This document shows, piece by piece, positions 1-64,000 of a DNA stretch of 64,000 bases. A model generated the notes under the pieces. That model was not told the origin of the DNA and searched no databases. It worked only from the letters and a program-made list of their open reading frames with translations. The stretch spans positions 1-64,000 of the forward strand of contig NZ_JARHUJ010000013.1 in NCBI RefSeq assembly GCF_029223285.1, in the 5' to 3' direction. A program made the position numbers and the translations under genes. This DNA is from Paraflavitalea sp. CAU 1676. GTDB taxonomy: Bacteria; Bacteroidota; Bacteroidia; Chitinophagales; Chitinophagaceae. Numbering within the stretch: the first letter of the stretch is position 1; each line of letters begins with the position of its first letter.

Positions 1-58
1 CCGTGATCTTCAAACTGCTGTCATAAATCGAATCCCGGCCTTCTTTCTTTAGATTCAT
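1..58 (-). CDS. 5' end of a leftward gene cut by the window edge
   Basis: An ATG on the minus strand at 58 opens a frame that runs without a stop to the window edge, giving MNLKKEGRDSIYDSSLKIT. Only 19 residues are visible, so no family can be named. The lysine-rich start and the AT-rich upstream sequence (about 60-120) fit a real gene start, but so short a frame could also be chance. Confidence 0.35.
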   Translation of the reverse strand, partial: MNLKKEGRDSIYDSSLKIT

Positions 59-266
59 ACTTGGGTAAATTTAAGTTACAGACTTACTACCCAAAACTGT
101 AAAGCGATTTCAGGACGTGACAGAATGTACCAATAAAGTAACAATGTTCCGAAATACGACAAGCCGTATCTGCCACCTTCGTAATCTTGTATCCAACACC
201 CGTCACAATAGCATTTATTCATTCATCTAAAAAAAAACTTGCAATGATGGTACGTCAAAAAGGTGA

Positions 267-515
267 CCGCCGCCTAAAGATGGCCGGTTACATCGCTGTC
301 ACTGGCGCAGCCGACACCTGTTCACCACTTTTCCGGTTACCAGGCGCTTCGCCAACTGGTTCATGGAAGTGAACAGTCTTTTTGGCGAAAAGTTCCCCGC
401 CAGCGAAGGCTACAAGGTCAAAATAAAGATAAGGGCCGTAACAGTCGGCGAAGTGGACTACGAAGAACTGTTTCCCGATCCCGACTGGTGGAAAGCCACT
501 GGCCCGGAAATGTAA
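267..515 (+). pseudogene. possible remnant coding frame upstream of the SSB-like gene
   Basis: An open frame follows a stop at 264-266 and ends with TAA at 513-515. From about 330 it reads like protein (FTTFPVTRRFANWFMEVN, then a lysine/valine stretch and an acidic tryptophan-rich end). The only internal ATG is at 363, which would give 50 residues. A different frame is open from ATG 244 to 372 (MMVRQKGDRR). The two overlapping frames suggest a short gene with a frameshift or a decayed gene; a genuine 50-aa protein from 363 is also possible. No family recognised. Confidence 0.3.
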
Positions 516-568
516 TGGGTGCACAGCCCCTCACCCCACTTTTATCACTACCTCAACAAGTAAACCAT

Positions 569-883
569 ATGCACAACAACAAAGTACAACTAACAGGTCA
601 CCTGTTCGGTAAGCCCATCATCCACAAAAGCAAGAAGGGCGACACCTGCGTGCAATGCACGGTTATGCTCGATTCCGTTCATCGCAACGCCGCATGCAAT
701 CAGCATTTGGGCACCATGGCCATCAACGTAGTCGCTTACGACGATGTAGCCGACATGTGCGAAAAACACTGTAAGCATCGCGGCGCAGTCGTCATCGAAG
801 GGATGCTTTCCCTGTACAACACGATCGGCGAATGCGGACAAAATGTAGCGGCCATCGAATTACCGCCACCAAATTCTCCCTGA
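569..883 (+). CDS. SSB-like single-stranded DNA-binding (OB-fold) protein, divergent
   Basis: A 104-aa protein if started at the ATG at 569 (MHNNKVQLTGHLFGKP); the longer frame from 488 begins with unconvincing sequence. The pattern matches the SSB family: an N-terminal VxLTGxL strand, a central strand with CTVMLDSV, then INVVAYDDVADMCEKHCKHRGAVVIEGMLS, the place where SSB proteins carry the conserved 'vvafgk.ae...kyl.kGs.v.veG' block (quoted here as family knowledge). It lacks the acidic C-terminal tip of housekeeping SSB and has several unusual cysteines and histidines, so it is probably an accessory paralogue rather than the essential replication SSB. Function in ssDNA binding is inferred from fold similarity only. 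Confidence 0.6.
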   Translation: MHNNKVQLTGHLFGKPIIHKSKKGDTCVQCTVMLDSVHRNAACNQHLGTMAINVVAYDDVADMCEKHCKHRGAVVIEGMLSLYNTIGECGQNVAAIELPPPNSP

Positions 884-920
884 TTGGAGATAAGGTGAAC
901 CGCCGGTAAGCCTCCGCACA

Positions 921-1045
921 CACGAAACCCCGCGTGAATACGCAGGGCTATTTTTCATCAAATGCGTTAACCGTAAACCTTATCCTTTCCTATAGAAACA
1001 ACAAAACCGCGTTGGTGTACTAAAGGGATCTCAACTTTTTATTTT
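921..1045 (-). repeat. intergenic repeat element, copy A (candidate leftward small RNA)
   Basis: This is the most diverged of three near full-length copies (others at 4171-4290 and 46599-46730). Read on the minus strand it has an A-rich tract with AGTTGA, TTTAGTACACC, GCGGTTTTGTTGTTTCTATA, AAGGATAAGG, GTTAACG, and finally a hairpin with stem CCCTGCGT/ACGCGGGG at about 931-948. The T-run of this copy is better on the plus strand (951-955), so it may also terminate the SSB-like gene. Confidence 0.55.
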
Positions 1046-1047
1046 CA

Positions 1048-1236
1048 CTTAAGATCACAAATTGTGATCTTAAGATTTTAGGGGTGCAGTTGGTGCCATA
1101 CGGGGTGAGGTATCCCGTTGATCCTTAGTGAGTTGGAGCATGAGGCCGCTAGTCGAATGGCATAGCTTTTAAGCGTTGTGGGCGGCTGGTGCCTGCCCCG
1201 TGTTGCCTTTAAGGTCACAATTTGTGACCTTAAAGG
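1048..1236. repeat. paired-palindrome element, copy 1
   Basis: Two palindromes flank about 131 bp. The first is at 1048-1074: 13-bp arms CTTAAGATCACAA and TTGTGATCTTAAG around one base. The second is at 1206-1236: 15-bp arms CCTTTAAGGTCACAA and TTGTGACCTTAAAGG around one base. The sequence between them is related to that of copy 2 (3943-4126), for example CTTAGTGAGTTGGA and GCTTTTAAGCGTTGTGGGCG. It lies just downstream of the truncated immunity-like gene ending at 1293. Confidence 0.75.
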
Positions 1237-1292
1237 TCGAGTGACAAGGTTAGCACACACCCTCCCATTGGGCCAACTTGTTTTCAATTGTG

Positions 1293-1571
1293 CTACAAAC
1301 TAGTGTCACATTGGTAAATGAGCATCCTTACACATTGTTTTTCTAAAAACTCCACTACCCGTTCGGAGCACAACTTTAAACCCGGCCAATCTGTTTCCAG
1401 AAAGTCAAAATTGTCAAATCCCTTTTTTACGCGAAAGATTTTATCCTTTATTTCAACCCTGCCCTGCAGTAATTCGAGCTGATCATAATCAAGAAGAGAA
1501 CTATTAGCTGCTTTTTTGTTATCTCTGTCGGGTGTCTTTTTTAATAAGTAATACTTATTCATGAAAATCAT
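1293..1571 (-). CDS. small Imm11/DUF1629-like protein, probably truncated
   Basis: A 92-aa frame (start 1571, or the ATG at 1562 giving MNKYYLLKK, which looks the better start). The segment DNFDFLETDWPGLKLCSERVVEFLEK resembles the core of the Imm11 (DUF1629) family, where a phrase of the type 'DfL....g.plvServkdlLe' precedes the C-terminal half. Family members are roughly twice this length, so the gene seems to end early, shortly before the palindromic element at 1048-1236. If the assignment is right it is an orphan immunity protein of a polymorphic toxin system or a relic of one. No toxin gene is nearby. Confidence 0.45.
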   Translation of the reverse strand: MIFMNKYYLLKKTPDRDNKKAANSSLLDYDQLELLQGRVEIKDKIFRVKKGFDNFDFLETDWPGLKLCSERVVEFLEKQCVRMLIYQCDTSL

Positions 1572-1719
1572 TTATTAATAACCCGTTATACCCTTTGGAT
1601 ATCACTGACGCATTTCAATTAGATAGTAAAGTTCTATATTTTTTGTGGAATGTCATGATGGGCTGAGCTGCTCTTCCAGGACATGACCATTCTGCTTTAT
1701 CAACTTCTTCCGATAGTTA

Positions 1720-1765
1720 CTTTGAAACAAAAAAACGCCTGGGTGTACTAAAGGGACTCATTAGT
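1720..1765 (-). repeat. partial copy of the intergenic repeat element (5' part only)
   Basis: The minus strand reads GAGTCCCTTTAGTACACCC, then AGGCGTTTTTTTGTTTC. This matches the promoter-proximal part of copies A, B and D, but without the downstream leader and hairpin. It sits just after the stop of the lipoprotein gene at 1777. Confidence 0.4.
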
Positions 1766-1776
1766 GGAAAGCCGGA

Positions 1777-2382
1777 TTATTGCTTTATCAATGTGTCGGC
1801 CAGCTGAATTACTTTATCCTGTTCCTTCTCAAAACCTACGATCGGCCTGGTGGAGGGACGGTTTTCACGTTGATAACGTTCGATCAATGGAAGTGTCTTT
1901 ACAATTTTGAGGACGGTATGAAGATCGGCAATGGATTTGTTTTTTTGGTCGACACTTGCCAGAAACACCTGGTGACGAGCAATTGAAACATTGTACTTAT
2001 TCAAATTGGCTGTAATCAGCGCTTCCATTTTTTTCCGCAAAAGCGAATCCCCAATGGTTTCTATATGGTTGTTGGCAGCCTTTATGTAAGCATCATTCTT
2101 TTCCTTGAATTGGTTGAATGAAGCGATTGAGTCCGGCCAACTCTCCCGAATGGCCGTCAGTTTGTCTTCTAACTCTTTTAAGTCTTTGTCTTTGCTGATC
2201 AGTTCGCTGTAAAGGCTTTCGACCAAATCGTCCCCTCTGCTCTTTGAGACCAATTCGTACGAAGAACTTTTGGCTTCCAAAGCTTTGGGCGTTTCTTGTT
2301 TGGATTTGTCCTGGTGGCCGTTATTGTTGCAGGCTGCAAATGCACAGGCCGCGATGATGGGCAGGTATGTTTTGAGGGTCAT
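1777..2382 (-). CDS. hypothetical lipoprotein with coiled-coil-like helices
   Basis: A 201-aa exported protein. A short hydrophobic signal (residues 4-16) ends in a lipobox with FAAC (Cys 17), followed by an Asn-rich tether. The rest is highly charged and helical, with heptad-like stretches at about 55-85 (SELISKDKDLKELEDKLTAI) and 95-150. No family recognised. The start lies a few bases downstream of a GCTATAATACG promoter-like motif (2391-2412) shared with other leftward genes in this window. Predicted location is the periplasm or outer-membrane inner leaflet. Confidence 0.8.
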   Translation of the reverse strand: MTLKTYLPIIAACAFAACNNNGHQDKSKQETPKALEAKSSSYELVSKSRGDDLVESLYSELISKDKDLKELEDKLTAIRESWPDSIASFNQFKEKNDAYIKAANNHIETIGDSLLRKKMEALITANLNKYNVSIARHQVFLASVDQKNKSIADLHTVLKIVKTLPLIERYQRENRPSTRPIVGFEKEQDKVIQLADTLIKQ

Positions 2383-2390
2383 AATGTAAC

Positions 2391-2412
2391 GCTATAATAC
2401 GTTGCTATTTGC
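2391..2412 (-). promoter_or_regulatory. CGTATTATAGC-type promoter motif
   Basis: The minus strand reads ACGTATTATAGC just upstream of the lipoprotein start at 2382. The same core precedes the genes starting at 24441 (variant), 37688, 42446 and 44537. No good -35 element at 17 bp spacing is visible here, so this copy is weaker than the others. Confidence 0.35.
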
Positions 2413-2627
2413 ACAAATCTATGCCATTAAGGTTTTTTTAACGTCGGGTGTATGGGGCCGTGATCGGGACCTGAGTTCGGGCAGCTGATGTACCTACCTG
2501 GTCAACCTCAGGCAAGCTGCACTTCGTCAGAGAGATGCGTTAATCATAGGACTATTCGGTTCTTCGTCAGATGCCTGCGGTACTGGATGGCAGCTAAGGC
2601 TAACTTGGTGCTTTGATTAAATTCCTT

Positions 2628-3893
2628 ATGAAGTGTATGTTAGCCGCATTATTAACCTGTTTCGTTTTATGCAGCTGTTCTAAACCATCCAACGATCCTT
2701 CAACCGGCAAAGTATTGGTGACTGAGCAGGGCCAGCCCTATGGCCTGCTGGCTGAACAGGTGATCGGACCGCAAGGGGGCAGCCTCGCTTCGGCAGACAG
2801 CCGGCTACAAGTGATCATCCCTGCCGGTGCATTGACCGGCAATACGACTATCAGGGTGCAGGCGATCCAAAATACCAACCCAGCCGGCGTGGGCCTGAGC
2901 TACCGGATAAGCCCTTCCCTGTCATTTGCCAAACCGGTCACTATAAAAGTAGACTACAGTGGAGTGGATTCATTAGATATCGACCCCTGCAACCTGAGTT
3001 TGGGTTACCAGGATTCTTCCGGAGCCTGGAAGATGAAAATGAACCGGGTGATCGATGCCGTGAATCGTATATTAAGCATCGAGGCATCGAAGGGCGGCGA
3101 CTGGTGCCTTTTATCACCCATCCGCCTCGTGCCCCTGGAAAGTTATATCAAAAAGAACGAACAGGTGAAACTACAGGTATTGAGTTTCGTGGGAGGAATA
3201 GGTTCGGAAGGATTGTGCGGCCTCTGGAATCCCTCTAATGATCATCATGGCGAACAGGCGTTGGTGTTTGGCGCCCCCGTGCTGCCGGCCCTGATAGATA
3301 AGTGGGAATTGCTTGCCACTGGGTATGGTGTGGGTACGCTGACCCCACAAGGAGCTACGGCTATTTATAAGGCTTCGGACAAGGACAATCCCATCATGAA
3401 CCCCGCTTCCATTGCTGTGACCTTAAAAGGGTTCCCCCGCAACATGCTGGCACGCGTGTATGTAGAGCCGGAAGAAACGTATATTATGATCACCCTGGGT
3501 TCCAAAACCTATATTTATGCAGCGGCAGAAGCCGAGAGGATTGTCAGCAGCAACACGTACAGTATTTCCTGGGAAGAAAGACCTTCCCGTATCGAGCGCG
3601 GTTACATCGTCTGGGGAGGCAATGCTATAGGAAATCATGTTTGGGATATGAAGTTTAACCAGTTCCATTTTTCGCCGGAGGATTTTCCCAATGACGGCTT
3701 CCTGATCAGTCATGCCGGCGAATTAGGAAAATTCCCCAGTGACGGCTATGTGAAGATAGACCAGTTTGGGGCCGTTGGCCAGTTCGTAACTGGCACTTTT
3801 GTGGTTACCAATGCCGCACGTCATGATCCGGATCAGGGGTACCTGGGAAGCTCTTCGGTCTCCGGACGCTTTAAGGCAAGAAGGACGGAATAG
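2628..3893 (+). CDS. ZU5-domain-containing surface lipoprotein
   Basis: The ATG at 2628 gives 421 aa and is preferred over the TTG at 2613. A signal peptide ends in the lipobox VLCSC. Residues about 45-95 contain the ZU5-type pattern 'GPQGGSLASADSRLQVIIPAGAL', shortened here to its core GGSL...VIIPAGAL, where the family usually has 'GG.v...dg.v.l.iPpgAl'. After it come beta-rich repeats and a C-terminal region of about 300 residues with no clear family, including many aromatic residues and WGGNAIGNHVWDMKF. Probably an outer-surface or periplasmic protein of unknown role. A single gene, followed by the paired-palindrome element. Confidence 0.8.
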   Translation: MKCMLAALLTCFVLCSCSKPSNDPSTGKVLVTEQGQPYGLLAEQVIGPQGGSLASADSRLQVIIPAGALTGNTTIRVQAIQNTNPAGVGLSYRISPSLSFAKPVTIKVDYSGVDSLDIDPCNLSLGYQDSSGAWKMKMNRVIDAVNRILSIEASKGGDWCLLSPIRLVPLESYIKKNEQVKLQVLSFVGGIGSEGLCGLWNPSNDHHGEQALVFGAPVLPALIDKWELLATGYGVGTLTPQGATAIYKASDKDNPIMNPASIAVTLKGFPRNMLARVYVEPEETYIMITLGSKTYIYAAAEAERIVSSNTYSISWEERPSRIERGYIVWGGNAIGNHVWDMKFNQFHFSPEDFPNDGFLISHAGELGKFPSDGYVKIDQFGAVGQFVTGTFVVTNAARHDPDQGYLGSSSVSGRFKARRTE

Positions 3894-3942
3894 CTCAAGT
3901 CTAATAAATATTGGCATTCTTATTTTTTTTCACCCCGTATTC

Positions 3943-4126
3943 AAGATCACAATTTGTGATCTTAAGATTTCGGCGTTGCTGTCGCTGCTTTGCAAGTTAA
4001 TAGTATACCATTCATACTTAGTAAGTTGGATGTTAGACAGCAAAGTCGAGTGGCGTTGCTTTTAAACGTTACGGGCGGCTGATTCCTCTTCATGTCGTGT
4101 TCAAGGTCACAAATTGTGACCTTGAA
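3943..4126. repeat. paired-palindrome element, copy 2
   Basis: Palindromes at 3943-3963 (10-bp arms AAGATCACAA and TTGTGATCTT) and 4100-4126 (13-bp arms TTCAAGGTCACAA and TTGTGACCTTGAA), each around one central base. The spacing and the A-type/G-type order match copy 1. The intervening sequence is alignable with copy 1 in its right half (CTTAGTAAGTTGGAT; GCTTTTAAACGTTACGGGCG). It lies between the ZU5 lipoprotein gene and repeat element copy B. Confidence 0.75.
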
Positions 4127-4170
4127 GGTTCAGGGCTTCATACTAGTCCACTCTCCCCGCATACAATAGT

Positions 4171-4290
4171 AAAAGCCCCGCATTGAAATGCAGGGCGTAC
4201 ACTAATCAAATTCGTTAACCATTAAACCTTATCCTTTATTATAGAAACAACAAAACCGCATCTGTGTACTAAACGAAAGCAAACTTTATT
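4171..4290 (-). repeat. intergenic repeat element, copy B (candidate leftward small RNA)
   Basis: Near full-length copy. On the minus strand: AAAGTTTGC, TTTAGTACACAG, GCGGTTTTGTTGTTTCTATA, AAGGATAAGGTTTAATGG, TTAACGAATTTGATTAG, GTGTACGCC, then a hairpin (4175-4196) with stem GCCCTGCATT/AATGCGGGGC and a TTTT tail. The U-G pair in the stem would be an A-C mismatch on the plus strand, so the minus strand is the likely RNA. A tiny frame MVNEFD follows an AAGGATAAGG Shine-Dalgarno-like run. Confidence 0.6.
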
Positions 4291-4375
4291 TTGGGGAAAT
4301 CTTTTCTGCAGCTGTCAAGATAGTAATTGGTGCCTGGGCGGCTTGGGTAAGGTTGATGCTAGAGGTGCCGCTTCG

Positions 4376-4404
4376 ATAATAAAAAAAGCCACCATAAGGT
4401 GGCT
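4376..4404 (-). terminator. intrinsic terminator of the DUF6934 operon
   Basis: Stem AGCCACC/GGTGGCT with a four-base loop (4387-4404). On the minus strand it is followed by seven Ts and AT-rich sequence. It lies 24 bases beyond the stop of the 54-aa gene and closes that leftward two-gene unit. Confidence 0.85.
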
Positions 4405-4427
4405 CGATATCATTATTGTTTACAGGC

Positions 4428-4592
4428 TCATTTTACATGCCTGAACTTAGTTTTGGACAATATCCTATTGGCCTGCTCTAACTTTTCTGGGAAGTATACC
4501 TTTTCGGATTTCTCCTTAACTACCGTAAGGGTCATCCCCAGAGATGCTGCCAATTTAGAGGCCCGTTTTTTATTACTTGCCTTTACCTTCAT
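4428..4592 (-). CDS. 54-aa basic helical protein, partner of DUF6934
   Basis: A short frame starting at ATG 4592 (MKVKASNKKRASKLAASLGM) and ending at TGA 4428-4430. It is very basic at the N-terminus (K/R at 2, 4, 8, 9, 10, 13) and then helical, with VVKEKSEKVYFPEKLEQANRILSKTKF. It begins 12 bases after the stop of the DUF6934 gene and is followed directly by an intrinsic terminator, so both are almost certainly co-transcribed. The KLAASLGMTLTVVKEKSEKVYFP stretch could be a small helix-turn-helix, or a helical antitoxin-like partner; this is inference. No family recognised. Confidence 0.65.
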   Translation of the reverse strand: MKVKASNKKRASKLAASLGMTLTVVKEKSEKVYFPEKLEQANRILSKTKFRHVK

Positions 4593-4604
4593 ATTACAAA
4601 TATA

Positions 4605-5057
4605 CTATTTTTTACTTACTAGAAAACCTAGATATTCAAGTCCTTTTTCGAAAGCAACTTCAATGTAATTATCCTTTTCGGTTAAAAGGCCAAGTATTTC
4701 AAACTCAATCGATAGTTCCTCATAATTCAGGCATATTGCCATTCGATACAATCTTGTCCTTTCAGGCGTGCTCCCTGAAAAAAATAACCTTTTTTCAGGA
4801 TGTGTTATAAAGAAGTATCTAACCGCGGAGACGACCGTAGAAAGAATTTTATTTCGGTCTTTGTTATCATCCCTTGCAAGGTCATCTATGGTGCCATCTG
4901 CCTTTTTATTGCCGAATGCAAGCATCAAGGTTGACTCGTCAAGGGTTTTGGTAAACTGTATTATCTTAGGTATCTCGCCCTTGGGGCCCTTACTTGTGAA
5001 TTCGTATTCCAGGTAATCGTCGCTGATCGATAGGTTGTCATACCTTTCATGTTTCAT
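4605..5057 (-). CDS. DUF6934 family protein
   Basis: A 150-aa protein if started at the ATG at 5057 (MKHERYDNLSI); the longer frame to 5090 adds an unlikely cysteine-rich lead. The order of motifs is typical of this Bacteroidota family: an F/YEF-SKGPKGEIPKIIQF strand near residue 20, LAFGNK, a D-rich loop, STVVSAVRYFFITHPEKRLFFSGSTPERTRLYRMAI (the conserved 'G.tp.RtrLY' block, residues about 95-112), and a C-terminal EKGLEYLGFLVSKK. Function is unknown. It is the first gene of a two-gene unit with the 54-aa protein. Confidence 0.75.
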   Translation of the reverse strand: MKHERYDNLSISDDYLEYEFTSKGPKGEIPKIIQFTKTLDESTLMLAFGNKKADGTIDDLARDDNKDRNKILSTVVSAVRYFFITHPEKRLFFSGSTPERTRLYRMAICLNYEELSIEFEILGLLTEKDNYIEVAFEKGLEYLGFLVSKK

Positions 5058-5457
5058 AGGATTCTTCTTTCTGCATCTGTGGCTCGACATACATCCTCAT
5101 GCACGGATATTGAGGTGTATGATTCTTCCGCAAGGTCGTTTGATTAATTAAGTTCCTTTTTATTAGAAACAACTAATTGAAGCTTACGTACCAAAGAGGG
5201 TTCAACTTTTTTTCTGTCAAGGCATGTGCCTGGGTAACGGAATCGGCGCACGGTGTTTTTTTCTGGCACTCACCGCGTCGCCCATGCTTCCACCCTCCCC
5301 CAAAAAATGTCGCACTTTCAATTCATCATCTTAACAGTCAATTAAAGCATTTTACCACACCAGCTATCCATACATAGGGCCTGGCCAATAGTTTTGGCCG
5401 CAATAAGTTCAGGCTTCCTGGCATTTGCCGGGAAGCTGATCTTTAAAAGACCGTTTT
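5058..5457. other. 400-bp gap with a degenerate repeat copy
   Basis: No convincing gene. At 5161-5215 the minus strand carries a decayed copy of the intergenic element (AAAAAAAGTTGAACCC, CTTTGGTACGTA, TTAGTTGTTTCTAATAAAAAGG). At about 5412-5435 an inverted repeat (CTTCCTGGCA/TGCCGGGAAG) lies in the leader of the downstream TPR gene. Confidence 0.5.
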
Positions 5458-7599
5458 ATGAAGAAAACAGTAAAGGCATGTTGCTTATTCATATTGATAA
5501 GCTGTCTGTGGAATGTCGCTGGTGCACAGGATAAGAAACAAACCAGTGCAGAATATCAAAAGATGCGGGAAGAGCTATTGAAGAAGATGAAAGACCTGCC
5601 ACCGGATGAAGCCAAGAAGGTGATGGACATGCTGGAGCAGGGCGAAAAGAACATGGCGAAAGCCGGGCCGGAAATGAGAGAGCGGGAAAAGGACACTGCT
5701 TTGTTTCCTGGCAGAAGCGGCAAGCTTTCTTCTATACCGGCTAAGGTCATGACGAAGGCGGAAGTACAAAAATACGTCGGTGCTGTGTATACCACCATCG
5801 TTACGAAAGTTCCGGCGGCACACAAAAAGGAGATTGACAAGATCATAACTACCACCGCACCCGGTAAACTATCGCAACTCGCGATAGCGGGCTGGTATTA
5901 TAGAAAGGCGCCGGTTACCGCCGTTGCCCTGGCTGCCAAAGCGAGCGAACAAAATGTAGATGATGGACTGGCTTTGAATAATCTTTCGGCCTTGCTGAAC
6001 ATGGGTAATGTACCGGAGAAAGCCATTCCCATTTTGCTGTATCTCGTTCAGAAGCTGCCCAATGATCCGCTCGTATTAAATAACCTGGGGCAATGTTATG
6101 CAGCATTGGGCGACAAAGCCAATGCTAGATTATACCTGCTGCGTTGCGTAAAGATAAACCCCAAACATCCGGAAGCCAATAATACCCTTGGCCATATCGA
6201 GGCTGCAGAAGGCAATAATGCCAGGGCGACGGATTTTGCTAAAAACTCCCTGGAGGGAGGCTTTACCGAGGCCGCCAGCAACCTGTTGAAACGGGTAGAA
6301 CCCAAAAAAGTATATGAAGCAACTATCCCCAAAGTAGAGTTGCCCGACGGGTTTAATGAATATAAAATTAAATTACCCCAGCTGCAGCTGTTGGTGACGG
6401 AGGCTGAAGCGGTCAAGGCAGATACGAGGGCTTTTGGTGATGCATTGGTGGCTACTTCCGGCAAGTTAAATAATCTGTACGGTCCGTTAGAAAAGGAAGG
6501 CCTCGCGCTGATGCAAAAAGAACAGCAGAAACTATTTGCCAATCCCGACAGGCTAAGCAACTTTGGCCGTACCTTCTCTTCGCTCGCCACTTTTAAATTA
6601 AGGCATTTCTCGAAAAATGTGCGGGCCGATACCGATGTGCTGAAGAAGATTGATGAAGATCATAGACTACAGGTAACACGACTGGACAGTAATTATAAAA
6701 AGAAGGCCCTGTCTATAGAGGCAGAGTATACTGAAAAGATAAAAGGGCTGAAATGTGCAGACGGCCGGCCGGGCGATTGTGCTCAATTGGAAAGGTTGAC
6801 GAAGGAACGCTGCATCAAGCTCAATGATGCCGCCAATATTTACCTGAAAGACCGGGCCGGGGCTACGGAAAACTACCGCCGGAAGCGGCAGCACTTTTCA
6901 TTAAGCGTGTTTTACGTTACTTCCTACTGGGGTTATCTTTCTGCCCAAAACAAGCAATTGGCCCAGGCTGCCTATTATAAGGCTGCACAGGAATATATAA
7001 ACAGCCTTAAGATCTTCAACAACTCATTTACAATTAATCCCGCCTGCGGCTACCAGGACAGAAAGCCTGTAAAGCAGGAAATCGCTCCTGAATGGAAACT
7101 GGAATGTCCTGTTGATATTAAGATTCCTTTTGTTGTGGGCGAGCTATCTGTGAATTGTGAGGAGGCAGGTTTTAGTATGGGAGAAGGTGCTCAATTCAGC
7201 TTTACGCAGAACTTCATAACCCGTCAATCTACGTTTTCTATAGGCATTGGTGCCAGTGCCTCTACAGGTGCCTCCCTGCCGGGCGTTGAAGGCAGTTTGG
7301 CAGCAAGTGTTAGTCAGACCTTATACATCACCTACGATGGCATCAATCATATTTCCGACCTGGGCATGAAATTCGGCGCCGGTGTTTCTGCCGGGTATGA
7401 ATTTTCCGGTAGCGTATCGAAAGGTGGCTTCGAAATAGAAGCGAGTAAAGAAGGAGGCAGTGTAAAAGCAGGAGTAGGTTACACGATCGGCATTAGTAGT
7501 GGTTATGGACCTCATATAGATTTTGAAGAAGGCCCCTTCAAGCAGCTGTTTGCCGGCGAAAAGCAGGTAAATCCGCAGGTGAACATTTATAAGAAATAA
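5458..7599 (+). CDS. large exported tetratricopeptide-repeat protein
   Basis: 713 aa. Residues 1-23 are a signal peptide ending AGA-QDKK. A charged helical segment (30-75) follows. TPR units run from about 168 to 260, with the typical LNNLGQCYAALGDKANARLYL and NNTLGHIEAAEGN patterns. Residues about 395-480 are coiled-coil-like with a CADGRPGDC insert. The C-terminal 120 residues turn into a glycine/serine-rich beta pattern of alternating strands (SIGIGASASTGAS, KFGAGVSAGYEFSGSVSKGG), resembling an outer-membrane-type or self-assembling beta domain. Such a TPR-plus-beta arrangement suggests an envelope scaffold, but no specific role can be assigned. Confidence 0.85.
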   Translation: MKKTVKACCLFILISCLWNVAGAQDKKQTSAEYQKMREELLKKMKDLPPDEAKKVMDMLEQGEKNMAKAGPEMREREKDTALFPGRSGKLSSIPAKVMTKAEVQKYVGAVYTTIVTKVPAAHKKEIDKIITTTAPGKLSQLAIAGWYYRKAPVTAVALAAKASEQNVDDGLALNNLSALLNMGNVPEKAIPILLYLVQKLPNDPLVLNNLGQCYAALGDKANARLYLLRCVKINPKHPEANNTLGHIEAAEGNNARATDFAKNSLEGGFTEAASNLLKRVEPKKVYEATIPKVELPDGFNEYKIKLPQLQLLVTEAEAVKADTRAFGDALVATSGKLNNLYGPLEKEGLALMQKEQQKLFANPDRLSNFGRTFSSLATFKLRHFSKNVRADTDVLKKIDEDHRLQVTRLDSNYKKKALSIEAEYTEKIKGLKCADGRPGDCAQLERLTKERCIKLNDAANIYLKDRAGATENYRRKRQHFSLSVFYVTSYWGYLSAQNKQLAQAAYYKAAQEYINSLKIFNNSFTINPACGYQDRKPVKQEIAPEWKLECPVDIKIPFVVGELSVNCEEAGFSMGEGAQFSFTQNFITRQSTFSIGIGASASTGASLPGVEGSLAASVSQTLYITYDGINHISDLGMKFGAGVSAGYEFSGSVSKGGFEIEASKEGGSVKAGVGYTIGISSGYGPHIDFEEGPFKQLFAGEKQVNPQVNIYKK

Positions 7600-7858
7600 C
7601 TTACTGTTTAATCCGCTGGTGAATTTCTACGTTGATAACCTGAATTCAACGGCATTTTCGAACACCTCAGCACGCTATTCGCGCACACCGGCCGTCAAAG
7701 CCTTATTCCAGGTTACCAGGCAGCGTTCTACCAACAACATAATGAATTTTGATGTCGTTTGTTTGCTCACGCGAACCCCTGCAATTCAGTCATCATAAAC
7801 GACTTGTATGGACATCCAACTTATGTCCTGTACCGGTAAAAAAACGAAATCTGTATCT

Positions 7859-9832
7859 ATGCAAATCAAATCCATTTTACGGCCACGTGCCAGACTGTTG
7901 TTTACCCTGCCAGTTATTGGCCTCCTGCTGGCCCTCGTAATAGGGTGCCACAAAAAAGACAAACCAGCGCAGGATCCTGGAATAACTTCATTTTCACCGG
8001 CTGAGGCAGCCGAAGGTGCTACCATTGTGATAAAAGGTGTTGCTTTTTCGTCCGACAAATCACAGAATACGGTTAAGTTCAATGGCACGCCGGCAACCAT
8101 AAACACGGCCACCGCCACAGAGCTTTCGGTGACTGTTCCTGAAGACGCAACAACGGGAAAGATCACGGTAACCATAGGTGACAAGGTTGTTGCTTCTGCT
8201 ACCGATTTTAAAGTAAACCCCACGGCTCCCATTATTTCGAACCTGATACCCGAAAAAGGCGATATTGGCCTGCTGGTGGAAATTACCGGCAACCGCTTCA
8301 CCGTAAACAGCAAGGTGTATTTTGGCGGCATAGCAGCCACGGAAGTAACTTTCGTAAGTAAAACAAAACTTACTGCCAAAGTTCCTGCAGGAGCCTTGAA
8401 CGGAAAGGTGAAGGTAACGGCTAGCAGCCTCGAAGCATTGAGCATGGCCGACTTCTGGGTGAAGCCAACCATCACTGGGTTTACCCCCGATAAGGCAACA
8501 GAAGGAGATGTCATTGAGATCAGTGGGACCAACTTCAGTACGGTATTAACAGATAACGCTGTACGCTTTGGTTCTATAGCGGCCACTGAAATTACAGAAG
8601 CTACCGCTACTAAATTAAAAGTGAAAGTGCCGGCGGCTGCCCCCTTCGATAAGATCAGCGTAACCATAAAAGGCCAGGAAGCTATCAGTGCTGAAAAGTT
8701 CACCATACTTCCTTCTATTACTGCCTTTTCACCCGACCACGGCCCAAGAGGATCGCAGGTATCGCTGACGGGGAAGAATTTTCTGGCGACTGCGGAAGTT
8801 TGGTTTGGGCCTTTGCAAATTACCAGCTTTACAGAGCGAACCCCTACAAGTATTAAGTTCGATGTGCCGCCGACAGCTTTAACTGGTAAAGTAGTGATAA
8901 AACAGGTGGGTAACACTGTAGAGGGGGGCTGGTTTACGGTGACCAATCTAATGGAGTTGCGCAACAACATGGAATATGGTCATTACCGGGATAACATTTC
9001 ATTCGTGCATAATAACAAGATATATGTGGGCTTGGGTTATGGCAACGGTAGCAATACCAACCACAATCCTGGCTTCAGGGTATTTGATCCGGCTAGTAAT
9101 ACCTGGTCGGCCGGACCGGTACTGCCCTCCACTATGCTCCCACGCAACAATGGCACAGCTGCGGTTTTAAACGGAAAACTGTATGTTGGCGCCGGCAGCA
9201 ATTGGATGGGGAGTACGCTTAACTATCTGAACGACTGGTGGCAGTATGATCCGGCCCAAACCGGAGATGCAGCCTGGAAAAAAATGAATGACGCGCCTTA
9301 TCAACTGGACGCTACCGGTACATTTACCATTAACGGGGTATTATACACTGCCAGGAGCCAAAGCATTTACCAGTTTGACCCTGCCGCTGCTGCTGGCATG
9401 GGCACTTTTACCAACAAAGCGGTTGCAGGGGTACCCTATATCGAGAAGGCAACTACGGTTGTAATCGGTAATGATCTGTATTGGTTTGGTGGCTATTCCA
9501 AAACTACGTTTAGCTGGACCAATAAATTGTATAAGTATAGTCCGGCAACCAACAGCATCACCAGCAACCTGGCTGATTGCCCGGTAAGTCCGTATACGGA
9601 ATCGCCTGGCTTTACGATAAACGGAAAATTATACGTGCTGGTGGCAGAAATTGTCGGAACCATTTCCCAGGTGAATTTGTATGAATATGATCCCGCCACC
9701 AATAGCTGGAGCAAGATGCTTACCCTGCCCAATACGTTTATGTCTGGAAATTACAACGCAGCCGTAGTGGCCGGGAAAATCTATGCCTGGACACCTGAGG
9801 GCATCGTGTATAGGTATAATCCCAATTATTAA
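7859..9832 (+). CDS. IPT/TIG-repeat lipoprotein with C-terminal Kelch propeller
   Basis: The ATG at 7859 gives 657 aa (MQIKSILRPRARLLF). A signal peptide ends in lipobox VIGC before HKKDK. At least four IPT/TIG immunoglobulin-like units follow (residues about 35-365), each opening with a phrase such as ITSFSPAEAAEGATIVIKG and containing VKFNG or VYFGG. The C-terminal 280 residues are Kelch-type repeats with FDPASNTWSAGPVLP, YDPAQTGDAAWKKM and YDPATNSWSKMLTLP blades. The protein is likely surface-exposed, the IPT stalk presenting the propeller for binding carbohydrate or protein. The upstream frame from 7808 has no better start. Confidence 0.85.
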   Translation: MQIKSILRPRARLLFTLPVIGLLLALVIGCHKKDKPAQDPGITSFSPAEAAEGATIVIKGVAFSSDKSQNTVKFNGTPATINTATATELSVTVPEDATTGKITVTIGDKVVASATDFKVNPTAPIISNLIPEKGDIGLLVEITGNRFTVNSKVYFGGIAATEVTFVSKTKLTAKVPAGALNGKVKVTASSLEALSMADFWVKPTITGFTPDKATEGDVIEISGTNFSTVLTDNAVRFGSIAATEITEATATKLKVKVPAAAPFDKISVTIKGQEAISAEKFTILPSITAFSPDHGPRGSQVSLTGKNFLATAEVWFGPLQITSFTERTPTSIKFDVPPTALTGKVVIKQVGNTVEGGWFTVTNLMELRNNMEYGHYRDNISFVHNNKIYVGLGYGNGSNTNHNPGFRVFDPASNTWSAGPVLPSTMLPRNNGTAAVLNGKLYVGAGSNWMGSTLNYLNDWWQYDPAQTGDAAWKKMNDAPYQLDATGTFTINGVLYTARSQSIYQFDPAAAAGMGTFTNKAVAGVPYIEKATTVVIGNDLYWFGGYSKTTFSWTNKLYKYSPATNSITSNLADCPVSPYTESPGFTINGKLYVLVAEIVGTISQVNLYEYDPATNSWSKMLTLPNTFMSGNYNAAVVAGKIYAWTPEGIVYRYNPNY

Positions 9833-9857
9833 CAGCCAATCCATTATCTATTCTTTG

Positions 9858-9884
9858 TTCAAGGTCACAATTTGTGACCTTGAA
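9858..9884. repeat. single palindrome of the AAGRTCACAA family
   Basis: 13-bp arms TTCAAGGTCACAA and TTGTGACCTTGAA around one T, starting 26 bases after the stop of the IPT-Kelch gene and followed by ATTTTTAAT. It could act as a rightward terminator here. The second palindrome of a pair is not present downstream. Confidence 0.75.
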
Positions 9885-10027
9885 TTTTTAATGCCAGTTA
9901 TGCCCGCACTACCTGCATCGCTTTGAGCGAGGTGCTACGATTTATTAGCGCAAAGACACAAGGACAGGAACTGGTAGCGCCGACAAGAGGTGTCCGCTGA
10001 CCATTAGCGGCCTATTGCCTGGAAATT

Positions 10028-11563
10028 TTATCTATTGAGAATAAAACTCGTCCAGCCACTGGTTCCTATCTGAAAGCCATCTTTCACAATGGTAGTGTAA
10101 TACTTGTAAGAAGTACTTCGGTATAAGACTGGGAAAAAGTTGTAGGATACATTCAACAGGAGATCGCTATAGTAGCCATAGTTATAGGTAGTGTTATCAA
10201 AGCCCGGAATAAAGTTGTAACTGATTGCGAGATTCTGAATCCTTCCGTAAGCGTCGTAGTAGGTGACAGGCGTCCCATTTTCAAAATAGAAATGGGCAAC
10301 CAGTGACAATTGATTTAGTCTGGCGTTTTGTATGGTAAACTTTGGCATCACCTTAATGTTGAAATTGTCAAAGCTTTGTATGTTTATTATGGGAGATATG
10401 ACCGGGCCATTACGGTACGTAAAATAGGCAGCTCCGGCTTGAGCAATTTCTCGTACCTGATCATCAAACACGGAAATAATTACTTTTAGATTGTGATTAC
10501 CGGTTGCCAGATGCAATTCCTCATAAGGAATGAAAAGCTGGGTATTAAATAGTGTTGAAGCGTAGTTCGCAGTTACTTCCTCACCTACTACAACATTACC
10601 ATTGTTCGAATAGTATTGCTGGTTAAAGTCTTTAAGCGGGGTGCCGTTTGCATTATAAAAAAAAGCGACAAACTTGCATTTCTTGCCTTGTGCATTTTGG
10701 ATTTGATAGTTTCCATTGATACCTATGCCATATTTGCCATTGCGAAGCAAATTGTGCGTAATGGCCACGTTGTTAAGTTGGCAAGAGGCAGCAGCACTAC
10801 TGCTGGTAACACCCGGTGATGTAATAGGTGGGGTATTGTAAAATGGATACATTTCTCCTATGAGCTTCTTATCTCCCGCCGAAAGCTCGGTATTCCAGCT
10901 TACAGAATAACCATCCATGGTTAAGGAGCCATCTATCGGATAATGCATGATCGAGGAGGGATCATATTCCTTGTTGGACATTTCTACGCTATAGCGATTC
11001 AGTACCTGTTCATCTACCTTTTGCTGGCTCCAGCCCTGGAGCTGCATGTAATGAGCATAGACTTTGGGTTTATTCCATTGTATACGACTTATCGGTGATT
11101 TATGCTCATGCAATAGCCCCAGCGCGTGACCAAATTCGTGAAGGATCGTCCTTTTTAGTACAATTTCAGGAGTGGATTCACTGAATCCTTCATAATTCAT
11201 CGTCTGTTTGTTCTGCTCAATATTCTTAGAATGTGTACCCGCATAAGACCAATATCCTGAAGGATCAAACCCAATTCGGATATCTGCATTGCCATACGAA
11301 ATGAAGTTGAATTTTATGTTGGCAAAGCTTTCCCACACCCTGGCGTATTCTTTGATCTTTTGATGAATGTGTGAACTGCCTCCAAGAAACCGGACAGTTA
11401 AAATTGATCCATTTGTCCATTTGGCGTTAGCATCAAGTACGCCATATTGCACATTTTCGAGGGAGGTCGTCACTGCTTTATCTATACAGGATGTCAGTTG
11501 ACTAAAACAGGGAGAGGTTAATGATAAAAAGATAGAGAAAGCAGCTAGGCGTAAGAGGTTCAC
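10028..11563 (-). CDS. secreted astacin-like (M12A) zinc metalloprotease
   Basis: 511 aa with a signal peptide (1-21, ending CFS-Q). The zinc motif HEFGHALGLLHEH is complete, with His142, Glu143, His146, Gly149 and His152, followed by a Glu. The Met-turn SIMHYP with Met206 and Tyr208 completes the astacin active site. The catalytic domain covers about residues 35-245. The C-terminal 265 residues are beta-rich with two related halves (FVAFFYNANGTPLKDFN and LVAHFYFENGTPVTYYD), probably a duplicated beta-sandwich for binding. It likely cleaves proteins outside the cell. Divergently transcribed from the secreted ankyrin protein; the shared 169-bp gap must carry both promoters. Confidence 0.9.
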   Translation of the reverse strand: MNLLRLAAFSIFLSLTSPCFSQLTSCIDKAVTTSLENVQYGVLDANAKWTNGSILTVRFLGGSSHIHQKIKEYARVWESFANIKFNFISYGNADIRIGFDPSGYWSYAGTHSKNIEQNKQTMNYEGFSESTPEIVLKRTILHEFGHALGLLHEHKSPISRIQWNKPKVYAHYMQLQGWSQQKVDEQVLNRYSVEMSNKEYDPSSIMHYPIDGSLTMDGYSVSWNTELSAGDKKLIGEMYPFYNTPPITSPGVTSSSAAASCQLNNVAITHNLLRNGKYGIGINGNYQIQNAQGKKCKFVAFFYNANGTPLKDFNQQYYSNNGNVVVGEEVTANYASTLFNTQLFIPYEELHLATGNHNLKVIISVFDDQVREIAQAGAAYFTYRNGPVISPIINIQSFDNFNIKVMPKFTIQNARLNQLSLVAHFYFENGTPVTYYDAYGRIQNLAISYNFIPGFDNTTYNYGYYSDLLLNVSYNFFPVLYRSTSYKYYTTIVKDGFQIGTSGWTSFILNR

Positions 11564-11732
11564 GACGGAGGGTTTATGCTAATATACTGAGTATTATTAT
11601 CAAAATAAAACACTTTTTAATATCCAAAAACGCCTGTTTGCGGATGGCTAAATATGTTTTGGAAGAATGCCGGGTTAAAACAAATTATCAAAAAGTTTAA
11701 GCTATATTTAATGCATTAAACCCTTGAACGCT

Positions 11733-13694
11733 ATGCGCTCACTTACTGCTAGAGCCACTTTGGCTGGATTGTTCTTTATATGTTCGTCCCACTTGTTATC
11801 ATTAAGGTCCCATGCCGCCGAATTTCCTTGGTTTAAGGTGATGGATTCCTATCAGGGATATGTGGAGTTTGTGGAAGGTACCCAAACCTCCAGGAATATA
11901 TACGTGTTGCCTGTGCTTGGGCTGCCTGGTACTGCCTATTACCACAATACTCCATGGGGCTTCGGCGCACCTACTGCCAACACAGGCATAGAAATAGCGG
12001 ATAATGGAGATCTGTTTTTGAACTTTAAAATACACACCAATACCAGTCATTTACCATCCAGCTTTAAGCAAGATGTCATTAACTACATTGCCGGTAAAGG
12101 ATTTAATTTCTCAAAATATGCCACGGTAGCCCAAGGCAACTATTTAGTAACTTTTGTTAAGCCCCAACAAACCAAAGTCAAGTTATATTTAGACAATGAG
12201 GAATTTGAGACATTAACTTTAACTGGCATCCTGGACGCCAACTTCAATGGGAAGTTCCGCATTCCCGCCAGTAAGGTAAATTTAATAAGGCTGGGTAAAT
12301 TTGATGTGAAAATAGAATATGATTTCCCCTACCAAAACTTCTCATCAATTTCGATCAATATTAAGGAGGAACTGCTGACGAAAATTAAGATTGATGTTTT
12401 TAGAGAGATCATTCAATCAACATCAAGTTCAAGTGGAGGTTTTTTCATTTGGAAATGGCAACAGCAAACCCATAGAGTGGTAGAAAAGAACAGGGTTAAC
12501 TTCGATGCTTCAAATTCCAATAAATCAGACATCAGTATAGTATACAGGGATGCCACCCCGGCAATGCTGGACAGGATCAGTACGGTTTTGGGGTTTTACG
12601 CTACTACAAAGCAGGACCTTGTGAAGGCGCATAATGAAGCCTATGCAAAGGCGATGAATAGTAAAAATCTTGCTTTGGGCGACATGCACAAGAAATACAT
12701 AGAAGCTGTACAGGCCGATGATATCGGGAAGTCAATAGATGTGCTGAAAGCTGCTGCAGCCTTAAGTGATGGAAACCTATTTACATTTTTGGCCTCGGGA
12801 GTCGCATTTTCAGATGCGTCTTCTTCAAGCTACAGTTCTTTTCATGGGATTAAGCGTGTAAATATTACCACGACATCGCAGCTGGCCTATAATGAGATAA
12901 TGATCAATACGGTTAACGCAAGGCTAAGCACTGCAGGCATGCGGCCTCCCTCTATGACTCAGGCCATCAATGATGCATATCGACATAAAAATGTGGCTAT
13001 ATTTAATGTGCAATCATATATGCCGCTCTATACGGCAAACTGGATCCCGGCCTATTTTCAGGCGGCGATCAATAACGACATGTCTACAATGAAATATTTG
13101 ACTACCTATTTCACCCCCATAGCGCAGGTAAATGCCATAAATGGCAACAGTCAGAATACGGCTTTGCATATTGCTGCTCAAAATGGAAATGTTGAGATGG
13201 TGAAACTGCTGGTAGAGTTTGGGGTTAATTTGAAAATGAAGAATAGGTATGAAGAAACGGCAAGGGATATTGCTGTAGATAAAGGGTTTACTGCTATAGC
13301 GGACTATCTTAAATCGAAAGAGTCAAATCTGGGATCAGCGCGGGTTAAGTTTCAACTACCTCAGGGATTCACACTTGAATCTGTAAATTATTATGGTCTG
13401 GAGCTGCCGTATATGGAAGGGTTGGATTTAAGAGATAAGGTGAGAGTATTTAATAGTAGCGATATCTCCTTTGATTACCATCCGGGTATTTATCAAATCT
13501 CTTTTATCATAAACTACCGGAATTCATATGGAGTACAGCAAAGTTCAATGATTACAAATGTTTATAAGATAAGGGCCGGTGGTCTGATTAATTATACAGA
13601 GAACTTGATTTTTAAACCGGAAATTCAATCCCTGTCTAATAATGCCACAACTTATTTAGGGACCATGGTAGATCCCATCTATTTGGATAATTAA
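11733..13694 (+). CDS. secreted ankyrin-repeat protein
   Basis: The ATG at 11733 gives 653 aa (MRSLTARATLAG), preferred over the TTG at 11724. A signal peptide ends near SHAA-EF. The N-terminal half is beta-rich and unassigned. A central helical part (about 280-330) has NEAYAKAMNSKNLALGDMHKKY. Ankyrin repeats lie at about 445-530, with the diagnostic TALHIAAQNGNVEMVKLLVEFGVNL and ETARDIAVDKGFTAIADYL segments (both abridged from longer stretches). The C-terminal domain (about 535-653) is again beta-rich. Ankyrins are protein-binding modules; an exported one divergent from a metalloprotease suggests a partner or inhibitor role, which is inference. Confidence 0.8.
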   Translation: MRSLTARATLAGLFFICSSHLLSLRSHAAEFPWFKVMDSYQGYVEFVEGTQTSRNIYVLPVLGLPGTAYYHNTPWGFGAPTANTGIEIADNGDLFLNFKIHTNTSHLPSSFKQDVINYIAGKGFNFSKYATVAQGNYLVTFVKPQQTKVKLYLDNEEFETLTLTGILDANFNGKFRIPASKVNLIRLGKFDVKIEYDFPYQNFSSISINIKEELLTKIKIDVFREIIQSTSSSSGGFFIWKWQQQTHRVVEKNRVNFDASNSNKSDISIVYRDATPAMLDRISTVLGFYATTKQDLVKAHNEAYAKAMNSKNLALGDMHKKYIEAVQADDIGKSIDVLKAAAALSDGNLFTFLASGVAFSDASSSSYSSFHGIKRVNITTTSQLAYNEIMINTVNARLSTAGMRPPSMTQAINDAYRHKNVAIFNVQSYMPLYTANWIPAYFQAAINNDMSTMKYLTTYFTPIAQVNAINGNSQNTALHIAAQNGNVEMVKLLVEFGVNLKMKNRYEETARDIAVDKGFTAIADYLKSKESNLGSARVKFQLPQGFTLESVNYYGLELPYMEGLDLRDKVRVFNSSDISFDYHPGIYQISFIINYRNSYGVQQSSMITNVYKIRAGGLINYTENLIFKPEIQSLSNNATTYLGTMVDPIYLDN

Positions 13695-13740
13695 AATACT
13701 TTACCGGGTACTCAAGCAACAATCGCCAGGTTGTTGTTGA

Positions 13741-13793
13741 AGTTAAAAAGCCCCACGTTGAAACGCAGGGCGTACACTAATCAAATTCGTTAA
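13741..13793 (-). repeat. truncated intergenic repeat element, copy C (hairpin end)
   Basis: Contains only the 3' part of the element: the minus strand reads TTAACGAATTTGATTAGTG, TACGCC, then stem GCCCTGCGTT/AACGTGGGGC with U-G and G-U pairs and a TTTTT tail. It lies between the convergent ankyrin and cupin genes and probably serves as the cupin gene's terminator. Confidence 0.65.
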
Positions 13794-13827
13794 GGCCGGT
13801 GGCCGGTTATGGGTATCTTGTTATCAT

Positions 13828-14403
13828 TTACTGTTTCAAATAGGTCAAGGGCGGACCCACCTTTTCAAAGCCGTGTTCTTTTCGCATATTATTCCGTTGT
13901 TCTTCCGACATGTTGGCTGCCACTCCTTCACTGAGTTTCTTAAAATATTCTTCCATCTTGCCGGCAGGTTGATGTAGTATCAGCACCTTCGCTTCTCCTG
14001 TTCCAACTTTTGCAAATGTATGAGGTACCATTCTGGGACCATATACAAAGTCGCCTGCTTTGGCATTGTAGGTGGTGTCACCTACCTTAATAAGAAATTC
14101 TCCTTGTAAAACATACCACCATTCATCAGTATCATAGTGCGTGTGCAGTATAGGTCCCCCTTCCTTTATGCGTGTTGACTCAAACATATACATGCCTCCG
14201 TCTGTGTCTTCTGAAGAAACTTTACAGTAGAAAGTATCTCCCTCAAAAAGAGAAAGACTTTTTCCATGACGGTCTTTGCCCGCATCGACCTTGAATCCTT
14301 TGCCAACCTTTTTGCCGTATTTGTCCCCGGCAAGTCCGCCAAAGGGAACGCTGAGAAATGCAGCGATGGCCAATCCAGCCCTCAAGAATGAATTTCGGTT
14401 CAT
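13828..14403 (-). CDS. exported cupin-domain protein
   Basis: 191 aa. The N-terminus (MNRNSFLRAGLAIAAFLSVPFGGLAG) is a signal or anchor sequence typical of exported Chitinophagaceae cupins. The cupin core follows: motif 1 HTHYDTDEWWYVLQGEF (residues about 91-107) supplies metal-binding His, His and Glu, and motif 2 has GPRMVPHTFAKVG with the last His. The C-terminal 50 residues are helical and charged. Cupins of this length bind a metal and may act as dioxygenases or isomerases on small aromatic compounds; the substrate is unknown. A single gene ending near repeat copy C. Confidence 0.8.
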   Translation of the reverse strand: MNRNSFLRAGLAIAAFLSVPFGGLAGDKYGKKVGKGFKVDAGKDRHGKSLSLFEGDTFYCKVSSEDTDGGMYMFESTRIKEGGPILHTHYDTDEWWYVLQGEFLIKVGDTTYNAKAGDFVYGPRMVPHTFAKVGTGEAKVLILHQPAGKMEEYFKKLSEGVAANMSEEQRNNMRKEHGFEKVGPPLTYLKQ

Positions 14404-14709
14404 AGACTTTTGTTTTTAGCGTTTGTAAAATAGGGCGTGTGGATGGTGGTGGGGTGCGTATGACGATCGCACGTTGATATTGGAAAAGTTGGGGGATTTC
14501 GGTGCTATGGTTCAATAAAGGTACTAAAGCTGAATTACTTCCTCCCCGCTCCCGCTGCTCCTGCTGTTGGTCAATTCGAAGATACGGTGGCTCACAGGCG
14601 ATTTCCAAATGCCCCGTGGCGAACCGTGGCATTTAGTGACTTTTTTAATTTTCTTTAACAGTAAGCATGCTGGCGACGGGTGTGGCCATGGAGGGGAATT
14701 GGTATTGTT

Positions 14710-14797
14710 TTGTTCGGTACTTGTTCGGTATTCGTTCGCTATTTCATTGGTAATTCTTCGTAAAATAGCGAAGGAGGTACGAACATGGTACGAACAA
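14710..14797. repeat. long imperfect inverted repeat built from GTTCG words
   Basis: Left arm 14710-14744 (TTGTTCGGTACTTGTTCGGT onward to TTCGCTATTT) pairs with right arm 14763-14797 (AAATAGCGAAGGAGG onward to GTACGAACAA), about 28 of 35 positions, over an 18-bp loop. The word CGAACAAGG recurs at about 14791, 14802 and 14834. As RNA it would form one long hairpin. Confidence 0.6.
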
Positions 14798-15258
14798 GGA
14801 GCGAACAAGGACCAGCTTAGGAAATAGTCAGGATCGAACAAGGAAAGGTGTCCTTTGCTAAAATAACTATACGGGTTTCCGGAGTTGTCTAAATGGGTTA
14901 TACAGTAAACGGGGAGAAAGGACGCAACGCAGGGTTTTTGAAAAAAAAGTTTGCGTCGGCGTTAACGTTTACCTCGCCAACTTGTTTTAGTAAGTGAGAA
15001 GAGTCCTGAACATGCTATCTGTGGTAATTTTGCTGCTGCTCGCAGGCGCTGTTTCGGGAGGCTGTGTTAACAAACTACTTTTCTCTTTTTTAAGTCTCAT
15101 GCGCTGTTTTGTATTGTGCCAACCAGTTTATTTAATCCAGCTTAAACAAGGGTGAATCAAAAAACTCTTTTAAACTGATGCCTGTATTCAGGCAAATATT
15201 ACAATCGGTATTTCGTTGATAACCAGCCAAACCTAGATAGGCCTCCTGTTTTCTTCAC

Positions 15259-15302
15259 ATTGCCTACATATTGCCTGCACATTGCCTGGATATTGCCTGC
15301 GC
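15259..15302. repeat. four tandem 11-bp repeats ATTGCCTRSAY
   Basis: Four adjacent units: ATTGCCTACAT, ATTGCCTGCAC, ATTGCCTGGAT, ATTGCCTGCGC. The 11-bp period matches one helical turn, so a protein binding along one face of the DNA (iteron-like) is possible. No replication or partition gene is nearby to support an origin. Confidence 0.7.
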
Positions 15303-15445
15303 TCTCTATGAAGAGAGGCCATATTCAGGCTATTTGTGTTGAATCGACAGGGAATTGGTGGGCCTGCTGCGGGCTTTGGAAGCCGGGTGCGCGATCTCAT
15401 GGTCGTCGCCGCCTATCGAAGCTGGGTCAGACAGAAATGCCTGGT

Positions 15446-15685
15446 TCACTTTTTAGCTCTCTCTTCATCAGTAGCCGGGGGTATCTTTTCGTCGGCATGT
15501 TCTTCACCGCGCAGCACGGCGTCGTTGCGGACCTCTCCGTCGATGGGGAGGTCGGTATCGGCTGCGGGGGCGCCGGGATCTTCGGGAGCGGTATCGGGAC
15601 CGTTGGCGGCGGGCAGCGGTGGCATAGTATCCTCGGGCTGGGTTCGCTTGGGAACCGGGGCACCTTTGTTGGGCTGCTGATTCAT
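15446..15685 (-). CDS. small proline/acid-rich disordered hypothetical protein
   Basis: A 79-aa frame from ATG 15685 (MNQQPNKGAPVPKRTQPEDT). It is rich in Pro, Ala, Asp and Glu and ends in an acidic/charged tail (LRGEEHADEKIPPATDEERAKK, abridged). The composition is that of an intrinsically disordered protein and differs from the translated noise in the other frames here, which is the main reason for calling it. No domain or family recognised. Chance remains possible because the region is GC-rich. Confidence 0.45.
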   Translation of the reverse strand: MNQQPNKGAPVPKRTQPEDTMPPLPAANGPDTAPEDPGAPAADTDLPIDGEVRNDAVLRGEEHADEKIPPATDEERAKK

Positions 15686-17061
15686 ATGGCTTGCGATGGT
15701 AACAAAGAAGGTGTCGCAAAACGTATACCCGCAACAGGTCATTGAAATAAGGCGGATGCTGGTAAAAATATCTACATATTTGCCAGCTATTCCTCAAAAC
15801 TGGTGATCCTGCCGGAAGGGCGTCTTCCCTACCCTAATGGGTGTAGGAATGAATGGTCGTTACCGGCGTTAAGGGATGAGAGAAAGGACGAGTACGAGGC
15901 AAATGAACAGGAAAGATTTGCGCAAGTAGCCGGGGGCGATAAACAAGTAGCTGGGGGCGATAAAGAGGCGGGCGTATGCGACGGATTTGTGCATCAGGGG
16001 GTATAGCCCGATGAGGTTAATGGTATAATCGCTGGATACGAGGATGAACCCGGCGCAAGCGCAAAAGCACCGGTATAGCCAGGAGGGCGATATGTGGGAT
16101 GCTGTTTTCATAGGTATTGCCTATTGAAAGAACTGTGCCAAGGTTGAGCGTCATTTGAATGGCGAGGATGCAGGGCTTACTAAGTGCTGAAACTGACGGA
16201 GATGGGGTTTGGTGATGTGTTTTTAGGCAAAGGGGCAGTGAAGTTCCAGTGAAGTGGCAATGCGCCTCTTTCTGGTGCTGTGGGGGTATTGGAGCCGGTT
16301 TACGGGGAAATGGTCCGGATGGCCCGGAAAGGTGCCCGCAGGGTTGTCTGGGGGTGGTCACAGAGTGGTCAGGGAATGGCCTGAGGGTGGTCTTGCCTGC
16401 AGTACATCCCTTGTACTATACCTGTAGCACCCTTAGAGGACTCCCAGGCCACTCCCCTGGCACCCCGCCGGCTATTGGAGCAATGATAAGTGCGGGTACC
16501 CTTATTTCTTGCGCAACTGCGATATCCTGCCTATGGTCTTTTCGATCAGGTCTTTCGCGATGCCTTGTACTGGAAAAACTTTACAGGTGTTTGGTTTAAT
16601 ACTGAATGAGCTTTACAGGGTGCCCGATTGATACGGGTGTAGCTTTACAGGCTGCACGCTACAAAGGGGCGTCCGGTGGCCCGACCGTTGCGGGCCAATT
16701 GCCCGGAAATCGTACCCCATAGCACATGGTTTCGGGCAAGTGGCAGTGAAGTTCCAGTGAAGTGGCAGTGAAATGGCAGAAAACCGGGTGCCTGCAGGCT
16801 TTAGGTGCCGGGTTGGGGAGGTTGCCGGGAATTGCGCTTATTTGGGGCGTTTAGCAGGCTTAAAACGGCCAATCTTGCCGATGGTGGCAGGTTGGGTCGG
16901 TGGGCGGGTTCCTGTGGCCTAATGAGGCGCTAATGCGCGATCACGGGGTGCGGGCAACCTGACTTTCCTTGACACTAGAACGTAGATAGGCCGGGTCGGG
17001 CTGTTGAGTTGCGCATGGATCCAACCTGTGTGAGGCCTTTCATGTACTTTTTAGACCTGCA
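15686..17061. other. 1.4-kb gene-poor stretch with repeated GTGAAGTTCCAGTG words
   Basis: No convincing full gene. The phrase GCAGTGAAGTTCCAGTGAAG occurs at about 16238 and again at about 16742, where it continues into further AGTGGCAGTGAAATGGCAG copies. CTTTACAGG occurs at about 16573, 16610 and 16642. GTGGTCA-type words cluster at 16350-16400. A minus-strand open end at about 16508-16560 (IAKDLIEKTIGRISQLRKK then stop) looks protein-like and might be the tail of a decayed gene. Confidence 0.45.
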
Positions 17062-17460
17062 TCACATCATCTTATCCATCAACAACACATTGAACTTATG
17101 ACCATCAGGATCGGCAAAGACAAGAATAAAGTAGCCGGCTTTGTCCCTGGCTGCTTCATGAAGTATGGTGCCACCCGCCGCTTTTACGTTGCTTTCCCAT
17201 TCCTTTACTTCCTGTTCCGATTCTGCAGAAAGGGTAAATATGACCTCGCTGCTTTTGAGGGTGCCGGCCGGCAGGTATTCATCTATTTGTGAACCCTGTT
17301 CAAAAAAGTGGATCACAAAGTCGTCATCTCCAAATGAAAAACTTGCCAATTGAGGCATGTCGTTGAATGGATTGGGCTTGCAGCCCAATGCGGTATAGAA
17401 TTGCCGGGTACGGGTCGCGCTTTTTACGCTCAAATTGGCCCATATTTTTCTTCCTTTCAT
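17062..17460 (-). CDS. VOC (glyoxalase/bleomycin-resistance fold) family protein
   Basis: 132 aa from ATG 17460 (MKGRKIWANLSVKSATRTRQ); the frame upstream of this is not protein-like. The single VOC fold shows the typical start (IWANLSVKS..RTRQFYTALG), GDDDFVIHFFEQGSQID in the middle and a C-terminal GYFILVFADPDGHKFNVL strand. It is about 80% identical by eye to the protein at 27618-28016, so the two are recent paralogues. Members with a C-terminal ADPDGHxFxVL segment are annotated as lactoylglutathione-lyase-like, but the substrate is unknown. It follows a methyltransferase gene and a 34-bp motif at 17531-17564. Confidence 0.85.
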   Translation of the reverse strand: MKGRKIWANLSVKSATRTRQFYTALGCKPNPFNDMPQLASFSFGDDDFVIHFFEQGSQIDEYLPAGTLKSSEVIFTLSAESEQEVKEWESNVKAAGGTILHEAARDKAGYFILVFADPDGHKFNVLLMDKMM

Positions 17461-17530
17461 AAGTTGATCTTTTGGGAGGAGCCCAAAGCTACAAAACCTT
17501 CTTGGAGCAGTCAGCCTGTTAACCTCACCA

Positions 17531-17564
17531 TCTGTACGCTGAAAAACGTCGTATAAACGCTTAA
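17531..17564 (-). promoter_or_regulatory. 34-bp conserved upstream motif, copy 1
   Basis: On the minus strand TTAAGCGTTTATACGACG is followed by TTTTTCAGCGTACAGA. It matches 30024-30057 at 31 of 34 positions. It lies about 70 bp upstream of the VOC start at 17460, the same place as the second copy relative to its gene. A TACG/CGTA inverted repeat is inside. Confidence 0.5.
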
Positions 17565-17575
17565 TTTGGCGGCGG

Positions 17576-18364
17576 CTAAAGCGGCCTTTCACCCGATACA
17601 CAACAAATGAGCGTAGTACAAAAGAAATGATCTAATACTTTCACCTTCTCTACCGCCTGGTGATACAATGCCGGCAGATCGACATCGTTCGTGCTGAAAT
17701 TGGCGCGGTAAGAAAAAACGAGTTGGAAGAATGCGTCGATGCCAATTTGTTCAGTGGTGATCGGCACCAGGTCAAGCCGGAGGTTAGTATAGCCCGCACG
17801 TTTCAATAGATTCACCAGTTGTTTGCCGATGAGGCGGTTGCCCGATCTTTCCTGTTGCACCCCGATACTCTTCAAGATCAAGGATTGCAGTGGAGGAATC
17901 GCCGGATCCATCGAGATCCATTCATCGCATACATCGATGATCACGAGGCGGCCTGACTCCTTCAACGACGCTTTCAATTGTTGCAGGATGCCGGCCGGAT
18001 CAGCCAGATGCTGAAAAACAAATTTAGCATACATGAGATCGTACGTAGTGGGTAATTCATCCGCTGCGGCCAGCGGGAAAAAATGCAGGTTCTCCACACT
18101 CCGATAGGTAACTGCATTGCCTTGAATAAATGCCGCGTTGTTATCGATGGCGTGCACAGTTGCATTGCCCGTTAGCATCGCCACCATGGCGGCCAGTTCG
18201 CCTTTACCGCAACCGATATCCAGAACTGACTGGCAGCCACTCAGTCCATGTTGTTGCAACAAAGCAAATTCCTGTTTGAGAAAAGTAGTGGCCTGCAATT
18301 GCAATCGTCCCTGCTCACCGATAAAATCTTTAAAGGCGGTTTCGGTATAAGATGGTTGGCTCAT
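17576..18364 (-). CDS. class I SAM-dependent methyltransferase
   Basis: 262 aa. Motif I VLDIGCGKGELAAMV (residues about 45-59) binds S-adenosylmethionine, followed by the acidic strand VHAIDNN and by YDLMYAKFVFQHLADPAGIL (motif III region) and RLVIIDVCDEW. It looks like a small-molecule methyltransferase of the UbiE/COQ5-like type (Methyltransf_11/31). The gene follows the FeeM-like gene by about 20 bp, so the two form an operon. The substrate may be an acylated product of that enzyme, which is inference. Confidence 0.85.
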   Translation of the reverse strand: MSQPSYTETAFKDFIGEQGRLQLQATTFLKQEFALLQQHGLSGCQSVLDIGCGKGELAAMVAMLTGNATVHAIDNNAAFIQGNAVTYRSVENLHFFPLAAADELPTTYDLMYAKFVFQHLADPAGILQQLKASLKESGRLVIIDVCDEWISMDPAIPPLQSLILKSIGVQQERSGNRLIGKQLVNLLKRAGYTNLRLDLVPITTEQIGIDAFFQLVFSYRANFSTNDVDLPALYHQAVEKVKVLDHFFCTTLICCVSGERPL

Positions 18365-18384
18365 GGTATCGACATTATTTTGAT

Positions 18385-19059
18385 CTAGGTGATAAGCTGT
18401 GGGGATCGTTGAACAAAGCCATCCACAATACTTGAAATACCTGGTATTTGTTTTTGATTCTCTCCCAGCAAAGACACCAGGGGCGATCGCACGGCTTCCA
18501 GCGAATGGGTATTGCTCAGGTCTGCCACCATGGGATATACATACATCCCTTCGGAGAACAATACCGGTTCTGCAGTATACCGGCGATAACCCAGCCGACT
18601 GTGAAAACGGTAAATGGCTGCTGTGGAACCTACAATAGAAAGGGTTTTGTGCAATATGGTGTACGTGTAGGCTGTGGCGGCTGTCACCAGCTGGAAAGCC
18701 ACGCGGCTGTTGCGATAAGGAGTTGCTATCAGGAAACGGGTAACGGTAAAAGTTTCGGAAAGAATGCCCGTATCCTCAAACAGGTCGAGGCGGTAATTAT
18801 CTTTTAGCAGGGAATAATCAGGGGGATGGTCGCCCGGGAAGTTGAGCCGGATACTTCCTATTACTTCATCGCCTTTCAGGGCTACTAAGGTCACAGCGTG
18901 CTTGTCCAATACATCCATTACCAGTCGTTGGCGGTGATCACAATGATCGACCGTTTTTTGTTGCTCCAGTACGAGGATATCGTATTTGAGACGGCACAAG
19001 GATAGGTATAATGGGCTGGACAGATCGGTTGCAGGAACCAGTACGATCTTGAAATCCAT
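18385..19059 (-). CDS. FeeM-like N-acyltransferase (GNAT / autoinducer-synthase fold)
   Basis: 224 aa. The region at about 40-75 (HRQRLVMDVLDKHAVTLVAL then GDEVIGSIRLN) matches the pattern of N-acyl amino acid synthase FeeM and acyl-homoserine-lactone-synthase-like acetyltransferases, where a D..D..A strand precedes G..vGt.Rl. A central FTVTRFLIATPYRNSRVAFQL segment fits the acyl-CoA/ACP-binding loop of GNAT enzymes. Such enzymes join an acyl chain to an amino acid or similar. It is the first gene of an operon with a methyltransferase. Assignment to the FeeM clade rather than another GNAT clade is moderately secure. Confidence 0.7.
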   Translation of the reverse strand: MDFKIVLVPATDLSSPLYLSLCRLKYDILVLEQQKTVDHCDHRQRLVMDVLDKHAVTLVALKGDEVIGSIRLNFPGDHPPDYSLLKDNYRLDLFEDTGILSETFTVTRFLIATPYRNSRVAFQLVTAATAYTYTILHKTLSIVGSTAAIYRFHSRLGYRRYTAEPVLFSEGMYVYPMVADLSNTHSLEAVRSPLVSLLGENQKQIPGISSIVDGFVQRSPQLIT

Positions 19060-19081
19060 AACGATATTATATACCCTAATG

Positions 19082-19600
19082 TTAGCGATATTTTTCAGAA
19101 CAAGTATCGTGACTGGACTGATATGCCTTTTCTAGGTCGCCAAATGTTCGATTTTGGATTTGAGCCAGGGCCTGCAAGCCGGTTGAAGCTCTGGTGTTTA
19201 ATGTAAAGCAAGATACCTGGTATTCACAGACATCTAACGGTTACTTAAATTCTAGATAAGAAGTACTGATCGCATTAGCTTCCCAGGGTTGTTGTTTTAG
19301 ATACTTCTTAATTTCATTCCATTCCAATGTTACATGGCTCCGTCAACCGCCAGACAGGCTGTGCTTAGTCCCCAATGGACCTCGAACCAAACCTGGTTCC
19401 CCTCAAAAGAAATTTCAAAATCATCCATTTTGAATACAGGAATTGAGTCTAACTCACTCAAACAATCCTCGAGGTGGGTGTTTGCTGTGCAGGCCCTGAA
19501 AGGCCATAGCCTTCAGTTCGGGTATATTGGGTTCCATGCGAAGTGCCTGCGTTTCAAAAATGCTATTTAAAGTATTGTAAATTTCCAACAGCTTTTAATT
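19082..19600 (-). pseudogene. decayed hypothetical gene with frameshifts and an internal stop
   Basis: Three minus-strand frames carry consecutive protein-like segments. From about 19600: KLLEIYNTLNSIFETQALRM, MEPNIPELKAMAFQGLHSK; then another frame: THLEDCLSELDSIPVF, MDDFEISFEGNQVWFEVHWG; then a third: VTLEWNEIKKYLKQQPWEAN, TSYLEFK, a TAA at 19241-19243, and in the same frame TRASTGLQALAQIQNRTFGD to a final stop at 19082. The first segment (KLLEIYNTLNSIF) resembles KKLFEIYYTLNSLF in the lipoprotein at 20188-20994, so it may derive from related sequence. At least two frameshifts and one stop mean it is not functional. Confidence 0.6.
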
Positions 19601-19643
19601 GTGATGCAGCGCATTTTTTGTTATTTAGCAAAAATATATCGCA

Positions 19644-20102
19644 TTGAAAGATTGTAAGGCAAAATTTGGTGCAAATTTATATGTCGATACACTTGATGAC
19701 TCTCCCGAAATCATTACTCGAATAACTGGCGTTGAATATTCTGAAATCTTAATAAGGGGAACCCAATTTTATAGTCCTTGGAGCAATAAAGCAATCCCAA
19801 ACAAGAAAAATGAAAGGAACTTTTGGATTTACAGAACCCCCGAGATTCGCGATACAAAGGAATGGGAATTTGAGAACGGGATTGCGTCATTGCTCAACGT
19901 CCTAAATACCCAAAAAGAGAAGTTTAGGGAGTTGTTTTCGACTTATTCCAATAGCTACATGTTGGCGTATCTATCTGTTCATGATTTTCACGTGTCATTT
20001 TTACTTACAGATAAAATATATTCTGATCTTGCCTACTATGGTCTTAATATAAAGTTTGATTTGTATTCTCTTCCAGAGGACGCTGATGCAGATTCAGCGT
20101 AA
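19644..20102 (+). CDS. DUF4279 family protein (immunity-like)
   Basis: 152 aa. No in-frame ATG exists between the upstream stop (19626) and the coding sequence, so a TTG at 19644 is the likely start. The order ANLYVDTLDDSPEIITRITG, then WIYRTPEIRDTKEWEFENGI, and a C-terminal FDLYSLPEDADADSA fits DUF4279 proteins, where an N-terminal strand with 'dp..it..lg..p' is followed by 'w.l.t......l..hi..ll..l'. DUF4279 genes are often found with toxin/immunity loci (family knowledge); no toxin is present here. It is the only rightward gene within a leftward block. Confidence 0.65.
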   Translation: MKDCKAKFGANLYVDTLDDSPEIITRITGVEYSEILIRGTQFYSPWSNKAIPNKKNERNFWIYRTPEIRDTKEWEFENGIASLLNVLNTQKEKFRELFSTYSNSYMLAYLSVHDFHVSFLLTDKIYSDLAYYGLNIKFDLYSLPEDADADSA

Positions 20103-20187
20103 CCAGGCCCGGGATAGTCACTTCCTGTGTGATGTATAGCAGTGAGCAGGCCGTTTGATATAGCTCGTGCCCTCCCTGCTCAGGTCG

Positions 20188-20994
20188 TCAATAATAGTCC
20201 GACTGAAAAGATTGAGCCATACGCAAGTAGAAGTTGTCTGTAATTTCGCTATTCAGGTCGTCTACAAGTTTGGATAGGTCATTGCGCCTTTTAATTTTTT
20301 CGATTTCGCCGTTTATATAGGGGTCGATATTTACTTCGTCTTTAATAAGTTGTTTAAGCCCTGCTATATAAAATTGCTTTTGTTTTGTTATATCGTATGG
20401 TCTGTCGAAGTAATCTTCGTAGCGCCTGAACCAATAAAGGGAGAATTCTGCATAACCTTCAATTCGTGAATACTGGTGACCAAAGTAAGTGCCTCCATGA
20501 TTCAGGTTTCCAAAAAGGCTATTCAACGTGTAGTAAATTTCAAACAGCTTTTTTCGTCTGGCTGAGTATTTGGCAATGCCATTTTTCTGTTTGAGAAAGT
20601 AAGCATACAGTATGTAATATTCGTCTTGTCCCGCCTCACTGTCAAATGTCAAATGCTTTTTGTTGCCTGAACTATCAACAAGGTCTACCCATATTTTTGA
20701 ATAATAAGCGGTGTCTGGGTTTTTAGTATTCATTGAAGTTAGTTCGGGGAAATTATCGACTATGTCATTGAACTCTTCTTTTGAATACTTTAAAGTTTCT
20801 TTTGCCTGTGAGGATATATAGACCGTGTCCTTATCTGTATGATATTTAGTCCTTTCAGTTTTCTTCTCAGGCAATTCTATAATAACCTCTTGTGCTTTTT
20901 GGGCGGTGTCAGCGTTTGGGATTGTTTTGTCGTTAGTCTGTGGTTGAGCACAGCTGAAAAATAGAAGGGGCGTTAGGTATATCAGGGGTTTCAT
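20188..20994 (-). CDS. hypothetical lipoprotein
   Basis: 268 aa. The signal peptide MKPLIYLTPLLFFSC ends in a lipobox (Cys 15) followed by AQPQTNDK. The mature part is charged and helical with many aromatic residues (YAEFSLYWFRRYEDYFDRPY). No family recognised. A short internal match (KKLFEIYYTLNSLF) to the neighbouring pseudogene suggests the two belong to a locally duplicated family. Confidence 0.75.
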   Translation of the reverse strand: MKPLIYLTPLLFFSCAQPQTNDKTIPNADTAQKAQEVIIELPEKKTERTKYHTDKDTVYISSQAKETLKYSKEEFNDIVDNFPELTSMNTKNPDTAYYSKIWVDLVDSSGNKKHLTFDSEAGQDEYYILYAYFLKQKNGIAKYSARRKKLFEIYYTLNSLFGNLNHGGTYFGHQYSRIEGYAEFSLYWFRRYEDYFDRPYDITKQKQFYIAGLKQLIKDEVNIDPYINGEIEKIKRRNDLSKLVDDLNSEITDNFYLRMAQSFQSDYY

Positions 20995-21089
20995 AAAACA
21001 GACTATTACTCGTAAATATACACAAGTTCATCACTATTGGTGATAGTGGCAAAGGGTTTATTGTTGTGGGGCGTAATTTGTTCAGGTAT

Positions 21090-21431
21090 TTACCATCTGT
21101 GTCCTTTGCGACACTGACGACCTTCTTTGGTTCTTGCGATGCCTCCACAGGTGGGGCATTTATTGATGTACAGCTCGTCTTTATGCGTGTTCCATATTCT
21201 GATCGCGATTTCCTGGTTTAGCTTTAGTCTGTCGAGATTCGCCAGAAAATCCAATTCGTCGGCTGTTAGTTCATAGTCTTCCAGTTTATCTTTCATGACC
21301 TCTATCCCAGCCTTTTTAACAAGGAAATCCCACTGCATATAATTCGAATGCTTATTACATAGTATCATTTCCTCCTCGTTGCGTAGGTGGAAATAATTGC
21401 GGTAGATATATTCGAGAAGTTCTTGTGTCAA
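21090..21431 (-). CDS. small zinc-ribbon-tailed hypothetical protein
   Basis: 113 aa. The N-terminal 85 residues are helical (LLEYIYRNYFHLRNEEEMIL, ELDFLANLDRLKLNQEIAIR). The C-terminus has CPTCGGIARTKEGRQCRKGHRW, i.e. a CxxC pair plus a Cys and His that could bind zinc. Proteins of this layout are common in Bacteroidota as uncharacterised accessory genes. Cytoplasmic; function unknown. Confidence 0.7.
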   Translation of the reverse strand: MTQELLEYIYRNYFHLRNEEEMILCNKHSNYMQWDFLVKKAGIEVMKDKLEDYELTADELDFLANLDRLKLNQEIAIRIWNTHKDELYINKCPTCGGIARTKEGRQCRKGHRW

Positions 21432-21499
21432 ATTTTAGTTTTTTGCGCCGCAGCGTTTTTTTGTCTCTCGGCTCTTCGTACCCGATTTGTTCCTGGACC

Positions 21500-21979
21500 T
21501 TATGACATCCCTGCCACAGAGCCTGTCATGGAGTCGATATAGTAGTTGGAGGCGTATATGGCCAATAAAATAAGTAAGGTGTCCTGGGCCGTGTTGTCGA
21601 AGGTGATCTCGTAGTTGTAGTTGAATTTGCTCCAGTTAAAATGTGGGGCAATATGAATGATCTTTTGCCCGTCTTTGTTTTCAATGATAAATTTTTGTTG
21701 AAAAATACCTTTTGCTTTAAATAGGAATTCTTGCCCGTCCTCGAAAGCAATCACGATATGTCCATACCAATTCATTTTCAAATGTGCGATGTCTGTTCCG
21801 TTGGTGGAGACGGTAATGCTGGTTTCAAAAAAGCCATGCGGTTTTAAGGAATACACAGTCGAATTCGCCAGCTTGATCTCAGCCTTGAACGAGAGTAAAC
21901 TGCTATAGGCCAGTTCGCCGAGTATTGTTCCGTTATCAATTAATTGAAAGTGTTTTCTGTCGGTCGATTTTGCTTCCAT
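21500..21979 (-). CDS. hypothetical beta-rich protein (LURP-one/tubby-like pattern)
   Basis: 159 aa. Alternating strands with GTILGELAYSSLLSFKAEIK and FETSITVSTNGTDIAHLKMN, HIVIAFEDGQEFLFKAKGIF, ending in a hydrophobic helix (LLILLAIYASNYYIDS). The strand pattern recalls LURP-one-related scaffolds, but this is weak. The C-terminal hydrophobic stretch could be buried or membrane-associated. No signal peptide. Confidence 0.65.
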   Translation of the reverse strand: MEAKSTDRKHFQLIDNGTILGELAYSSLLSFKAEIKLANSTVYSLKPHGFFETSITVSTNGTDIAHLKMNWYGHIVIAFEDGQEFLFKAKGIFQQKFIIENKDGQKIIHIAPHFNWSKFNYNYEITFDNTAQDTLLILLAIYASNYYIDSMTGSVAGMS

Positions 21980-22083
21980 ATTAATTAGTTTTCGGATTTC
22001 TCCTTTGCACTAAGTTACATGCTTTTTTCCACCTCTAAAGGTTAGTTAACATTGAATTCACCCCTGATCGCGCTAGTGGTTGG

Positions 22084-22272
22084 CTATAGAATGATATGCC
22101 CTGCCTTTAATACGCCTTCCTTCTTCCCGGTAATGGGGTCGTCGATATACGCCCCCATAACCGGGATTGCCTTTCCTCCCTCTATCTTGTAATATGGCTC
22201 GGGGTAATCTCGCTTTATGCTGGCTTCAGGTAGCTTGCTAACGTCAAACCAAACAGTGTCGGCAAACTGCAT
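22084..22272 (-). CDS. short hypothetical protein, possibly a C-terminal fragment
   Basis: 62 aa from ATG 22272 (MQFADTVWFDVSKLPEAS). The same frame stays open upstream for about 30 more codons (NTTDAYHKKGLTAQN) without an ATG before a stop, and that upstream part also looks like protein. This suggests the gene has lost its 5' end, or starts from a non-ATG codon. The tail GAYIDDPITGKKEGVLKAGHIIL is not recognised. Confidence 0.5.
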   Translation of the reverse strand: MQFADTVWFDVSKLPEASIKRDYPEPYYKIEGGKAIPVMGAYIDDPITGKKEGVLKAGHIIL

Positions 22273-22368
22273 GTTTTGGGCTGTTAGTCCTTTCTTATGG
22301 TAGGCGTCAGTAGTATTATAGTGATGACTTGTTGCATGTATGAAGTGCTAAGGATGGTGGGCCTTGCT

Positions 22369-22923
22369 CTAGTCGGCATTTGTCAAATCGTCAACAATGT
22401 CAGTAGCGAAAGCTGAAATCTCACTGTTTGGATGGTTGGTTAATTTTTGGAAAAGCTTGAGATCTGCAAGGAGTTTCTGTTTTAACGCTCTCTCCCAATC
22501 GGCTGGTGTATGATTGGTTGCAGTATAATATTTGTCGCTCGTGCAGGTTGAAAAGCCCCTTATTATGTCCAATATCTCGATCCGGAGTTTGTTGTCAAGT
22601 TTTGTAAGTCCTATTTTTAGAATGTCATATGATGGTAGAGCGGCTGTAGAAATGTAAACATGTTGATGGCAAAGTGAGCACCATAGCTGATGGGTTGCGT
22701 CCATTGAAATTTTATTATCAGCACAAAACAGGTTCTTTAAATAAAAAGGGATGGTGTTTGTTGCACTTCCATATGCAGTATGGTAGCCTGTCCAATTTAT
22801 TTTATCAATTTCATTCTCTATATCAGCCGGGATTTCTATGGGACAGGTTTTGGGGATCAAACTGGCAGCAAGGTTACTACCTGTATTGTCTGTTGTCTTC
22901 TTAAAAAAATCAAATAGTCCCAT
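22369..22923 (-). CDS. HEAT-like immunity-type hypothetical protein
   Basis: 184 aa. The phrase YHTAYGSATNTIPFYLKNLF, then DATHQLWCSLCHQHVYISTAALPSYDIL, follows the pattern of actinobacterial and Bacteroidota HEAT-like proteins near polymorphic toxins ('YG.A.d.p..l..l...d......a...L...l.HQG.vy.at..avpfL', family knowledge). Helices dominate the rest. A role as an orphan immunity protein is inference. Starts with MGLFDFFKK; no signal peptide. Confidence 0.6.
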   Translation of the reverse strand: MGLFDFFKKTTDNTGSNLAASLIPKTCPIEIPADIENEIDKINWTGYHTAYGSATNTIPFYLKNLFCADNKISMDATHQLWCSLCHQHVYISTAALPSYDILKIGLTKLDNKLRIEILDIIRGFSTCTSDKYYTATNHTPADWERALKQKLLADLKLFQKLTNHPNSEISAFATDIVDDLTNAD

Positions 22924-23050
22924 GTTATACTGTCTATGGAGTAATGCCCTTAAATATACACAAGTTTAGCGGCAAGGGAGGGGTTTTTAAGATAAACGGA
23001 ATGTATAATCGATGGAGGTGGTTTTTCGCGTCAGGGGCTCCACCTGCGTT

Positions 23051-23503
23051 CTACCTATTGAACTGCCTCAGGTGGTGGTCATTGTGTTTGTAGGCAAAGA
23101 TGCCGATCTGCTCTTTCGTCATCTTCCCGAAAAAGTCGTGGATGAAATGGTCGTTGGAGAAATGCTCGTAGGCTTTAATCTGGTTTACCCAGGTGGATAG
23201 GTGTAATTTCAAATCACCGGTTTTCTCTTTTACGGTAAACGCCTTCCCCGCCGGCATGTTCTTAGTTATCGGTTTATCGTCTTTGGTATTGCTTTTCAAT
23301 GCAATTTTCCCAAATATCTTGCCGAGGAGGTCCTGTTTGTACACGAAATCTTTTTTGCCCAGTACCCATTCGTTCCAGATACAGCAATGGCGGGTCATCT
23401 GGAATATATTCATCTTGCCCCAGGCTGCTTGTCCGTTGTCGGGCAAAGAGTTGATCCTTTGCACCAGCTCATCCCGCGTTGCTTTGTCAAATACTGTTTT
23501 CAT
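23051..23503 (-). CDS. DUF1569 (DinB-like) protein
   Basis: 150 aa. The features WGKMNIFQMTRHCCIWNEW (His at about 38), central K-rich strand and C-terminal KMTKEQIGIFAYKHNDHHLRQF, with the HxxHHLRQF end, fit the DUF1569 branch of the DinB four-helix superfamily, in which histidines bind a divalent metal. The gene overlaps the preceding VOC gene by four bases (ATGA), so both are translated from one mRNA behind an AraC-type regulator. Enzymatic role, possibly thiol-dependent, is unknown. Confidence 0.8.
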   Translation of the reverse strand: MKTVFDKATRDELVQRINSLPDNGQAAWGKMNIFQMTRHCCIWNEWVLGKKDFVYKQDLLGKIFGKIALKSNTKDDKPITKNMPAGKAFTVKEKTGDLKLHLSTWVNQIKAYEHFSNDHFIHDFFGKMTKEQIGIFAYKHNDHHLRQFNR

Positions 23504-23925
23504 GGTCGATCGAAGTTGTTGATAGGTTGTAGAGAGAAATAGTTGCCCGAATCATCCTTGAAGAGCGCTTCGGTGCCATAAAATTCTTTGGTAGGCACTT
23601 TAATGAACTCCACTCCTTTTGCGCTCAACTCTTCGTAGGTCGCAAAGATGTCATTGCAGGTCAGTACGCCACATCCGAATATTCCTCTTTTGATCATGGC
23701 TATGAGTGCCTCCGCATCTTCTTTGGGAAACAATTTGCTGACGGTAACGGGAAATAATACCAGTTGCAGGTCGGGCTGGCCGGGAGGCGAAACGGTGAGC
23801 CAGCGGGTGCCTGGTCCCATAGGTATATCATCTACCAGTTTGAACCCCAGTTTGTTTACATAGAAGTCATACGCGCTATCCTGGTCAATAACGTGAATGT
23901 TCGTAACGGTCATCTTGGTGATCAT
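23500..23925 (-). CDS. VOC family protein (extradiol dioxygenase-like)
   Basis: 141 aa with one VOC domain: MTVTNIHVIDQDSAYDFYVNKLGFKLVDDI at the start, GTRWLTVSPPGQPDLQLVLF, and a C-terminal EELSAKGVEFIKVPTKEFYG followed by FKDDSGNYFSLQ. This matches the common 'glyoxalase superfamily, extradiol-dioxygenase-like' group. Middle gene of a three-gene leftward operon (AraC regulator, VOC, DUF1569). Confidence 0.85.
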   Translation of the reverse strand: MITKMTVTNIHVIDQDSAYDFYVNKLGFKLVDDIPMGPGTRWLTVSPPGQPDLQLVLFPVTVSKLFPKEDAEALIAMIKRGIFGCGVLTCNDIFATYEELSAKGVEFIKVPTKEFYGTEALFKDDSGNYFSLQPINNFDRP

Positions 23926-23970
23926 TGCGTTTGTTTATTGGTGAAGCATAACGCAAAGATGGGGGGAGTT

Positions 23971-24441
23971 TTACTGGTGGGCGTCTTCAAAATTGCTATT
24001 CTCGTCCCAGCCGTGCATAAAGGCGTAGCATTTTGGGACGAATGCCAATGGATTGGCGGCTACCTGGTTTTTCCGTTGGGCGCATTCGGCGATGTATTGA
24101 GAGGGCGTTTTGCCTGCCAGTTTGGTAAATAAGCCGCTAAAGCTGCTAACGCTTTCAAAGCCAACCGAGAAACATACTTCACTCACTGATTTGCTTTGTT
24201 GAAGCAGTTCCCGGGCCTTATCGATTCGTACGGAAATCAGGTATTGGTGTGGCGTTTTGCCGTAGATCGATTTGAACAGTCGTATAAAGTGAAATTTAGA
24301 GAAGTAGGCTTCGTCCGAGATATTGTCGAGGTCGATTTTCTCTGCGTAGAATCTGTCAATGAAAAGCTTTGCCTGCACAATCCGTCTATACAGGTAGATC
24401 CTGGGATAATGGTCTGCTGCTATGGTCTTTACCGTTGACAT
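23971..24441 (-). CDS. AraC-family transcriptional regulator
   Basis: 156 aa. The double helix-turn-helix of the AraC/XylS family fills residues about 25-125, with IDLDNISDEAYFSKFHFIRLFKSIYGKTPHQYL (first HTH) and SVSEVCFSVGFESVSSFSGLFTKLAGKTPSQYI (second HTH), both abridged patterns well known for the family. There is no N-terminal ligand domain; only a 25-residue lead. The last 25 residues are a short extension. It heads a unit with the VOC and DUF1569 genes about 45 bp downstream and probably controls them. A TTGTTT-N17-TAATAT promoter lies upstream. Confidence 0.9.
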   Translation of the reverse strand: MSTVKTIAADHYPRIYLYRRIVQAKLFIDRFYAEKIDLDNISDEAYFSKFHFIRLFKSIYGKTPHQYLISVRIDKARELLQQSKSVSEVCFSVGFESVSSFSGLFTKLAGKTPSQYIAECAQRKNQVAANPLAFVPKCYAFMHGWDENSNFEDAHQ

Positions 24442-24485
24442 GTGCCAGGCGTCTCTTTATCTTGATCGTCATCGTATTTGCATTG

Positions 24486-24520
24486 CTATATTATGACAAT
24501 TTCTAATGTAAAACAAAAAG
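24486..24520 (-). promoter_or_regulatory. promoter of the AraC-VOC-DUF1569 operon
   Basis: The minus strand has TTGTTT, a 17-bp spacer containing TTAGAAATTGTC, then TAATATAGC, ending about 45 bp before the AraC start. The same arrangement is found before the genes at 37688 and 42446. Confidence 0.5.
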
Positions 24521-24554
24521 GAATAGCCCGGCAACTTATAAAGAATAGCAAGAA

Positions 24555-25109
24555 TTATGTTGCCTCAGTACTTGATCGGGAAGCTATTATTCTTCTTACT
24601 TGAATAAAGAGCCAAATCAGGAGACAAACTATCGGGATGCCGAAGTTTATGTACAACCACTTTTGGTCTTCTGCCTGAACCTGGCTGGCTGAAATGATTA
24701 CAGTCGATTTTCTAGCCAATTCAATCACACGTGGGCGTGCAGCAGCATCCTGGAGCTTCAATTCGTCTGGTTGCCTTATTTTAACTTCAATCGTGTCTCC
24801 GATTTCAATGAATTCGACGCTGTTTTTGATCAGCTCGTTGTCTTTGATCGTTTTTAAGGCCCCTTCTGATAACCAGAAACGACAAGGGTAGTTTTTGCCT
24901 TTGAAAGTATATCTGCTGGTTCCTTCGCCGTCATAGATATATTCGGGCTTGTCTTGAATATAAATTTGCCTGGCGATCAGGGGCTCTCCCAAGTAGTATC
25001 TATCATACTTATAGACTAAGTTAAACCCAATTCCACCAACTGCAATTAGTAATAATGAGGATGATAGGCTGATCTTTTCTTTGTTTTTGTTTGCCCGGTC
25101 ACGATTCAT
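24555..25109 (-). CDS. membrane protein with two transmembrane helices (DUF3592-like)
   Basis: 184 aa. One hydrophobic helix near the N-terminus (SLLLIAVGGIGFNLVYKYD) and one near the C-terminus (LYINFGIPIVCLLIWLFIQV) enclose a beta-rich extracytoplasmic loop with TSRYTFKGKNYPCRFWLSEG and GDTIEVKIRQPDE. This topology is that of DUF3592-type proteins. It starts 2 bp after the stop of the lipocalin-like gene, forming an operon. Confidence 0.7.
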   Translation of the reverse strand: MNRDRANKNKEKISLSSSLLLIAVGGIGFNLVYKYDRYYLGEPLIARQIYIQDKPEYIYDGEGTSRYTFKGKNYPCRFWLSEGALKTIKDNELIKNSVEFIEIGDTIEVKIRQPDELKLQDAAARPRVIELARKSTVIISASQVQAEDQKWLYINFGIPIVCLLIWLFIQVRRIIASRSSTEAT

Positions 25110-25111
25110 GT

Positions 25112-25534
25112 CTATCCTGCTTTAATCTTATAAACCACCTTGATTTCCATGGGGTCATTGGGTGTCGCCTCCTTGGTATCTGTAAGCATGATGAGTTCCC
25201 CTTCCTTTAATGAAATGATGTTGGTGTTACTTCTTCCATTGAGGGTCAGCTTAATAGTTTTACTCTTTTTGTCATACACCCAGGTGCCTTTTGATTTGTC
25301 TTTCGGGTCTTTACCTGTTAGCGTGAACGTTTTGTCTTTGTTGAATTCGTAATTACTTTCTGCAGCACCGGGCATTCTTCCGATTTTCATGTTGCCCAGT
25401 ATGGCATAGTCGATTTCCCATTTTTTGCAAAGGGCTATCTCAATGCTGTCTGTTGAGAGGTCAATGGTTTGGCTGAACGCTTGGGTAGTTGAGAAAAGGA
25501 ATGCGATGATCGCTGTAAGGATGAGTTTGTTCAT
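25112..25534 (-). CDS. exported lipocalin-like protein
   Basis: 140 aa. Signal peptide MNKLILTAIIAFLFSTTQAFSQ. The mature region starts LCKKWEIDY and runs through FNKDKTFTLTGKDPKDKSKGTWVYDKKSKTIKLTLNG, the KW...f..dgtf......gtW......I.l sequence order typical of Bacteroidota lipocalin-like domains (DUF5004/Lipocalin_4). Such barrels bind small lipophilic molecules; no ligand can be inferred. First gene of an operon with the DUF3592-like protein. Confidence 0.8.
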   Translation of the reverse strand: MNKLILTAIIAFLFSTTQAFSQTIDLSTDSIEIALCKKWEIDYAILGNMKIGRMPGAAESNYEFNKDKTFTLTGKDPKDKSKGTWVYDKKSKTIKLTLNGRSNTNIISLKEGELIMLTDTKEATPNDPMEIKVVYKIKAG

Positions 25535-25671
25535 AAAGTGTTTAGGGTTGAGTTACTTTTACAGTTGTTCTATACCTACGATCCTTATTTCCCTGGAAGT
25601 ATAGGTGAATTTGAAAACAGACCATAATTGTGTAGTGCGGGAACTGTTGGTTTAGTATTGGGTGGGCGATT

Positions 25672-26157
25672 TTAACGCATGATCACTGTTAAACTAAGCT
25701 CCCCATCTTCCAGTTTACCTCCGTTATGGAGGAATTGATTGATGGCATCAAACTCCGAACTTCTTCCGGCAATTTTAAACACTGTTTCTTTTACCGGAGA
25801 GTTTTGGAAATACTGCTGAGTGACTTCGTGAATGATCAGGTAAGCTTTCGTTTCGCTATACTTCCGTTCTATTTGTTTCTTCTTACTGTAGAATTCCAGG
25901 TAAGAGTCTTTCCAATTGAAATCTGGTAGTAAATGCCGCACAAAAGCGATCGGTAAAAACAGGAATATCTCTGTTGCTTCCTTGCCGGGGATGCCATTTG
26001 CCGTAAACAGCTCAAATACTGCCTCATTTTCCAACACTCCTTGCTCCCCCAATAATTGTATGGCTTTCTTTACATATTGCGGAAATTCGGCAGAGACTTC
26101 GATGGGGAAATTATCCTTAATTGGTTTATTGGTAAACAACGACTTAAAAAAAGACAT
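25672..26157 (-). CDS. hypothetical cytoplasmic protein
   Basis: 161 aa, starting MSFFKSLFTNKPIKD with no signal peptide. Largely helical, with EFPQYVKKAIQLLGEQGVLE, EATEIFLFLPIAFVRHLLPD and a C-terminal SSEFDAINQFLHNGGKLEDG. I do not recognise a family; the compact helical pattern is shared by several accessory proteins near toxin loci, but that is not evidence of function. Confidence 0.65.
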   Translation of the reverse strand: MSFFKSLFTNKPIKDNFPIEVSAEFPQYVKKAIQLLGEQGVLENEAVFELFTANGIPGKEATEIFLFLPIAFVRHLLPDFNWKDSYLEFYSKKKQIERKYSETKAYLIIHEVTQQYFQNSPVKETVFKIAGRSSEFDAINQFLHNGGKLEDGELSLTVIMR

Positions 26158-26257
26158 GGTATGATGTAGTTTGCATTAAATATATTCAATTTGCCTACCT
26201 GCCGGCGAACAAATAGGCCTGTCTGTAAACAAGTGGCATCTTTTAGGCACCAACGGT

Positions 26258-27028
26258 TTAGTCAAGGACCAGGTGGAGGCTCCGGACCAATTCTTTACGC
26301 TCCTTGTCAACGATTTCTTTTGCTGCTTTCCCTTGTTCTCCTTCGAAGATATTTCCAGGCAAGTTGCCGTAAAAGGATTGTTGAAGTGCCGCTTTTTCTT
26401 CCTTGATGGAATTGAAGTACTTAATCATTCGTGGCGTGGCAACGAAATAATAAATGTCAGATGAAGGGATATTACCCCGTAGGAATTTATGCACTATTTT
26501 GTCGCATTCAAGGTCATTCAGTAGTTGGTATAGCTGTTTAGCTTTGGGAGAGTTGGCGAGTTGTAACTTATAAATATTCCCTTCTAGTTGCTCTCCGAAT
26601 CTGTAATAAACGCCTGCTAAATATGAATACTTCTTTTCTTCGGTATCTAGTTTGCGATAGATGAAGCTCCCTTTTGCGTCGAAATATTCGTTGTGCATCC
26701 GGCTGGCAAGTGCTGGTGATAAAATGATTGAATTTCTTGATTCCTCAAATTGAGGGGCGGCTTGTATGCTGTAGTGCTTGATTATGTAATTACCAATATA
26801 GGTTGCCAATGGCTCCTCGTAAGGGTAATATTTGTCAATCTGTGTGGCCTTATCGATATATTGAAACCTGCCCAGGTAGTCTGAGAAGGTACCTGCCAGA
26901 AAATGGTCGGGGTTGATGGTGGCTTCGAAATTGGTACTATCCTTGGGCGCTCCATATTTCGGCTGACCATAGGTTGGTGTGCCAATCAGCGAAATAAGAA
27001 CGATTGATAGAATGAATGTTTGTTTCAT
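26258..27028 (-). CDS. exported hypothetical protein
   Basis: 256 aa with a signal peptide (MKQTFILSIVLISLIGTPTYGQ). The mature protein is helical and tyrosine-rich, with YIDKATQIDKYYPYEEPLAT and YRKLDTEEKKYSYLAGVYYR. No family recognised. It lies just upstream of the small membrane-protein gene at 27047-27475 on the same strand, separated by about 20 bp, with the membrane-protein gene transcribed first. Confidence 0.7.
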   Translation of the reverse strand: MKQTFILSIVLISLIGTPTYGQPKYGAPKDSTNFEATINPDHFLAGTFSDYLGRFQYIDKATQIDKYYPYEEPLATYIGNYIIKHYSIQAAPQFEESRNSIILSPALASRMHNEYFDAKGSFIYRKLDTEEKKYSYLAGVYYRFGEQLEGNIYKLQLANSPKAKQLYQLLNDLECDKIVHKFLRGNIPSSDIYYFVATPRMIKYFNSIKEEKAALQQSFYGNLPGNIFEGEQGKAAKEIVDKERKELVRSLHLVLD

Positions 27029-27046
27029 GGATGGGCTTGCAGGGGT

Positions 27047-27475
27047 TTAAGTAGTACGTATAAAGTCAAGATCGAAATAGTACTGATCGTTGTCTTTTTT
27101 GTTTACATAAAGGGATGTGTACTTCTTGCTTTCCAGTCTTAGTCGCAGAGACTCTATTGGCATTTCAATGCTGTCACTTATATATTCTCTGATTTTTCCC
27201 GTAGTGTCTTTTTGTATGCAAATGATAACAGAAACCGTCCTTTGCTCGCTATTGGAAGTTTCATTAGGCTGCAGGTCGGGAAAGTATTCATTGGTCCTGA
27301 TTGCGCAGTCCTTGAAGTATACAACGATCTTAATACCTGTTTCTTTGAGCAATTCCTGACCCGCCCTGGTAATATTGTTTTGCCTGATCAGCTTTCTTCG
27401 ACGGATCAGGCCCGAAACAAAATACCATACAAACGCCAGGGCAAAAATGATGATAAAAATGATAAACTTGGTCAT
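27047..27475 (-). CDS. hypothetical protein with one N-terminal membrane helix
   Basis: 142 aa from ATG 27475 (MTKFIIFIIIFALAFVWYFV); the longer frame to 27634 covers the intergenic gap behind the VOC gene and is unlikely. One transmembrane helix (residues about 3-21) is followed by RRRKLIRQ, so the C-terminal 115 residues are cytoplasmic. That part is beta-rich (VVYFKDCAIRTNEYFPD, YFDLDFIRTT). No family recognised. Confidence 0.65.
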   Translation of the reverse strand: MTKFIIFIIIFALAFVWYFVSGLIRRRKLIRQNNITRAGQELLKETGIKIVVYFKDCAIRTNEYFPDLQPNETSNSEQRTVSVIICIQKDTTGKIREYISDSIEMPIESLRLRLESKKYTSLYVNKKDNDQYYFDLDFIRTT

Positions 27476-27617
27476 AAGGGGCGGGTAAAAAAAGTACTTA
27501 ACCGCCGTGAAGGTAAAGAGCAATACGGCATGTAACCAAACACAAACCCGTAACTGTGCCGTTTTACCCCAAAAGCGTGTCAAAATGACCGATAAGTGTG
27601 CAGTGCGAGTCACCCTA

Positions 27618-28016
27618 TCACATCCCTTGCTCAATCAACAATAGATTAAACTTGTGGCCATCAGGATCGGCAAAAACGAGCGTAAAGTAACCGCCCTTGT
27701 CCCTCCCTGCTTCCTGCAAAATGGTACCTTCTGCAGCTTTTACGCTGGTTTCCCATTCCTTTACTTCCTCCTCGGATTCTGCAGAAAGCGTAAATATGAC
27801 CTCGCTGCTGGTTGTGGAACCGGCAGGCAGATATTCATCTATTTGTGAGCCTTGCTCAAAGAAGTGTATCACAAAGTCATCGTCACCAAAACAAAAACTC
27901 GCTAATTGAGGATAGTCGCCGATTGGATTGGGTTTACACCCCAATGCAGTATAGAATTGCCTGGTACGGGCTACATCCTTCACGCTAAAATTTGCCCAGA
28001 TCTTTTTTGCTTTCAT
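27618..28016 (-). CDS. VOC family protein, paralogue of the 17062 gene
   Basis: 132 aa from ATG 28016 (MKAKKIWANFSVKDVARTRQ). Same length and about 80% identical by eye to the VOC protein at 17062-17460, including FFEQGSQIDEYLPAG and VFADPDGHKFNLL. It directly follows an O-methyltransferase gene, as its paralogue follows another methyltransferase. The frame upstream of 28016 overlaps the methyltransferase end and is not needed. Confidence 0.85.
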   Translation of the reverse strand: MKAKKIWANFSVKDVARTRQFYTALGCKPNPIGDYPQLASFCFGDDDFVIHFFEQGSQIDEYLPAGSTTSSEVIFTLSAESEEEVKEWETSVKAAEGTILQEAGRDKGGYFTLVFADPDGHKFNLLLIEQGM

Positions 28017-28071
28017 ATGGTTGAATGCTGGTGTTAATTTTATAAGATTCCCATTGATGCTGGCTTGCCTG

Positions 28072-29115
28072 TTATTTGTACGCAATTGCTGCGCTGGAAG
28101 GCCCGGTCAATGGCATGATGGCGGTCGATTTGAAGCCGGTTTGCTTAGCCCACCGGTTAAAATCGGCAAATGTATAATCGAATCCATCTGCCGTTTCAAT
28201 GAGCATATTCAGGCTCATCATCAGGCCAAATGCATTCTGCTTTCGTTCGTCGTCTATGATGGCCTCTATGGCAATGAAAGCGCCTCCCGCAGGTAAGGCA
28301 TCGTAGGCTTTCTGCATAAGCTTGATCTTGTTGTCTTCGTTCCAATCATGCAAGATATTTCCCATGGCGATCACATCGGCCTTCGGTAACGGTTCATTAA
28401 AGAAATCGCCGTTGATGGCTTTTACGCGGTCTGCCAGCTGAAATTGTTGAATGGTTTTATTGGCAATGGGCTCCACGGCAGGCAGGTCCATCGTAGTACA
28501 GGTCATATGCGGTTGATGTTTGGCAACCATGAGCGATAGCACACCAGCAGAGCCGCCGGCATCCAGGAATGTTTTATACTTCGAAAAATCGAACTTGTTG
28601 GCGAGGGCTATGAAATTGCCCATCTGAATGCCCGTCATCGCATTGACAAAGCCGTTCAATCGTTCCGGGCTTTTATACAGTGCTTCAAATACCGGTTCAC
28701 CACCATCTTTCACTTCGTTTTGTGCTTCTCCGGTTTGCAGGCCCTGACCAAGATTGCCCCAGAAGCCATACAGCCGGTCGTTGAACATTTCCAGGATACC
28801 GCCCATGTAGCCGGGCTTTGCTTTATCCAGAAAGGTTTCGGTATCGAGGCTGTTGGCGTAAACGGCGGTGTCGAGCACCCCTTCTCTTTTTAGAAAGCCA
28901 AATGCACAAAGGGCGTCCAGGAAATCGTATAGGTGCCTGTCGGTACAATTCAGGTTCAAGAGTGATTTGATCTGCGAAGCGCTCATGTTTGGCCGCTTTG
29001 CTAAATGTGTAAACAGCTCGAATTGTACTGCGGTGAGCAGGATCTTTGAAGCCCAGAATCCGGAGCCAATTTGCATGATGGTAGCCGGCGAAGCCTGGGA
29101 AGTTTGTTTCTCCAT
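28072..29115 (-). CDS. O-methyltransferase with winged-helix dimerisation domain
   Basis: 347 aa. The N-terminal 100 residues form a winged-helix dimerisation domain (FELFTHLAKRPNMSASQIKS, LYDFLDALCAFGFLKREG). The SAM-binding domain follows with FLDAGGSAGVLSLMVAKHQP (motif I, residues about 188-206), TTMDLPAVEP, DRVKAINGDFFNE, and the catalytic-region phrase IAMGNILHDWNEDNKIKLMQ with its His. This is the architecture of the acetylserotonin/plant-type O-methyltransferase family (Methyltransf_2). The acceptor is probably a phenolic or polyketide-like hydroxyl, not determinable here. Downstream lies a VOC gene. Confidence 0.9.
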   Translation of the reverse strand: MEKQTSQASPATIMQIGSGFWASKILLTAVQFELFTHLAKRPNMSASQIKSLLNLNCTDRHLYDFLDALCAFGFLKREGVLDTAVYANSLDTETFLDKAKPGYMGGILEMFNDRLYGFWGNLGQGLQTGEAQNEVKDGGEPVFEALYKSPERLNGFVNAMTGIQMGNFIALANKFDFSKYKTFLDAGGSAGVLSLMVAKHQPHMTCTTMDLPAVEPIANKTIQQFQLADRVKAINGDFFNEPLPKADVIAMGNILHDWNEDNKIKLMQKAYDALPAGGAFIAIEAIIDDERKQNAFGLMMSLNMLIETADGFDYTFADFNRWAKQTGFKSTAIMPLTGPSSAAIAYK

Positions 29116-29340
29116 TGTCGTTAGATTTATTGCTTGTGCAAAAGATTATGGGTGCCGAAAGGTAAGGTGGTGAGTAAGCCGGGAGATCTTCAAAGGGAGG
29201 AGATTTGTGGGGGACGTCAGCAAAAGTAGAATAAATATCCCATGCAGGGCAGGATATTCCTGGCCGCTGTTGGATAATGGCAGTAGAGGGGGCTACTTCG
29301 GCCTGAGATTATTTGATGTTGGTCAACGGAAGTGAAGCTT

Positions 29341-29946
29341 TTAAAAGATGCCTGGCTGCCACGGGATGGCCTTCAACGGTCCAAATGCGGCATTGTAGGT
29401 AGCTTCCGGCATGGTCTGGCTCCCGGTCAATAATAAACTGTCCGCTCGCCAGCTATACTTATTGATGGTTATTGCATCACGGGAGCTCTGGTAGCGGGAT
29501 ATTACTACCTTATCCTGGCTGTTAAATTGGGGGTAGCTAACAAACTGGCGAAGCTCCTTGAAACCATCTTTTGTGTTGAGGATGATAATGCAGTTCTCTT
29601 CTGTGATTTTGCCGGTCATACCAACATTGATCACCATATCCCTTATTGAATCAAAATTGCAGTCTATGAATTTTGCCTCCAGGCTTTCATTGCCACCTAC
29701 AAACTGAAATACCACATCGTTTTCTTTTCGGGCGCTATCGAAATGGGAAATGACATGGACCCCGCCTTGCGCCCGCCAGGTGTATTGGTAAATGTCACTG
29801 GTGTCCGAAAACAGCCGTCCGGACATGGTGCTATGGCTCGTGTCCTTGAACGTTTTTGAGGTAGCGGCTGTGGTGTTGTTGTCGCTGTTGCAGGAATAAA
29901 AGCAGGCGATGAGGGCTACGGACAGCATGGTCAGGATAAGTTTCAT
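29341..29946 (-). CDS. hypothetical lipoprotein
   Basis: 201 aa. The signal peptide ends in a lipobox FYSC (Cys 19) and is followed by NSDNNTTAA. Beta-rich mature part with YQYTWRAQGGVHVISHFDS and FIDCNFDSIRDMVINVGMTG; the pattern recalls FG-GAP-like periplasmic proteins that measure content changes but is too weak to name. The second copy of the 34-bp motif lies 78 bp upstream of the start. Confidence 0.7.
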   Translation of the reverse strand: MKLILTMLSVALIACFYSCNSDNNTTAATSKTFKDTSHSTMSGRLFSDTSDIYQYTWRAQGGVHVISHFDSARKENDVVFQFVGGNESLEAKFIDCNFDSIRDMVINVGMTGKITEENCIIILNTKDGFKELRQFVSYPQFNSQDKVVISRYQSSRDAITINKYSWRADSLLLTGSQTMPEATYNAAFGPLKAIPWQPGIF

Positions 29947-30023
29947 TGTTTTGTTTTAGGCATTTGGCTAATGCCGTAAAACTACAAATCCTTTTTGGGG
30001 CGGGCAGTCTATACGTATTGCAT

Positions 30024-30057
30024 TCTGTACGTTGAAAAATGTCGTATAGACGCTTAA
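30024..30057 (-). promoter_or_regulatory. 34-bp conserved upstream motif, copy 2
   Basis: Matches 17531-17564 at 31 of 34 positions, on the same strand, 78 bp upstream of the lipoprotein start at 29946. The two neighbouring genes are unrelated, so the identity is confined to the non-coding motif. Confidence 0.5.
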
Positions 30058-30108
30058 AAATGCGGGGGAGTATTTCCTCCCGGCGATGGCAGATGATGGC
30101 TGAATATG

Positions 30109-30486
30109 TCAGGCACTCATTTCTTCCAGCTTTTTGGCGATATGGTTCATCACCTGACCAAATTCTTTTTCGGGGCTGAATTCCACGAACTTCAGGTCTT
30201 TCTTTACGATGCCGGTGTGTCCGGGGGGCAAATAGAACATATCGCCAGCTGCTAGCGTTTCTTCGGTGCCGTTATCATATTTTATCAGTATCTCCCCTTC
30301 CACCACATATCCCCAATGCGGGCAATGACAAACGTCGTTTTTGAGGCCCTGCAGCAAGGCTGAAAAATCGGTACCTGCGGGCACTTCATTAAAGGCGGCT
30401 GTGAGTCCGCCAAATCCTGTCATATTTCTCATGGTGGTGCCGGGTGCCTCCATGATTACCGGGATGTCTTCCTTCTTGATCTTCAT
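30109..30486 (-). CDS. small cupin-domain protein
   Basis: 125 aa, no signal peptide. A single cupin: CHCPHWGYVVEGEILIKYDN (motif 1, metal-ligand His and Glu) and GDMFYLPPGHTGIV (motif 2, His at about 93). It is a cytoplasmic single-domain cupin of unknown substrate; the HWGYVVEGE phrase is typical of cupins that follow VOC or AraC genes in this phylum. Separate from the exported cupin at 13828. Confidence 0.8.
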   Translation of the reverse strand: MKIKKEDIPVIMEAPGTTMRNMTGFGGLTAAFNEVPAGTDFSALLQGLKNDVCHCPHWGYVVEGEILIKYDNGTEETLAAGDMFYLPPGHTGIVKKDLKFVEFSPEKEFGQVMNHIAKKLEEMSA

Positions 30487-30595
30487 ATGAATTTATTTTA
30501 TAGGTTAAAGAATACCGATAAAGGCTAAATTCTACTACTTGAAGGTGGGTACATTTCCTGGGGGGAAGTTGGTATGCGTTATAAAGGTAAGTATT

Positions 30596-33500
30596 TTACT
30601 TCTTCATAAATTTTAATACTGCCGGCGCTTTCCGCTGGCGATTCAGTACTACATAATAAATACCGGGCTTGAGGCCTGCGAGCGGAACCGACACCTGGGT
30701 GCGACCTGCCACCGACAATATGGGCTGTTGCCTGCGGCCATCGGGTGCTACGATGTACAGGGTTTCCCAGGCATCCGACAAACGCAGCGTTTCAATGTAT
30801 AATACATCATCGGCCGGTATTGGATAGGCCCGTACACCCAAGCGCGCGCCATCGATAGCGGTTACCGCAGTATAGGCATAGTTCAATTCTTCGGAGCTTA
30901 TCCAGCAGTCCTTCGGCCTGGCCTGCACCAGGTAGGTACCACTTTCGCGGGTGGCGAACGTAGCGCCAGCCGCACCGGTACCGGAAAACACTTCTGTTTT
31001 TCCGCTGCCCGTTACTTTCATCCATACGTACAGCGTCGAAGCATCGACGTTGGTTACCCGCATCGATTGGCCGTCCATCTGTACCAGCGGACGCGGCGTA
31101 GTGAATACTTTCACCGAATCGATATTTGATGATGTAGGTACCGGACAGGCAGCGCCCTCCACCGGCGTCATACGGAAATAATATTTACGCTGACCGGCCA
31201 CCTGGTCAATGGGATAACTGAGGATCTGAGGATAACTTGTCGTACTGGTGTTGACCACCTTATACGCCCCATCGTTGATGCTCTCCATCAATTCGAGCTT
31301 CGTTTCGCTGGGGAATAAAGCAGGCCTTTCCAGCTCAACCCGGATAAACCCGCCTCCGCACACGATATCCTGTTCCACCTTTAAGGTTCCGAATGGTCGC
31401 ACAGCGTTCACCACCAGGTTGCTGCGCACCCCCGCCACTCCGTCTGTGATGCAGCGGTATTCGTAGCTATCCCAATTGTAGGGAATAGACACAATCTGCA
31501 GGTTGCGCGTATGTGTGCCCTGGTAAATGGCATCGTCGGCAATATCTTTGAATCCGGATCCATCGTTTACCTGCCATTGGTAGGTGTTGCCAGCCACTTC
31601 CCCCTGCAGCTGTACTTTATCATTGGCACAACGTGTAATGACTGCCTCACCGGCCTGGTTGCGCAGGATGGTAAATTGGTCACCCGGATTATTGTGTGCG
31701 ATCATATCAGGCTTGCCATCACCGTCCACATCCCCCACCGATACAGTGGTTATCCACTTGTAGAGGGCTTTATCGGTAGCAAAATCTACACCGGTTCCCC
31801 ACGCTACTGAACTGCCGTTTGATTTGTTCTGATACAGTATGGTTGTCATGCGCGATGCCGGCATAATGCCTACATCGGGTATACCGTCACCATCCAGCTG
31901 GCCGATCACGGTTCCGTTCACCACTTCTGGCATCGGCAAGGTCATCGATTCGGTGAAGGAAAGCTTGCCCCCGCCACTGGTATTCCGGTAAACGGTCATC
32001 AGCTTTTGGTCTTGCTCAGAAATCAGTACTACGTCGGCTAAACCATCGTCGTTGATGTCACCAATAATATTATAGTAATATCCGTTCAGTACCGGCTGGC
32101 TGGCTGAGGCGGTGAACTGGAAGTTGCCAGGGGTGCTGGTATTGCGGAAAGCGGTAAGCAGGTCATTGTTGCGCATCAGCAGGTCTATTTTACCGTCGAG
32201 GTCCAGGTCAGCGGAATACTTCAGGCCCTGGGTATTGTCGCCCCCGGCAATATCCAGCGTTGGTGCAAAGGCTATCTGGCCGTTGCTGCCCACGTTGCGC
32301 GATACGCCCAATCGGGACTTGTAGTTGGCATCTGCATAACCATACACCAGATCCTGTCGTCCATCGCCATCGAAGTCTGCGATGAGTACATTGTTTGCAC
32401 TATTAGCGAGGGGGTATTCCACATAATCGGCAAATGCGATCTTTGATGTTGTGCTATGGTTTTTGAACACCCGTAAAGACGATGCATAATTCACTACGAT
32501 CTCGGGCCTGCCATCGCTGTCCAGGTCGCCCAGCAACATGGGGTAAGCACGATAGCCCATATCCCCAGGCAACGGTACCGGCGCCTCGAAACTGACCTTG
32601 CCGTTAACACTGGTGTTGCGCAAATAGGCAAGCCCCTTATTGAAATCGGCCATGACCAGTACATCCAGGCGCCCATCTCCATCGAGGTCGGCGACTATCG
32701 ATTGCGTTGGATCGCCTGGTGTTGAGAAGGCGCCTGCCCAGCCGTAAGATTGTTTTGAAATACCCGCCTGACCATTGTTGTAGGTTTGCAAGAATCCCCT
32801 GGGATAATAACCCGTGGTGCCATGGGCAACAACGCTCAGCGGCCCCAGCGTGGCTGCCGCAGGCACTTCCACCGTGAGCAGGTTGTTGGAGGCATTCACT
32901 ACTTTACCGCGTGTGGTACCAAAGAAAACCAGGTTACTGTCGGACACGTTACTAAAATGCTGGCCGGTGATCTGCACCAGGGTGCCGGCAGGCCCCCGCC
33001 CGGGCGTGATGGACTGCACCACCACCGGGGCAAACCTGAAGATGCCTTTGGTAGCGACACCGCCCGGCGTGCGCAGGCGCACATCACCATAGCCACCATC
33101 GGCCATAACTGCCGTTAGCTGTGTATTGGATTGCACTAGGAAGGAAACGACGGGATAACCGCCCACGCTGAGTGTACGGGTGCCCAGCAAGTGTTGACCG
33201 GTAATGGTGAGTACAGTGCCTTTGGCTCCGCTTTCCGGTGTAAAAGAAGTAATGACAGGCTGCTCGTAGTAGGTGAAGGTGCCATGATCGTAGCTGCCAA
33301 AATCGGTGGTCACGGACACGGGGCCTGTGGCGCCGCTACCCGCTATGGCGCGTATAACCGTTGGCGAAACTACAGTATAGGAGGCAACGTCCACGCCGCC
33401 GATCTTTACTGCCTTGAGGTGTATAAAATTGGTTCCGGTAATGGTAATGAGGGTATCCTTGCCTCCAAGCGTCGGCGAAAAGCCCCCGATAACAGGAGGT

Positions 33501-35197
33501 GCAGCAAATTCAAACCCATCCTTGCGGCCGGTGCCGTATGCATTGGTGACGGCAACGGCGCCGGAGTTGCCTGTGCCTACAACGGCACGTATCCGTCCAT
33601 CCGAATCGATGGTAAAGGAGGCCGCTGGCACGCCACCAAATGAAACCCCGGTTGCCTGGGTATACCTTGAACCTTCAATGGTGACCGTCGTGCCGGCCAC
33701 CGCTGATGTTGGCGAAAACCTGTATACAACAGGCTCATTACCCTGATTGCGCCATATCGACAGCTTGTGGTGGGTAAAGTTTACAGCTGCTACGTCTGGT
33801 TTGCCATCGTTATCAAGATCGCCCGAGGCCAGCTCGTAGGGAGAAAAGCTGCTGAGGTGGTAGTACATGGTAAGGTTCAGGTTGCCCGGGGTACTCAGGT
33901 TGCGGTAAAGGTTTACCGAAGTGCCAGGCCCTGCTACCATCATATCAAGTTTGCCATCGCCCGTGAGGTCATCCATTTTGAGGTGATACGGTTTGTAGAA
34001 ACCAGGTGCTTCGATGATACCCCAGCGAATGGGCGCCGCAAAGCTGATGGCGCCGCCTGTAGTCGTATTGCGGTACATAGACAGCTTCAGACTGTCCGGT
34101 TCGATACAGGGCACATCGGCAAGGCCATCCCCATCGAGATCACCCACCGCAATACCTTTCAGGGCGCCGAAACTTTGTATGGCCGGCAATGCCTGCATGG
34201 CTACTGCACCGGGTGTGCTGTTGTTTTTCAATACCACGATCGCGTTGCCCAGCTCATGGGTTACTACGACTTCTGGTTTACCATCGTTGTCCAGGTCGCC
34301 CATATCAACATCGGCCGGCCAGATACCCGTATAAATTTCTGTTTTAACAAAAGATAGTGTATTGCCTGTGGTCGTATTCCGCAACAATGAAACGTTGCCC
34401 GATAAGTTATTGGCACTAACAATATCCGGCCGGCCGTCCTTGTCGATATCGCCCACCACCAGGGCATAGGGACTTGCCCCTACACTCAAGGTTATTGGTG
34501 CCGACAGTTGAAGGTTGCCCGGTGTGCTCTCGTTGCGGAACACCTGTACAATTCCATGATCAACGATATAAGAAACTGCGAGGTCTTGCTTGCCATCACC
34601 GTCGAAATCGCCCGTCACTATATCGCGCGGCATATCGGGCACGGTGATATCCTTGCGCGTGGCAAATGCGATATCGCCTTTGTTGCTGGTATTCAGGAAC
34701 AGGGAAATGGAAGACGCCGGCACATTTCCATTGTTGGTATTCACCAGGTCGATCTTTCCATCTCCATCCAGGTCGGCCATCGCGACTGCATAGGGATAAG
34801 GGCCGGTGCTGCTATCGAAGCGGTCGCCCCAGAATCCATAATCGAAATTGCCGCCATCCGGAAAAGTAACAATGAAGGGCCGGTTCGACCACGCGGTTCG
34901 TTGATTCACCGTAACGGCAATGCGCCTGGCGGATGCCCCTCCGGGTACTTTTACCGTGAGTGAAGTAGCATTGGCTGCTTCCACAACGGCCCTCACTGGC
35001 CCAAAGTAAACGATGTTGTTGACTGGCGTGTTGCTGAAGCCGCTGCCGGTGATGGTCACCGTAGTGCCCATCGGTCCTTTTTCGGGCGAAAAGCTTTGAA
35101 TCGCTGGCTGTGCGAGCGCGAAGTGGACTGAAAAGATACATAGCAAACTAAGCAGGAGCGGGCGCAGGCGCCAATAGATACATTGGGTGGGGTGCAT
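30596..35197 (-). CDS. giant FG-GAP/IPT surface protein with T9SS sorting domain
   Basis: 1533 aa from ATG 35197 (MHPTQCIYWRLRPLLLSLLC); a slightly longer start at 35218 is possible. A signal peptide is followed by one IPT/TIG unit, then FG-GAP/VCBS repeats (about 125-480; blades such as GDLDNDGKPEVVVTHE and GDFDGDGKQDLAVSY with calcium-binding DxDxDGxxD loops), four IPT units (about 480-830), a second FG-GAP propeller (about 830-1215), an Ig-like region containing YQWQVNDGSGF, and a type IX secretion C-terminal domain (about 1455-1533: VRAYPIPADDVLYIE ... GIYYVVLN). It is thus exported through the T9SS and held on the cell surface. Ligand unknown. Confidence 0.9.
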   Translation of the reverse strand: MHPTQCIYWRLRPLLLSLLCIFSVHFALAQPAIQSFSPEKGPMGTTVTITGSGFSNTPVNNIVYFGPVRAVVEAANATSLTVKVPGGASARRIAVTVNQRTAWSNRPFIVTFPDGGNFDYGFWGDRFDSSTGPYPYAVAMADLDGDGKIDLVNTNNGNVPASSISLFLNTSNKGDIAFATRKDITVPDMPRDIVTGDFDGDGKQDLAVSYIVDHGIVQVFRNESTPGNLQLSAPITLSVGASPYALVVGDIDKDGRPDIVSANNLSGNVSLLRNTTTGNTLSFVKTEIYTGIWPADVDMGDLDNDGKPEVVVTHELGNAIVVLKNNSTPGAVAMQALPAIQSFGALKGIAVGDLDGDGLADVPCIEPDSLKLSMYRNTTTGGAISFAAPIRWGIIEAPGFYKPYHLKMDDLTGDGKLDMMVAGPGTSVNLYRNLSTPGNLNLTMYYHLSSFSPYELASGDLDNDGKPDVAAVNFTHHKLSIWRNQGNEPVVYRFSPTSAVAGTTVTIEGSRYTQATGVSFGGVPAASFTIDSDGRIRAVVGTGNSGAVAVTNAYGTGRKDGFEFAAPPVIGGFSPTLGGKDTLITITGTNFIHLKAVKIGGVDVASYTVVSPTVIRAIAGSGATGPVSVTTDFGSYDHGTFTYYEQPVITSFTPESGAKGTVLTITGQHLLGTRTLSVGGYPVVSFLVQSNTQLTAVMADGGYGDVRLRTPGGVATKGIFRFAPVVVQSITPGRGPAGTLVQITGQHFSNVSDSNLVFFGTTRGKVVNASNNLLTVEVPAAATLGPLSVVAHGTTGYYPRGFLQTYNNGQAGISKQSYGWAGAFSTPGDPTQSIVADLDGDGRLDVLVMADFNKGLAYLRNTSVNGKVSFEAPVPLPGDMGYRAYPMLLGDLDSDGRPEIVVNYASSLRVFKNHSTTSKIAFADYVEYPLANSANNVLIADFDGDGRQDLVYGYADANYKSRLGVSRNVGSNGQIAFAPTLDIAGGDNTQGLKYSADLDLDGKIDLLMRNNDLLTAFRNTSTPGNFQFTASASQPVLNGYYYNIIGDINDDGLADVVLISEQDQKLMTVYRNTSGGGKLSFTESMTLPMPEVVNGTVIGQLDGDGIPDVGIMPASRMTTILYQNKSNGSSVAWGTGVDFATDKALYKWITTVSVGDVDGDGKPDMIAHNNPGDQFTILRNQAGEAVITRCANDKVQLQGEVAGNTYQWQVNDGSGFKDIADDAIYQGTHTRNLQIVSIPYNWDSYEYRCITDGVAGVRSNLVVNAVRPFGTLKVEQDIVCGGGFIRVELERPALFPSETKLELMESINDGAYKVVNTSTTSYPQILSYPIDQVAGQRKYYFRMTPVEGAACPVPTSSNIDSVKVFTTPRPLVQMDGQSMRVTNVDASTLYVWMKVTGSGKTEVFSGTGAAGATFATRESGTYLVQARPKDCWISSEELNYAYTAVTAIDGARLGVRAYPIPADDVLYIETLRLSDAWETLYIVAPDGRRQQPILSVAGRTQVSVPLAGLKPGIYYVVLNRQRKAPAVLKFMKK

Positions 35198-35317
35198 GGG
35201 GGTAAGGCCGAATACCATGCATTAAAGATAATAGGCGGAAGTTATATTCCCAAGCGGTTAACCATCCGGTAATACAGGGCTTGTTTTAATGGCTTATTAC
35301 TGAAAAGAGTCCCTCGG

Positions 35318-36421
35318 TTACACTGCGACTTGTCCGGCCACATCTACCGGTACAGGAGCTTTCTTACCCGGCAACACAAAATACTTCTTGAGCCCCAGGA
35401 TGGGCCGTTCAATGAGCATCCAGGATAGCCAGGCGGTCAGGATTACCAGGCAATTTTGTTCAATGAAAAGCAGGTGATTGCCGATGATGGGTATGTGTTG
35501 GTTGATGGCATTTAAAGTCGGGAGCGTATAGTGCGGAATAATGGGGTGATACAGGTAGATGCCATAGCTGATCTTTCCGAGGAAGATCAGTGGTTTGTTA
35601 TTCAGTACCCAGGATAGCGGCCAGGCGAGCTGGTCTCGTTTCAATAAAACGCAGGCGATCAGCCAACCGGTGATGGCGGCAGTTAACAACCGCACCGGTG
35701 CAAACTGCCAGTTGCCGATCATGATTTCCAGGACGAGAATCACCACAGCCGCCGCCCCGAATATTCCCAGTACCTTGTAAGCGCCGGGAAGGGCGGCCGG
35801 GCGAAAGACCATTATCCAGGATAGCAGGGCCCCGGTTCCAAAAGCATGCAGGCAGGTATGGGGCAGCAACTCGCCATAAGGCGGCGTTACGGCATACTGG
35901 CTGACAATGCCGATAACGATGCTGCCGATGATCAAGGGCAATAGCAATTTCCGGTTCAGGAACAACATGATCCAGGGCCATACGAGGTAGAATTGTTCTT
36001 CGATCGATAGTGACCAGGTGTGCGACAGCAGGCCATCCCATCCCTGTATCCGGAAGAAATAGAAGTTGGAGGTGTAGGTAAGGAAGTAGCCGATATTGGG
36101 CTCTATGTTGGAGTTCGCAAAGCCGTTGGCCAGCCACAATGCAAAAACGGTGAGGTAGTAAATGGGGAAGATGCGGAGTGCCCTGCGGAAGAAGAAATTC
36201 TTGAAGACCATTAGCCGGGGGAGGTTGGTTCTTTCGGCTTTGAGCCGGTCTTCCATCAGGATCCGGGTGATCAGGTAGCCGCTGAGCACAAAGAACATGT
36301 TGACCCCGATGGGGCCGTTGGGAATGTGGTTGATGAGGTGCGTGACGGGAAAGCCATGCCAAACCAATACAAGCAATACGGCAATTGCCCGGATGGCGTC
36401 CAACTGTTTGATGTGCGTCAT
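35318..36421 (-). CDS. acyltransferase-3 (OafA/YrhL) family membrane protein
   Basis: 367 aa, about ten transmembrane helices. The N-terminus LDAIRAIAVLLVLVWHGFPV carries the family's essential His after helix 1, followed by GPIGVNMFFVLSGYLITRIL and FFFRRALRIFPIYYLTVF (the R/FxxRRxxRI signature) and SIEEQFYLVWPW. Members transfer acetyl or other acyl groups to surface polysaccharides, lipids or lipopeptides. A single gene; its substrate is unknown. Confidence 0.9.
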   Translation of the reverse strand: MTHIKQLDAIRAIAVLLVLVWHGFPVTHLINHIPNGPIGVNMFFVLSGYLITRILMEDRLKAERTNLPRLMVFKNFFFRRALRIFPIYYLTVFALWLANGFANSNIEPNIGYFLTYTSNFYFFRIQGWDGLLSHTWSLSIEEQFYLVWPWIMLFLNRKLLLPLIIGSIVIGIVSQYAVTPPYGELLPHTCLHAFGTGALLSWIMVFRPAALPGAYKVLGIFGAAAVVILVLEIMIGNWQFAPVRLLTAAITGWLIACVLLKRDQLAWPLSWVLNNKPLIFLGKISYGIYLYHPIIPHYTLPTLNAINQHIPIIGNHLLFIEQNCLVILTAWLSWMLIERPILGLKKYFVLPGKKAPVPVDVAGQVAV

Positions 36422-36601
36422 ATGGTTTGAATATTAATCAATGACCATAGGGGCCGGAGCGGATAAAAAACGACAGGTTAACCAAACATTGCCTGGTTTC
36501 AGTGGGATGTGCGTGAAGAATTTGGTGAAGGGTGGGATGATTAGGGGGAGTGATACTAATTTAAGATATATTCCTGAAAGTACAATGTTGTAAATTTTGG
36601 T

Positions 36602-37192
36602 CTAATCAGCTTCCCAGTCAATCGCTTCAATGAAATAGGTAGAAGCACCAGGGAGGAAGTACCTCCGCCCACCGAATCCGCCTCCTTTTACCTGGCATCC
36701 TCCTTTTTGTCGCACGACTGAAAGATGAATTTGTCCTTTCGTATCGACGATGGTGCATCGATTCTTATCTATCATTGCGGGAAAGAAATCAATCAGATCA
36801 CCCAGGTCTGCAGATCTGAAGCTTTTCCTGGAGAGAAACAGTGTGTCCTTAGCGCGCAACCGGGTGTCCATGATGGCACGTATTGAATCGAGAAAGCGCC
36901 AGGTCTTTAAGGTGCTGCCTGCCTGATCAGACTTGTGTTGGGTGTGCCACTTAGATTCCCTCTTATAGGTATTCCAAAGGTCATCGAATGCTATTCTGAA
37001 ATCGGCTAAATGCACAAACAAGGTTACGGAGTCAAATTTGTATGCCACCAGCGTGGTGGCGGATTGAAAAGTGGTTAAGGTAAGCGTGTCATTTTGAGAT
37101 CCCATGTTGTAGGGAATTTGTTCCCGCTCCTGAGCGTACACATTTACGCATAAAAGCATCAGGAAAGTATAAACATGCCATTTGGGTTGCAT
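36602..37192 (-). CDS. exported hypothetical protein next to the MCE lipoprotein
   Basis: 196 aa from ATG 37192 (MQPKWHVYTFLMLLCVNVYAQ). The upstream part of the frame overlaps the MCE gene and is not needed. The mature part has VTLFVHLADFRIAFDDLWNT and a C-terminal GGCQVKGGGFGGRRYFLPGA. No family recognised. It follows the MCE lipoprotein gene by about 20 bp and is probably co-transcribed with it. Confidence 0.65.
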   Translation of the reverse strand: MQPKWHVYTFLMLLCVNVYAQEREQIPYNMGSQNDTLTLTTFQSATTLVAYKFDSVTLFVHLADFRIAFDDLWNTYKRESKWHTQHKSDQAGSTLKTWRFLDSIRAIMDTRLRAKDTLFLSRKSFRSADLGDLIDFFPAMIDKNRCTIVDTKGQIHLSVVRQKGGCQVKGGGFGGRRYFLPGASTYFIEAIDWEAD

Positions 37193-37214
37193 TATAGCCA
37201 TTTCAGATTTTGGT

Positions 37215-37688
37215 TTAAGGACGTAAAGCTTGGATGGTATCGTTTTTGGACGCCTCAATGATCCCTTTCATTCCCTCTTTTATCTTTTTAATCGATTCGT
37301 TGATTTTTTTACGCTTTGCAGTATCTGTTGTAAGGTTGTCGAATAACGCGTTTTGATTGAATTCTCCCAACACCGTGTCTTTCGATAAAATATAGGTTGG
37401 ATCTGATGAAGGTTCGATGGAGATATCCGCCGAACCCAGGAGAGATGGATTGAGCACAAACGTTGACCCAATTGGAATCCGCGCGCCTTCTTCTAATTGA
37501 ATCTTAACAGCGATCTTGTGTTGAACTTCGTCAAGATCTATTACTTCGCCAACGGGCTTTCCCTGACAATAGACTTTTGCTCCCACCTGCAATACGTCAA
37601 CCTTGTCAAATAAAATAGTGATGGTAGGATTGTCCGTACGGCATCCGAAAAAAACTATGGTGAACATGGTGACGATTATAGATCGCAT
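37215..37688 (-). CDS. solitary MCE-domain (MlaD-like) lipoprotein
   Basis: 157 aa from ATG 37688 (MRSIIVTMFTIVFFGCR), a signal peptide with lipobox FFGC. The MCE domain follows at once: LQVGAKVYCQGKPVGEVIDL, then the strand KIAVKIQLEEGARIPIGSTF and SADISIEPSSDP. This order matches MlaD proteins that form hexameric rings for lipid transfer between membranes. It is unusual in being a lipoprotein rather than having a transmembrane anchor, in lacking a long helical tail, and in having no MlaE/MlaF-like genes beside it. Confidence 0.8.
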   Translation of the reverse strand: MRSIIVTMFTIVFFGCRTDNPTITILFDKVDVLQVGAKVYCQGKPVGEVIDLDEVQHKIAVKIQLEEGARIPIGSTFVLNPSLLGSADISIEPSSDPTYILSKDTVLGEFNQNALFDNLTTDTAKRKKINESIKKIKEGMKGIIEASKNDTIQALRP

Positions 37689-37720
37689 AGTAGCATTTAT
37701 TGCCCTCAACAAGGGCTACT

Positions 37721-37750
37721 GCTATAATACGACAATTCCTAACAGGAAAC
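37721..37750 (-). promoter_or_regulatory. promoter upstream of the MCE lipoprotein
   Basis: On the minus strand TTGTTT, a 17-bp spacer with GTTAGGAATTGTCG, and TATTATAGCA, about 33 bp before the start. Identical in layout to the promoters before 24441 and 42446. Confidence 0.5.
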
Positions 37751-37811
37751 AATAATGGACAAAGTTCCTTTGGTTTGGCGCAGCAGACTGCCGATATTCT
37801 GGGCCGTTCAA

Positions 37812-38699
37812 TCATTTAACGGTGAAGGGTTCCATGAGTTCAATTCGGGTACCATCTGGGTCATAGAGGTTAAGCTGCCAGCGGTTGTTGCGGCCTATTC
37901 GTGGGGCGGCAATCTTAAACCCCAGCCTGGAGGCTCTATCCTGCAGGCTGTCGAGAGACTTTTGCATGTCTGGGGTCAATAAGGCTATATGGTGCAGGGA
38001 GCCTAACTGCTGGCGGTTGGGCTTTCTGTTCAGCAGCAGCATGTACTCGATATAGTCGGTACTTTCGGGCAGGCGCATATTGATCCAGTGGGTGACGGAG
38101 TCGTTGGCCCCGCCCCGCCATATTTCAGAAAAACCGAGGATAGTTTCGTAGAAACTGTTGGCAGTGGCTGGGTCTCCGATGGTAAGTCCGACGTGCAGAA
38201 TGCGGTCGGATATCGGGCTGCCTCCGTGGTTTTGGACTGTTGCCGCCGGCTTTTCGTTGTTGCGTTGAATGAATTGTGTGGGGTGACCGTCGGGGTCCTG
38301 GATGGTAAAAGAAAGGGTTCCTGCTTCACTGGTTAGTTTGGCTGGCACAACGATGCCCTTGGCCTTCAGGTAGGCTCTCATAGCTTCGGCGTCCGTTGTT
38401 TGAAAGCCTGTGGTGAGCAGTCTTTCGTCTTGCCCTTCGGGGAGGCCGCCATATATCCTGATGGTTTGGCGGTGGTTGACCTGGATGGAGAAGGCTTCGC
38501 CTCTTCCCTCCTTCTTTACTGGTGTGCACCTGTAACCTAGTAATCCTTCGTAGAAGGTCTTTGCTTTCTTGATATCGCTCACCTGTAGCTCTACCAATGC
38601 GATGCCCAGGATGGATGGTCGTTCGGGTTGTTGGGCGTGACTGATGATCGGTGCATATGCCAGCAGGAGTAATAGGATGAGCTTGAAGGGGGTAGCCAT
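37812..38699 (-). CDS. exported two-domain VOC protein
   Basis: 295 aa with a signal peptide (ending SHAQ). Two VOC modules: first LGIALVELQVSDIKKAKTFYEGLLGYRCTP (residues about 30-155), with DPDGHPTQFIQRN; second ILHVGLTIGDPATANSFYETILGFSEIWRG (about 165-295), with LYDPDGTRIELMEPF. The tandem arrangement gives a complete metal site within one chain, as in extradiol dioxygenases and fosfomycin-resistance relatives. Periplasmic location is unusual for VOC enzymes but is seen elsewhere in Bacteroidota. Substrate unknown. Confidence 0.8.
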   Translation of the reverse strand: MATPFKLILLLLLAYAPIISHAQQPERPSILGIALVELQVSDIKKAKTFYEGLLGYRCTPVKKEGRGEAFSIQVNHRQTIRIYGGLPEGQDERLLTTGFQTTDAEAMRAYLKAKGIVVPAKLTSEAGTLSFTIQDPDGHPTQFIQRNNEKPAATVQNHGGSPISDRILHVGLTIGDPATANSFYETILGFSEIWRGGANDSVTHWINMRLPESTDYIEYMLLLNRKPNRQQLGSLHHIALLTPDMQKSLDSLQDRASRLGFKIAAPRIGRNNRWQLNLYDPDGTRIELMEPFTVK

Positions 38700-38925
38700 G
38701 ATGTACTAATATACAAAGATTTGGTTGGTTGAAATATGGGATATATAGTTCCCCAAGCCCTACCCTACTTTTTTAGAAGAATCTTTAGGTGACTTTTGTC
38801 AACCGGTGTTTTCGACAACTGAAACGAGGAAAAGGTCAGTTGAGCAATAAGTCCCTTTACCCGGCGGGTGGATTGTTGTTACTTTATGATCGTGGTGTGT
38901 CTGCAATACGCGCTACAACTTAATT

Positions 38926-39288
38926 ATGAAACTCAACGCCATGACCCGCAACCGGTTCTTCCCCGTCATTCTCCTGTTACCGTTCTTTGTGTTAGTGCTG
39001 GCAGGTTGTGGCAAAAACGATCCCCTTTCAAACGTATTGCTCAATATAGTTGCCATCCGCCCATTGGAAGCATCAGCCGGTGATACCGTCGAGATTACGG
39101 GAAATGGCTTTTTGTTGGACAAAACCTTGAACCTGGTTAAGTTCAATGGGAAGTCTGCTACAGTCACTACAGCCGGCAAAAATGGGTTGAAAGTGCCGGT
39201 GCCGGTAGATGCCACCACTGGTAAGGTTACCATTACGGTGGCGGGGATTACTGTAGCGTCTACAGATGTCTTCAAAGTAGTTCCTTAA
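38926..39288 (+). CDS. short IPT/TIG lipoprotein (single domain)
   Basis: 120 aa. Signal peptide with lipobox LAGC. A single IPT/TIG domain (residues about 40-118) with IRPLEASAGDTVEITGNGFL, VKFNGKSATV and GKVTITVAGI. The sequence is close to the first IPT unit of the lipoproteins at 7859 and 47479, but the frame stops directly after this one domain, with no propeller. It may be a truncated copy of such a protein or a short functional stalk. Confidence 0.75.
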   Translation: MKLNAMTRNRFFPVILLLPFFVLVLAGCGKNDPLSNVLLNIVAIRPLEASAGDTVEITGNGFLLDKTLNLVKFNGKSATVTTAGKNGLKVPVPVDATTGKVTITVAGITVASTDVFKVVP

Positions 39289-39321
39289 TGTGTTAATACC
39301 CACCACGGATAATCCGGTCCC

Positions 39322-40071
39322 TTAGACTTTGGTCAGTCTCCAGGTGCCAAATGGATTCCCAAATACTTCATCACCCTGGTAGGGGTGATAGAATTCTTCT
39401 GTGATCAGGTAAAGGGGTGATTCACTACTTGTGGCAAACGTTTGCCCGTTATGTATAGTTGGTTTGTCGACGATCTGGTAAAAGCCAAAGATCTTTATCA
39501 GATCAACCGCCTGTTGTAACTCCTCGCCCGATACGATGGTGTCTTTTAAACCCAGGTTTTGCATACCGCAAGAGAAAACGGTGCCACTTTCGTCCATGAT
39601 CGAGTCAAGCACAAACATAGTATAAAGTGTAGCTTCATCGAACGATGCCAGCAGCTCGCTCCAATGGGCTTTCTCAAAAGCTTTACCCACTGTCTCAATT
39701 TTGACACCCAATCCGCCGGCTTTTAAGATGGCGTCAGCAACAAGAGCCATTTGCCTGGCGTCTTCGAAATTTCCTGTGGTGCCGGTGATATACACAACAT
39801 GTTTGTGCCGTTCAATGTCATCCAGAAAGAGCTCGGTTACCCCCGTAGTCATGCCCGCATATTTGAAGGAAGCTTTCATCCTATCGTCCGGTGCGAATAA
39901 TTCAATGGTGTAATGTTTGTTATTCCCGGCATGCATCAGAATATTCCCGGCTGCCAGGTACTCGCCATTGGTTGCTGCTACGATCTCCACTATTAATTCA
40001 TCCCAGCTATTCCAGTTTCCGGGGATGCAGATAATTGTCTCGAAGGTTGTTGAGGTCATGGGTTCCTGCAC
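39322..40071 (-). CDS. DUF4261 family protein
   Basis: 249 aa. The family pattern is clear in the order TFETIICIPGNWNSWDELIV, GEYLAAGNILMHA, ARQMALVADAILKAGGLGVK IETVGKAFEKAHW and FSCGMQNLGLKDTIV (segments abridged), ending in a region with PSESPLYLIT-like sequence. DUF4261 proteins are cytoplasmic and uncharacterised; several occur in polymorphic toxin neighbourhoods. Start taken at 40071; an ATG at 40059 is also possible. Confidence 0.75.
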   Translation of the reverse strand: MQEPMTSTTFETIICIPGNWNSWDELIVEIVAATNGEYLAAGNILMHAGNNKHYTIELFAPDDRMKASFKYAGMTTGVTELFLDDIERHKHVVYITGTTGNFEDARQMALVADAILKAGGLGVKIETVGKAFEKAHWSELLASFDEATLYTMFVLDSIMDESGTVFSCGMQNLGLKDTIVSGEELQQAVDLIKIFGFYQIVDKPTIHNGQTFATSSESPLYLITEEFYHPYQGDEVFGNPFGTWRLTKV

Positions 40072-40100
40072 AGTTTTTTATTTAAGTGGTCACCTGGTAA

Positions 40101-40874
40101 TTATTTTGCATTCGGTGAAAATGACGACAGGATATTACACTTATCACACTTAAAGTCGTAAAAGTCAAGAAGCCTTTCTTTTAAAAGCCACTTTCCATTG
40201 CAGGACGGGCATTTTCTTGCTTTGTCTTGTTCTGGCGACAGGTATCTGTAATTATACAAATAGTAATAAGCTGGAATGCCTGTCAGTTCTTTTAGCCTGT
40301 TGCAAATTTTTATCCCTTGAGCCGAAAGTTGGGACTTCGGGTCGCTCATTTGCCTGGTGGCCCATTTTTCGCCAACGGTGCACCTCAATTGCAAATTGTC
40401 ACACGCTTTGTAGTTGGTTTCCCAGCCCAGCATTTCATACCTGTCATTGTAATTGAGATGTTTCAATTTGTAAAACGGAACCACTTTCTTGCAGGTACCA
40501 CAGTCAATAAATCCCGAGTCATTCAGTGCATAAGTGAAAAGAATGTAAAATGCCGGCTTTTTACATTTGCAAACTCCTTTATAAGCCGGAATGGTTTTCC
40601 CGACAACTTCTGTTCTTAACTTAGCATTACACCATTTTTCAAGATTTCTTTTTCGCTGAATAACATACTCGTCAAAGTATTTGCGGGAAAGCGATCCTCT
40701 TTCTAATGTAGTTTGAAATGCAATCAGCTCATCGTCGTTAATGAAAGGAGTTTCGTAGTTGCCAATTATTTGTCCTGTTTTACATAAGTTGCCCATAAGC
40801 GTTTCAAACTCGCTGAAAAGTTTTTCTCTGGCAAACGTTGTGTTGATCGTTATGGAAATTTTCTGTTTGAACAT
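40101..40874 (-). CDS. DUF2310 zinc-ribbon protein
   Basis: 257 aa. Two cysteine clusters, CKCKK...DCGTCKK (about 122-150) and KCPSCNGKW...DFKCDKC (about 222-250), can hold zinc; the core has LRCTVGEKWATRQMSDPKSQLSAQGIKICNRLKELTGIPAYYYLYNY (abridged pattern), the hallmark of the DUF2310 family. Such proteins are cytoplasmic, conserved and of unknown function; they also occur next to immunity-type genes. Separated from the DUF4261 gene by about 30 bp. Confidence 0.8.
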   Translation of the reverse strand: MFKQKISITINTTFAREKLFSEFETLMGNLCKTGQIIGNYETPFINDDELIAFQTTLERGSLSRKYFDEYVIQRKRNLEKWCNAKLRTEVVGKTIPAYKGVCKCKKPAFYILFTYALNDSGFIDCGTCKKVVPFYKLKHLNYNDRYEMLGWETNYKACDNLQLRCTVGEKWATRQMSDPKSQLSAQGIKICNRLKELTGIPAYYYLYNYRYLSPEQDKARKCPSCNGKWLLKERLLDFYDFKCDKCNILSSFSPNAK

Positions 40875-40886
40875 AAGTGTCTTTAA

Positions 40887-41312
40887 TTACCGTATGGGTG
40901 GAAGTGGCACGTCTTCTGGAGTGCCGGCATCGGTTTTTTCAAATTGCTTATGGGCCTTAGTGACGGTGACTATTTTTTTATTGTCTTTGTCGTATTTCAC
41001 CGTGTACATGGTCCTCTTTTCGTAAGGATGCTGCTCCGTAATAAAAGCAAGTGAGATATTTTTCCCTTTGTCTTCATCAAAAAAAGAGGTGTCAATAATT
41101 TCAATAGAAACCGTAACAGGAAATGCAGACTTTTTATTAATTGAGTCGATTCGCTTTTGTTCCTGCTTAAATTCGTCAAGCTGGGTAACCAGCTTAGCAA
41201 AGTCCTCCGTTCCTGGATTAGAGGTGTCCTCGCTTTTGGGTGAGGTTTGACATGCCATACAAGTTGCGATAAGTATGGCGACAGAAAGGTAAATAGTGTG
41301 CCTTGTGGTCAT
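40887..41312 (-). CDS. small hypothetical lipoprotein
   Basis: 141 aa from ATG 41312 (MTTRHTIYLSVAILIATCMAC), with lipobox CMAC. The mature part has a charged, coiled-coil-like segment (LVTQLDEFKQEQKRIDSIN) and a beta-rich end with RTMYTVKYDKDNKKIVTVT. No family recognised. Ends 12 bases before the DUF2310 start on the same strand, so they may be co-transcribed. Confidence 0.7.
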   Translation of the reverse strand: MTTRHTIYLSVAILIATCMACQTSPKSEDTSNPGTEDFAKLVTQLDEFKQEQKRIDSINKKSAFPVTVSIEIIDTSFFDEDKGKNISLAFITEQHPYEKRTMYTVKYDKDNKKIVTVTKAHKQFEKTDAGTPEDVPLPPIR

Positions 41313-41357
41313 ATAGGAGCCAAAATAGGGATTTGGATTCAAAATAAAGACTGTTTC

Positions 41358-41789
41358 TCAATCTTCAATCGCCTCTATCCCCTGCTCCTTCAATCGAGCG
41401 AGGTGATCTTTCATCGTCTTCAGTTGTTCGGGCGAATGCCCTGTCCAGTTCCTGACTTCGTCTACCACCCTCAGCGGACTTTTAGTACGGTATGATTTGG
41501 TGGGATTGCCGGGGAATTTCTTATCCGTTAGGTTTGGGTCGTCTTCGAAGGGGCCTGTAGGTTCTACGATGTAGATCCTTTCGGGGGTGTCGCCAACGGC
41601 CAGCTCGGCACCCCAGGTGGCGGCTTCCAATGTAGCGGCGAAGTAAACGTAACTGGCTTTTTTCCGGCTACCGTAGTTGGAACTATACCCGGCTTCGATC
41701 AGGTCGCCCGTCTTCAGGTCGGCCCTGGTGCCATGGTAGAAAGGTTCTGCGGCCTGTTCTGTCTGGGAGATAGTTTTGCCTGTGTTCAT
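41358..41789 (-). CDS. arr: rifampin ADP-ribosyltransferase
   Basis: 143 aa, the usual length. The sequence matches Arr throughout: FYHGTRADLKTGDLIEAG near residue 17 with the NAD-binding His, YVYFAATLEAATWGAELAVG, RIYIVEPTGPFEDDPNLTDKK, GNPTKSYRTKSPLRVV and WTGHSPEQL. Arr inactivates rifampicin by transferring ADP-ribose from NAD to the drug. No mobile element is attached, so it is likely an intrinsic, chromosomal gene of this lineage. Confidence 0.95.
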   Translation of the reverse strand: MNTGKTISQTEQAAEPFYHGTRADLKTGDLIEAGYSSNYGSRKKASYVYFAATLEAATWGAELAVGDTPERIYIVEPTGPFEDDPNLTDKKFPGNPTKSYRTKSPLRVVDEVRNWTGHSPEQLKTMKDHLARLKEQGIEAIED

Positions 41790-42035
41790 ATGGGTTATTT
41801 AAGCTTTCGCTGATGAATGATTGGCAAAAGTTACAGCGATTTAGTATCATTCCCCCAAGGACTACAGTATTTTATGATAGAATTTTTTTTCTCATTCAAG
41901 GCGTGAACAAAGGCCAGGGTAAAGCTGTTCTACCTACAACGTTTCCTGTCTTTTACAGGTCAAAACTGCCTCAATCAAGCAGTACTTCCGCTGTCTTATG
42001 GTGGTCCATCGTTTGTTAGCTTTTGTATTTTCATA

Positions 42036-42446
42036 TTACTTTTTTGGGGCAAGCTGATCTATTGCTGGTTCAGTATTGCTTTTTATGTCAAATACAACGC
42101 CGGTAATAACCGCTACTATTGAATATGCCAATGTCAAGGTTGAAAACGCTTCGCCCATGGTTAAACCCAGGGTCGCTGCAATACTGATAATCGAAAAGCA
42201 TGTTAATAAAGTCTTCGATACTACAGCCGGGACAGCACCTTTTTCCAGCGCCTGATATATCAGGCAATAGATCAGGAAAGCTGGCAGGGATAATACAAGG
42301 CTTACGATAAGTACTATGAGGTAAATTTCGTGGAACTCTATACGGTTCTGATTACGGGTTGCGAAAAGTACAGTAACGAAATAATGAACGAGTGGACCGG
42401 CCAGTAGCGTGAGCAGCCATTGCTTGAGCGGGTATGAATATTTCAT
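42036..42446 (-). CDS. small four-helix membrane protein
   Basis: 136 aa from ATG 42446 (MKYSYPLKQWLLTLLAGPLV). Four hydrophobic helices at about 8-27, 38-60, 70-93 and 97-118, no recognised domain. A TTGTTT-N17-TATTAT promoter overlaps the start region (42463-42500). Alternative start at 42476 would include the promoter and is unlikely. Confidence 0.65.
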   Translation of the reverse strand: MKYSYPLKQWLLTLLAGPLVHYFVTVLFATRNQNRIEFHEIYLIVLIVSLVLSLPAFLIYCLIYQALEKGAVPAVVSKTLLTCFSIISIAATLGLTMGEAFSTLTLAYSIVAVITGVVFDIKSNTEPAIDQLAPKK

Positions 42447-42462
42447 ATAGAATTTTTCTGCA

Positions 42463-42494
42463 GCATAATACAACAAATCCTAACGGAAAACAAC
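42463..42494 (-). promoter_or_regulatory. promoter upstream of the four-helix membrane protein
   Basis: On the minus strand TTGTTT, a 17-bp spacer with GTTAGGATTTGTTG, and TATTATGC, 17 bp before the ATG at 42446. Matches the promoters before 24441 and 37688. Confidence 0.5.
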
Positions 42495-42533
42495 CTTTCC
42501 AACAAGACTTTCTGCCAGGATCAACCGGTCGAT

Positions 42534-43970
42534 CTACTTAGCGAGCTTTTCGATCATATAAGTCCAATGCTGATTTTGCGGATCCAACTTACGCGCCATT
42601 TCAAAATACCGTAGGGCATTGGGCTTGTCCTTCCATAGTTTATGAGTTTCCGCCAGACTTTCATATACCAAAGTCGAAGTTGGATATTCCCGCGCATTCA
42701 GTTCGTAGATACTGATGGCTTCCTTTACCTTGTTGGCTTTCCGGAGTTCATTGCCCAGGTAATTCAGCTGCAATTCATTAAATATATACGCTGTGTTTTG
42801 GGATGTCTTTAATTGGTTATACAAGGCAACTGTAGCATCCACTCCCCTGTCGCTAAGCGTGCTTCTCAAGGTATCCAACAAAGCCCATGGATATTTGTAG
42901 GGATCAATCTTGCGCCCCGGATCGAGTATATACCTGCCGATATCCGTTACTGAATTGTTGTTGTTACACAGAACCACCACCCCGAATTTGTTGATTTTGT
43001 CTATCCCCAGGAAGCTCCGGTAACCCGGCATGCCACCATCTTTGAATAGCAGGTATTTGCTGCTGTCTTTGGAAAGCGTCCAGCCCATGGTGGTGTACGT
43101 GCCTTCCCCATCTTTTGGGGCTCGTAATAGATGAGTCTCCTCCATGGCAGGCAACAGGTTGGTTGCGGTGGGGCCCAGGTTGGCTGCTGCAAAGGTGAGC
43201 AGGTCGTTGACGTTCGAGCACAAGGCTCCGCCGGCGCCGATGGCCCCCAGTTTGGTGAGGCCAACGACCGCTCCTGTCTCAGCATGGCCCACAGCCAGGT
43301 TGGCCCGCTGCTGCGCATTCAAGGTGACTGTGGTGTTAGGCATATGGAGCGGCTGGCAGATCCTTTGTGTTACCAGCGCCTCAAAATGGTTGCCGGTTAT
43401 TTTTTCCAGGATCAAGCCCAGTAGTCCATAAGCTACATTGGAATATCTCCATCTCGTATCAATATCCGGCGGTTGAAAGGGCGAAACGTATTCATACAGC
43501 CTGGCTGGTGTATAATCAGCATAGGGATTGTCAGGGTCTTTCGGAGCCACGTTGTAAGGGAAACGGGGCATGCCCGACCGGTGGGTTGACAAAGAAAGCA
43601 GCGTGATCTCCCGCCCGTTAAGCTGGGGTGCTTTAACATTGGGGGGTAAATAGTTTGAGATCGGGTCGGTTATATTCAGTTGATGCTTTACGCTCATGTC
43701 TGCCAGTAGCAGGGAGGTAAATACCTTGGTGATCGAGCCAATCTCATACAGCGTATAGCCATCTGGTTGCCGGCGATCCCTGTCGCTGAGCACGCCGGCG
43801 GCAAAGACCTGTCTCCTGCCGGTGGAGTCAATAATTCCTACGATGATGCTTTTGCCTCTTTTGGCCGCTACCTCCCGGGTGATGATGGCCCGGATGCTAT
43901 CGGGCGATACCTGTCCGTATGTAAGGTTAATGGATACCGACAGCAAAAAGAATACAAGTAACCTTTTCAA
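42534..43970 (-). CDS. serine hydrolase of the class C beta-lactamase family with TPR tail
   Basis: 478 aa with a signal peptide (ending TYG-Q). The catalytic SxxK is SITK (Ser79-Lys82) and the YxN is YSN (Tyr176-Asn178); the HxG-type third box lies further on in KDGGMPGYRSFLG. The beta-lactamase domain covers about 25-350. Residues about 400-478 form two TPR-like helical hairpins (ELRKANKVKEAISIYELNAREYP, HKLWKDKPNALRYFEMARKLDPQNQ, abridged). Such proteins act as D-aminopeptidases, esterases or peptidoglycan hydrolases rather than true beta-lactamases. Confidence 0.9.
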   Translation of the reverse strand: MKRLLVFFLLSVSINLTYGQVSPDSIRAIITREVAAKRGKSIIVGIIDSTGRRQVFAAGVLSDRDRRQPDGYTLYEIGSITKVFTSLLLADMSVKHQLNITDPISNYLPPNVKAPQLNGREITLLSLSTHRSGMPRFPYNVAPKDPDNPYADYTPARLYEYVSPFQPPDIDTRWRYSNVAYGLLGLILEKITGNHFEALVTQRICQPLHMPNTTVTLNAQQRANLAVGHAETGAVVGLTKLGAIGAGGALCSNVNDLLTFAAANLGPTATNLLPAMEETHLLRAPKDGEGTYTTMGWTLSKDSSKYLLFKDGGMPGYRSFLGIDKINKFGVVVLCNNNNSVTDIGRYILDPGRKIDPYKYPWALLDTLRSTLSDRGVDATVALYNQLKTSQNTAYIFNELQLNYLGNELRKANKVKEAISIYELNAREYPTSTLVYESLAETHKLWKDKPNALRYFEMARKLDPQNQHWTYMIEKLAK

Positions 43971-44057
43971 AATCGTAAGATGTGTTTATGATTGTACTTT
44001 GTTGATACAATAATTGCTTCATGGAAAAACTGCTCGCCTCCACGGGAAGCAGACCCT

Positions 44058-44537
44058 TCAAAAGGATTTCGCGATAATGCCGCAATAATCCTTGTACTCA
44101 TTTTGTTGGGAAGGTGGGTAACTGATCCGGACTGTTTGAAACACCTCCGTGCCAGGATCACCCATATAATTGACTGCCTTCTTCACTGTTTTCTGGTAAA
44201 TGATGTTCCCGGCGGTGTCTACGCCCGAGAAAATAAACCACGAGCCTTTCATCACCTTATAGTGAATTTTTATCTTGTCCGTTGCGAAACCAAACTCCTG
44301 TTCCAGCTTATCAAGGTCCTCTACGACCAACCTTCCATAGGCCAGAATTTGCGCGCGTTGATCTTTGCTGGTAAAAGTAGCTCCGTCATTGTTTTCAGAT
44401 TGCTGGGTATTCTTAAAGGTAGAAGGATACTTGATGCAGAAATCAAATCGTGGGTTGCAATAATCTTTGTATAGCTCTACCCTGCTGAAGGAAGTGCTGA
44501 TAATGATCAAAAGAAGGCAGAGGCCAGCTATGCGCAT
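44058..44537 (-). CDS. exported hypothetical protein
   Basis: 159 aa with an N-terminal signal helix (MRIAGLCLLLIIISTSFSR). The mature part begins CNPRFDFCIKYPSTFKNTQQ, a phrase seen in exported proteins where a 'yp..f' strand starts a beta-rich domain (PsbP/DUF-like), and contains KVMKGSWFIFSGVDTAGNII. Unassigned. A CGTATAATAGC promoter-like motif lies 29 bp upstream (44566-44585). Confidence 0.7.
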   Translation of the reverse strand: MRIAGLCLLLIIISTSFSRVELYKDYCNPRFDFCIKYPSTFKNTQQSENNDGATFTSKDQRAQILAYGRLVVEDLDKLEQEFGFATDKIKIHYKVMKGSWFIFSGVDTAGNIIYQKTVKKAVNYMGDPGTEVFQTVRISYPPSQQNEYKDYCGIIAKSF

Positions 44538-44870
44538 GGTGTATTGAGTATTGTGGAATAATGCTGCTATTATACGAAAAAATTACTGCAGAGAACAAAA
44601 TGGGCTATGCCGGTATATTCGGCAATTACGCGTCAATCAGACAGCCAATAGATGGCTTTGCCTAATGGGGTGCATAGATTGAACAACAGATTATTGCTAT
44701 TCAGACATCCCGTTTGCTGGTTAAGCCCGTTTGAGTTGTCTGGAAATTACGAGTGTTGTATATTCAATATCAGAAAGTGATCCAGCAGAAGAATAGAAGC
44801 CAGCAGCCCGCATTGAAGCCCAACAGACAGTCTTTAAGTTCCCTTTAGATATTCATAAGTATTACCGAAA

Positions 44871-45007
44871 GTCCAATGTCCTGAGTCCTTTGATCCGTAT
44901 CCTATACGTCCAATGTCCATGTCCAACAATCCGTATCCTGAAAAACTGGTTATTATGTCCAAATCCAATGTCCGGATGAAAAAACTGTCCGTTAAAGTCC
45001 AATGTCC
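44871..45007. repeat. interspersed TCCAATGTCC / ATCCGTATCCT words
   Basis: TCCAATGTCC occurs at 44872-44881, 44909-44918, 44964-44973 and 44998-45007. ATCCGTATCCT occurs at 44893-44903 and 44929-44939. The two words alternate irregularly over 137 bp, and the fragments ATGTCC and GTCC recur between them. Not a tandem array with fixed period. Confidence 0.75.
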
Positions 45008-45088
45008 GTCGTCCTCTAACCAATTCCAATGAAAGATCAGGGAAAATATGTATGACCCCTGAAGGTAGAAGACCTTATTTAGTTACAG

Positions 45089-45117
45089 CGGCCGCCCCTC
45101 CCGGGCGGCCGTTTTTT
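45089..45117 (+). terminator. strong rightward intrinsic terminator without an obvious gene
   Basis: Nine-bp GC stem CGGCCGCCC/GGGCGGCCG with a five-base loop, followed by TTTTTT. There is no rightward gene upstream for over 30 kb except 38926-39288, so the terminated transcript is unknown. Confidence 0.85.
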
Positions 45118-45150
45118 GTTGTATCCTGTCTGTAACCGTCTCACAGCCAT

Positions 45151-45192
45151 AAAAAGGGCGCCTGCTTCCTGGTGTAGTGGGCGCCCTTTTTT
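45151..45192. terminator. bidirectional intrinsic terminator hairpin
   Basis: Twelve-bp arms AAAAAGGGCGCC and GGCGCCCTTTTT around a 17-base loop; a T-run lies on the 3' side of both strands. It isolates the DKNYY gene (45300) from whatever is transcribed upstream. Confidence 0.8.
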
Positions 45193-45299
45193 ACAGTAGC
45201 ATTCTTCTCAAAACGAAGCCAGACGCACCCATGGAAGCAGGTAGCCATTTCCGAAGTAATTAAGTATATTTAACAGGCCCCAACCATTTAAGCCATTGT

Positions 45300-45995
45300 A
45301 TGAAACCCTTGATCTTTTTGAGCATCCTTTTTTGTTTTGCCTATTGCTCCGGACGCAATAGCGACAAACAGCGTGAATCTACTTCGGAGGCGGCAAAACC
45401 GCCTATGCAAGCCGTACATGCTTTTGGGGTGATCGCTATCGACACGTCATTGTTTACCCCGCTCCCCTGCGGGCTCTACTTAAACGACAAAGGCACGCTG
45501 GCCTTCAAAGCGATGGACAGATCATATCGGTTAGACCGGGATGCCGGTACCCAACTGATAGATGTTTACATCACTACCGTTTATTATGCAGACCTTGCTG
45601 ATTCGATCAACGGCGGGCAGAAAGAAATGAGGTATGTAGTGGATACGCCATCCTTCAGGATAGTGGGTGCTTTTAACTGTATTGACAAGTACCACGTATA
45701 TAATTTCAACCCTATGTCCGACGGTGGAACGATCTCCATCAATCACGACGCAGATGTAAACTCTTTCATGATTTTAGAGAGTGATTATTTTTCAAAAGAC
45801 AATAAGCATTGTTATTACAGAGGGAGTATCATTAAAGGGGCCGACCTGTCAAGTTTTAAGGTCCTGGACACCGGCTATTCCCATAACATCGCCTACGATA
45901 AAAACAATTATTACTATTTGGGAGAAAAGATGACGGCTGCAGATGTTAAAGAAGAAAACCTCGACTCTATCCGGCGAAGTGTGACTGGTTTGTAA
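45300..45995 (+). CDS. DKNYY-repeat lipoprotein
   Basis: 231 aa. Signal peptide ends in lipobox FAYC (Cys 16). The C-terminal part has the DKNYY family pattern: DNKHCYYRGSIIKGADLSSFKVL followed by YDKNNYYYLGEKM. DKNYY proteins carry repeated tyrosine-rich units of unknown function and are typically lipoproteins. A single gene bounded upstream by the two terminators. Confidence 0.85.
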   Translation: MKPLIFLSILFCFAYCSGRNSDKQRESTSEAAKPPMQAVHAFGVIAIDTSLFTPLPCGLYLNDKGTLAFKAMDRSYRLDRDAGTQLIDVYITTVYYADLADSINGGQKEMRYVVDTPSFRIVGAFNCIDKYHVYNFNPMSDGGTISINHDADVNSFMILESDYFSKDNKHCYYRGSIIKGADLSSFKVLDTGYSHNIAYDKNNYYYLGEKMTAADVKEENLDSIRRSVTGL

Positions 45996-46056
45996 CGATA
46001 CAGGCACCGACCGGCGAGCCCGTCGGTTTAACCTGCATCGTGAAGCGAATAAGTAC

Positions 46057-46467
46057 TCAGGAGGGAGTGCCCTGCCCGGTTTCGCAGTAAGATTTCAGGC
46101 TTTTCATGAACAATGCCCATTGGTAATTGCAGCCTGCAAATGTGTCGGTAACCTCTCGCCAGCCGTCGTGCGTAAACCGAACAAGCGTCTTATCCTGCCT
46201 GTCTTCCAGTTCGAAGGCGATCGTGGTGCCGATCCATTCTTCGATAGATTTTTCACAATCCCACTCCGTTCTTTTATTGGGTGAAAGCGCTGTTACCTTC
46301 ATCTCGTTCCGGATATCTCCGAATATAAAGACGTTAGTAAACCCCAGTTCCGGTTTGGCGGTAGTTTGCTTGCACCACCACGCTTCAATGCCTTGTTGCG
46401 TGGTGATAGCCCTGTATACTGCATCGGCCGGGGCTTTAATCACTACATTATGACGGATGTTTGTCAT
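46057..46467 (-). CDS. SRPBCC (AHSA1/START-like) protein
   Basis: 136 aa. Typical opening NIRHNVVIKAPADAVYRAITTQQGIEAWWC and closing KTLVRFTHDGWREVTDTFAGCNYQWALFMKSL with an LKxY end (abridged). These are the start and end of the Aha1 C-terminal-like (AHSA1) branch of the SRPBCC fold, which binds small hydrophobic molecules. Cytoplasmic, single gene. Confidence 0.85.
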   Translation of the reverse strand: MTNIRHNVVIKAPADAVYRAITTQQGIEAWWCKQTTAKPELGFTNVFIFGDIRNEMKVTALSPNKRTEWDCEKSIEEWIGTTIAFELEDRQDKTLVRFTHDGWREVTDTFAGCNYQWALFMKSLKSYCETGQGTPS

Positions 46468-46598
46468 GGATATACTTTTTGATGAATAAAATGAATGGTA
46501 AAAGTAACGTCCGGATGCTACCCGGCCGGGGTGGTAAATGGACTTTGGAGGTGGGTGATCTGGACAGGATCGAAGAAGCGGCTACAAGTTGGAGCGGT

Positions 46599-46730
46599 AA
46601 AAAAGTAAAAGCCCCGCGTTGAAACGCAGGGCGTACACTAATCAAATTCGTTAACCATTAAACCTTATCCTTTATTATAGAAACAACAAAACCACCCCGG
46701 CGTACTAAAGCTTTGTTAACTTTTTTTTAA
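46599..46730 (-). repeat. intergenic repeat element, copy D (candidate leftward small RNA)
   Basis: Full-length copy nearly identical to copy B over the leader. Minus strand: AAAAAAAGTTAAC, TTTAGTACGCC, GGTTTTGTTGTTTCTATA, AAGGATAAGGTTTAATGG, TTAACGAATTTGATTAG, then stem GCCCTGCGTT/AACGCGGGGC and TTTTACTTTTTT. It lies downstream of the VOC gene ending at 46820 and could act as its terminator. Confidence 0.6.
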
Positions 46731-46819
46731 ATTCCCTCATCTTTTGACTTTCGTCAACCCGAAAGCGGCCGTTTGCCCGGAAATTTGGCGGGATGCACTG
46801 CTCCGAGGTGTTTTGTGTA

Positions 46820-47296
46820 CTAATTGTCGATGGGTTCCCACAGCTGAACCTTGTTACCCTCCAGGTCCATGATGTGCACAAACTTGCCGAAGTCGTAGGT
46901 GGCAATCGTATCCACAATGGTTACACCTTCCTTTTTAAGGTCCGCCACCAGCGCCACCAGGTTGGCAACCCGGTAGTTGATCATAAAGTCTTTCGTTGAA
47001 GGCTCAAAGTATTTCGAGGTTTCCTTAAAAGTCGTCCATTGGGTTTGACCCTTCCTGGTGCTGTCGAAACCCTCATACCAGTCAAAAGTGGCTCCATAAG
47101 CATTCGTCTTCAAACCCAGGTGTTGTTGATACCATTCATTCACTTTCTTCGGGTCTTTGCATTTGAAGAAGACGCCGCCAATGCCGGTTACTTTTTGAGG
47201 GGCTGCTGCATTATCAGGCGTAAGGAATGTCTTTGCGGCAAAGCCCAGGCAAAAGGAGGCTGCCGTGATGAGAGTTGTTATGGTAAACTGTTTCAT
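46820..47296 (-). CDS. exported VOC family protein
   Basis: 158 aa with an N-terminal hydrophobic signal (MKQFTITTLITAASFCLGFA). One VOC domain: IGGVFFKCKDPKKVNEWYQQHLGLKTNAYG and a C-terminal GKFVHIMDLEGNKVQLWEP. The phrase DPKKVNEWYQQHLGL is typical of the glyoxalase/bleomycin-resistance branch whose short forms act as dimers. Function unknown. It ends near repeat copy D. Confidence 0.8.
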   Translation of the reverse strand: MKQFTITTLITAASFCLGFAAKTFLTPDNAAAPQKVTGIGGVFFKCKDPKKVNEWYQQHLGLKTNAYGATFDWYEGFDSTRKGQTQWTTFKETSKYFEPSTKDFMINYRVANLVALVADLKKEGVTIVDTIATYDFGKFVHIMDLEGNKVQLWEPIDN

Positions 47297-47478
47297 GGTG
47301 GCTGTAAGCTAGGATTTATTATCCTATTGACCATGCGCCATGTATTGGCTTTTTAGGGGGCGATTGCTGCGATTCAAACAAGTCAATCGACAGTTTGGTA
47401 AAGTTGCACTGCTAATAACCCGAAACGAGCGTTTCATGCTTTCATACTATTGTGTTATCACTAAAATTTAATGATCTT

Positions 47479-48990
47479 ATGAAAGCCGTTCACCTGGGAT
47501 CTATTTTATTTGTGCTGGCGATGCTATTGGCCAACTGCCGTAAGAACGACAAACTGGTGCCAACACTTGCTGCCGACAAAACCTCGCTCAATGTTTCGGC
47601 AGGTGCCGGTAAGGAGTACCTGCAGATCGATGCCAATACCGATTGGGAATTGACAGGTGTGCCAGCCTGGCTCACCGTTACGCCGTCCAGCGGTAAAGGC
47701 AACACAAAAGTGGAGCTGTCGTACACCGCCAACACGACCACGGCCGAACGTTTGGCAAACCTTACCCTCACTGTTAAGGGTGCAACGGGAAATACCATCA
47801 CCATTGCGTTGCAACAGGCTCAGGCTGACGTGATCATCACCTCCTTTACGGGTCATGCTATAGGTGGTGCATCCATAACCATCAACGGATCGGGTTTTGA
47901 CGGAACCGTTGGCGGAAATACTGTGACGATCAACGATAAAGCGGCAACAGTAACTGCTGCCACTCCTACTGCCCTTACAGTAACGGTGCCAGTCAAAGCA
48001 GGTACCGGTAAGATCAAGGTGACTGCGGGCACCAAAAATGCGACATCTGCCGGCGACTTTACCTATGATTGGGTGTACCATGTAAGCACGCTGGCGGGCG
48101 ATGGTACTTACTCCATATTCAACCGGCCTTATGGCCTGTCAGTGGATGCTGTTGGCAATGCCTATGTGGCGGATTTCGGAGCGAATAAGATATTTAAGGT
48201 TACACCGGCAGGCGTGGTTACCACCATAGCGGGTAGCGGCAATGCCGGGGCCGCCGACGGTAATGGCGCCAACGCTGAATTTAAAGGACCTACGGATGTT
48301 GCACTCGATGGCAATGGCAATCTGTACGTCGCAGATTATTTCAACAATAGTATCCGAAAAATCAGCCCTGGGGGTGAGGTCACGACCTGGGCTGTGGATG
48401 CCGGCGGAGCACAATTGAACTCACCGACCGGTCTGGAAGTAGATGGCGCAGGCAATTTACTGGTTGCTTGCCACGGCACGCATAAGGTCATAAAAATTCC
48501 GCTTGCTACAGGTGGGGCTGGAGCCATTACAACCATCGCCGGTACCGATGCTGGTTATGTTGACGGACCTGTAGCTACTGCTAAATTCAGGTATCCTGCG
48601 GAGGTATCTATGGATGCTCTTGGAGATATTTATGTGGCCGATCAGGAAAACAAGCGCGTCAGGAGAATAACGGCTTCGGGCAATGTGTCTACTATCGGTG
48701 GCAATGGCACTGCTGCTGTTTTAGGTACTGTTACCGGAGTAGCGGCCGACGCCAAAGGGAATGTATATGTAGCAGATTTCGGCAATCACCGGATTCAAAA
48801 AATTACCCGGGCTGCAGATGGCTCCTATTCAATGGCGGTAATTGCAGGTGGAAGCGCTGAAGGATACGCCGATGGTAATGGTGCGAGTGCGAAGTTCATT
48901 AATCCGGTGAAGGTGGTATTGGGTAGCAACGGTATACTCTATGTAGCCGAAGAGGCTGGCCGCCGGATACGGAAAATGGAGTTGCAGTAA
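47479..48990 (+). CDS. BACON-IPT-NHL surface lipoprotein
   Basis: 503 aa from ATG 47479 (MKAVHLGSILFVLAMLLANC, lipobox LANC). A BACON domain (about 27-115: LAADKTSLNVSAGAG, TDWELTGVPAWLTVTPSSG) is followed by one IPT/TIG domain (about 118-200) and then an NHL-type beta-propeller (about 205-503) with repeated blades such as VDAVGNAYVADFGANKIFKV and LDGNGNLYVADYFNNSIRKI. BACON domains in this phylum bind mucin or glycans; the NHL propeller probably binds protein or carbohydrate. Ends at a bidirectional terminator, convergent with the PUL beta-galactosidase. Confidence 0.9.
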   Translation: MKAVHLGSILFVLAMLLANCRKNDKLVPTLAADKTSLNVSAGAGKEYLQIDANTDWELTGVPAWLTVTPSSGKGNTKVELSYTANTTTAERLANLTLTVKGATGNTITIALQQAQADVIITSFTGHAIGGASITINGSGFDGTVGGNTVTINDKAATVTAATPTALTVTVPVKAGTGKIKVTAGTKNATSAGDFTYDWVYHVSTLAGDGTYSIFNRPYGLSVDAVGNAYVADFGANKIFKVTPAGVVTTIAGSGNAGAADGNGANAEFKGPTDVALDGNGNLYVADYFNNSIRKISPGGEVTTWAVDAGGAQLNSPTGLEVDGAGNLLVACHGTHKVIKIPLATGGAGAITTIAGTDAGYVDGPVATAKFRYPAEVSMDALGDIYVADQENKRVRRITASGNVSTIGGNGTAAVLGTVTGVAADAKGNVYVADFGNHRIQKITRAADGSYSMAVIAGGSAEGYADGNGASAKFINPVKVVLGSNGILYVAEEAGRRIRKMELQ

Positions 48991-49018
48991 AGGCGGGTCG
49001 ATCTGATGAATTTATACA

Positions 49019-49050
49019 CAGAGCCGGCGGGATGCCGGCTCTGTTATTTG
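49019..49050. terminator. intrinsic terminator between convergent genes
   Basis: Ten-bp arms CAGAGCCGGC and GCCGGCTCTG with a five-base loop, then TTATTTG on the plus strand. It separates the BACON-IPT-NHL gene from the leftward GH2 gene. Confidence 0.85.
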
Positions 49051-49096
49051 CAGGTTCGGGGCATGGTGGTTGCATCAGCTTACTTGCTGAAATTGA

Positions 49097-51928
49097 TCAC
49101 TTCATAGTGCTAACACCGCCAATCCCAACGCGCTGACCAGGCATTGCCTCGAACAGAACGCTTAGTATTCGCTCACCAGTGGCGGGTGGAATGTTGATGA
49201 TCATATCTGCCGAAGCCGGATTGTTTTTTGTTTCAACCAATTTGTTGTCTACATAAAGGGATGCTTTACCTGTTACATTTTTCAAGGTAAGCACCCCACC
49301 CTTCTTTTGCTGCGCTGCAAATGGCGTAAATACCGTTCTGTAAACCACAAAATTGCCGCCTTCCATAGGCTGCAACAGTCCGCTCTTAATGGGCGCCCAG
49401 CTATTCATATCATTGGCATCGATCGCTTTATTGGCATCCGGCCGCTGTACAGTAACCTGAGAAACCCTCCACCCATCCAACACCAATGCGGGATAGACCA
49501 CAGGAACGCTTTGTACCGCATCCCTTGCAATCACAGGTATGGTGATGTCCGCCATTTTTAAGCCCTTCGATCTTGCCATTAAACGCAATGGCGCCGACGC
49601 AGCTTCTTCGGTTTGCACAATCACCTGGGCCAGGCCATTGAATAAACTACGTTTATTCCCTTTCTCTACTTCATGAGAATTAGGGTCTCCATTACCTACA
49701 CCAATTATGTTTGCGGGTCCCGTCAGTTCAAACTCAATAGGGATATTGGCTGTAGGAACAGGGCGCTCTTTGGCATCCAATACCTGAACGGTTACCGGCA
49801 TGGCATCCCATCCATCTCCATACATGGCCGCGCGGTCGGCGAGCAATTGAATACTTACAGGCGCACCGGTAGTTTCCACTTTATACCGTGAAACCTCTTT
49901 CCCCTGTTTATACCCAATGGCTTCGAGTTTGCCTGGCCGGTAGGGCACTTCCCAGCTATTCATTTCATAAGGATCAACCTTTTGTTCACCGATCAATTTA
50001 CCATTCAATAACAACTTTACTGTTTCCGCATTACTCATGACCATCACTTTGACCGGCCTTCCCACACTATCGGCAGGCCAGTTCCAGTGCGGTACTACTT
50101 GCAAAACAGGCCGATCGTGTACCCATTGCGCCTGGTGAATGTAAAAAGCTGTTTTGGGAAAACCGCAAAGGTCCATAATGCCGAAGTTTGATCCCGCTGT
50201 AGGCCAGTCATAAGGGGTCGGTTCGCCCCGGTAGTCGAACCCGGTCCAAACAAAACAACCAGCCAGGTATGGGCGTTCGGCAACGGCTTTCCAGGCTACC
50301 CGGTGTGTGGCTCCCCACGCTGGCTTCTGCGTATCATAAGCGTCGAGCAGGTGCTTGGCCTTGTCGGTCTTGAATTCACCACGCACCATCAGTCCGGATG
50401 CGTCTTCCGAACTGGTTAAAGGCATGGTGGGGTTTGCGGCGTGAAAACGGTCGTAGCTGCCGATCTGGTAATTGAACCCAACCACATCCACAGCCTGTGA
50501 TACATTAAGCGGCGCAAACAAACCTCCATTCATAGCTGCTGTAACCGGGCGGGTTGTATCCAGTCTCTTCACTTCGGCACTCATACGGCGCACCATTTCA
50601 TAACCGATCTCCGTGCCCTGCATGGGTTCTTCATTAAATACCGACCATAGGATAATGCTGGGGTGATTACGGTCACGACGTACCATCCATTCCAGTTGCC
50701 GTACGTACGCGGGCGATGCATTGAAATTGCGGTTTTCATCCATGACCATGATCCCCATACGGTCACAGGCATCTAAGAACGCAGCCGAAGGCGGATTGTG
50801 TGCACAACGGTAAGCATTCACCCCCATCTCTTTCAATTTCCGCAACCGGAATTCCCAAATGGAGTTGGGAACAGCTACCCCTACCCCGGCATGATCCTGG
50901 TGGTTACAAACACCTTTCAGTTTCATGTTTTTATCGTTGAGGAAAAAGCCGGAATCGGCCTCAAACCGAATGGTACGGAAACCACAGGTAGTAAGGAGAG
51001 AGTCCACTGCCTGCCCATGTTGTTTCACGCGCGTGATCACCTGGTATAAAGTAGGATTGTCGGGCCACCAAAGCGCCGGGTTGGCAACAGGTACCGTTAG
51101 TTTTACAACCGCATTATCGAGTGGATTCACGGCAACCGTTGCTGTTCCACCGGTTACCTTTTTCCCGTTTTTATCCAATAGCGTTAGCTCCACCTCAACA
51201 GGCGTTCGTGCCTGCCCCGAATTCTCCAACGTTATCTCTGCCGGTATGCTCCAATTTCCTGCAGCATCTTTAACAGGGTGAGCAAATACGCCGTCTGTCA
51301 TGATATGCACCGGCGACCGCTTCACCATCCAGGCATGGCGATAAATACCGGCACCTTCATACCACCAACCTTCCTGGGCATCTGCATCTACCCTGATAGC
51401 AATGTTATTGAGCTCTTCACCGTATTTAACCAAGGCAGTAATATCGATGTAAAAGGAGGTATAGCCGCACCAGTTGCGGTGTACTACTGTGCCATTCACC
51501 CAAACGGTAGCGTGCGTGGCAATGCCCTCAAACTGGAGCTCCAGGTGTTTTCCCCGGTCCGACGCATCCAACCTGAAATGCCGGCGGTACCAACCAATAC
51601 CCCTTTTCCGGAAACCCTGTGAAAGGTTTTCACTGGAGTCAAAGGGTGATTCCACAGCCCAGTCATGGGGCAACTGCACGCTGGCCCATTTGCTATCATC
51701 ATAGTTCGGCGCAGCAGCACCCGAAGCCCGCCCGGCTTTTGCGTTGTTGTAGCTCATGCCGTGTCCTTTTATAATAGGAAAGGCATGATCGCCCGGATAA
51801 AATCGCCAGCCTTTATCCAGTGATAACCGTTCCGGACCTTTATATTGGGAATATGCAGGACGCAATTGAATCAATAAGGCAATAGTTATAATAACACAGT
51901 ACCTGATCGTGCTATATTTTTTCATCAT
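49097..51928 (-). CDS. GH2 beta-galactosidase-like enzyme with DUF4982 domain
   Basis: 943 aa from ATG 51928; the second Met is adjacent (51925), and the longer frame to 52063 is not protein-like. Signal peptide ends RPAYS-Q. GH2 sandwich domains (about 30-330), then the TIM barrel with acid/base Glu433 in SVFNEEPMQG and nucleophile candidate Glu508 in TSSEDASGL, followed by WTGFDYRGEPTPY typical of this clade. A DUF4982 domain and an invasin-like Ig domain (about 700-825) complete it. It should release beta-linked galactose from the PUL substrate in the periplasm. Leftward, downstream of the regulator gene. Confidence 0.9.
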   Translation of the reverse strand: MMKKYSTIRYCVIITIALLIQLRPAYSQYKGPERLSLDKGWRFYPGDHAFPIIKGHGMSYNNAKAGRASGAAAPNYDDSKWASVQLPHDWAVESPFDSSENLSQGFRKRGIGWYRRHFRLDASDRGKHLELQFEGIATHATVWVNGTVVHRNWCGYTSFYIDITALVKYGEELNNIAIRVDADAQEGWWYEGAGIYRHAWMVKRSPVHIMTDGVFAHPVKDAAGNWSIPAEITLENSGQARTPVEVELTLLDKNGKKVTGGTATVAVNPLDNAVVKLTVPVANPALWWPDNPTLYQVITRVKQHGQAVDSLLTTCGFRTIRFEADSGFFLNDKNMKLKGVCNHQDHAGVGVAVPNSIWEFRLRKLKEMGVNAYRCAHNPPSAAFLDACDRMGIMVMDENRNFNASPAYVRQLEWMVRRDRNHPSIILWSVFNEEPMQGTEIGYEMVRRMSAEVKRLDTTRPVTAAMNGGLFAPLNVSQAVDVVGFNYQIGSYDRFHAANPTMPLTSSEDASGLMVRGEFKTDKAKHLLDAYDTQKPAWGATHRVAWKAVAERPYLAGCFVWTGFDYRGEPTPYDWPTAGSNFGIMDLCGFPKTAFYIHQAQWVHDRPVLQVVPHWNWPADSVGRPVKVMVMSNAETVKLLLNGKLIGEQKVDPYEMNSWEVPYRPGKLEAIGYKQGKEVSRYKVETTGAPVSIQLLADRAAMYGDGWDAMPVTVQVLDAKERPVPTANIPIEFELTGPANIIGVGNGDPNSHEVEKGNKRSLFNGLAQVIVQTEEAASAPLRLMARSKGLKMADITIPVIARDAVQSVPVVYPALVLDGWRVSQVTVQRPDANKAIDANDMNSWAPIKSGLLQPMEGGNFVVYRTVFTPFAAQQKKGGVLTLKNVTGKASLYVDNKLVETKNNPASADMIINIPPATGERILSVLFEAMPGQRVGIGGVSTMK

Positions 51929-52093
51929 TCTATATTTTCCGGCAAGAAATAGCTGTCCATCGATGTCTTTGGTAGACAACGATCCTCCCACGAAGTACGA
52001 TGAAAAATGACAGGAATTGATTGTAGGCAATGGGAACGATTGCATGTCACGAGACACATTCAATAGCGCATAGCCAACTAATATTGATATTAC

Positions 52094-53470
52094 TCAGTAT
52101 CCGTTAAACTGGTCATGAAATGTTTTGTTGGTAGCAAGGTCTTTGAGGGAAAAGTTATTGACGGAACCGATCCCGGAGAAGGAAAGGCGTACACCATATA
52201 GTTGACCGATTGCCTGGTTATAAGCTGTTCGGTAGGCCAAAGAATCATTGAACCAAAAACGCACGTTCTTGTTCTCCACCTGCATTTTCACCCGGCCTCC
52301 GGAAGAGAAATCATATCCAAGCCTGCTCAGGTCGCTCGACTTGCCCTCCTGCCAGTTTTCAGAAAGCCGCAATATAGCCCATCGGGTACAGTTGGGCTTG
52401 ATCAACATGATTACATGTTTCCCCTTTTCACCAAATAAGGTCACGATCACCTGCGAGCAGCGTACACCCGGCCTGAGCGCTGAAGTGGTAAGACTGGTTT
52501 GAAGTTCGAGGTTATCGCCGCTGATATCCATGGGGGTGGTATGCGAGAAATGTACATAGAAGGTTTTATTAGTATCTACCCCCGCATGAAGAACATCCTC
52601 AACAGATACTTCCATTTTGTCCTGGTGAAACAAAGGCCGTTCGATGGGCCACACCCGCGTGGTATCTTTATCGATCGTAGCGGTTGCCGTCCATCCGGGC
52701 GACTTTAAATAAACAACCGCCGTGTCGATTACCACCCCCTGGTAGCTAAGCAGGGCATAATAACGACCAGGCATTTCATAATAATGTGTCAACAGCGATC
52801 CTGCAGTAATGGGCTCTATTCGTTGGGCGTCGCCGAAGTCAATGTCAAAGTTTTCCTTTTCCAGCTGTTTATCTACGGTCACCAGTTTAAAGATGGCAGA
52901 ATGCGGGTTATTTCCTTCCGGGTTGTTGCAAACCAGCGTTACACTGCCCGGTTTGAGTAACGGCAAGCTGTCTTGTTTGGGATATAGCCAGAAGCCCAAT
53001 GCGATCGATGTGACCATCAGGAGCACCAAAACCGGCCATCGCCATTTTACGGCATTACTTTTTACCGGCTTCGTCGCGATCGTTTCGGCCCTTTCGCCAG
53101 AAATGATTGCGGCGGGAATCACTTCGGCTTCCTGTGCTTCCTGATTACCCGCTTCTGGCTGCGCTAACGGATAGGTCTGTGTAAAATGATCCCAGTCCGC
53201 ATAACCTGCGAACACCGCCAGCGCATCCCGGGTAGCTTTTTGAGGATAGTAACGATCGGGGGTCTTTAATTTTCCAAAGATCCTTTTAAGGGTGTTGTGG
53301 CTGATGGAGACCTGGGTCTTCTTCAACAGGGCGTTGCTCAGCTGTAAATAATCTCCATTGGTCCAATCTGCGATCTTCTTAGCGCCGGCTTCCTGTTCTA
53401 TCAGCTGGCAGCAGATATCGAGATAGCTAAATTCACGTTCTCTGGGCAGTTGTACATTTTCATTTGGCAT
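52094..53470 (-). CDS. putative one-component transmembrane regulator of the PUL
   Basis: 458 aa from ATG 53470 (MPNENVQLPREREFSYLDI). A cytoplasmic N-terminal domain of about 110 residues has a helical, HTH-like pattern (YLQLSNALLKKTQVSISHNTLKRIFGKLKTPDRYYP, abridged) and DALAVFAGYADWDHF. One transmembrane helix follows (about 144-163: WPVLVLLMVTSIALGFWLYP). The periplasmic part has a PKD-like domain with FDIDFGDAQRIEP and HYYEMPGRYYALLSYQG (about 175-260), then a C-terminal LamG/concanavalin-like domain (about 295-458: VRFWFNDSLAYRT). Divergent from SusC. A membrane-bound DNA-binding sensor is inferred; direct DNA binding is not proven. Confidence 0.7.
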   Translation of the reverse strand: MPNENVQLPREREFSYLDICCQLIEQEAGAKKIADWTNGDYLQLSNALLKKTQVSISHNTLKRIFGKLKTPDRYYPQKATRDALAVFAGYADWDHFTQTYPLAQPEAGNQEAQEAEVIPAAIISGERAETIATKPVKSNAVKWRWPVLVLLMVTSIALGFWLYPKQDSLPLLKPGSVTLVCNNPEGNNPHSAIFKLVTVDKQLEKENFDIDFGDAQRIEPITAGSLLTHYYEMPGRYYALLSYQGVVIDTAVVYLKSPGWTATATIDKDTTRVWPIERPLFHQDKMEVSVEDVLHAGVDTNKTFYVHFSHTTPMDISGDNLELQTSLTTSALRPGVRCSQVIVTLFGEKGKHVIMLIKPNCTRWAILRLSENWQEGKSSDLSRLGYDFSSGGRVKMQVENKNVRFWFNDSLAYRTAYNQAIGQLYGVRLSFSGIGSVNNFSLKDLATNKTFHDQFNGY

Positions 53471-53504
53471 CTCGGTAAAATCTTGAAAGTCAGATCGATG
53501 GGTT

Positions 53505-53520
53505 GTACAAAGTTTTGTAC
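53505..53520. promoter_or_regulatory. GTACAAA-GT-TTTGTAC inverted repeat (candidate operator)
   Basis: A perfect palindrome with 7-bp arms around GT, 35 bp upstream of the regulator start (53470) and 113 bp upstream of the SusC start. It is the only strong inverted repeat in this divergent promoter region and could be bound by the membrane regulator or the AraC protein. Confidence 0.5.
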
Positions 53521-53632
53521 GGGCATTGGGTATCCTGTTTTTTGGAATACCCCTTCGCTCAAAATTACATTTACAACATTGCTTGAACAAATTCTTCACT
53601 CCTCCAAACGGAAATCAAAACTACTCTCCAAG

Positions 53633-56600
53633 ATGAAACAACGAATGCTTGCCTGCCTCCTATTATTTTGTTCGTTTGCCATGGCGCAGAACAAAACGAT
53701 CACGGGTCAGGTATTTGATGCTAAAACAAACGTACCGCTGGCTGGCGCGAATATCCTGGCAACAGGAAGCACAGGCGGTACTGCGACCGACAACAACGGA
53801 CGTTTCTCACTCCAGGTGCCGGCTGCTACCACAACCATCCAGGTGTCGATGACCAATTACCTCGGGCAAACCATTGCCCTGAACAACCAAACCAACCTCA
53901 GCATTGCGCTGGTGATGGTGGCCAAAGACCTCGACCAGGTAGTGGTAGTAGGTTATGGCACCCAAAAGAAAAAAGACCTCACCGGCGCTGTGTCCACCGT
54001 TTCTGCCAAAGACATCGGTGGCCGGCAAACCGTCCAGGTTTCCGAAGCTTTATCCGGCAGCATTGCGGGGGTGTCCGTCACCCGCAGCAGCGCCGAACCC
54101 GGCGCTGGCTCCAGTATCCTCATCCGGGGCATTACCACCATTGGTACCAACAGCCCCCTGGTCATCGTCGATGGCATTCCGGTGAGCTCCATCGACCTGG
54201 TAAACCCCAATGATATCGAAAGCCTTTCCGTGCTTAAAGACGCCGCCTCTGCCGCCATATACGGCTCAAGAGGAGCGGCTGGGGTGATCCTCGTCACCAC
54301 AAAAAGGGGCAAATCGGGACAAAGCAGCCTCGAATACAATTATGAATACGGCATACAGCGCGCCACCGCACAACCCCAATACGCAGGCGTTCAGGATTAC
54401 TTCAGGTATTTCAACGAACAAGCTATCAACGACGGCGCCAGCAGTCCTGTGCGTACCGATGCTTTTATCAATAGTTACCTCGACAGCAATCGCGCCAACC
54501 CTGACAAATTTCCCAATACCGATTGGCAAAAAGCCGTATTCACCAATCCCAATGCACCACGCGTTCGGCATGATCTTGTATTTACCAGCGGTACCGATAA
54601 ACTGCGCACAAAAGCTTCTTTTGGTTATTCCAAAGTGGGCGCCCTTTACGACAACTTCGATTACCAGCGCTACCAGTTCCGCGTAAACAACGACCTGCAG
54701 ATATCAAAGATCCTGTCCGCCAATCTCGATGTCGCGTACCGTCGTACCAATAACAATTCACCCGTTTACAATCCGATCTTCGATAGCAGGATCTATCCGG
54801 CCTTTTATGACGATTTTTATGACGATGGCCGCTATGCGCCCGGTAAAGATGGCGCCAATCCCATTTCGCAGTTGAGAGAGGGTGGCACCAAGGCCGACAA
54901 ATACAATCAGTTGGCCGGCCGCATCGGCTTGCAGTTAAAACCTTTGCCCGGATTGCAGATCAGCGCCATGGTGGCGCCTGTTTTTGATTGGAACAAAACC
55001 AAAACTTTCAATAAACAGCTTAAATATTACGACAAGGCCGATCCTGCCCGGGTGATCGCGGTAAATGCCACGCCCAAAACAACGCTGAATGAAAGACGGG
55101 AAGAGAACTTTGCCATTAACGGACAATTCCTGGTTTCCTATATTAAGAATATAGGAGCGGCCCATCATTTCGATCTGCTGGCCGGTTATGAAGAGAATTA
55201 CGCATCTAATGAAACGGTCAACGGCCAGCGTACGGGTTTTCCGCTTACCAACTATCCTTACCTCAATACCGGCTCCACCGAGATCATGGAAAGCTATGGC
55301 AATGCCAGCGAATTCGGACTCCATTCCTTCTTTGGCAGGTTGCAATACAATTACCAGAATAAATATTATATCCAGGGCAATTTGCGCTACGACGAATCCT
55401 CCCGGTTTGCCAAAGAATACCGCGGTGCCACCTTCCCATCCATATCATTGGGTTGGACCCTATCAGAGGAATCTTTCCTGAAAGGTATCGACTGGTTGTC
55501 CTTCCTCAAACTAAGAGGCTCCTGGGGTGAAGCAGGCAACGAGCGCATCGGCAACTATCCCTATCAGTCAACACTTGATTTCTCCAGTGCCCTGTTCTAT
55601 CAGAATAATGCGGTAACACCATTGCCCGGCCTGGGTCAACAGGTATATGCCGTTCCCAACATATCCTGGGAAACCACCCGCACCGGCAATATCGGCATCG
55701 ATGCAGCCTTGCTTAACAACCGGCTTTCTGTAACAGCAGAATACTATGAAAAACGCACCACGGACATTTTATTACCGCTCGATATTCCGCTCTTCCTCGG
55801 CTATGAAAAGCCCAACCAGAATGCCGGCACCCTCGATGTAAAAGGATGGGAACTCGAATTGGCCTGGAAAGACCGCATCGGAAAAATTTCCTATACCATT
55901 GCTGCCAACCTTTCCGATGCCCGATCAAAGATCGGCGACCTGAAAGGCACCCAGTATCTGGGCGATCAGGTCATCCGGCAGGGAAGCGAATACAACGAAT
56001 GGTTTGGTTATCTCTCGAACGGTATCTTTCAGAACCAGGCAGAACTGAACGGAGCGCCTGTTTTGAATGCCAATACCAAACCCGGCGATATCCGATTCAT
56101 CGACATCACCAAAGATGGTAAGATCACACCCGACGACAAAGTATTGTTGGGTGGAGCCTTACCCCGCTACTTGTATGGCGGCAACATCAGGGTTGAATAT
56201 GCAGGGTTCGATTTTTCTACGGCGTTCCAGGGTGTGGGTAAAAAATTATCGCGCAGGAATGGCGAGTCCATCCGTCCCTTCCTGGCGGCTTTCGGCAATG
56301 TACCGGCCAATATGGTGGGCAAATTCTGGAGCAGGAACAATACGGAAGCACAAAACCTACAGGCCTCCTATCCACGCTTGTCTGTTACAGCCGCTGGCAG
56401 CAATTACAGCCTGTCCGATTTCTGGCTCATGAATGGTGCTTACTTCCGCTTGAAGAATATCACGGTTGGCTATACGTTAAAACCCGAATTGCTGAAAAAA
56501 GCCGGCGTGCAGACATTGCGGTTCTATGTATCGGCCAATGATGTGTTTTCCCTCAGCAAGTTCCCCCGCTACATCGACCCCGAAGCAGGCGACCTGAGTT

Positions 56601-56647
56601 ATCCCATTGTAAAAACCCTGTTAGCAGGCGCCACCATCCGGTTTTAA
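53633..56647 (+). CDS. SusC/RagA family TonB-dependent outer-membrane transporter
   Basis: 1004 aa from ATG 53633 (MKQRMLACLLLFCSFAMAQ). The N-terminal carboxypeptidase-regulatory-like domain (about 22-105) has ITGQVFDAKTNVPLAGANIL. The plug follows with VVVGYGTQKKKDLTGAVSTV and SILIRGITTIGTNSPLVIVD. The C-terminal barrel ends with a phenylalanine-type strand (LLAGATIRF). With SusD it imports oligosaccharides across the outer membrane. First gene of the rightward PUL operon. Confidence 0.95.
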   Translation: MKQRMLACLLLFCSFAMAQNKTITGQVFDAKTNVPLAGANILATGSTGGTATDNNGRFSLQVPAATTTIQVSMTNYLGQTIALNNQTNLSIALVMVAKDLDQVVVVGYGTQKKKDLTGAVSTVSAKDIGGRQTVQVSEALSGSIAGVSVTRSSAEPGAGSSILIRGITTIGTNSPLVIVDGIPVSSIDLVNPNDIESLSVLKDAASAAIYGSRGAAGVILVTTKRGKSGQSSLEYNYEYGIQRATAQPQYAGVQDYFRYFNEQAINDGASSPVRTDAFINSYLDSNRANPDKFPNTDWQKAVFTNPNAPRVRHDLVFTSGTDKLRTKASFGYSKVGALYDNFDYQRYQFRVNNDLQISKILSANLDVAYRRTNNNSPVYNPIFDSRIYPAFYDDFYDDGRYAPGKDGANPISQLREGGTKADKYNQLAGRIGLQLKPLPGLQISAMVAPVFDWNKTKTFNKQLKYYDKADPARVIAVNATPKTTLNERREENFAINGQFLVSYIKNIGAAHHFDLLAGYEENYASNETVNGQRTGFPLTNYPYLNTGSTEIMESYGNASEFGLHSFFGRLQYNYQNKYYIQGNLRYDESSRFAKEYRGATFPSISLGWTLSEESFLKGIDWLSFLKLRGSWGEAGNERIGNYPYQSTLDFSSALFYQNNAVTPLPGLGQQVYAVPNISWETTRTGNIGIDAALLNNRLSVTAEYYEKRTTDILLPLDIPLFLGYEKPNQNAGTLDVKGWELELAWKDRIGKISYTIAANLSDARSKIGDLKGTQYLGDQVIRQGSEYNEWFGYLSNGIFQNQAELNGAPVLNANTKPGDIRFIDITKDGKITPDDKVLLGGALPRYLYGGNIRVEYAGFDFSTAFQGVGKKLSRRNGESIRPFLAAFGNVPANMVGKFWSRNNTEAQNLQASYPRLSVTAAGSNYSLSDFWLMNGAYFRLKNITVGYTLKPELLKKAGVQTLRFYVSANDVFSLSKFPRYIDPEAGDLSYPIVKTLLAGATIRF

Positions 56648-56679
56648 GCAAATCACACACTGAGATCAAAAATGTAAAC

Positions 56680-58368
56680 ATGAAAAAGATCATCCAACTC
56701 ACCATATTCACGGCGGCCCTAGCATCTTGTCACAAGCTCGACCTCAATCCGCCATCCGAGCCCTCTACCGGCACCTTCTATTCCAATCAAACCGAACTGG
56801 AGCTTGCCGTCAATGACCTCTACCGGCTTGATTACTGGGGCAATGACAATGAACTGTACAGCGACAATGACGTTCATCGTGGTCAGCAATTCCAGAATGC
56901 CGTCATCAGCGGCACCATGACATCTGAAGATGCCACAGTACGCACTTATTGGCTCAATTGTTACAAGGCCATTGCCAGGGCCAATTCCTTCCTGGCCAAC
57001 AAAGACAAAGCCGCCGCCAATACGCCGGCCAGCGTGATCAAACAATACGAAGCCGAAATGCGCCTCATCAGGGCTTATGAATACGCCAGGCTGATCACCC
57101 ATTTTGGAGATGTTCCATTGCTCAAAGCGCCCATTCCGCTGGAAGAAGCTTATGGCATCGGTCGTACGGCGAAGACCGAAGTGTTCGACTTCCTCAATGC
57201 TGAACTTGATTTCGCTGCCGCCAACCTGCCTGCTTCCTGGCCCACCGCTTCTGTAAAGCGATTAACAAAAGGAGCTGCCTTTGCCATCAAAGCGCGCACC
57301 GCGCTGTACATGGGCAAATGGGCCATTGCCAAAGCAGCGGCCGATTCTGTGATACAATTGGCCAATGCCGGTGTATACAGCCTGCATCCCAACTTCAGCC
57401 AATTGTTCCTGAAAGACGGAGAACTAAGCAAAGAGATCATCTGGTCGATACCGCGCGATGAAAAGCAAAAAGTATTTGGTGCGGCGGAAGGATGGGTAAA
57501 AGAGCACATGCTGCGTACCGCAGGAGGTTATGGCGCCATCATCCCCTCGCGCGATGTGGTGGATGCTTTCGAATGTACCGACGGGTTACCCATCGATGAA
57601 TCGCCCCTGTACAATCCACGCCAGCCCTTTAAGAACCGCGACCCGCGCCTCACGGCAACAGTGGTGGAATTCGGTACGCCCTGGATGGGATATTCTTATC
57701 AACCGCACCCCGATTCCCTAACCACCAGGAGCTACAAGACCGGCGCTATGGTGGCCAATTTCGACAACCGGGCTGTGCGCGAATTTGCCAGCTTTACGGG
57801 CTTCCTCTGGAAGAAAGGGATCGATCAAAGCTGGGCCGACAGGCTGGTGGAAGACAACGATGCCATCATCGTTCGCCTCGCCGACATGTTGCTCACCTAT
57901 GCAGAAGCGAAGATAGAATTGGGTGAAGTGGATGGTACGGTGCTGGATGCCATCAATAAAGTAAGGGCCAGGGCCTATGGAGTGCCGTTTACAGCAGTTG
58001 CCTCCTACCCTGCCCTTACGGCACTCGACCCCATTGCTTTGAAAAAGGTAGTGCGCCGTGAACGCCGCGTGGAGTTTGTAAAGGAAGGATTGCGTTACAT
58101 GGACCTCATACGCTGGCGCCTGGCCGAAAATGTGCTTACCCGCCCCGTCATCGGTATTCCCGATCCCGCTAAACAAGACCGCAATAAATGGCCCTTCCCG
58201 GGCACCACACCACTCGATGACGATGGCATTGCCGATTATAGTGGATTTGGCGCCGATGTAAAGATCCTGGTAGAAAGGAAATTCGATAAAAGCAAACAAT
58301 ACCTCTGGCCCATACCCGCCATTGAAAGAAGGGTGAACCCCAACATTTCGCAAAACGATAATTATTAA
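56680..58368 (+). CDS. SusD/RagB family outer-membrane lipoprotein
   Basis: 562 aa, lipobox ASC (Cys 17) followed by HKLDLNPPSEPSTGTFYSN, the standard SusD start. TPR-like helices and the RagB core (WLNCYKAIARANSFL, EMRLIRAYEYARLITHFGDV, RARAYGVPF, RREREVEFVKEGLRYMDLIRW abridged) are complete. It caps the SusC transporter and holds the glycan at the cell surface. Starts about 30 bp after SusC. Confidence 0.95.
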   Translation: MKKIIQLTIFTAALASCHKLDLNPPSEPSTGTFYSNQTELELAVNDLYRLDYWGNDNELYSDNDVHRGQQFQNAVISGTMTSEDATVRTYWLNCYKAIARANSFLANKDKAAANTPASVIKQYEAEMRLIRAYEYARLITHFGDVPLLKAPIPLEEAYGIGRTAKTEVFDFLNAELDFAAANLPASWPTASVKRLTKGAAFAIKARTALYMGKWAIAKAAADSVIQLANAGVYSLHPNFSQLFLKDGELSKEIIWSIPRDEKQKVFGAAEGWVKEHMLRTAGGYGAIIPSRDVVDAFECTDGLPIDESPLYNPRQPFKNRDPRLTATVVEFGTPWMGYSYQPHPDSLTTRSYKTGAMVANFDNRAVREFASFTGFLWKKGIDQSWADRLVEDNDAIIVRLADMLLTYAEAKIELGEVDGTVLDAINKVRARAYGVPFTAVASYPALTALDPIALKKVVRRERRVEFVKEGLRYMDLIRWRLAENVLTRPVIGIPDPAKQDRNKWPFPGTTPLDDDGIADYSGFGADVKILVERKFDKSKQYLWPIPAIERRVNPNISQNDNY

Positions 58369-58423
58369 GCAACACATCTAAAACTCAAGGGCGGCAGTAC
58401 ATGCTGCCGCCCATTCGAACAAA

Positions 58424-60865
58424 ATGAATTCCATGAAACAGTCAACCAAATGGCTGGCCTGGGCATGCTGTGCCCTCCTCTCGCGGCAAGCCATCGGCCA
58501 GGCCTCCTCATCGGCCATCGAACCCTTTGTGAAAGCATCCCGCGCCCCGGTGAAAATTAGCGGTGTATACCCGCACCTGACATTATTTAATGAAGGAGGC
58601 TCTACTGCCTGCGGTATCTCCCGGCCCGGCTCTTATACCGATGGTGGTGAAGGCGGCATTGGCGCCGTAGTGCCCTGGGCAGGTAAACTTTGGATGATCA
58701 CCTATTCGCCACATTGTCCCAACGGCAGCTCGGACAAGCTGTACAGCATCGACGAAAACCTCAACGTTACCATACATCCGGAAAGCGTTGGCGGCACGCC
58801 CGCCAACAGGATGATCCATAAAGAATCCAATCAACTGATTATCGGTTCGTACCTTATAGACAGCACCGGCAAGGTGAGGGTGATCCCCCTCACCGTCATG
58901 CCGGGGCGCATGACGGCCACTGCCCGCCACCTCACCGATCCCGCCAATAAGGTCTATTTCTACGACATGGAAGGTATGTTGTATGAGGTGAACGTGTACA
59001 CCCTGGCGGTGAATAAGCTCTTTCACAAGCCAGTTCCCGGATGGCATGGCAAAGGTGGCTATACCGCCCAAAAGCAACTGATCATTGCCAACAATGGCGA
59101 GCACCAGGTATTCGACATCAAAAAGGATCTGCTGCTGGCCGGCGCTGCACCAAAGAACAGCGATGAAAAAGGGGTATTGGCTTCGTGGGATGGTACCACC
59201 TGGAAGATCATAGAACGCAAACAGTTCACCGATGTAACCGGGCCTGGTGGCATATATGGTGCCCCTAACGATGAAGCGCCTGCCTGGAGCATCGGCTGGG
59301 ACAAACGATCGGTGCTGCTTAAGCTGCTGGACAACGGTCAGTGGTTCACTTATCGCCTACCCAAGTCAACCCATACCTACGATCATTGGGGAGGATGGTA
59401 CACCGAATGGCCGCGCATCCGCGAGATCGGCAACAACAAGATGCTCATGGACATGCATGGCATGTTCTATGATTTCCCGAAAACATTCAGCCGGAAACAA
59501 AGCGGCGGACTGTCTCCCATCAGTACCCATCTCCGTTATATACCCGACTTTTGTAACTGGAATGGCCAGCTCATCTTATCGACCGATGAAACCACGGTAC
59601 TGGATAATCCTTATGCCGGGCGCTCCCAATCCAACCTCTGGTTCGGCACCCCCGAAGCATTGAAACAATGGGGAGCTCCTACAGCCTGGGGCGGACCGTG
59701 GATAAAAGATACCGTAAAAGCCGGCATCCCTTCCGATCCATTTCTCTTCAATGGCTTCCGTCAAAAAGTATTGCACCTGAGCCATGAGGCCGGAACCCCT
59801 GTATCCTTCACGATTGAACTGGACAAAGCCGGTAACAACCAATGGACGACCTGGAAAATTTTGACGGTGCCTGCACATGGATATCGTTACTTTATCTTTC
59901 CGGCTGGCCTGAATGCCAGCTGGATCAGGATAAAAGCCAGTCAGCCCTGCGTAGCTTCCGCCTATTTCCATTTCAGCGCACAGGCGCACCCTCAGCAGGA
60001 TCCCATGTTCACGGCACTGGTGGGCATTGATGAAAATGCCCCGGTACAAAGCAATTTTATCAGGCCGGCACAGCACAACAAGAACCTCCAGGTACTCGAC
60101 ATCTCCAATGGCAAGGCGCAGTATAGCGAAGTGGATGCCGCTCTCGGGTTTGTGCAGCCGGCGGGTGACAGCAGCGCTCAAATGAAAAGAATACTGGCGT
60201 TTAAAAAGGATTATGAGACCGACGAGGCATCGGTGATCGTTACAGACAAAACCGGTAGCTATCGCCTGCCCAAAACAGCTGCAGGGTACGACAAGCTGGC
60301 GGCCAGAGGAGCCCGGGAACTGGAATCCGAACGATACATGTTGAACGCCCACGGCACCTTATACGAAGTGGGCCGCGAAAGTGGATTTGCAGCCATCCGC
60401 CCCATTACCACGCACAAGAAGAAGATCGTTGATTATTGTACCTGGCGCGGCCTGCTGGTGATCAGCGGTACAAGGCAAGGAACACCTGAGGACAAGCATT
60501 ATCATGCCAGTGATAACTACGACAATGGACTTTGGTTTGGCGCCATTGACGACCTTTGGAAGCTGGGCAAACCGGTAGGTGAAGGCGGTGTTTGGAAGAA
60601 CACCCCCGTAAAAGCAGGCGAACCTTCACTCCCCTACCTCATGACCGGCTACGATAAAAAACAGATCAGCCTTACCGCCGATCAGGAGGTGACCATTACC
60701 CTGCAAACCGATGTAGACCACAATGGCTGGCACGCGTACAGGAAGATCAAAATACCTGCCGGCAAAACGATCACACATCAATTCCCGCAGGGATACAGCG
60801 CGCATTGGATCAGGGCCATCGCCGATAAGGATTGTAAAGCAACGGTATGGCTGAAATACGAATAA
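58424..60865 (+). CDS. large exported protein with an internal duplication
   Basis: 813 aa (an ATG at 58433 is an alternative start). Signal peptide ends IGQ-A. The middle (about 350-540) and C-terminal (about 650-813) parts are related: both have a SPIST/RPITT-H strand, then DFCNWNGQLILS / DYCTWRGLLVISG, NLWFG / GLWFG, a GGPWIKDTVKAG / GGVWKNTPVKAG phrase and a final PAG...ASWIR / PQGYSAHWIR. Each repeat probably folds as a beta-propeller half or carbohydrate-binding unit. No known family recognised. Its place between SusD and the fucosidase suggests glycan binding or a new hydrolase. Confidence 0.75.
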   Translation: MNSMKQSTKWLAWACCALLSRQAIGQASSSAIEPFVKASRAPVKISGVYPHLTLFNEGGSTACGISRPGSYTDGGEGGIGAVVPWAGKLWMITYSPHCPNGSSDKLYSIDENLNVTIHPESVGGTPANRMIHKESNQLIIGSYLIDSTGKVRVIPLTVMPGRMTATARHLTDPANKVYFYDMEGMLYEVNVYTLAVNKLFHKPVPGWHGKGGYTAQKQLIIANNGEHQVFDIKKDLLLAGAAPKNSDEKGVLASWDGTTWKIIERKQFTDVTGPGGIYGAPNDEAPAWSIGWDKRSVLLKLLDNGQWFTYRLPKSTHTYDHWGGWYTEWPRIREIGNNKMLMDMHGMFYDFPKTFSRKQSGGLSPISTHLRYIPDFCNWNGQLILSTDETTVLDNPYAGRSQSNLWFGTPEALKQWGAPTAWGGPWIKDTVKAGIPSDPFLFNGFRQKVLHLSHEAGTPVSFTIELDKAGNNQWTTWKILTVPAHGYRYFIFPAGLNASWIRIKASQPCVASAYFHFSAQAHPQQDPMFTALVGIDENAPVQSNFIRPAQHNKNLQVLDISNGKAQYSEVDAALGFVQPAGDSSAQMKRILAFKKDYETDEASVIVTDKTGSYRLPKTAAGYDKLAARGARELESERYMLNAHGTLYEVGRESGFAAIRPITTHKKKIVDYCTWRGLLVISGTRQGTPEDKHYHASDNYDNGLWFGAIDDLWKLGKPVGEGGVWKNTPVKAGEPSLPYLMTGYDKKQISLTADQEVTITLQTDVDHNGWHAYRKIKIPAGKTITHQFPQGYSAHWIRAIADKDCKATVWLKYE

Positions 60866-60915
60866 AGCAGGCACTGCTATAAACAGACCACAAAGCATAT
60901 TTAACGAAGTATATT

Positions 60916-62133
60916 ATGAAAAGGATCATCACCACCGTATCACTTGCACTCCTCGTTGGGGTATCCGTATCGGCACAACAGCCCGAAGTACCCTATTTTT
61001 TACAGGCCTATAAGAAACAATACAAAAAGGATCCGCGCGCTGCCACCATGCAGTGGTTTGTAGATGCCCGTTACGGCCTCTTTGTGCATTGGGGCGCCTC
61101 CTCCATGTATCAATCGGGTGACTGGGTGTTGTACAACAAAAAGCTGCCCCTGCAACCCTATATCGACAGCGCCCTGAAATTCAAAGGTGAGAAATGGAAT
61201 GCCGATTCCATCACCGACCTCGCCGTGAAAGCGGAAATGAAATACGTGACCTATGTAGTGAAACACCACGATGGCTTTGCGCAGTTCGACTCCAAGGCTG
61301 GCCCCTTCAACAGCATGCAGGCGGCCGCTAAACGCGATTTCCTCAAGGAAATGGCGGTGGCCTGTAAAAAGCGCGGGCTAGGTCTTTTTGTCTACTATTC
61401 CATTGGCATCGACTGGACGCACCCCTTCTACCTCACCCGGAAGGATTACAATGCTGCCAGGCCCGATTATGCTACCATGCCTGCGGAGATCCGTTCACGC
61501 GGTAAGGAAGACTTTGTTCACTACTGGAATTATGTAAAAACTCATATTTATGAGATCTGCACCAACTATGGTCCCCTGGCCGGCCTGTGGTTCGATCCCG
61601 TAGGTGGCGCGTATACCAACTCGGATGTATTTGACCTTCCCGCCATCTATGCCATGATCCGCCGCTTACAGCCCCATGCGTTGATATCGTACAAAACAGG
61701 GTTCAACGGCGATGAAGATTACATTTCCTGCGAGCACGATGTTAAGTCCATTACCGACCTTATGCGGAAAGTTCAGGGTGAAAAAACGGCGCAGGCAGCT
61801 GAAGCTGCCTGGCAGAAGAACAGGAACAAACTTGCTGAACTGAATACCACCATGCAGGACATCGACTGGGGCTACCATGCCCGGGCCAAACACAAAACAG
61901 TGGAACAAGTGATGGCCCTGCTGCAGGAAGCCGCCGACAACAATGCCAACCTGCTGCTGAATATCGGGCCCTACCCCGATGGCAGCATCGTGCCTGCCGA
62001 CCGGGAAACACTGTTGGAAGTTGGCCGCATCATCCGCCGCCAGGGGCTTCCCAAACAGGATAAGGTAAACTACATGAAACTGCGTGGCGATACCAAACCG
62101 ATCACTGCGCGCGATCTCGAAACACAGAAATAA
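60916..62133 (+). CDS. GH29 alpha-L-fucosidase
   Basis: 405 aa. Signal peptide ends SVSA-QQ. The catalytic barrel is complete: HWGASSMY (residues about 58-65), KHHDGFAQF (116-124) and the nucleophile Asp227 in GLWFDPVGG. A C-terminal NLLLNIGPYPDGSI segment, also typical of GH29, ends the catalytic domain. No C-terminal carbohydrate-binding module. It removes terminal alpha-L-fucose from the imported or surface-bound glycan. Gap of 50 bp from the preceding gene and 15 bp to the transporter. Confidence 0.95.
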   Translation: MKRIITTVSLALLVGVSVSAQQPEVPYFLQAYKKQYKKDPRAATMQWFVDARYGLFVHWGASSMYQSGDWVLYNKKLPLQPYIDSALKFKGEKWNADSITDLAVKAEMKYVTYVVKHHDGFAQFDSKAGPFNSMQAAAKRDFLKEMAVACKKRGLGLFVYYSIGIDWTHPFYLTRKDYNAARPDYATMPAEIRSRGKEDFVHYWNYVKTHIYEICTNYGPLAGLWFDPVGGAYTNSDVFDLPAIYAMIRRLQPHALISYKTGFNGDEDYISCEHDVKSITDLMRKVQGEKTAQAAEAAWQKNRNKLAELNTTMQDIDWGYHARAKHKTVEQVMALLQEAADNNANLLLNIGPYPDGSIVPADRETLLEVGRIIRRQGLPKQDKVNYMKLRGDTKPITARDLETQK

Positions 62134-62148
62134 AAATCAGGAAGTCCG

Positions 62149-63426
62149 ATGTTGGTAAAAAGACCGATAGAACGATCTCCCTTCAGCAAAACCGAAGAAC
62201 AGCCACCCAAACCGCCAGCGCTTTTCAGCATGGCGGTATTGGTGGCAGCCCTGGGATACTTTGTTGATATATACGATCTGTTACTGTTCAGTATCATACG
62301 CATACCCAGTTTGCAGTCCCTGCACCTCGGCAACCAGGCTATACTGACAGAAGGCGAAAAGATCATACAGTGGCAAATGTGGGGACTGGTGATCGGTGGC
62401 ATCATATGGGGTGTAATGGGTGATAAAAAAGGAAGGCTGTCTGTTTTATTCGGCTCCATCCTGCTTTATTCTCTCGCCAATATTGCCAATGGCTGGGTGC
62501 AAACCGTAGACCAGTATAAGGTGATCCGCTTCATTGCCGGTATAGGACTTGCCGGCGAACTTGGTGCCGGCATTACGCTGGTGTCGGAGCTAACGCCCAA
62601 AGAAAAGCGGGGTATTGCTACGTCTCTGGTGGCGGGCATAGGACTAACAGGCGCCATTTTCGCATTTGTTATGAAACAACACTTTCATTGGCGCACTTGT
62701 TATTTTGCCGGTGGCGGCCTGGGTATCGTGCTGTTGATGCTGAGAATATCTGTATTCGAGTCGGGTTTGTTTCAGCAGAGCAGGAAGAAGAAACTGCGCA
62801 GGGGAAGTTTGTGGATGTTGGTCAATAAAAAGAGGCGATTGAAGAAATATGTATTAAGCATACTGATCGGATTACCCACCTGGTTTGTGATTGGGGTGTT
62901 GGTGTCCTTTTCGAAGGAATTTGGCGAGCATATGGATATTTCCGAAGTAATAGATCCCGGGCAATCCATCATGTATTGCTATGTGGGCTTATCCGTGGGC
63001 GACATCATCATCGGCCTGGTTAGCCAGCGCCTGAAAAGCCGTAAAAAAGCACTGTTTATTTTTTATGGTATCACCACGGTCTTCATGCTCCTCTATTTCA
63101 CCGCGCAATGGCAGGGCAGCGCAAGTGGCATGTACTGGATCTGTGCGGGATTAGGATTTGGTGCTGGTTACTGGGCCATATTCGTTACGATGGCGGCCGA
63201 ACAGTTTGGCACCAACCTCCGCTCTACCGCTGCCACCACCATACCCAATATGGTGCGGGGTATGCTGGCGATATTGATATTGCCGCTTTTTCAATACCTG
63301 CGTGGCATTGCTGATTTTTATACGGGTGGGTGGATCACTGCGGCGATCATCATGGTCATCACGGTAGTTGCAGCCATTCGCATCGAGGAGACTTTCAATA
63401 AAGACCTGAATTTTGTAGAACGATAG
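62149..63426 (+). CDS. MFS sugar transporter
   Basis: 425 aa with 12 predicted membrane helices after a 35-residue cytoplasmic lead. The loop after helix 2 has GVMGDKKGRLSVLFGSI, the conserved GxLxDxxGR motif of the major facilitator superfamily, and helix 4 has RFIAGIGLAGELGAGITLVSELTPKEKRGIA, typical of the sugar/metabolite porter branch. It probably moves the released fucose or another monosaccharide across the inner membrane. A 2-bp gap separates it from the AraC gene. Confidence 0.9.
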   Translation: MLVKRPIERSPFSKTEEQPPKPPALFSMAVLVAALGYFVDIYDLLLFSIIRIPSLQSLHLGNQAILTEGEKIIQWQMWGLVIGGIIWGVMGDKKGRLSVLFGSILLYSLANIANGWVQTVDQYKVIRFIAGIGLAGELGAGITLVSELTPKEKRGIATSLVAGIGLTGAIFAFVMKQHFHWRTCYFAGGGLGIVLLMLRISVFESGLFQQSRKKKLRRGSLWMLVNKKRRLKKYVLSILIGLPTWFVIGVLVSFSKEFGEHMDISEVIDPGQSIMYCYVGLSVGDIIIGLVSQRLKSRKKALFIFYGITTVFMLLYFTAQWQGSASGMYWICAGLGFGAGYWAIFVTMAAEQFGTNLRSTAATTIPNMVRGMLAILILPLFQYLRGIADFYTGGWITAAIIMVITVVAAIRIEETFNKDLNFVER

Positions 63427-63428
63427 TT

Positions 63429-63824
63429 ATGAACCCGAAAATCTGTTCTTTTAATAAGTACCAGGAGCGCTCATTTCTTGTTCGCCAGGTTACAGACAAT
63501 GAAAAGATAGAAATGGTACTTGATTATGTATTTGACAACTACCACCAGGGAGTATTGGTGGAAGATGCGGCCAGCATGTTGTGCATGACACCCCAAACAT
63601 TCAGGCGCTTTTTCAAAAGCTATACCAGTAGAACCTTTAAGCAGTTTGTGATAGAGGTTCGCATCAGGAGCGCCTGCCGTATGCTGTTGCAAGGCGAAAA
63701 GAATGTCTCGGAAGTTGCCTACGCCTGCGGCTATCGGACTGCTTCGCATTTTATCAGGCAGTTCAACGACATCATCGGCAAAACTCCTCTGCGCTACCAG
63801 AGAGAGGACCGTACTGAAGATTGA
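63429..63824 (+). CDS. short AraC-family regulator at the end of the PUL operon
   Basis: 131 aa. Only the DNA-binding part: LVEDAASMLCMTPQTFRRFFKSYTSRTFKQFV (first HTH) and NVSEVAYACGYRTASHFIRQFNDIIGKTPLRYQ (second HTH), abridged. A 30-residue lead gives no room for a ligand domain, so it may respond through an unknown partner or act constitutively. Translationally coupled to the MFS gene and closed by a strong terminator. It likely autoregulates the PUL. Confidence 0.9.
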   Translation: MNPKICSFNKYQERSFLVRQVTDNEKIEMVLDYVFDNYHQGVLVEDAASMLCMTPQTFRRFFKSYTSRTFKQFVIEVRIRSACRMLLQGEKNVSEVAYACGYRTASHFIRQFNDIIGKTPLRYQREDRTED

Positions 63825-63866
63825 CAGGAGATGTGATCGCTTTCAACCCGGGCAACAAAAATGACA

Positions 63867-63905
63867 ACAGATGCCGATGCACTACGCATCGGCATCTGTT
63901 TTTTC
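63867..63905 (+). terminator. intrinsic terminator of the PUL operon
   Basis: Fourteen-bp arms ACAGATGCCGATGC and GCATCGGCATCTGT with a five-base loop, followed by a run of Ts. About 40 bp after the stop of the AraC gene. Confidence 0.9.
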
Positions 63906-64000
63906 GGCACGTCGGTAATACACAAAGCACAATTATGGCGAAACTTTATTTGATAGTCGGAAATGTATAAAACAAAGTCTTATTTGGGGTAAGTATCGCT

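Follow-up and report, generated by a model that had tools for sequence, protein, structure and literature searches.

The lac operator O2 is an internal operator within the coding sequence of lacZ. It resembles the ORF6N site proposed below in being a repressor site in a transcribed coding region, but it sits in a target gene and not in the gene of its reader, and it is not family-wide. REP sequences are palindromes with cognate RAYT transposases; the ORF6N sites likewise occur around and away from their cognate gene, although here a transposase is lacking, the number of sites is small and one of them lies within the cognate gene. The ORF6N domain (Pfam PF10543) marks phage-type regulators of the Bro network.

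In phage lambda, according to the parts of PMC5043065 consulted, the O protein binds as a dimer to inverted-repeat sites, several in tandem, which lie inside gene O and form the origin. The likeness to what we propose for ORF6N is that the sites of a DNA-binding protein lie within its own coding sequence. Unlike O, a phage replication initiator, ORF6N is found in many phyla and on chromosome-sized contigs; moreover, the ORF6N site lies in codons for a loop of the DNA-binding domain and is tied to the protein by a residue-base code. Rickettsia palindromic elements (RPEs) sit in assorted housekeeping genes, and PARCEL repeats, 25 residues long, in genes whose function is unknown and many of which carry membrane-targeting signals (PMC2996958). 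Both are, like the ORF6N palindromes, dyad-symmetric coding DNA at tolerant places of a protein, and PARCELs also vary in number, but the parts of that article consulted do not describe either as a target of the protein that it encodes; the words "ORF6N" and "KilA" are absent from its main text. In the passages and listings of ORF6N literature searched, nothing was found on ORF6N binding sites.

Palindromes in the window and in the genome

The window analyzed here is a 64-kb stretch of the genome of Paraflavitalea sp. CAU 1676. An earlier note had reported five palindromes in it, and a direct symmetry check confirmed all five as perfect and odd-centered at the positions given. They are the A-type palindrome CTTAAGATCACAAATTGTGATCTTAAG (1048..1074, arm 13), the G-type CCTTTAAGGTCACAATTTGTGACCTTAAAGG (1206..1236, arm 15), the A-type AAGATCACAATTTGTGATCTT (3943..3963, arm 10), the G-type TTCAAGGTCACAAATTGTGACCTTGAA (4100..4126, arm 13) and a solitary G-type, TTCAAGGTCACAATTTGTGACCTTGAA (9858..9884, arm 13), none of which is assigned a strand. 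The last lies 26 bp past the end of ORF 7808-9832 and ahead of the convergent ORF 10028-11563. The A or G letter that distinguishes the types is mirrored in both arms in 5/5 palindromes, as had been claimed; the further claim that the outer letters are symmetric too holds for four of them and fails at 3943, where symmetry ends at ±10. Also borne out were the two pairs with the A-type first on the plus strand (start-to-start distance 160 bp) and the related sequence within them, the two copies being 75% identical over 187 bp. A chance origin was rejected, as both the shuffles and the base-composition expectation are far too low: 0.06 odd palindromes with an arm of at least 10 are expected per 64 kb, against five present, and AAGRTCACAAWTTGTGAYCTT, with up to three mismatches allowed, matches the window 5 times and never matches in 100 shuffles.

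A search of the 8.84-Mb genome, as the earlier note had proposed, added two palindromes to the five of the window; up to two mismatches were allowed and all seven sites match without any. The sixth is intergenic, between two genes of another contig, and the seventh lies inside the resident ORF6N gene on contig C17, where it codes for the loop LRSQIVILK. This gene scores 119.9 bits against the curated PF10543 cut-off of 27.8 and is the only ORF6N match in the genome (profile search, E ≤ 0.001); the cognate regulator that had been suggested is thus present as a single gene. No gene-like frame other than ORF6N was found to hold any of the seven sites; two short mechanical frames overlap sites (3799-4065 in the window and 1408-1638 in locus L007). 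In a family survey, ORF6N was present in 65 of the 67 genomes having a site.

In-gene palindromes and the residue-to-base code

Like the genes that were sampled, the resident gene is a member of the ORF6N domain family (PF10543). An in-gene palindrome is present in 125/143 ORF6N genes from many phyla and from viral contigs, and is missing at threshold from the other 18, as it is from 16/92 in a new gene set. By sample, none chosen by palindrome, the counts are 28/30, 71/80 and 26/33; the samples comprised the best 80 of 590 loci, 34 viral loci (33 usable) and three sets of 30 among the matches listed, while loci L009-L038, picked by palindrome, were left out of the statistics. In other frames at the ORF6N loci the palindrome occurs in 7/321, three of which are neighboring ORF6N genes and one of which continues an ORF6N frame. 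The Rha family had too few members (6/148 genomes) to serve as a control. Template switching at inverted repeats is a known mutational mechanism, and if it had perfected imperfect repeats by mutation alone, with no function, symmetric arms in relics would also be accounted for. Such palindromes are, however, almost absent from other genes at the same loci, and the conserved center, the usual arm length of ~13 and the residue-base code would be left without explanation, which makes this reading highly improbable.

The palindromes are constrained at the DNA level. At 122 motif sites, complementarity amounts to 11.05 of 12 base pairs, against 5.14 (sd 1.72) when synonymous codons are redrawn; these sites come from 104 of 122 genes, 21/143 genes having no recognized region, and the residue pattern was written after viewing many palindromes. 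The codon for Ser is TCA alongside Val in 72/73 cases and TCG alongside Ala in 27/29, and that for Leu is TTG alongside Ser in 57/57 and TTA alongside Leu in 29/30. Some palindromes use another reading frame (LITNCDK, ELVANCD), and the core of the VVENFD palindrome is shared with a Treponema gene in phase 0. Since synonymous codons follow the amino-acid changes of the other arm and an alternative frame exists, the constraint acts on the DNA.

Such a constraint could also come from pairing alone, with an mRNA stem-loop or a single-stranded DNA hairpin controlling expression or mobility. Consistent with this, stems persist while their letters change, also with centers other than CAAWTTG (L086, L091, L111); the loop place ±1 is paired in only 65% in genes and 50% in downstream copies; the arms of four flanking copies reach 21-26 bp; and in flanking copies G.U mismatches exceed A.C by 14 to 7, a surplus that shrinks to 7 against 6 when those lying in other ORF6N segments are left out. 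Within genes, however, A.C mismatches (18) outnumber G.U (12); ±1, where a hairpin allows no pairing, is complementary in 29/32 upstream copies (22/24 filtered); the spacer is odd in 101/102 best inverted repeats of the loop region; and the code described next is unexpected from pure structure. We therefore regard a hairpin as unlikely.

Of the combinations of protein column and half-site base that were compared, residue 43 with base -4 of the same gene is the most informative (residue numbers follow L079): Q goes with A in 86/89, E with G in 31/31, R with C in 15/15, K with C in 5/5 and L with T in 2/2. This code set comprised 143 genes from 163 entries; removed were duplicates, proteins shorter than 100 or longer than 420 aa, and genes in which no palindrome reached the threshold. 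In the new set of 92 genes, 16 without a palindrome at threshold and one without a usable residue, the rule holds in 69/75. Two of the 6 exceptions (L278, L271) look like misplaced palindromes and are still counted against it. Among disjoint nearest-relative pairs, base -4 differs in 76/81 with unlike residue 43 versus 7/102 with equal residue (p 1.4e-36). Residue 39 tracks base -7, the position at which the A- and G-types differ, with Lys-G in 119/123 and Arg-A in 54/77 (nearest-relative pairs, p 2e-13). Two plasmid genes in tandem are 91% alike except in the helix and loop, and they differ jointly in the residue (Q, R) and in the base (A, C). Some signal, by relatedness or neighborhood, was seen at residues 40 (p 3e-18), 44 (p 6e-6), 33 (p 0.004), 37 (p 0.01) and 57 (p 0.04); column 50 gave none in the nearest-relative test, and columns 64 and 92 had 5 and 4 pairs only. 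The association of residue 84 with base -10 may reflect linkage within one cassette. Paralogues within a genome did not differ from each other significantly more than expected at random (p 0.28; 28 pairs, 17 genomes).

Protein residues thus covary with the letters of the site, as expected for an autogenous site. In the predicted model, helix 38-47 is confident, whereas 69-87 lacks regular structure, with lowest confidence at 71-80. As to a winged helix of the MerR/RacA type, the fold match to RacA-DNA (5i44; Z 5.3, rmsd 2.6 over 57 residues) is weak, and three other chains rank equal or higher, with a granulovirus Orf22 domain at 6.6 and a Ski-like domain at 6.0. A PDB search by sequence found no solved relative (best E 0.26), and Foldseek against PDB gave no match at E 0.001 or below.

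Window pairs and flanking copies

The earlier note took the pair with its spacer for a small repeated element. That it is a mobile one was not supported: the pair is present twice in the 8.84-Mb genome with no third copy, visual inspection of the 20 bp outside either copy showed no target duplication, and both copies carry an ORF6N pre-loop signature on the minus strand. From these features the pair reads as a duplicated gene relic. A MITE-like element would instead have many copies with defined ends and target duplications. Putative relic copy 1 (1046..1236, minus strand) consists of two palindromes separated by ORF6N-like sequence that is degenerate and interrupted by stops, and copy 2 (3938..4126, minus strand) is its counterpart. 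The signature is GLMLQLTKDQR in copy 1 (1115..1147, minus strand) and LSNIQLTKYEW in copy 2 (4008..4040, minus strand); 0/2000 dinucleotide shuffles and 1/2000 shuffles, respectively, score as well over three minus-strand frames, the signature having been picked after reading the sequence. With the palindromes masked, a whole-domain profile gave no ORF6N match in the window spacer, and the tblastn match (E 0.002) rests largely on palindrome-coded residues, so that the relic call leans on the local pre-loop signature.

On this reading, the window pairs are a relic of ORF6N genes, duplicated and fused, whose palindromes have outlived the coding sequence. In their A-type sites the letters are the same as in the resident gene (Arg39, Gln43, Lys84), the bases at -4, -7 and -10 of 1048..1074 being A as in that gene. 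The G-type sites have letters typical for a relative with Lys39: base -7 is G at 1206..1236, which is commonest with Lys39, whereas the resident protein has Arg39. Between the two pairs, the cores are identical at 40/42 positions versus 91/140 in the spacer (p 5.5e-5). Together with the residue-base tracking, this upholds the earlier view that the palindromes are kept symmetric beyond duplication and favors a dimer-binding site, the best reading because protein residues follow half-site bases. Between genomes G162 and G259, an orthologous spacer retains palindromes in the one without an ORF6N gene, and the gene of the other has one stop. An empty-site comparison for two isolated palindromes was uninformative, with differing gene order or unclear alignment.

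Outside genes, palindrome density is 0.69 per kb within 100 bp upstream of ORF6N, 0.26 downstream and at most 0.023 beyond 400 bp. Base -4 of these flanking copies does not clearly follow residue 43 of the adjoining gene, as would be expected of an upstream operator of that gene: unfiltered, Gln goes with A 17, G 8 and C 2 and Glu with A 3 and G 3 (p 0.64), and 17/24 fit (p 0.10) after removing the 12/36 touching other ORF6N segments by a coarse filter that also discards some copies near the gene. Four TANNTTT[GC] matches in 18 upstream regions were uninformative on promoter overlap.

A selfish palindromic coding element, in the style of Rickettsia elements or REP/RAYT, might spread through ORF6N genes and spacers. 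The clustering of non-genic copies near ORF6N, the palindromes kept in relics, the in-frame repeats within ORF6N genes at 33-54 bp spacing, an additional copy near the N-terminus of L230 and the location in a low-confidence loop all fit it. Against it stand the absence of the seven sites of this genome from gene-like frames other than ORF6N, the presence of ORF6N in nearly all surveyed genomes with a site, and the consideration that an insertion would not match a helix residue of its host gene; we consider it improbable. RPE-like insertion into unrelated genes, judged on the same seven sites, was not seen.

A proposed site within the reader's own gene

Starting from the palindromes, the DNA-level constraint, the residue-base code and the relic signature, all computational observations, we favor on balance an explanation that combines an in-gene cognate site, an ORF6N homodimer, autogenous control and relic pairs in the window. 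Because the residue-to-base code links protein and palindrome, ORF6N dimers very probably bind the site within their own gene. Each palindrome would be bound as duplex DNA, over ~27 bp, by a homodimer of an ORF6N-domain protein, with the cognate site in codons of the flexible loop, the apparent wing region of the DNA-binding domain. Residues 39 and 43 of the putative recognition helix (38-47) would read bases -7 and -4 of each half-site, and residues 84/85, behind the loop, possibly -8 to -10. The arms would covary because the site is also coding and survives only if both change together. Some ORF6N genes hold several palindromes with differing letters, not all of which fit one protein.

Autogenous control is our best guess for the purpose of the in-gene site: a dimer sitting ~200 bp inside the gene would limit transcription independently of the promoter, wherever the gene has moved. 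The protein might instead bind there to start replication or recombination in cis, like lambda O. A flexible part of the gene holds one to four palindromes, reminiscent of the iterons of lambda (PMC5043065), and ORF6N genes occur on viral contigs, on plasmids and near integrases. Contigs of chromosome size carry them as well, however (that of G085, 8.44 Mb long, has two), and a 2955-bp ORF6N plasmid carries a separate Rep, so that we find such a role doubtful.

Since amino acids of each protein correspond to bases of the palindrome that its gene contains, ORF6N genes seem to code for proteins that read those very genes. We lean towards viewing ORF6N genes as pan-bacterial self-reading genes, in which the loop codons would be the duplex target of the domain, residues 39 and 43 (perhaps 84) would form the code, and a shift in specificity would need a joint change of protein and site. 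This would give a function-bearing reading to a widespread domain with little literature found and no solved relative by sequence, and the targets of many ORF6N regulators would become predictable from few residues. It would also be a clean case of coding DNA with a second, DNA-level message, seemingly shaping the protein motif LRSQFVTS itself, and would offer many related protein-site pairs for the study of specificity change in a regulator with a site in its own gene.

Palindromes of the Paraflavitalea genome and its relatives

The five palindromes reported in the earlier note, starting at 1048, 1206, 3943, 4100 and 9858 of the window, were confirmed; all are perfect and odd-centred, and they stand far above chance expectation. 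A genome-wide search (8.84 Mb) for the palindrome run returned seven sites, namely these five and one on each of two other contigs, C17 and C18. The C18 palindrome (L007:1501-1521) is flanked by a phage-integrase frame (81-1469) on one side and, on the other, by a DUF6088 frame (1596-2228) with weak AbiEi matches. The C17 palindrome lies inside a minus-strand open reading frame (L006:1188-1748) that is the sole match of the genome to ORF6N (PF10543), a bacterial DNA-binding protein family. In this resident gene the palindrome codes for L-R-S-Q-I-V-I-L-K; in the same frame, A-type palindromes (A at base -7) read ...V-I-L and G-type ones ...V-T-L.

The search of relatives proposed in that note found the pattern (up to 2 mismatches) in 67 of 294 family genomes and a reversed control in one. 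An ORF6N match was present in 65 of the 67 genomes with the pattern versus 86 of the 227 without it (Fisher p 3e-20), and, among the matches listed, in 27 of 30 pattern-chosen family loci, the other three being asymmetric matches. When genes were collected by the ORF6N protein, ignoring the palindrome, it was found inside the gene in 28 of 30 cases in the family (among the matches listed), 71 of 80 in a sample of many phyla (best 80 of 590 loci) and 26 of 33 on viral contigs. As a control, 7 of 321 other long open frames of these loci hold a palindrome, three of them adjacent ORF6N genes and one the continuation of an ORF6N frame. Codon phase 0 was used by 141 of 145 in-gene palindromes, and their centre is mostly the codon following the motif Gln. 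Palindromic coding elements (PMC2996958) are one of the two nearest known kinds of system; that the palindrome is a selfish element seems to us improbable.

Some loci showed further peculiarities. At L015, L025 and L096 the palindromes within the ORF6N gene or alongside it number three or four and differ in arm letters; those of L025 are spaced at 54-bp steps. Two Segatella copri plasmids (L233 and L235; 2955 and 4140 bp) are each annotated with just Rep and ORF6N genes. The C-terminal parts of L106, L163 and L236 give weak PLD-like (PF13091) matches after the ORF6N domain, under the curated cut-off. The viral ORF6N proteins of L159 and L161/L217 are about 80% identical, with the palindrome-bearing middle replaced by an unrelated region (LITNCDKFPDNI versus LLSIGVSQNVIPPAY), as if exchanged like a cassette.

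Constraint at the DNA level

In 104 genes with 122 motif sites, complementarity held for 11.05 of the 12 flanking pairs, a value that fell to 5.14 (sd 1.72) when synonymous codons were redrawn. In the Ser codon, the third base tracks the amino acid three residues on (TCA with Val in 72/73, TCG with Ala in 27/29), and the Leu codon that seven residues on (TTG with Ser in 57/57, TTA with Leu in 29/30). Some ORF6N genes read such a palindrome in another frame, giving unrelated peptides (LITNCDK, ELVANCD); the core GTCGAAAATTTCGAC is shared by two plasmid genes, one from Treponema that reads it in phase 0 and one from Segatella that reads it in phase 1. In the predicted structure, the palindrome-coded residues fall within 69-87 (L079 numbering, as throughout), a stretch of no regular structure between helix and strand with lowest confidence at 71-80; helix 38-47 is confident, and a long helix spans 105-164. 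Because of the codon covariation, the other-frame palindromes and the predicted irregular stretch, the ORF6N amino-acid motif appears to be for the most part a translated DNA element. Such arm complementarity could also serve a hairpin, a role that we consider unlikely.

Correspondence between protein residues and palindrome bases

When protein columns were compared with positions of the half-site, residue 43 and base -4 gave the strongest association of those tested: in the first set, Gln went with A (86/89), Glu with G (31/31), Arg and Lys with C (15/15 and 5/5) and Leu with T (2/2). Common protein-DNA contacts are those of Gln with adenine, of Glu with the cytosine opposite G and of Arg or Lys with the guanine opposite C, and the pairings fit them. 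Of 92 further ORF6N genes, 76 had a palindrome and 75 were testable; 69 of the latter followed the rule, broken down as 32/35 for Gln with A, 24/24 for Glu with G, 7/7 and 5/6 for Lys and Arg with C, and only 1/3 for Leu with T.

Kinship was controlled with disjoint nearest pairs drawn from 219 genes. Base -4 differed in 76 of 81 pairs unlike at residue 43 versus 7 of 102 alike (p 1.4e-36), and both members obeyed the rule in 78 of 84 disjoint pairs with unlike predicted bases. Residue 39 was likewise associated with base -7 (63/90 versus 18/100, p 2e-13) and residue 84 with base -10 (71/89 versus 8/99), the latter possibly through linkage. At base -4, the helix neighbours 40 (p 3e-18) and 44 (p 6e-6) gave a signal, that outside the helix was weak (residues 33, 37 and 57; p 0.004, 0.01 and 0.04), residue 50 gave none in the nearest-pair test (p 0.33), and for columns 64 and 92 the number of pairs was too small. 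A Parabacteroides plasmid (L239, 1492-3225) carries three ORF6N genes in tandem, the first two of which are 91% alike outside helix and loop and differ both in residue 43 (Gln, Arg) and in the base (A, C).

Arg39, Gln43 and Lys84 are found in the resident protein, and the half-site in its gene is TTTAAGATCACAA. Sites 1048, 3943 and C18 share its letters at -4, -7, -8 and -10; the G-type sites 1206, 4100 and 9858 deviate at -7, with a letter that is usual with Lys39.

Extragenic palindromes, putative relics and proposed role

Extragenic palindromes cluster near ORF6N genes: excluding copies in other ORF6N segments, their density is 0.69 per kb in the 100 bp upstream of the gene, 0.26 downstream and at most 0.023 beyond 400 bp. 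They resemble the in-gene arms (p 0.0002; 0.0022 after filtering) but show no clear correspondence to residue 43 of the neighbouring protein (p 0.64 unfiltered; 17/24 fitting, p 0.10, when filtered). Relics, or sites belonging to other ORF6N proteins, may be among them; at the sequence level, the in-gene palindrome is the site with a proven match to its protein. Two extragenic palindromes upstream of the L213 gene have arms of 25 and 26 bp with locus-specific outer letters. An isolated palindrome at L200 3098 has unusual arms (GTGGTATCACAA) in common with the ORF6N locus L199, about 1.85 Mb away in the same genome.

Both window pairs (1046-1236 and 3938-4126) carry, between their palindromes on the minus strand, the ORF6N pre-loop signature, equalled by 0 and 1 of 2000 shuffles, within ORF6N-like sequence interrupted by stops and frame shifts; a whole-domain ORF6N search of the pairs with palindromes masked gave no match. 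Between the two copies the palindrome cores are identical at 40 of 42 positions and the spacers at 91 of 140. We read the pairs as one putative fused ORF6N relic, duplicated once. A second putative case concerns a spacer that is orthologous between two species of the genus: in one it holds an ORF6N gene (one stop) with palindromes, in the other palindromes without the gene. A second repeat family (TAAACCTTATCCTTT..TATAGAAACAACAAAACCGC..GTGTACTAAAG) adjoins the palindrome pairs at 974-1043, 4223-4292 and 5145-5214 of the window, and also occurs at 1731-1756; its copies are 61-81% identical to the first over 70 bp.

In the excerpts covered by a literature search on ORF6N or KilA-N with palindromes, recognition codes lying outside its scope, no comparable site within an ORF6N gene was named, and the one paper mentioning both ORF6N and palindromes does so without connection. 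The other nearest known system is that of the lambda O iterons inside gene O (PMC5043065); a start-site role of this style for the in-gene palindrome is, in our judgement, rather doubtful. We predict, with considerable confidence, that ORF6N proteins bind as dimers to the duplex palindrome within their own gene. The chief purpose of this binding, we propose at even chances, would be an autogenous, promoter-independent restriction of transcription.
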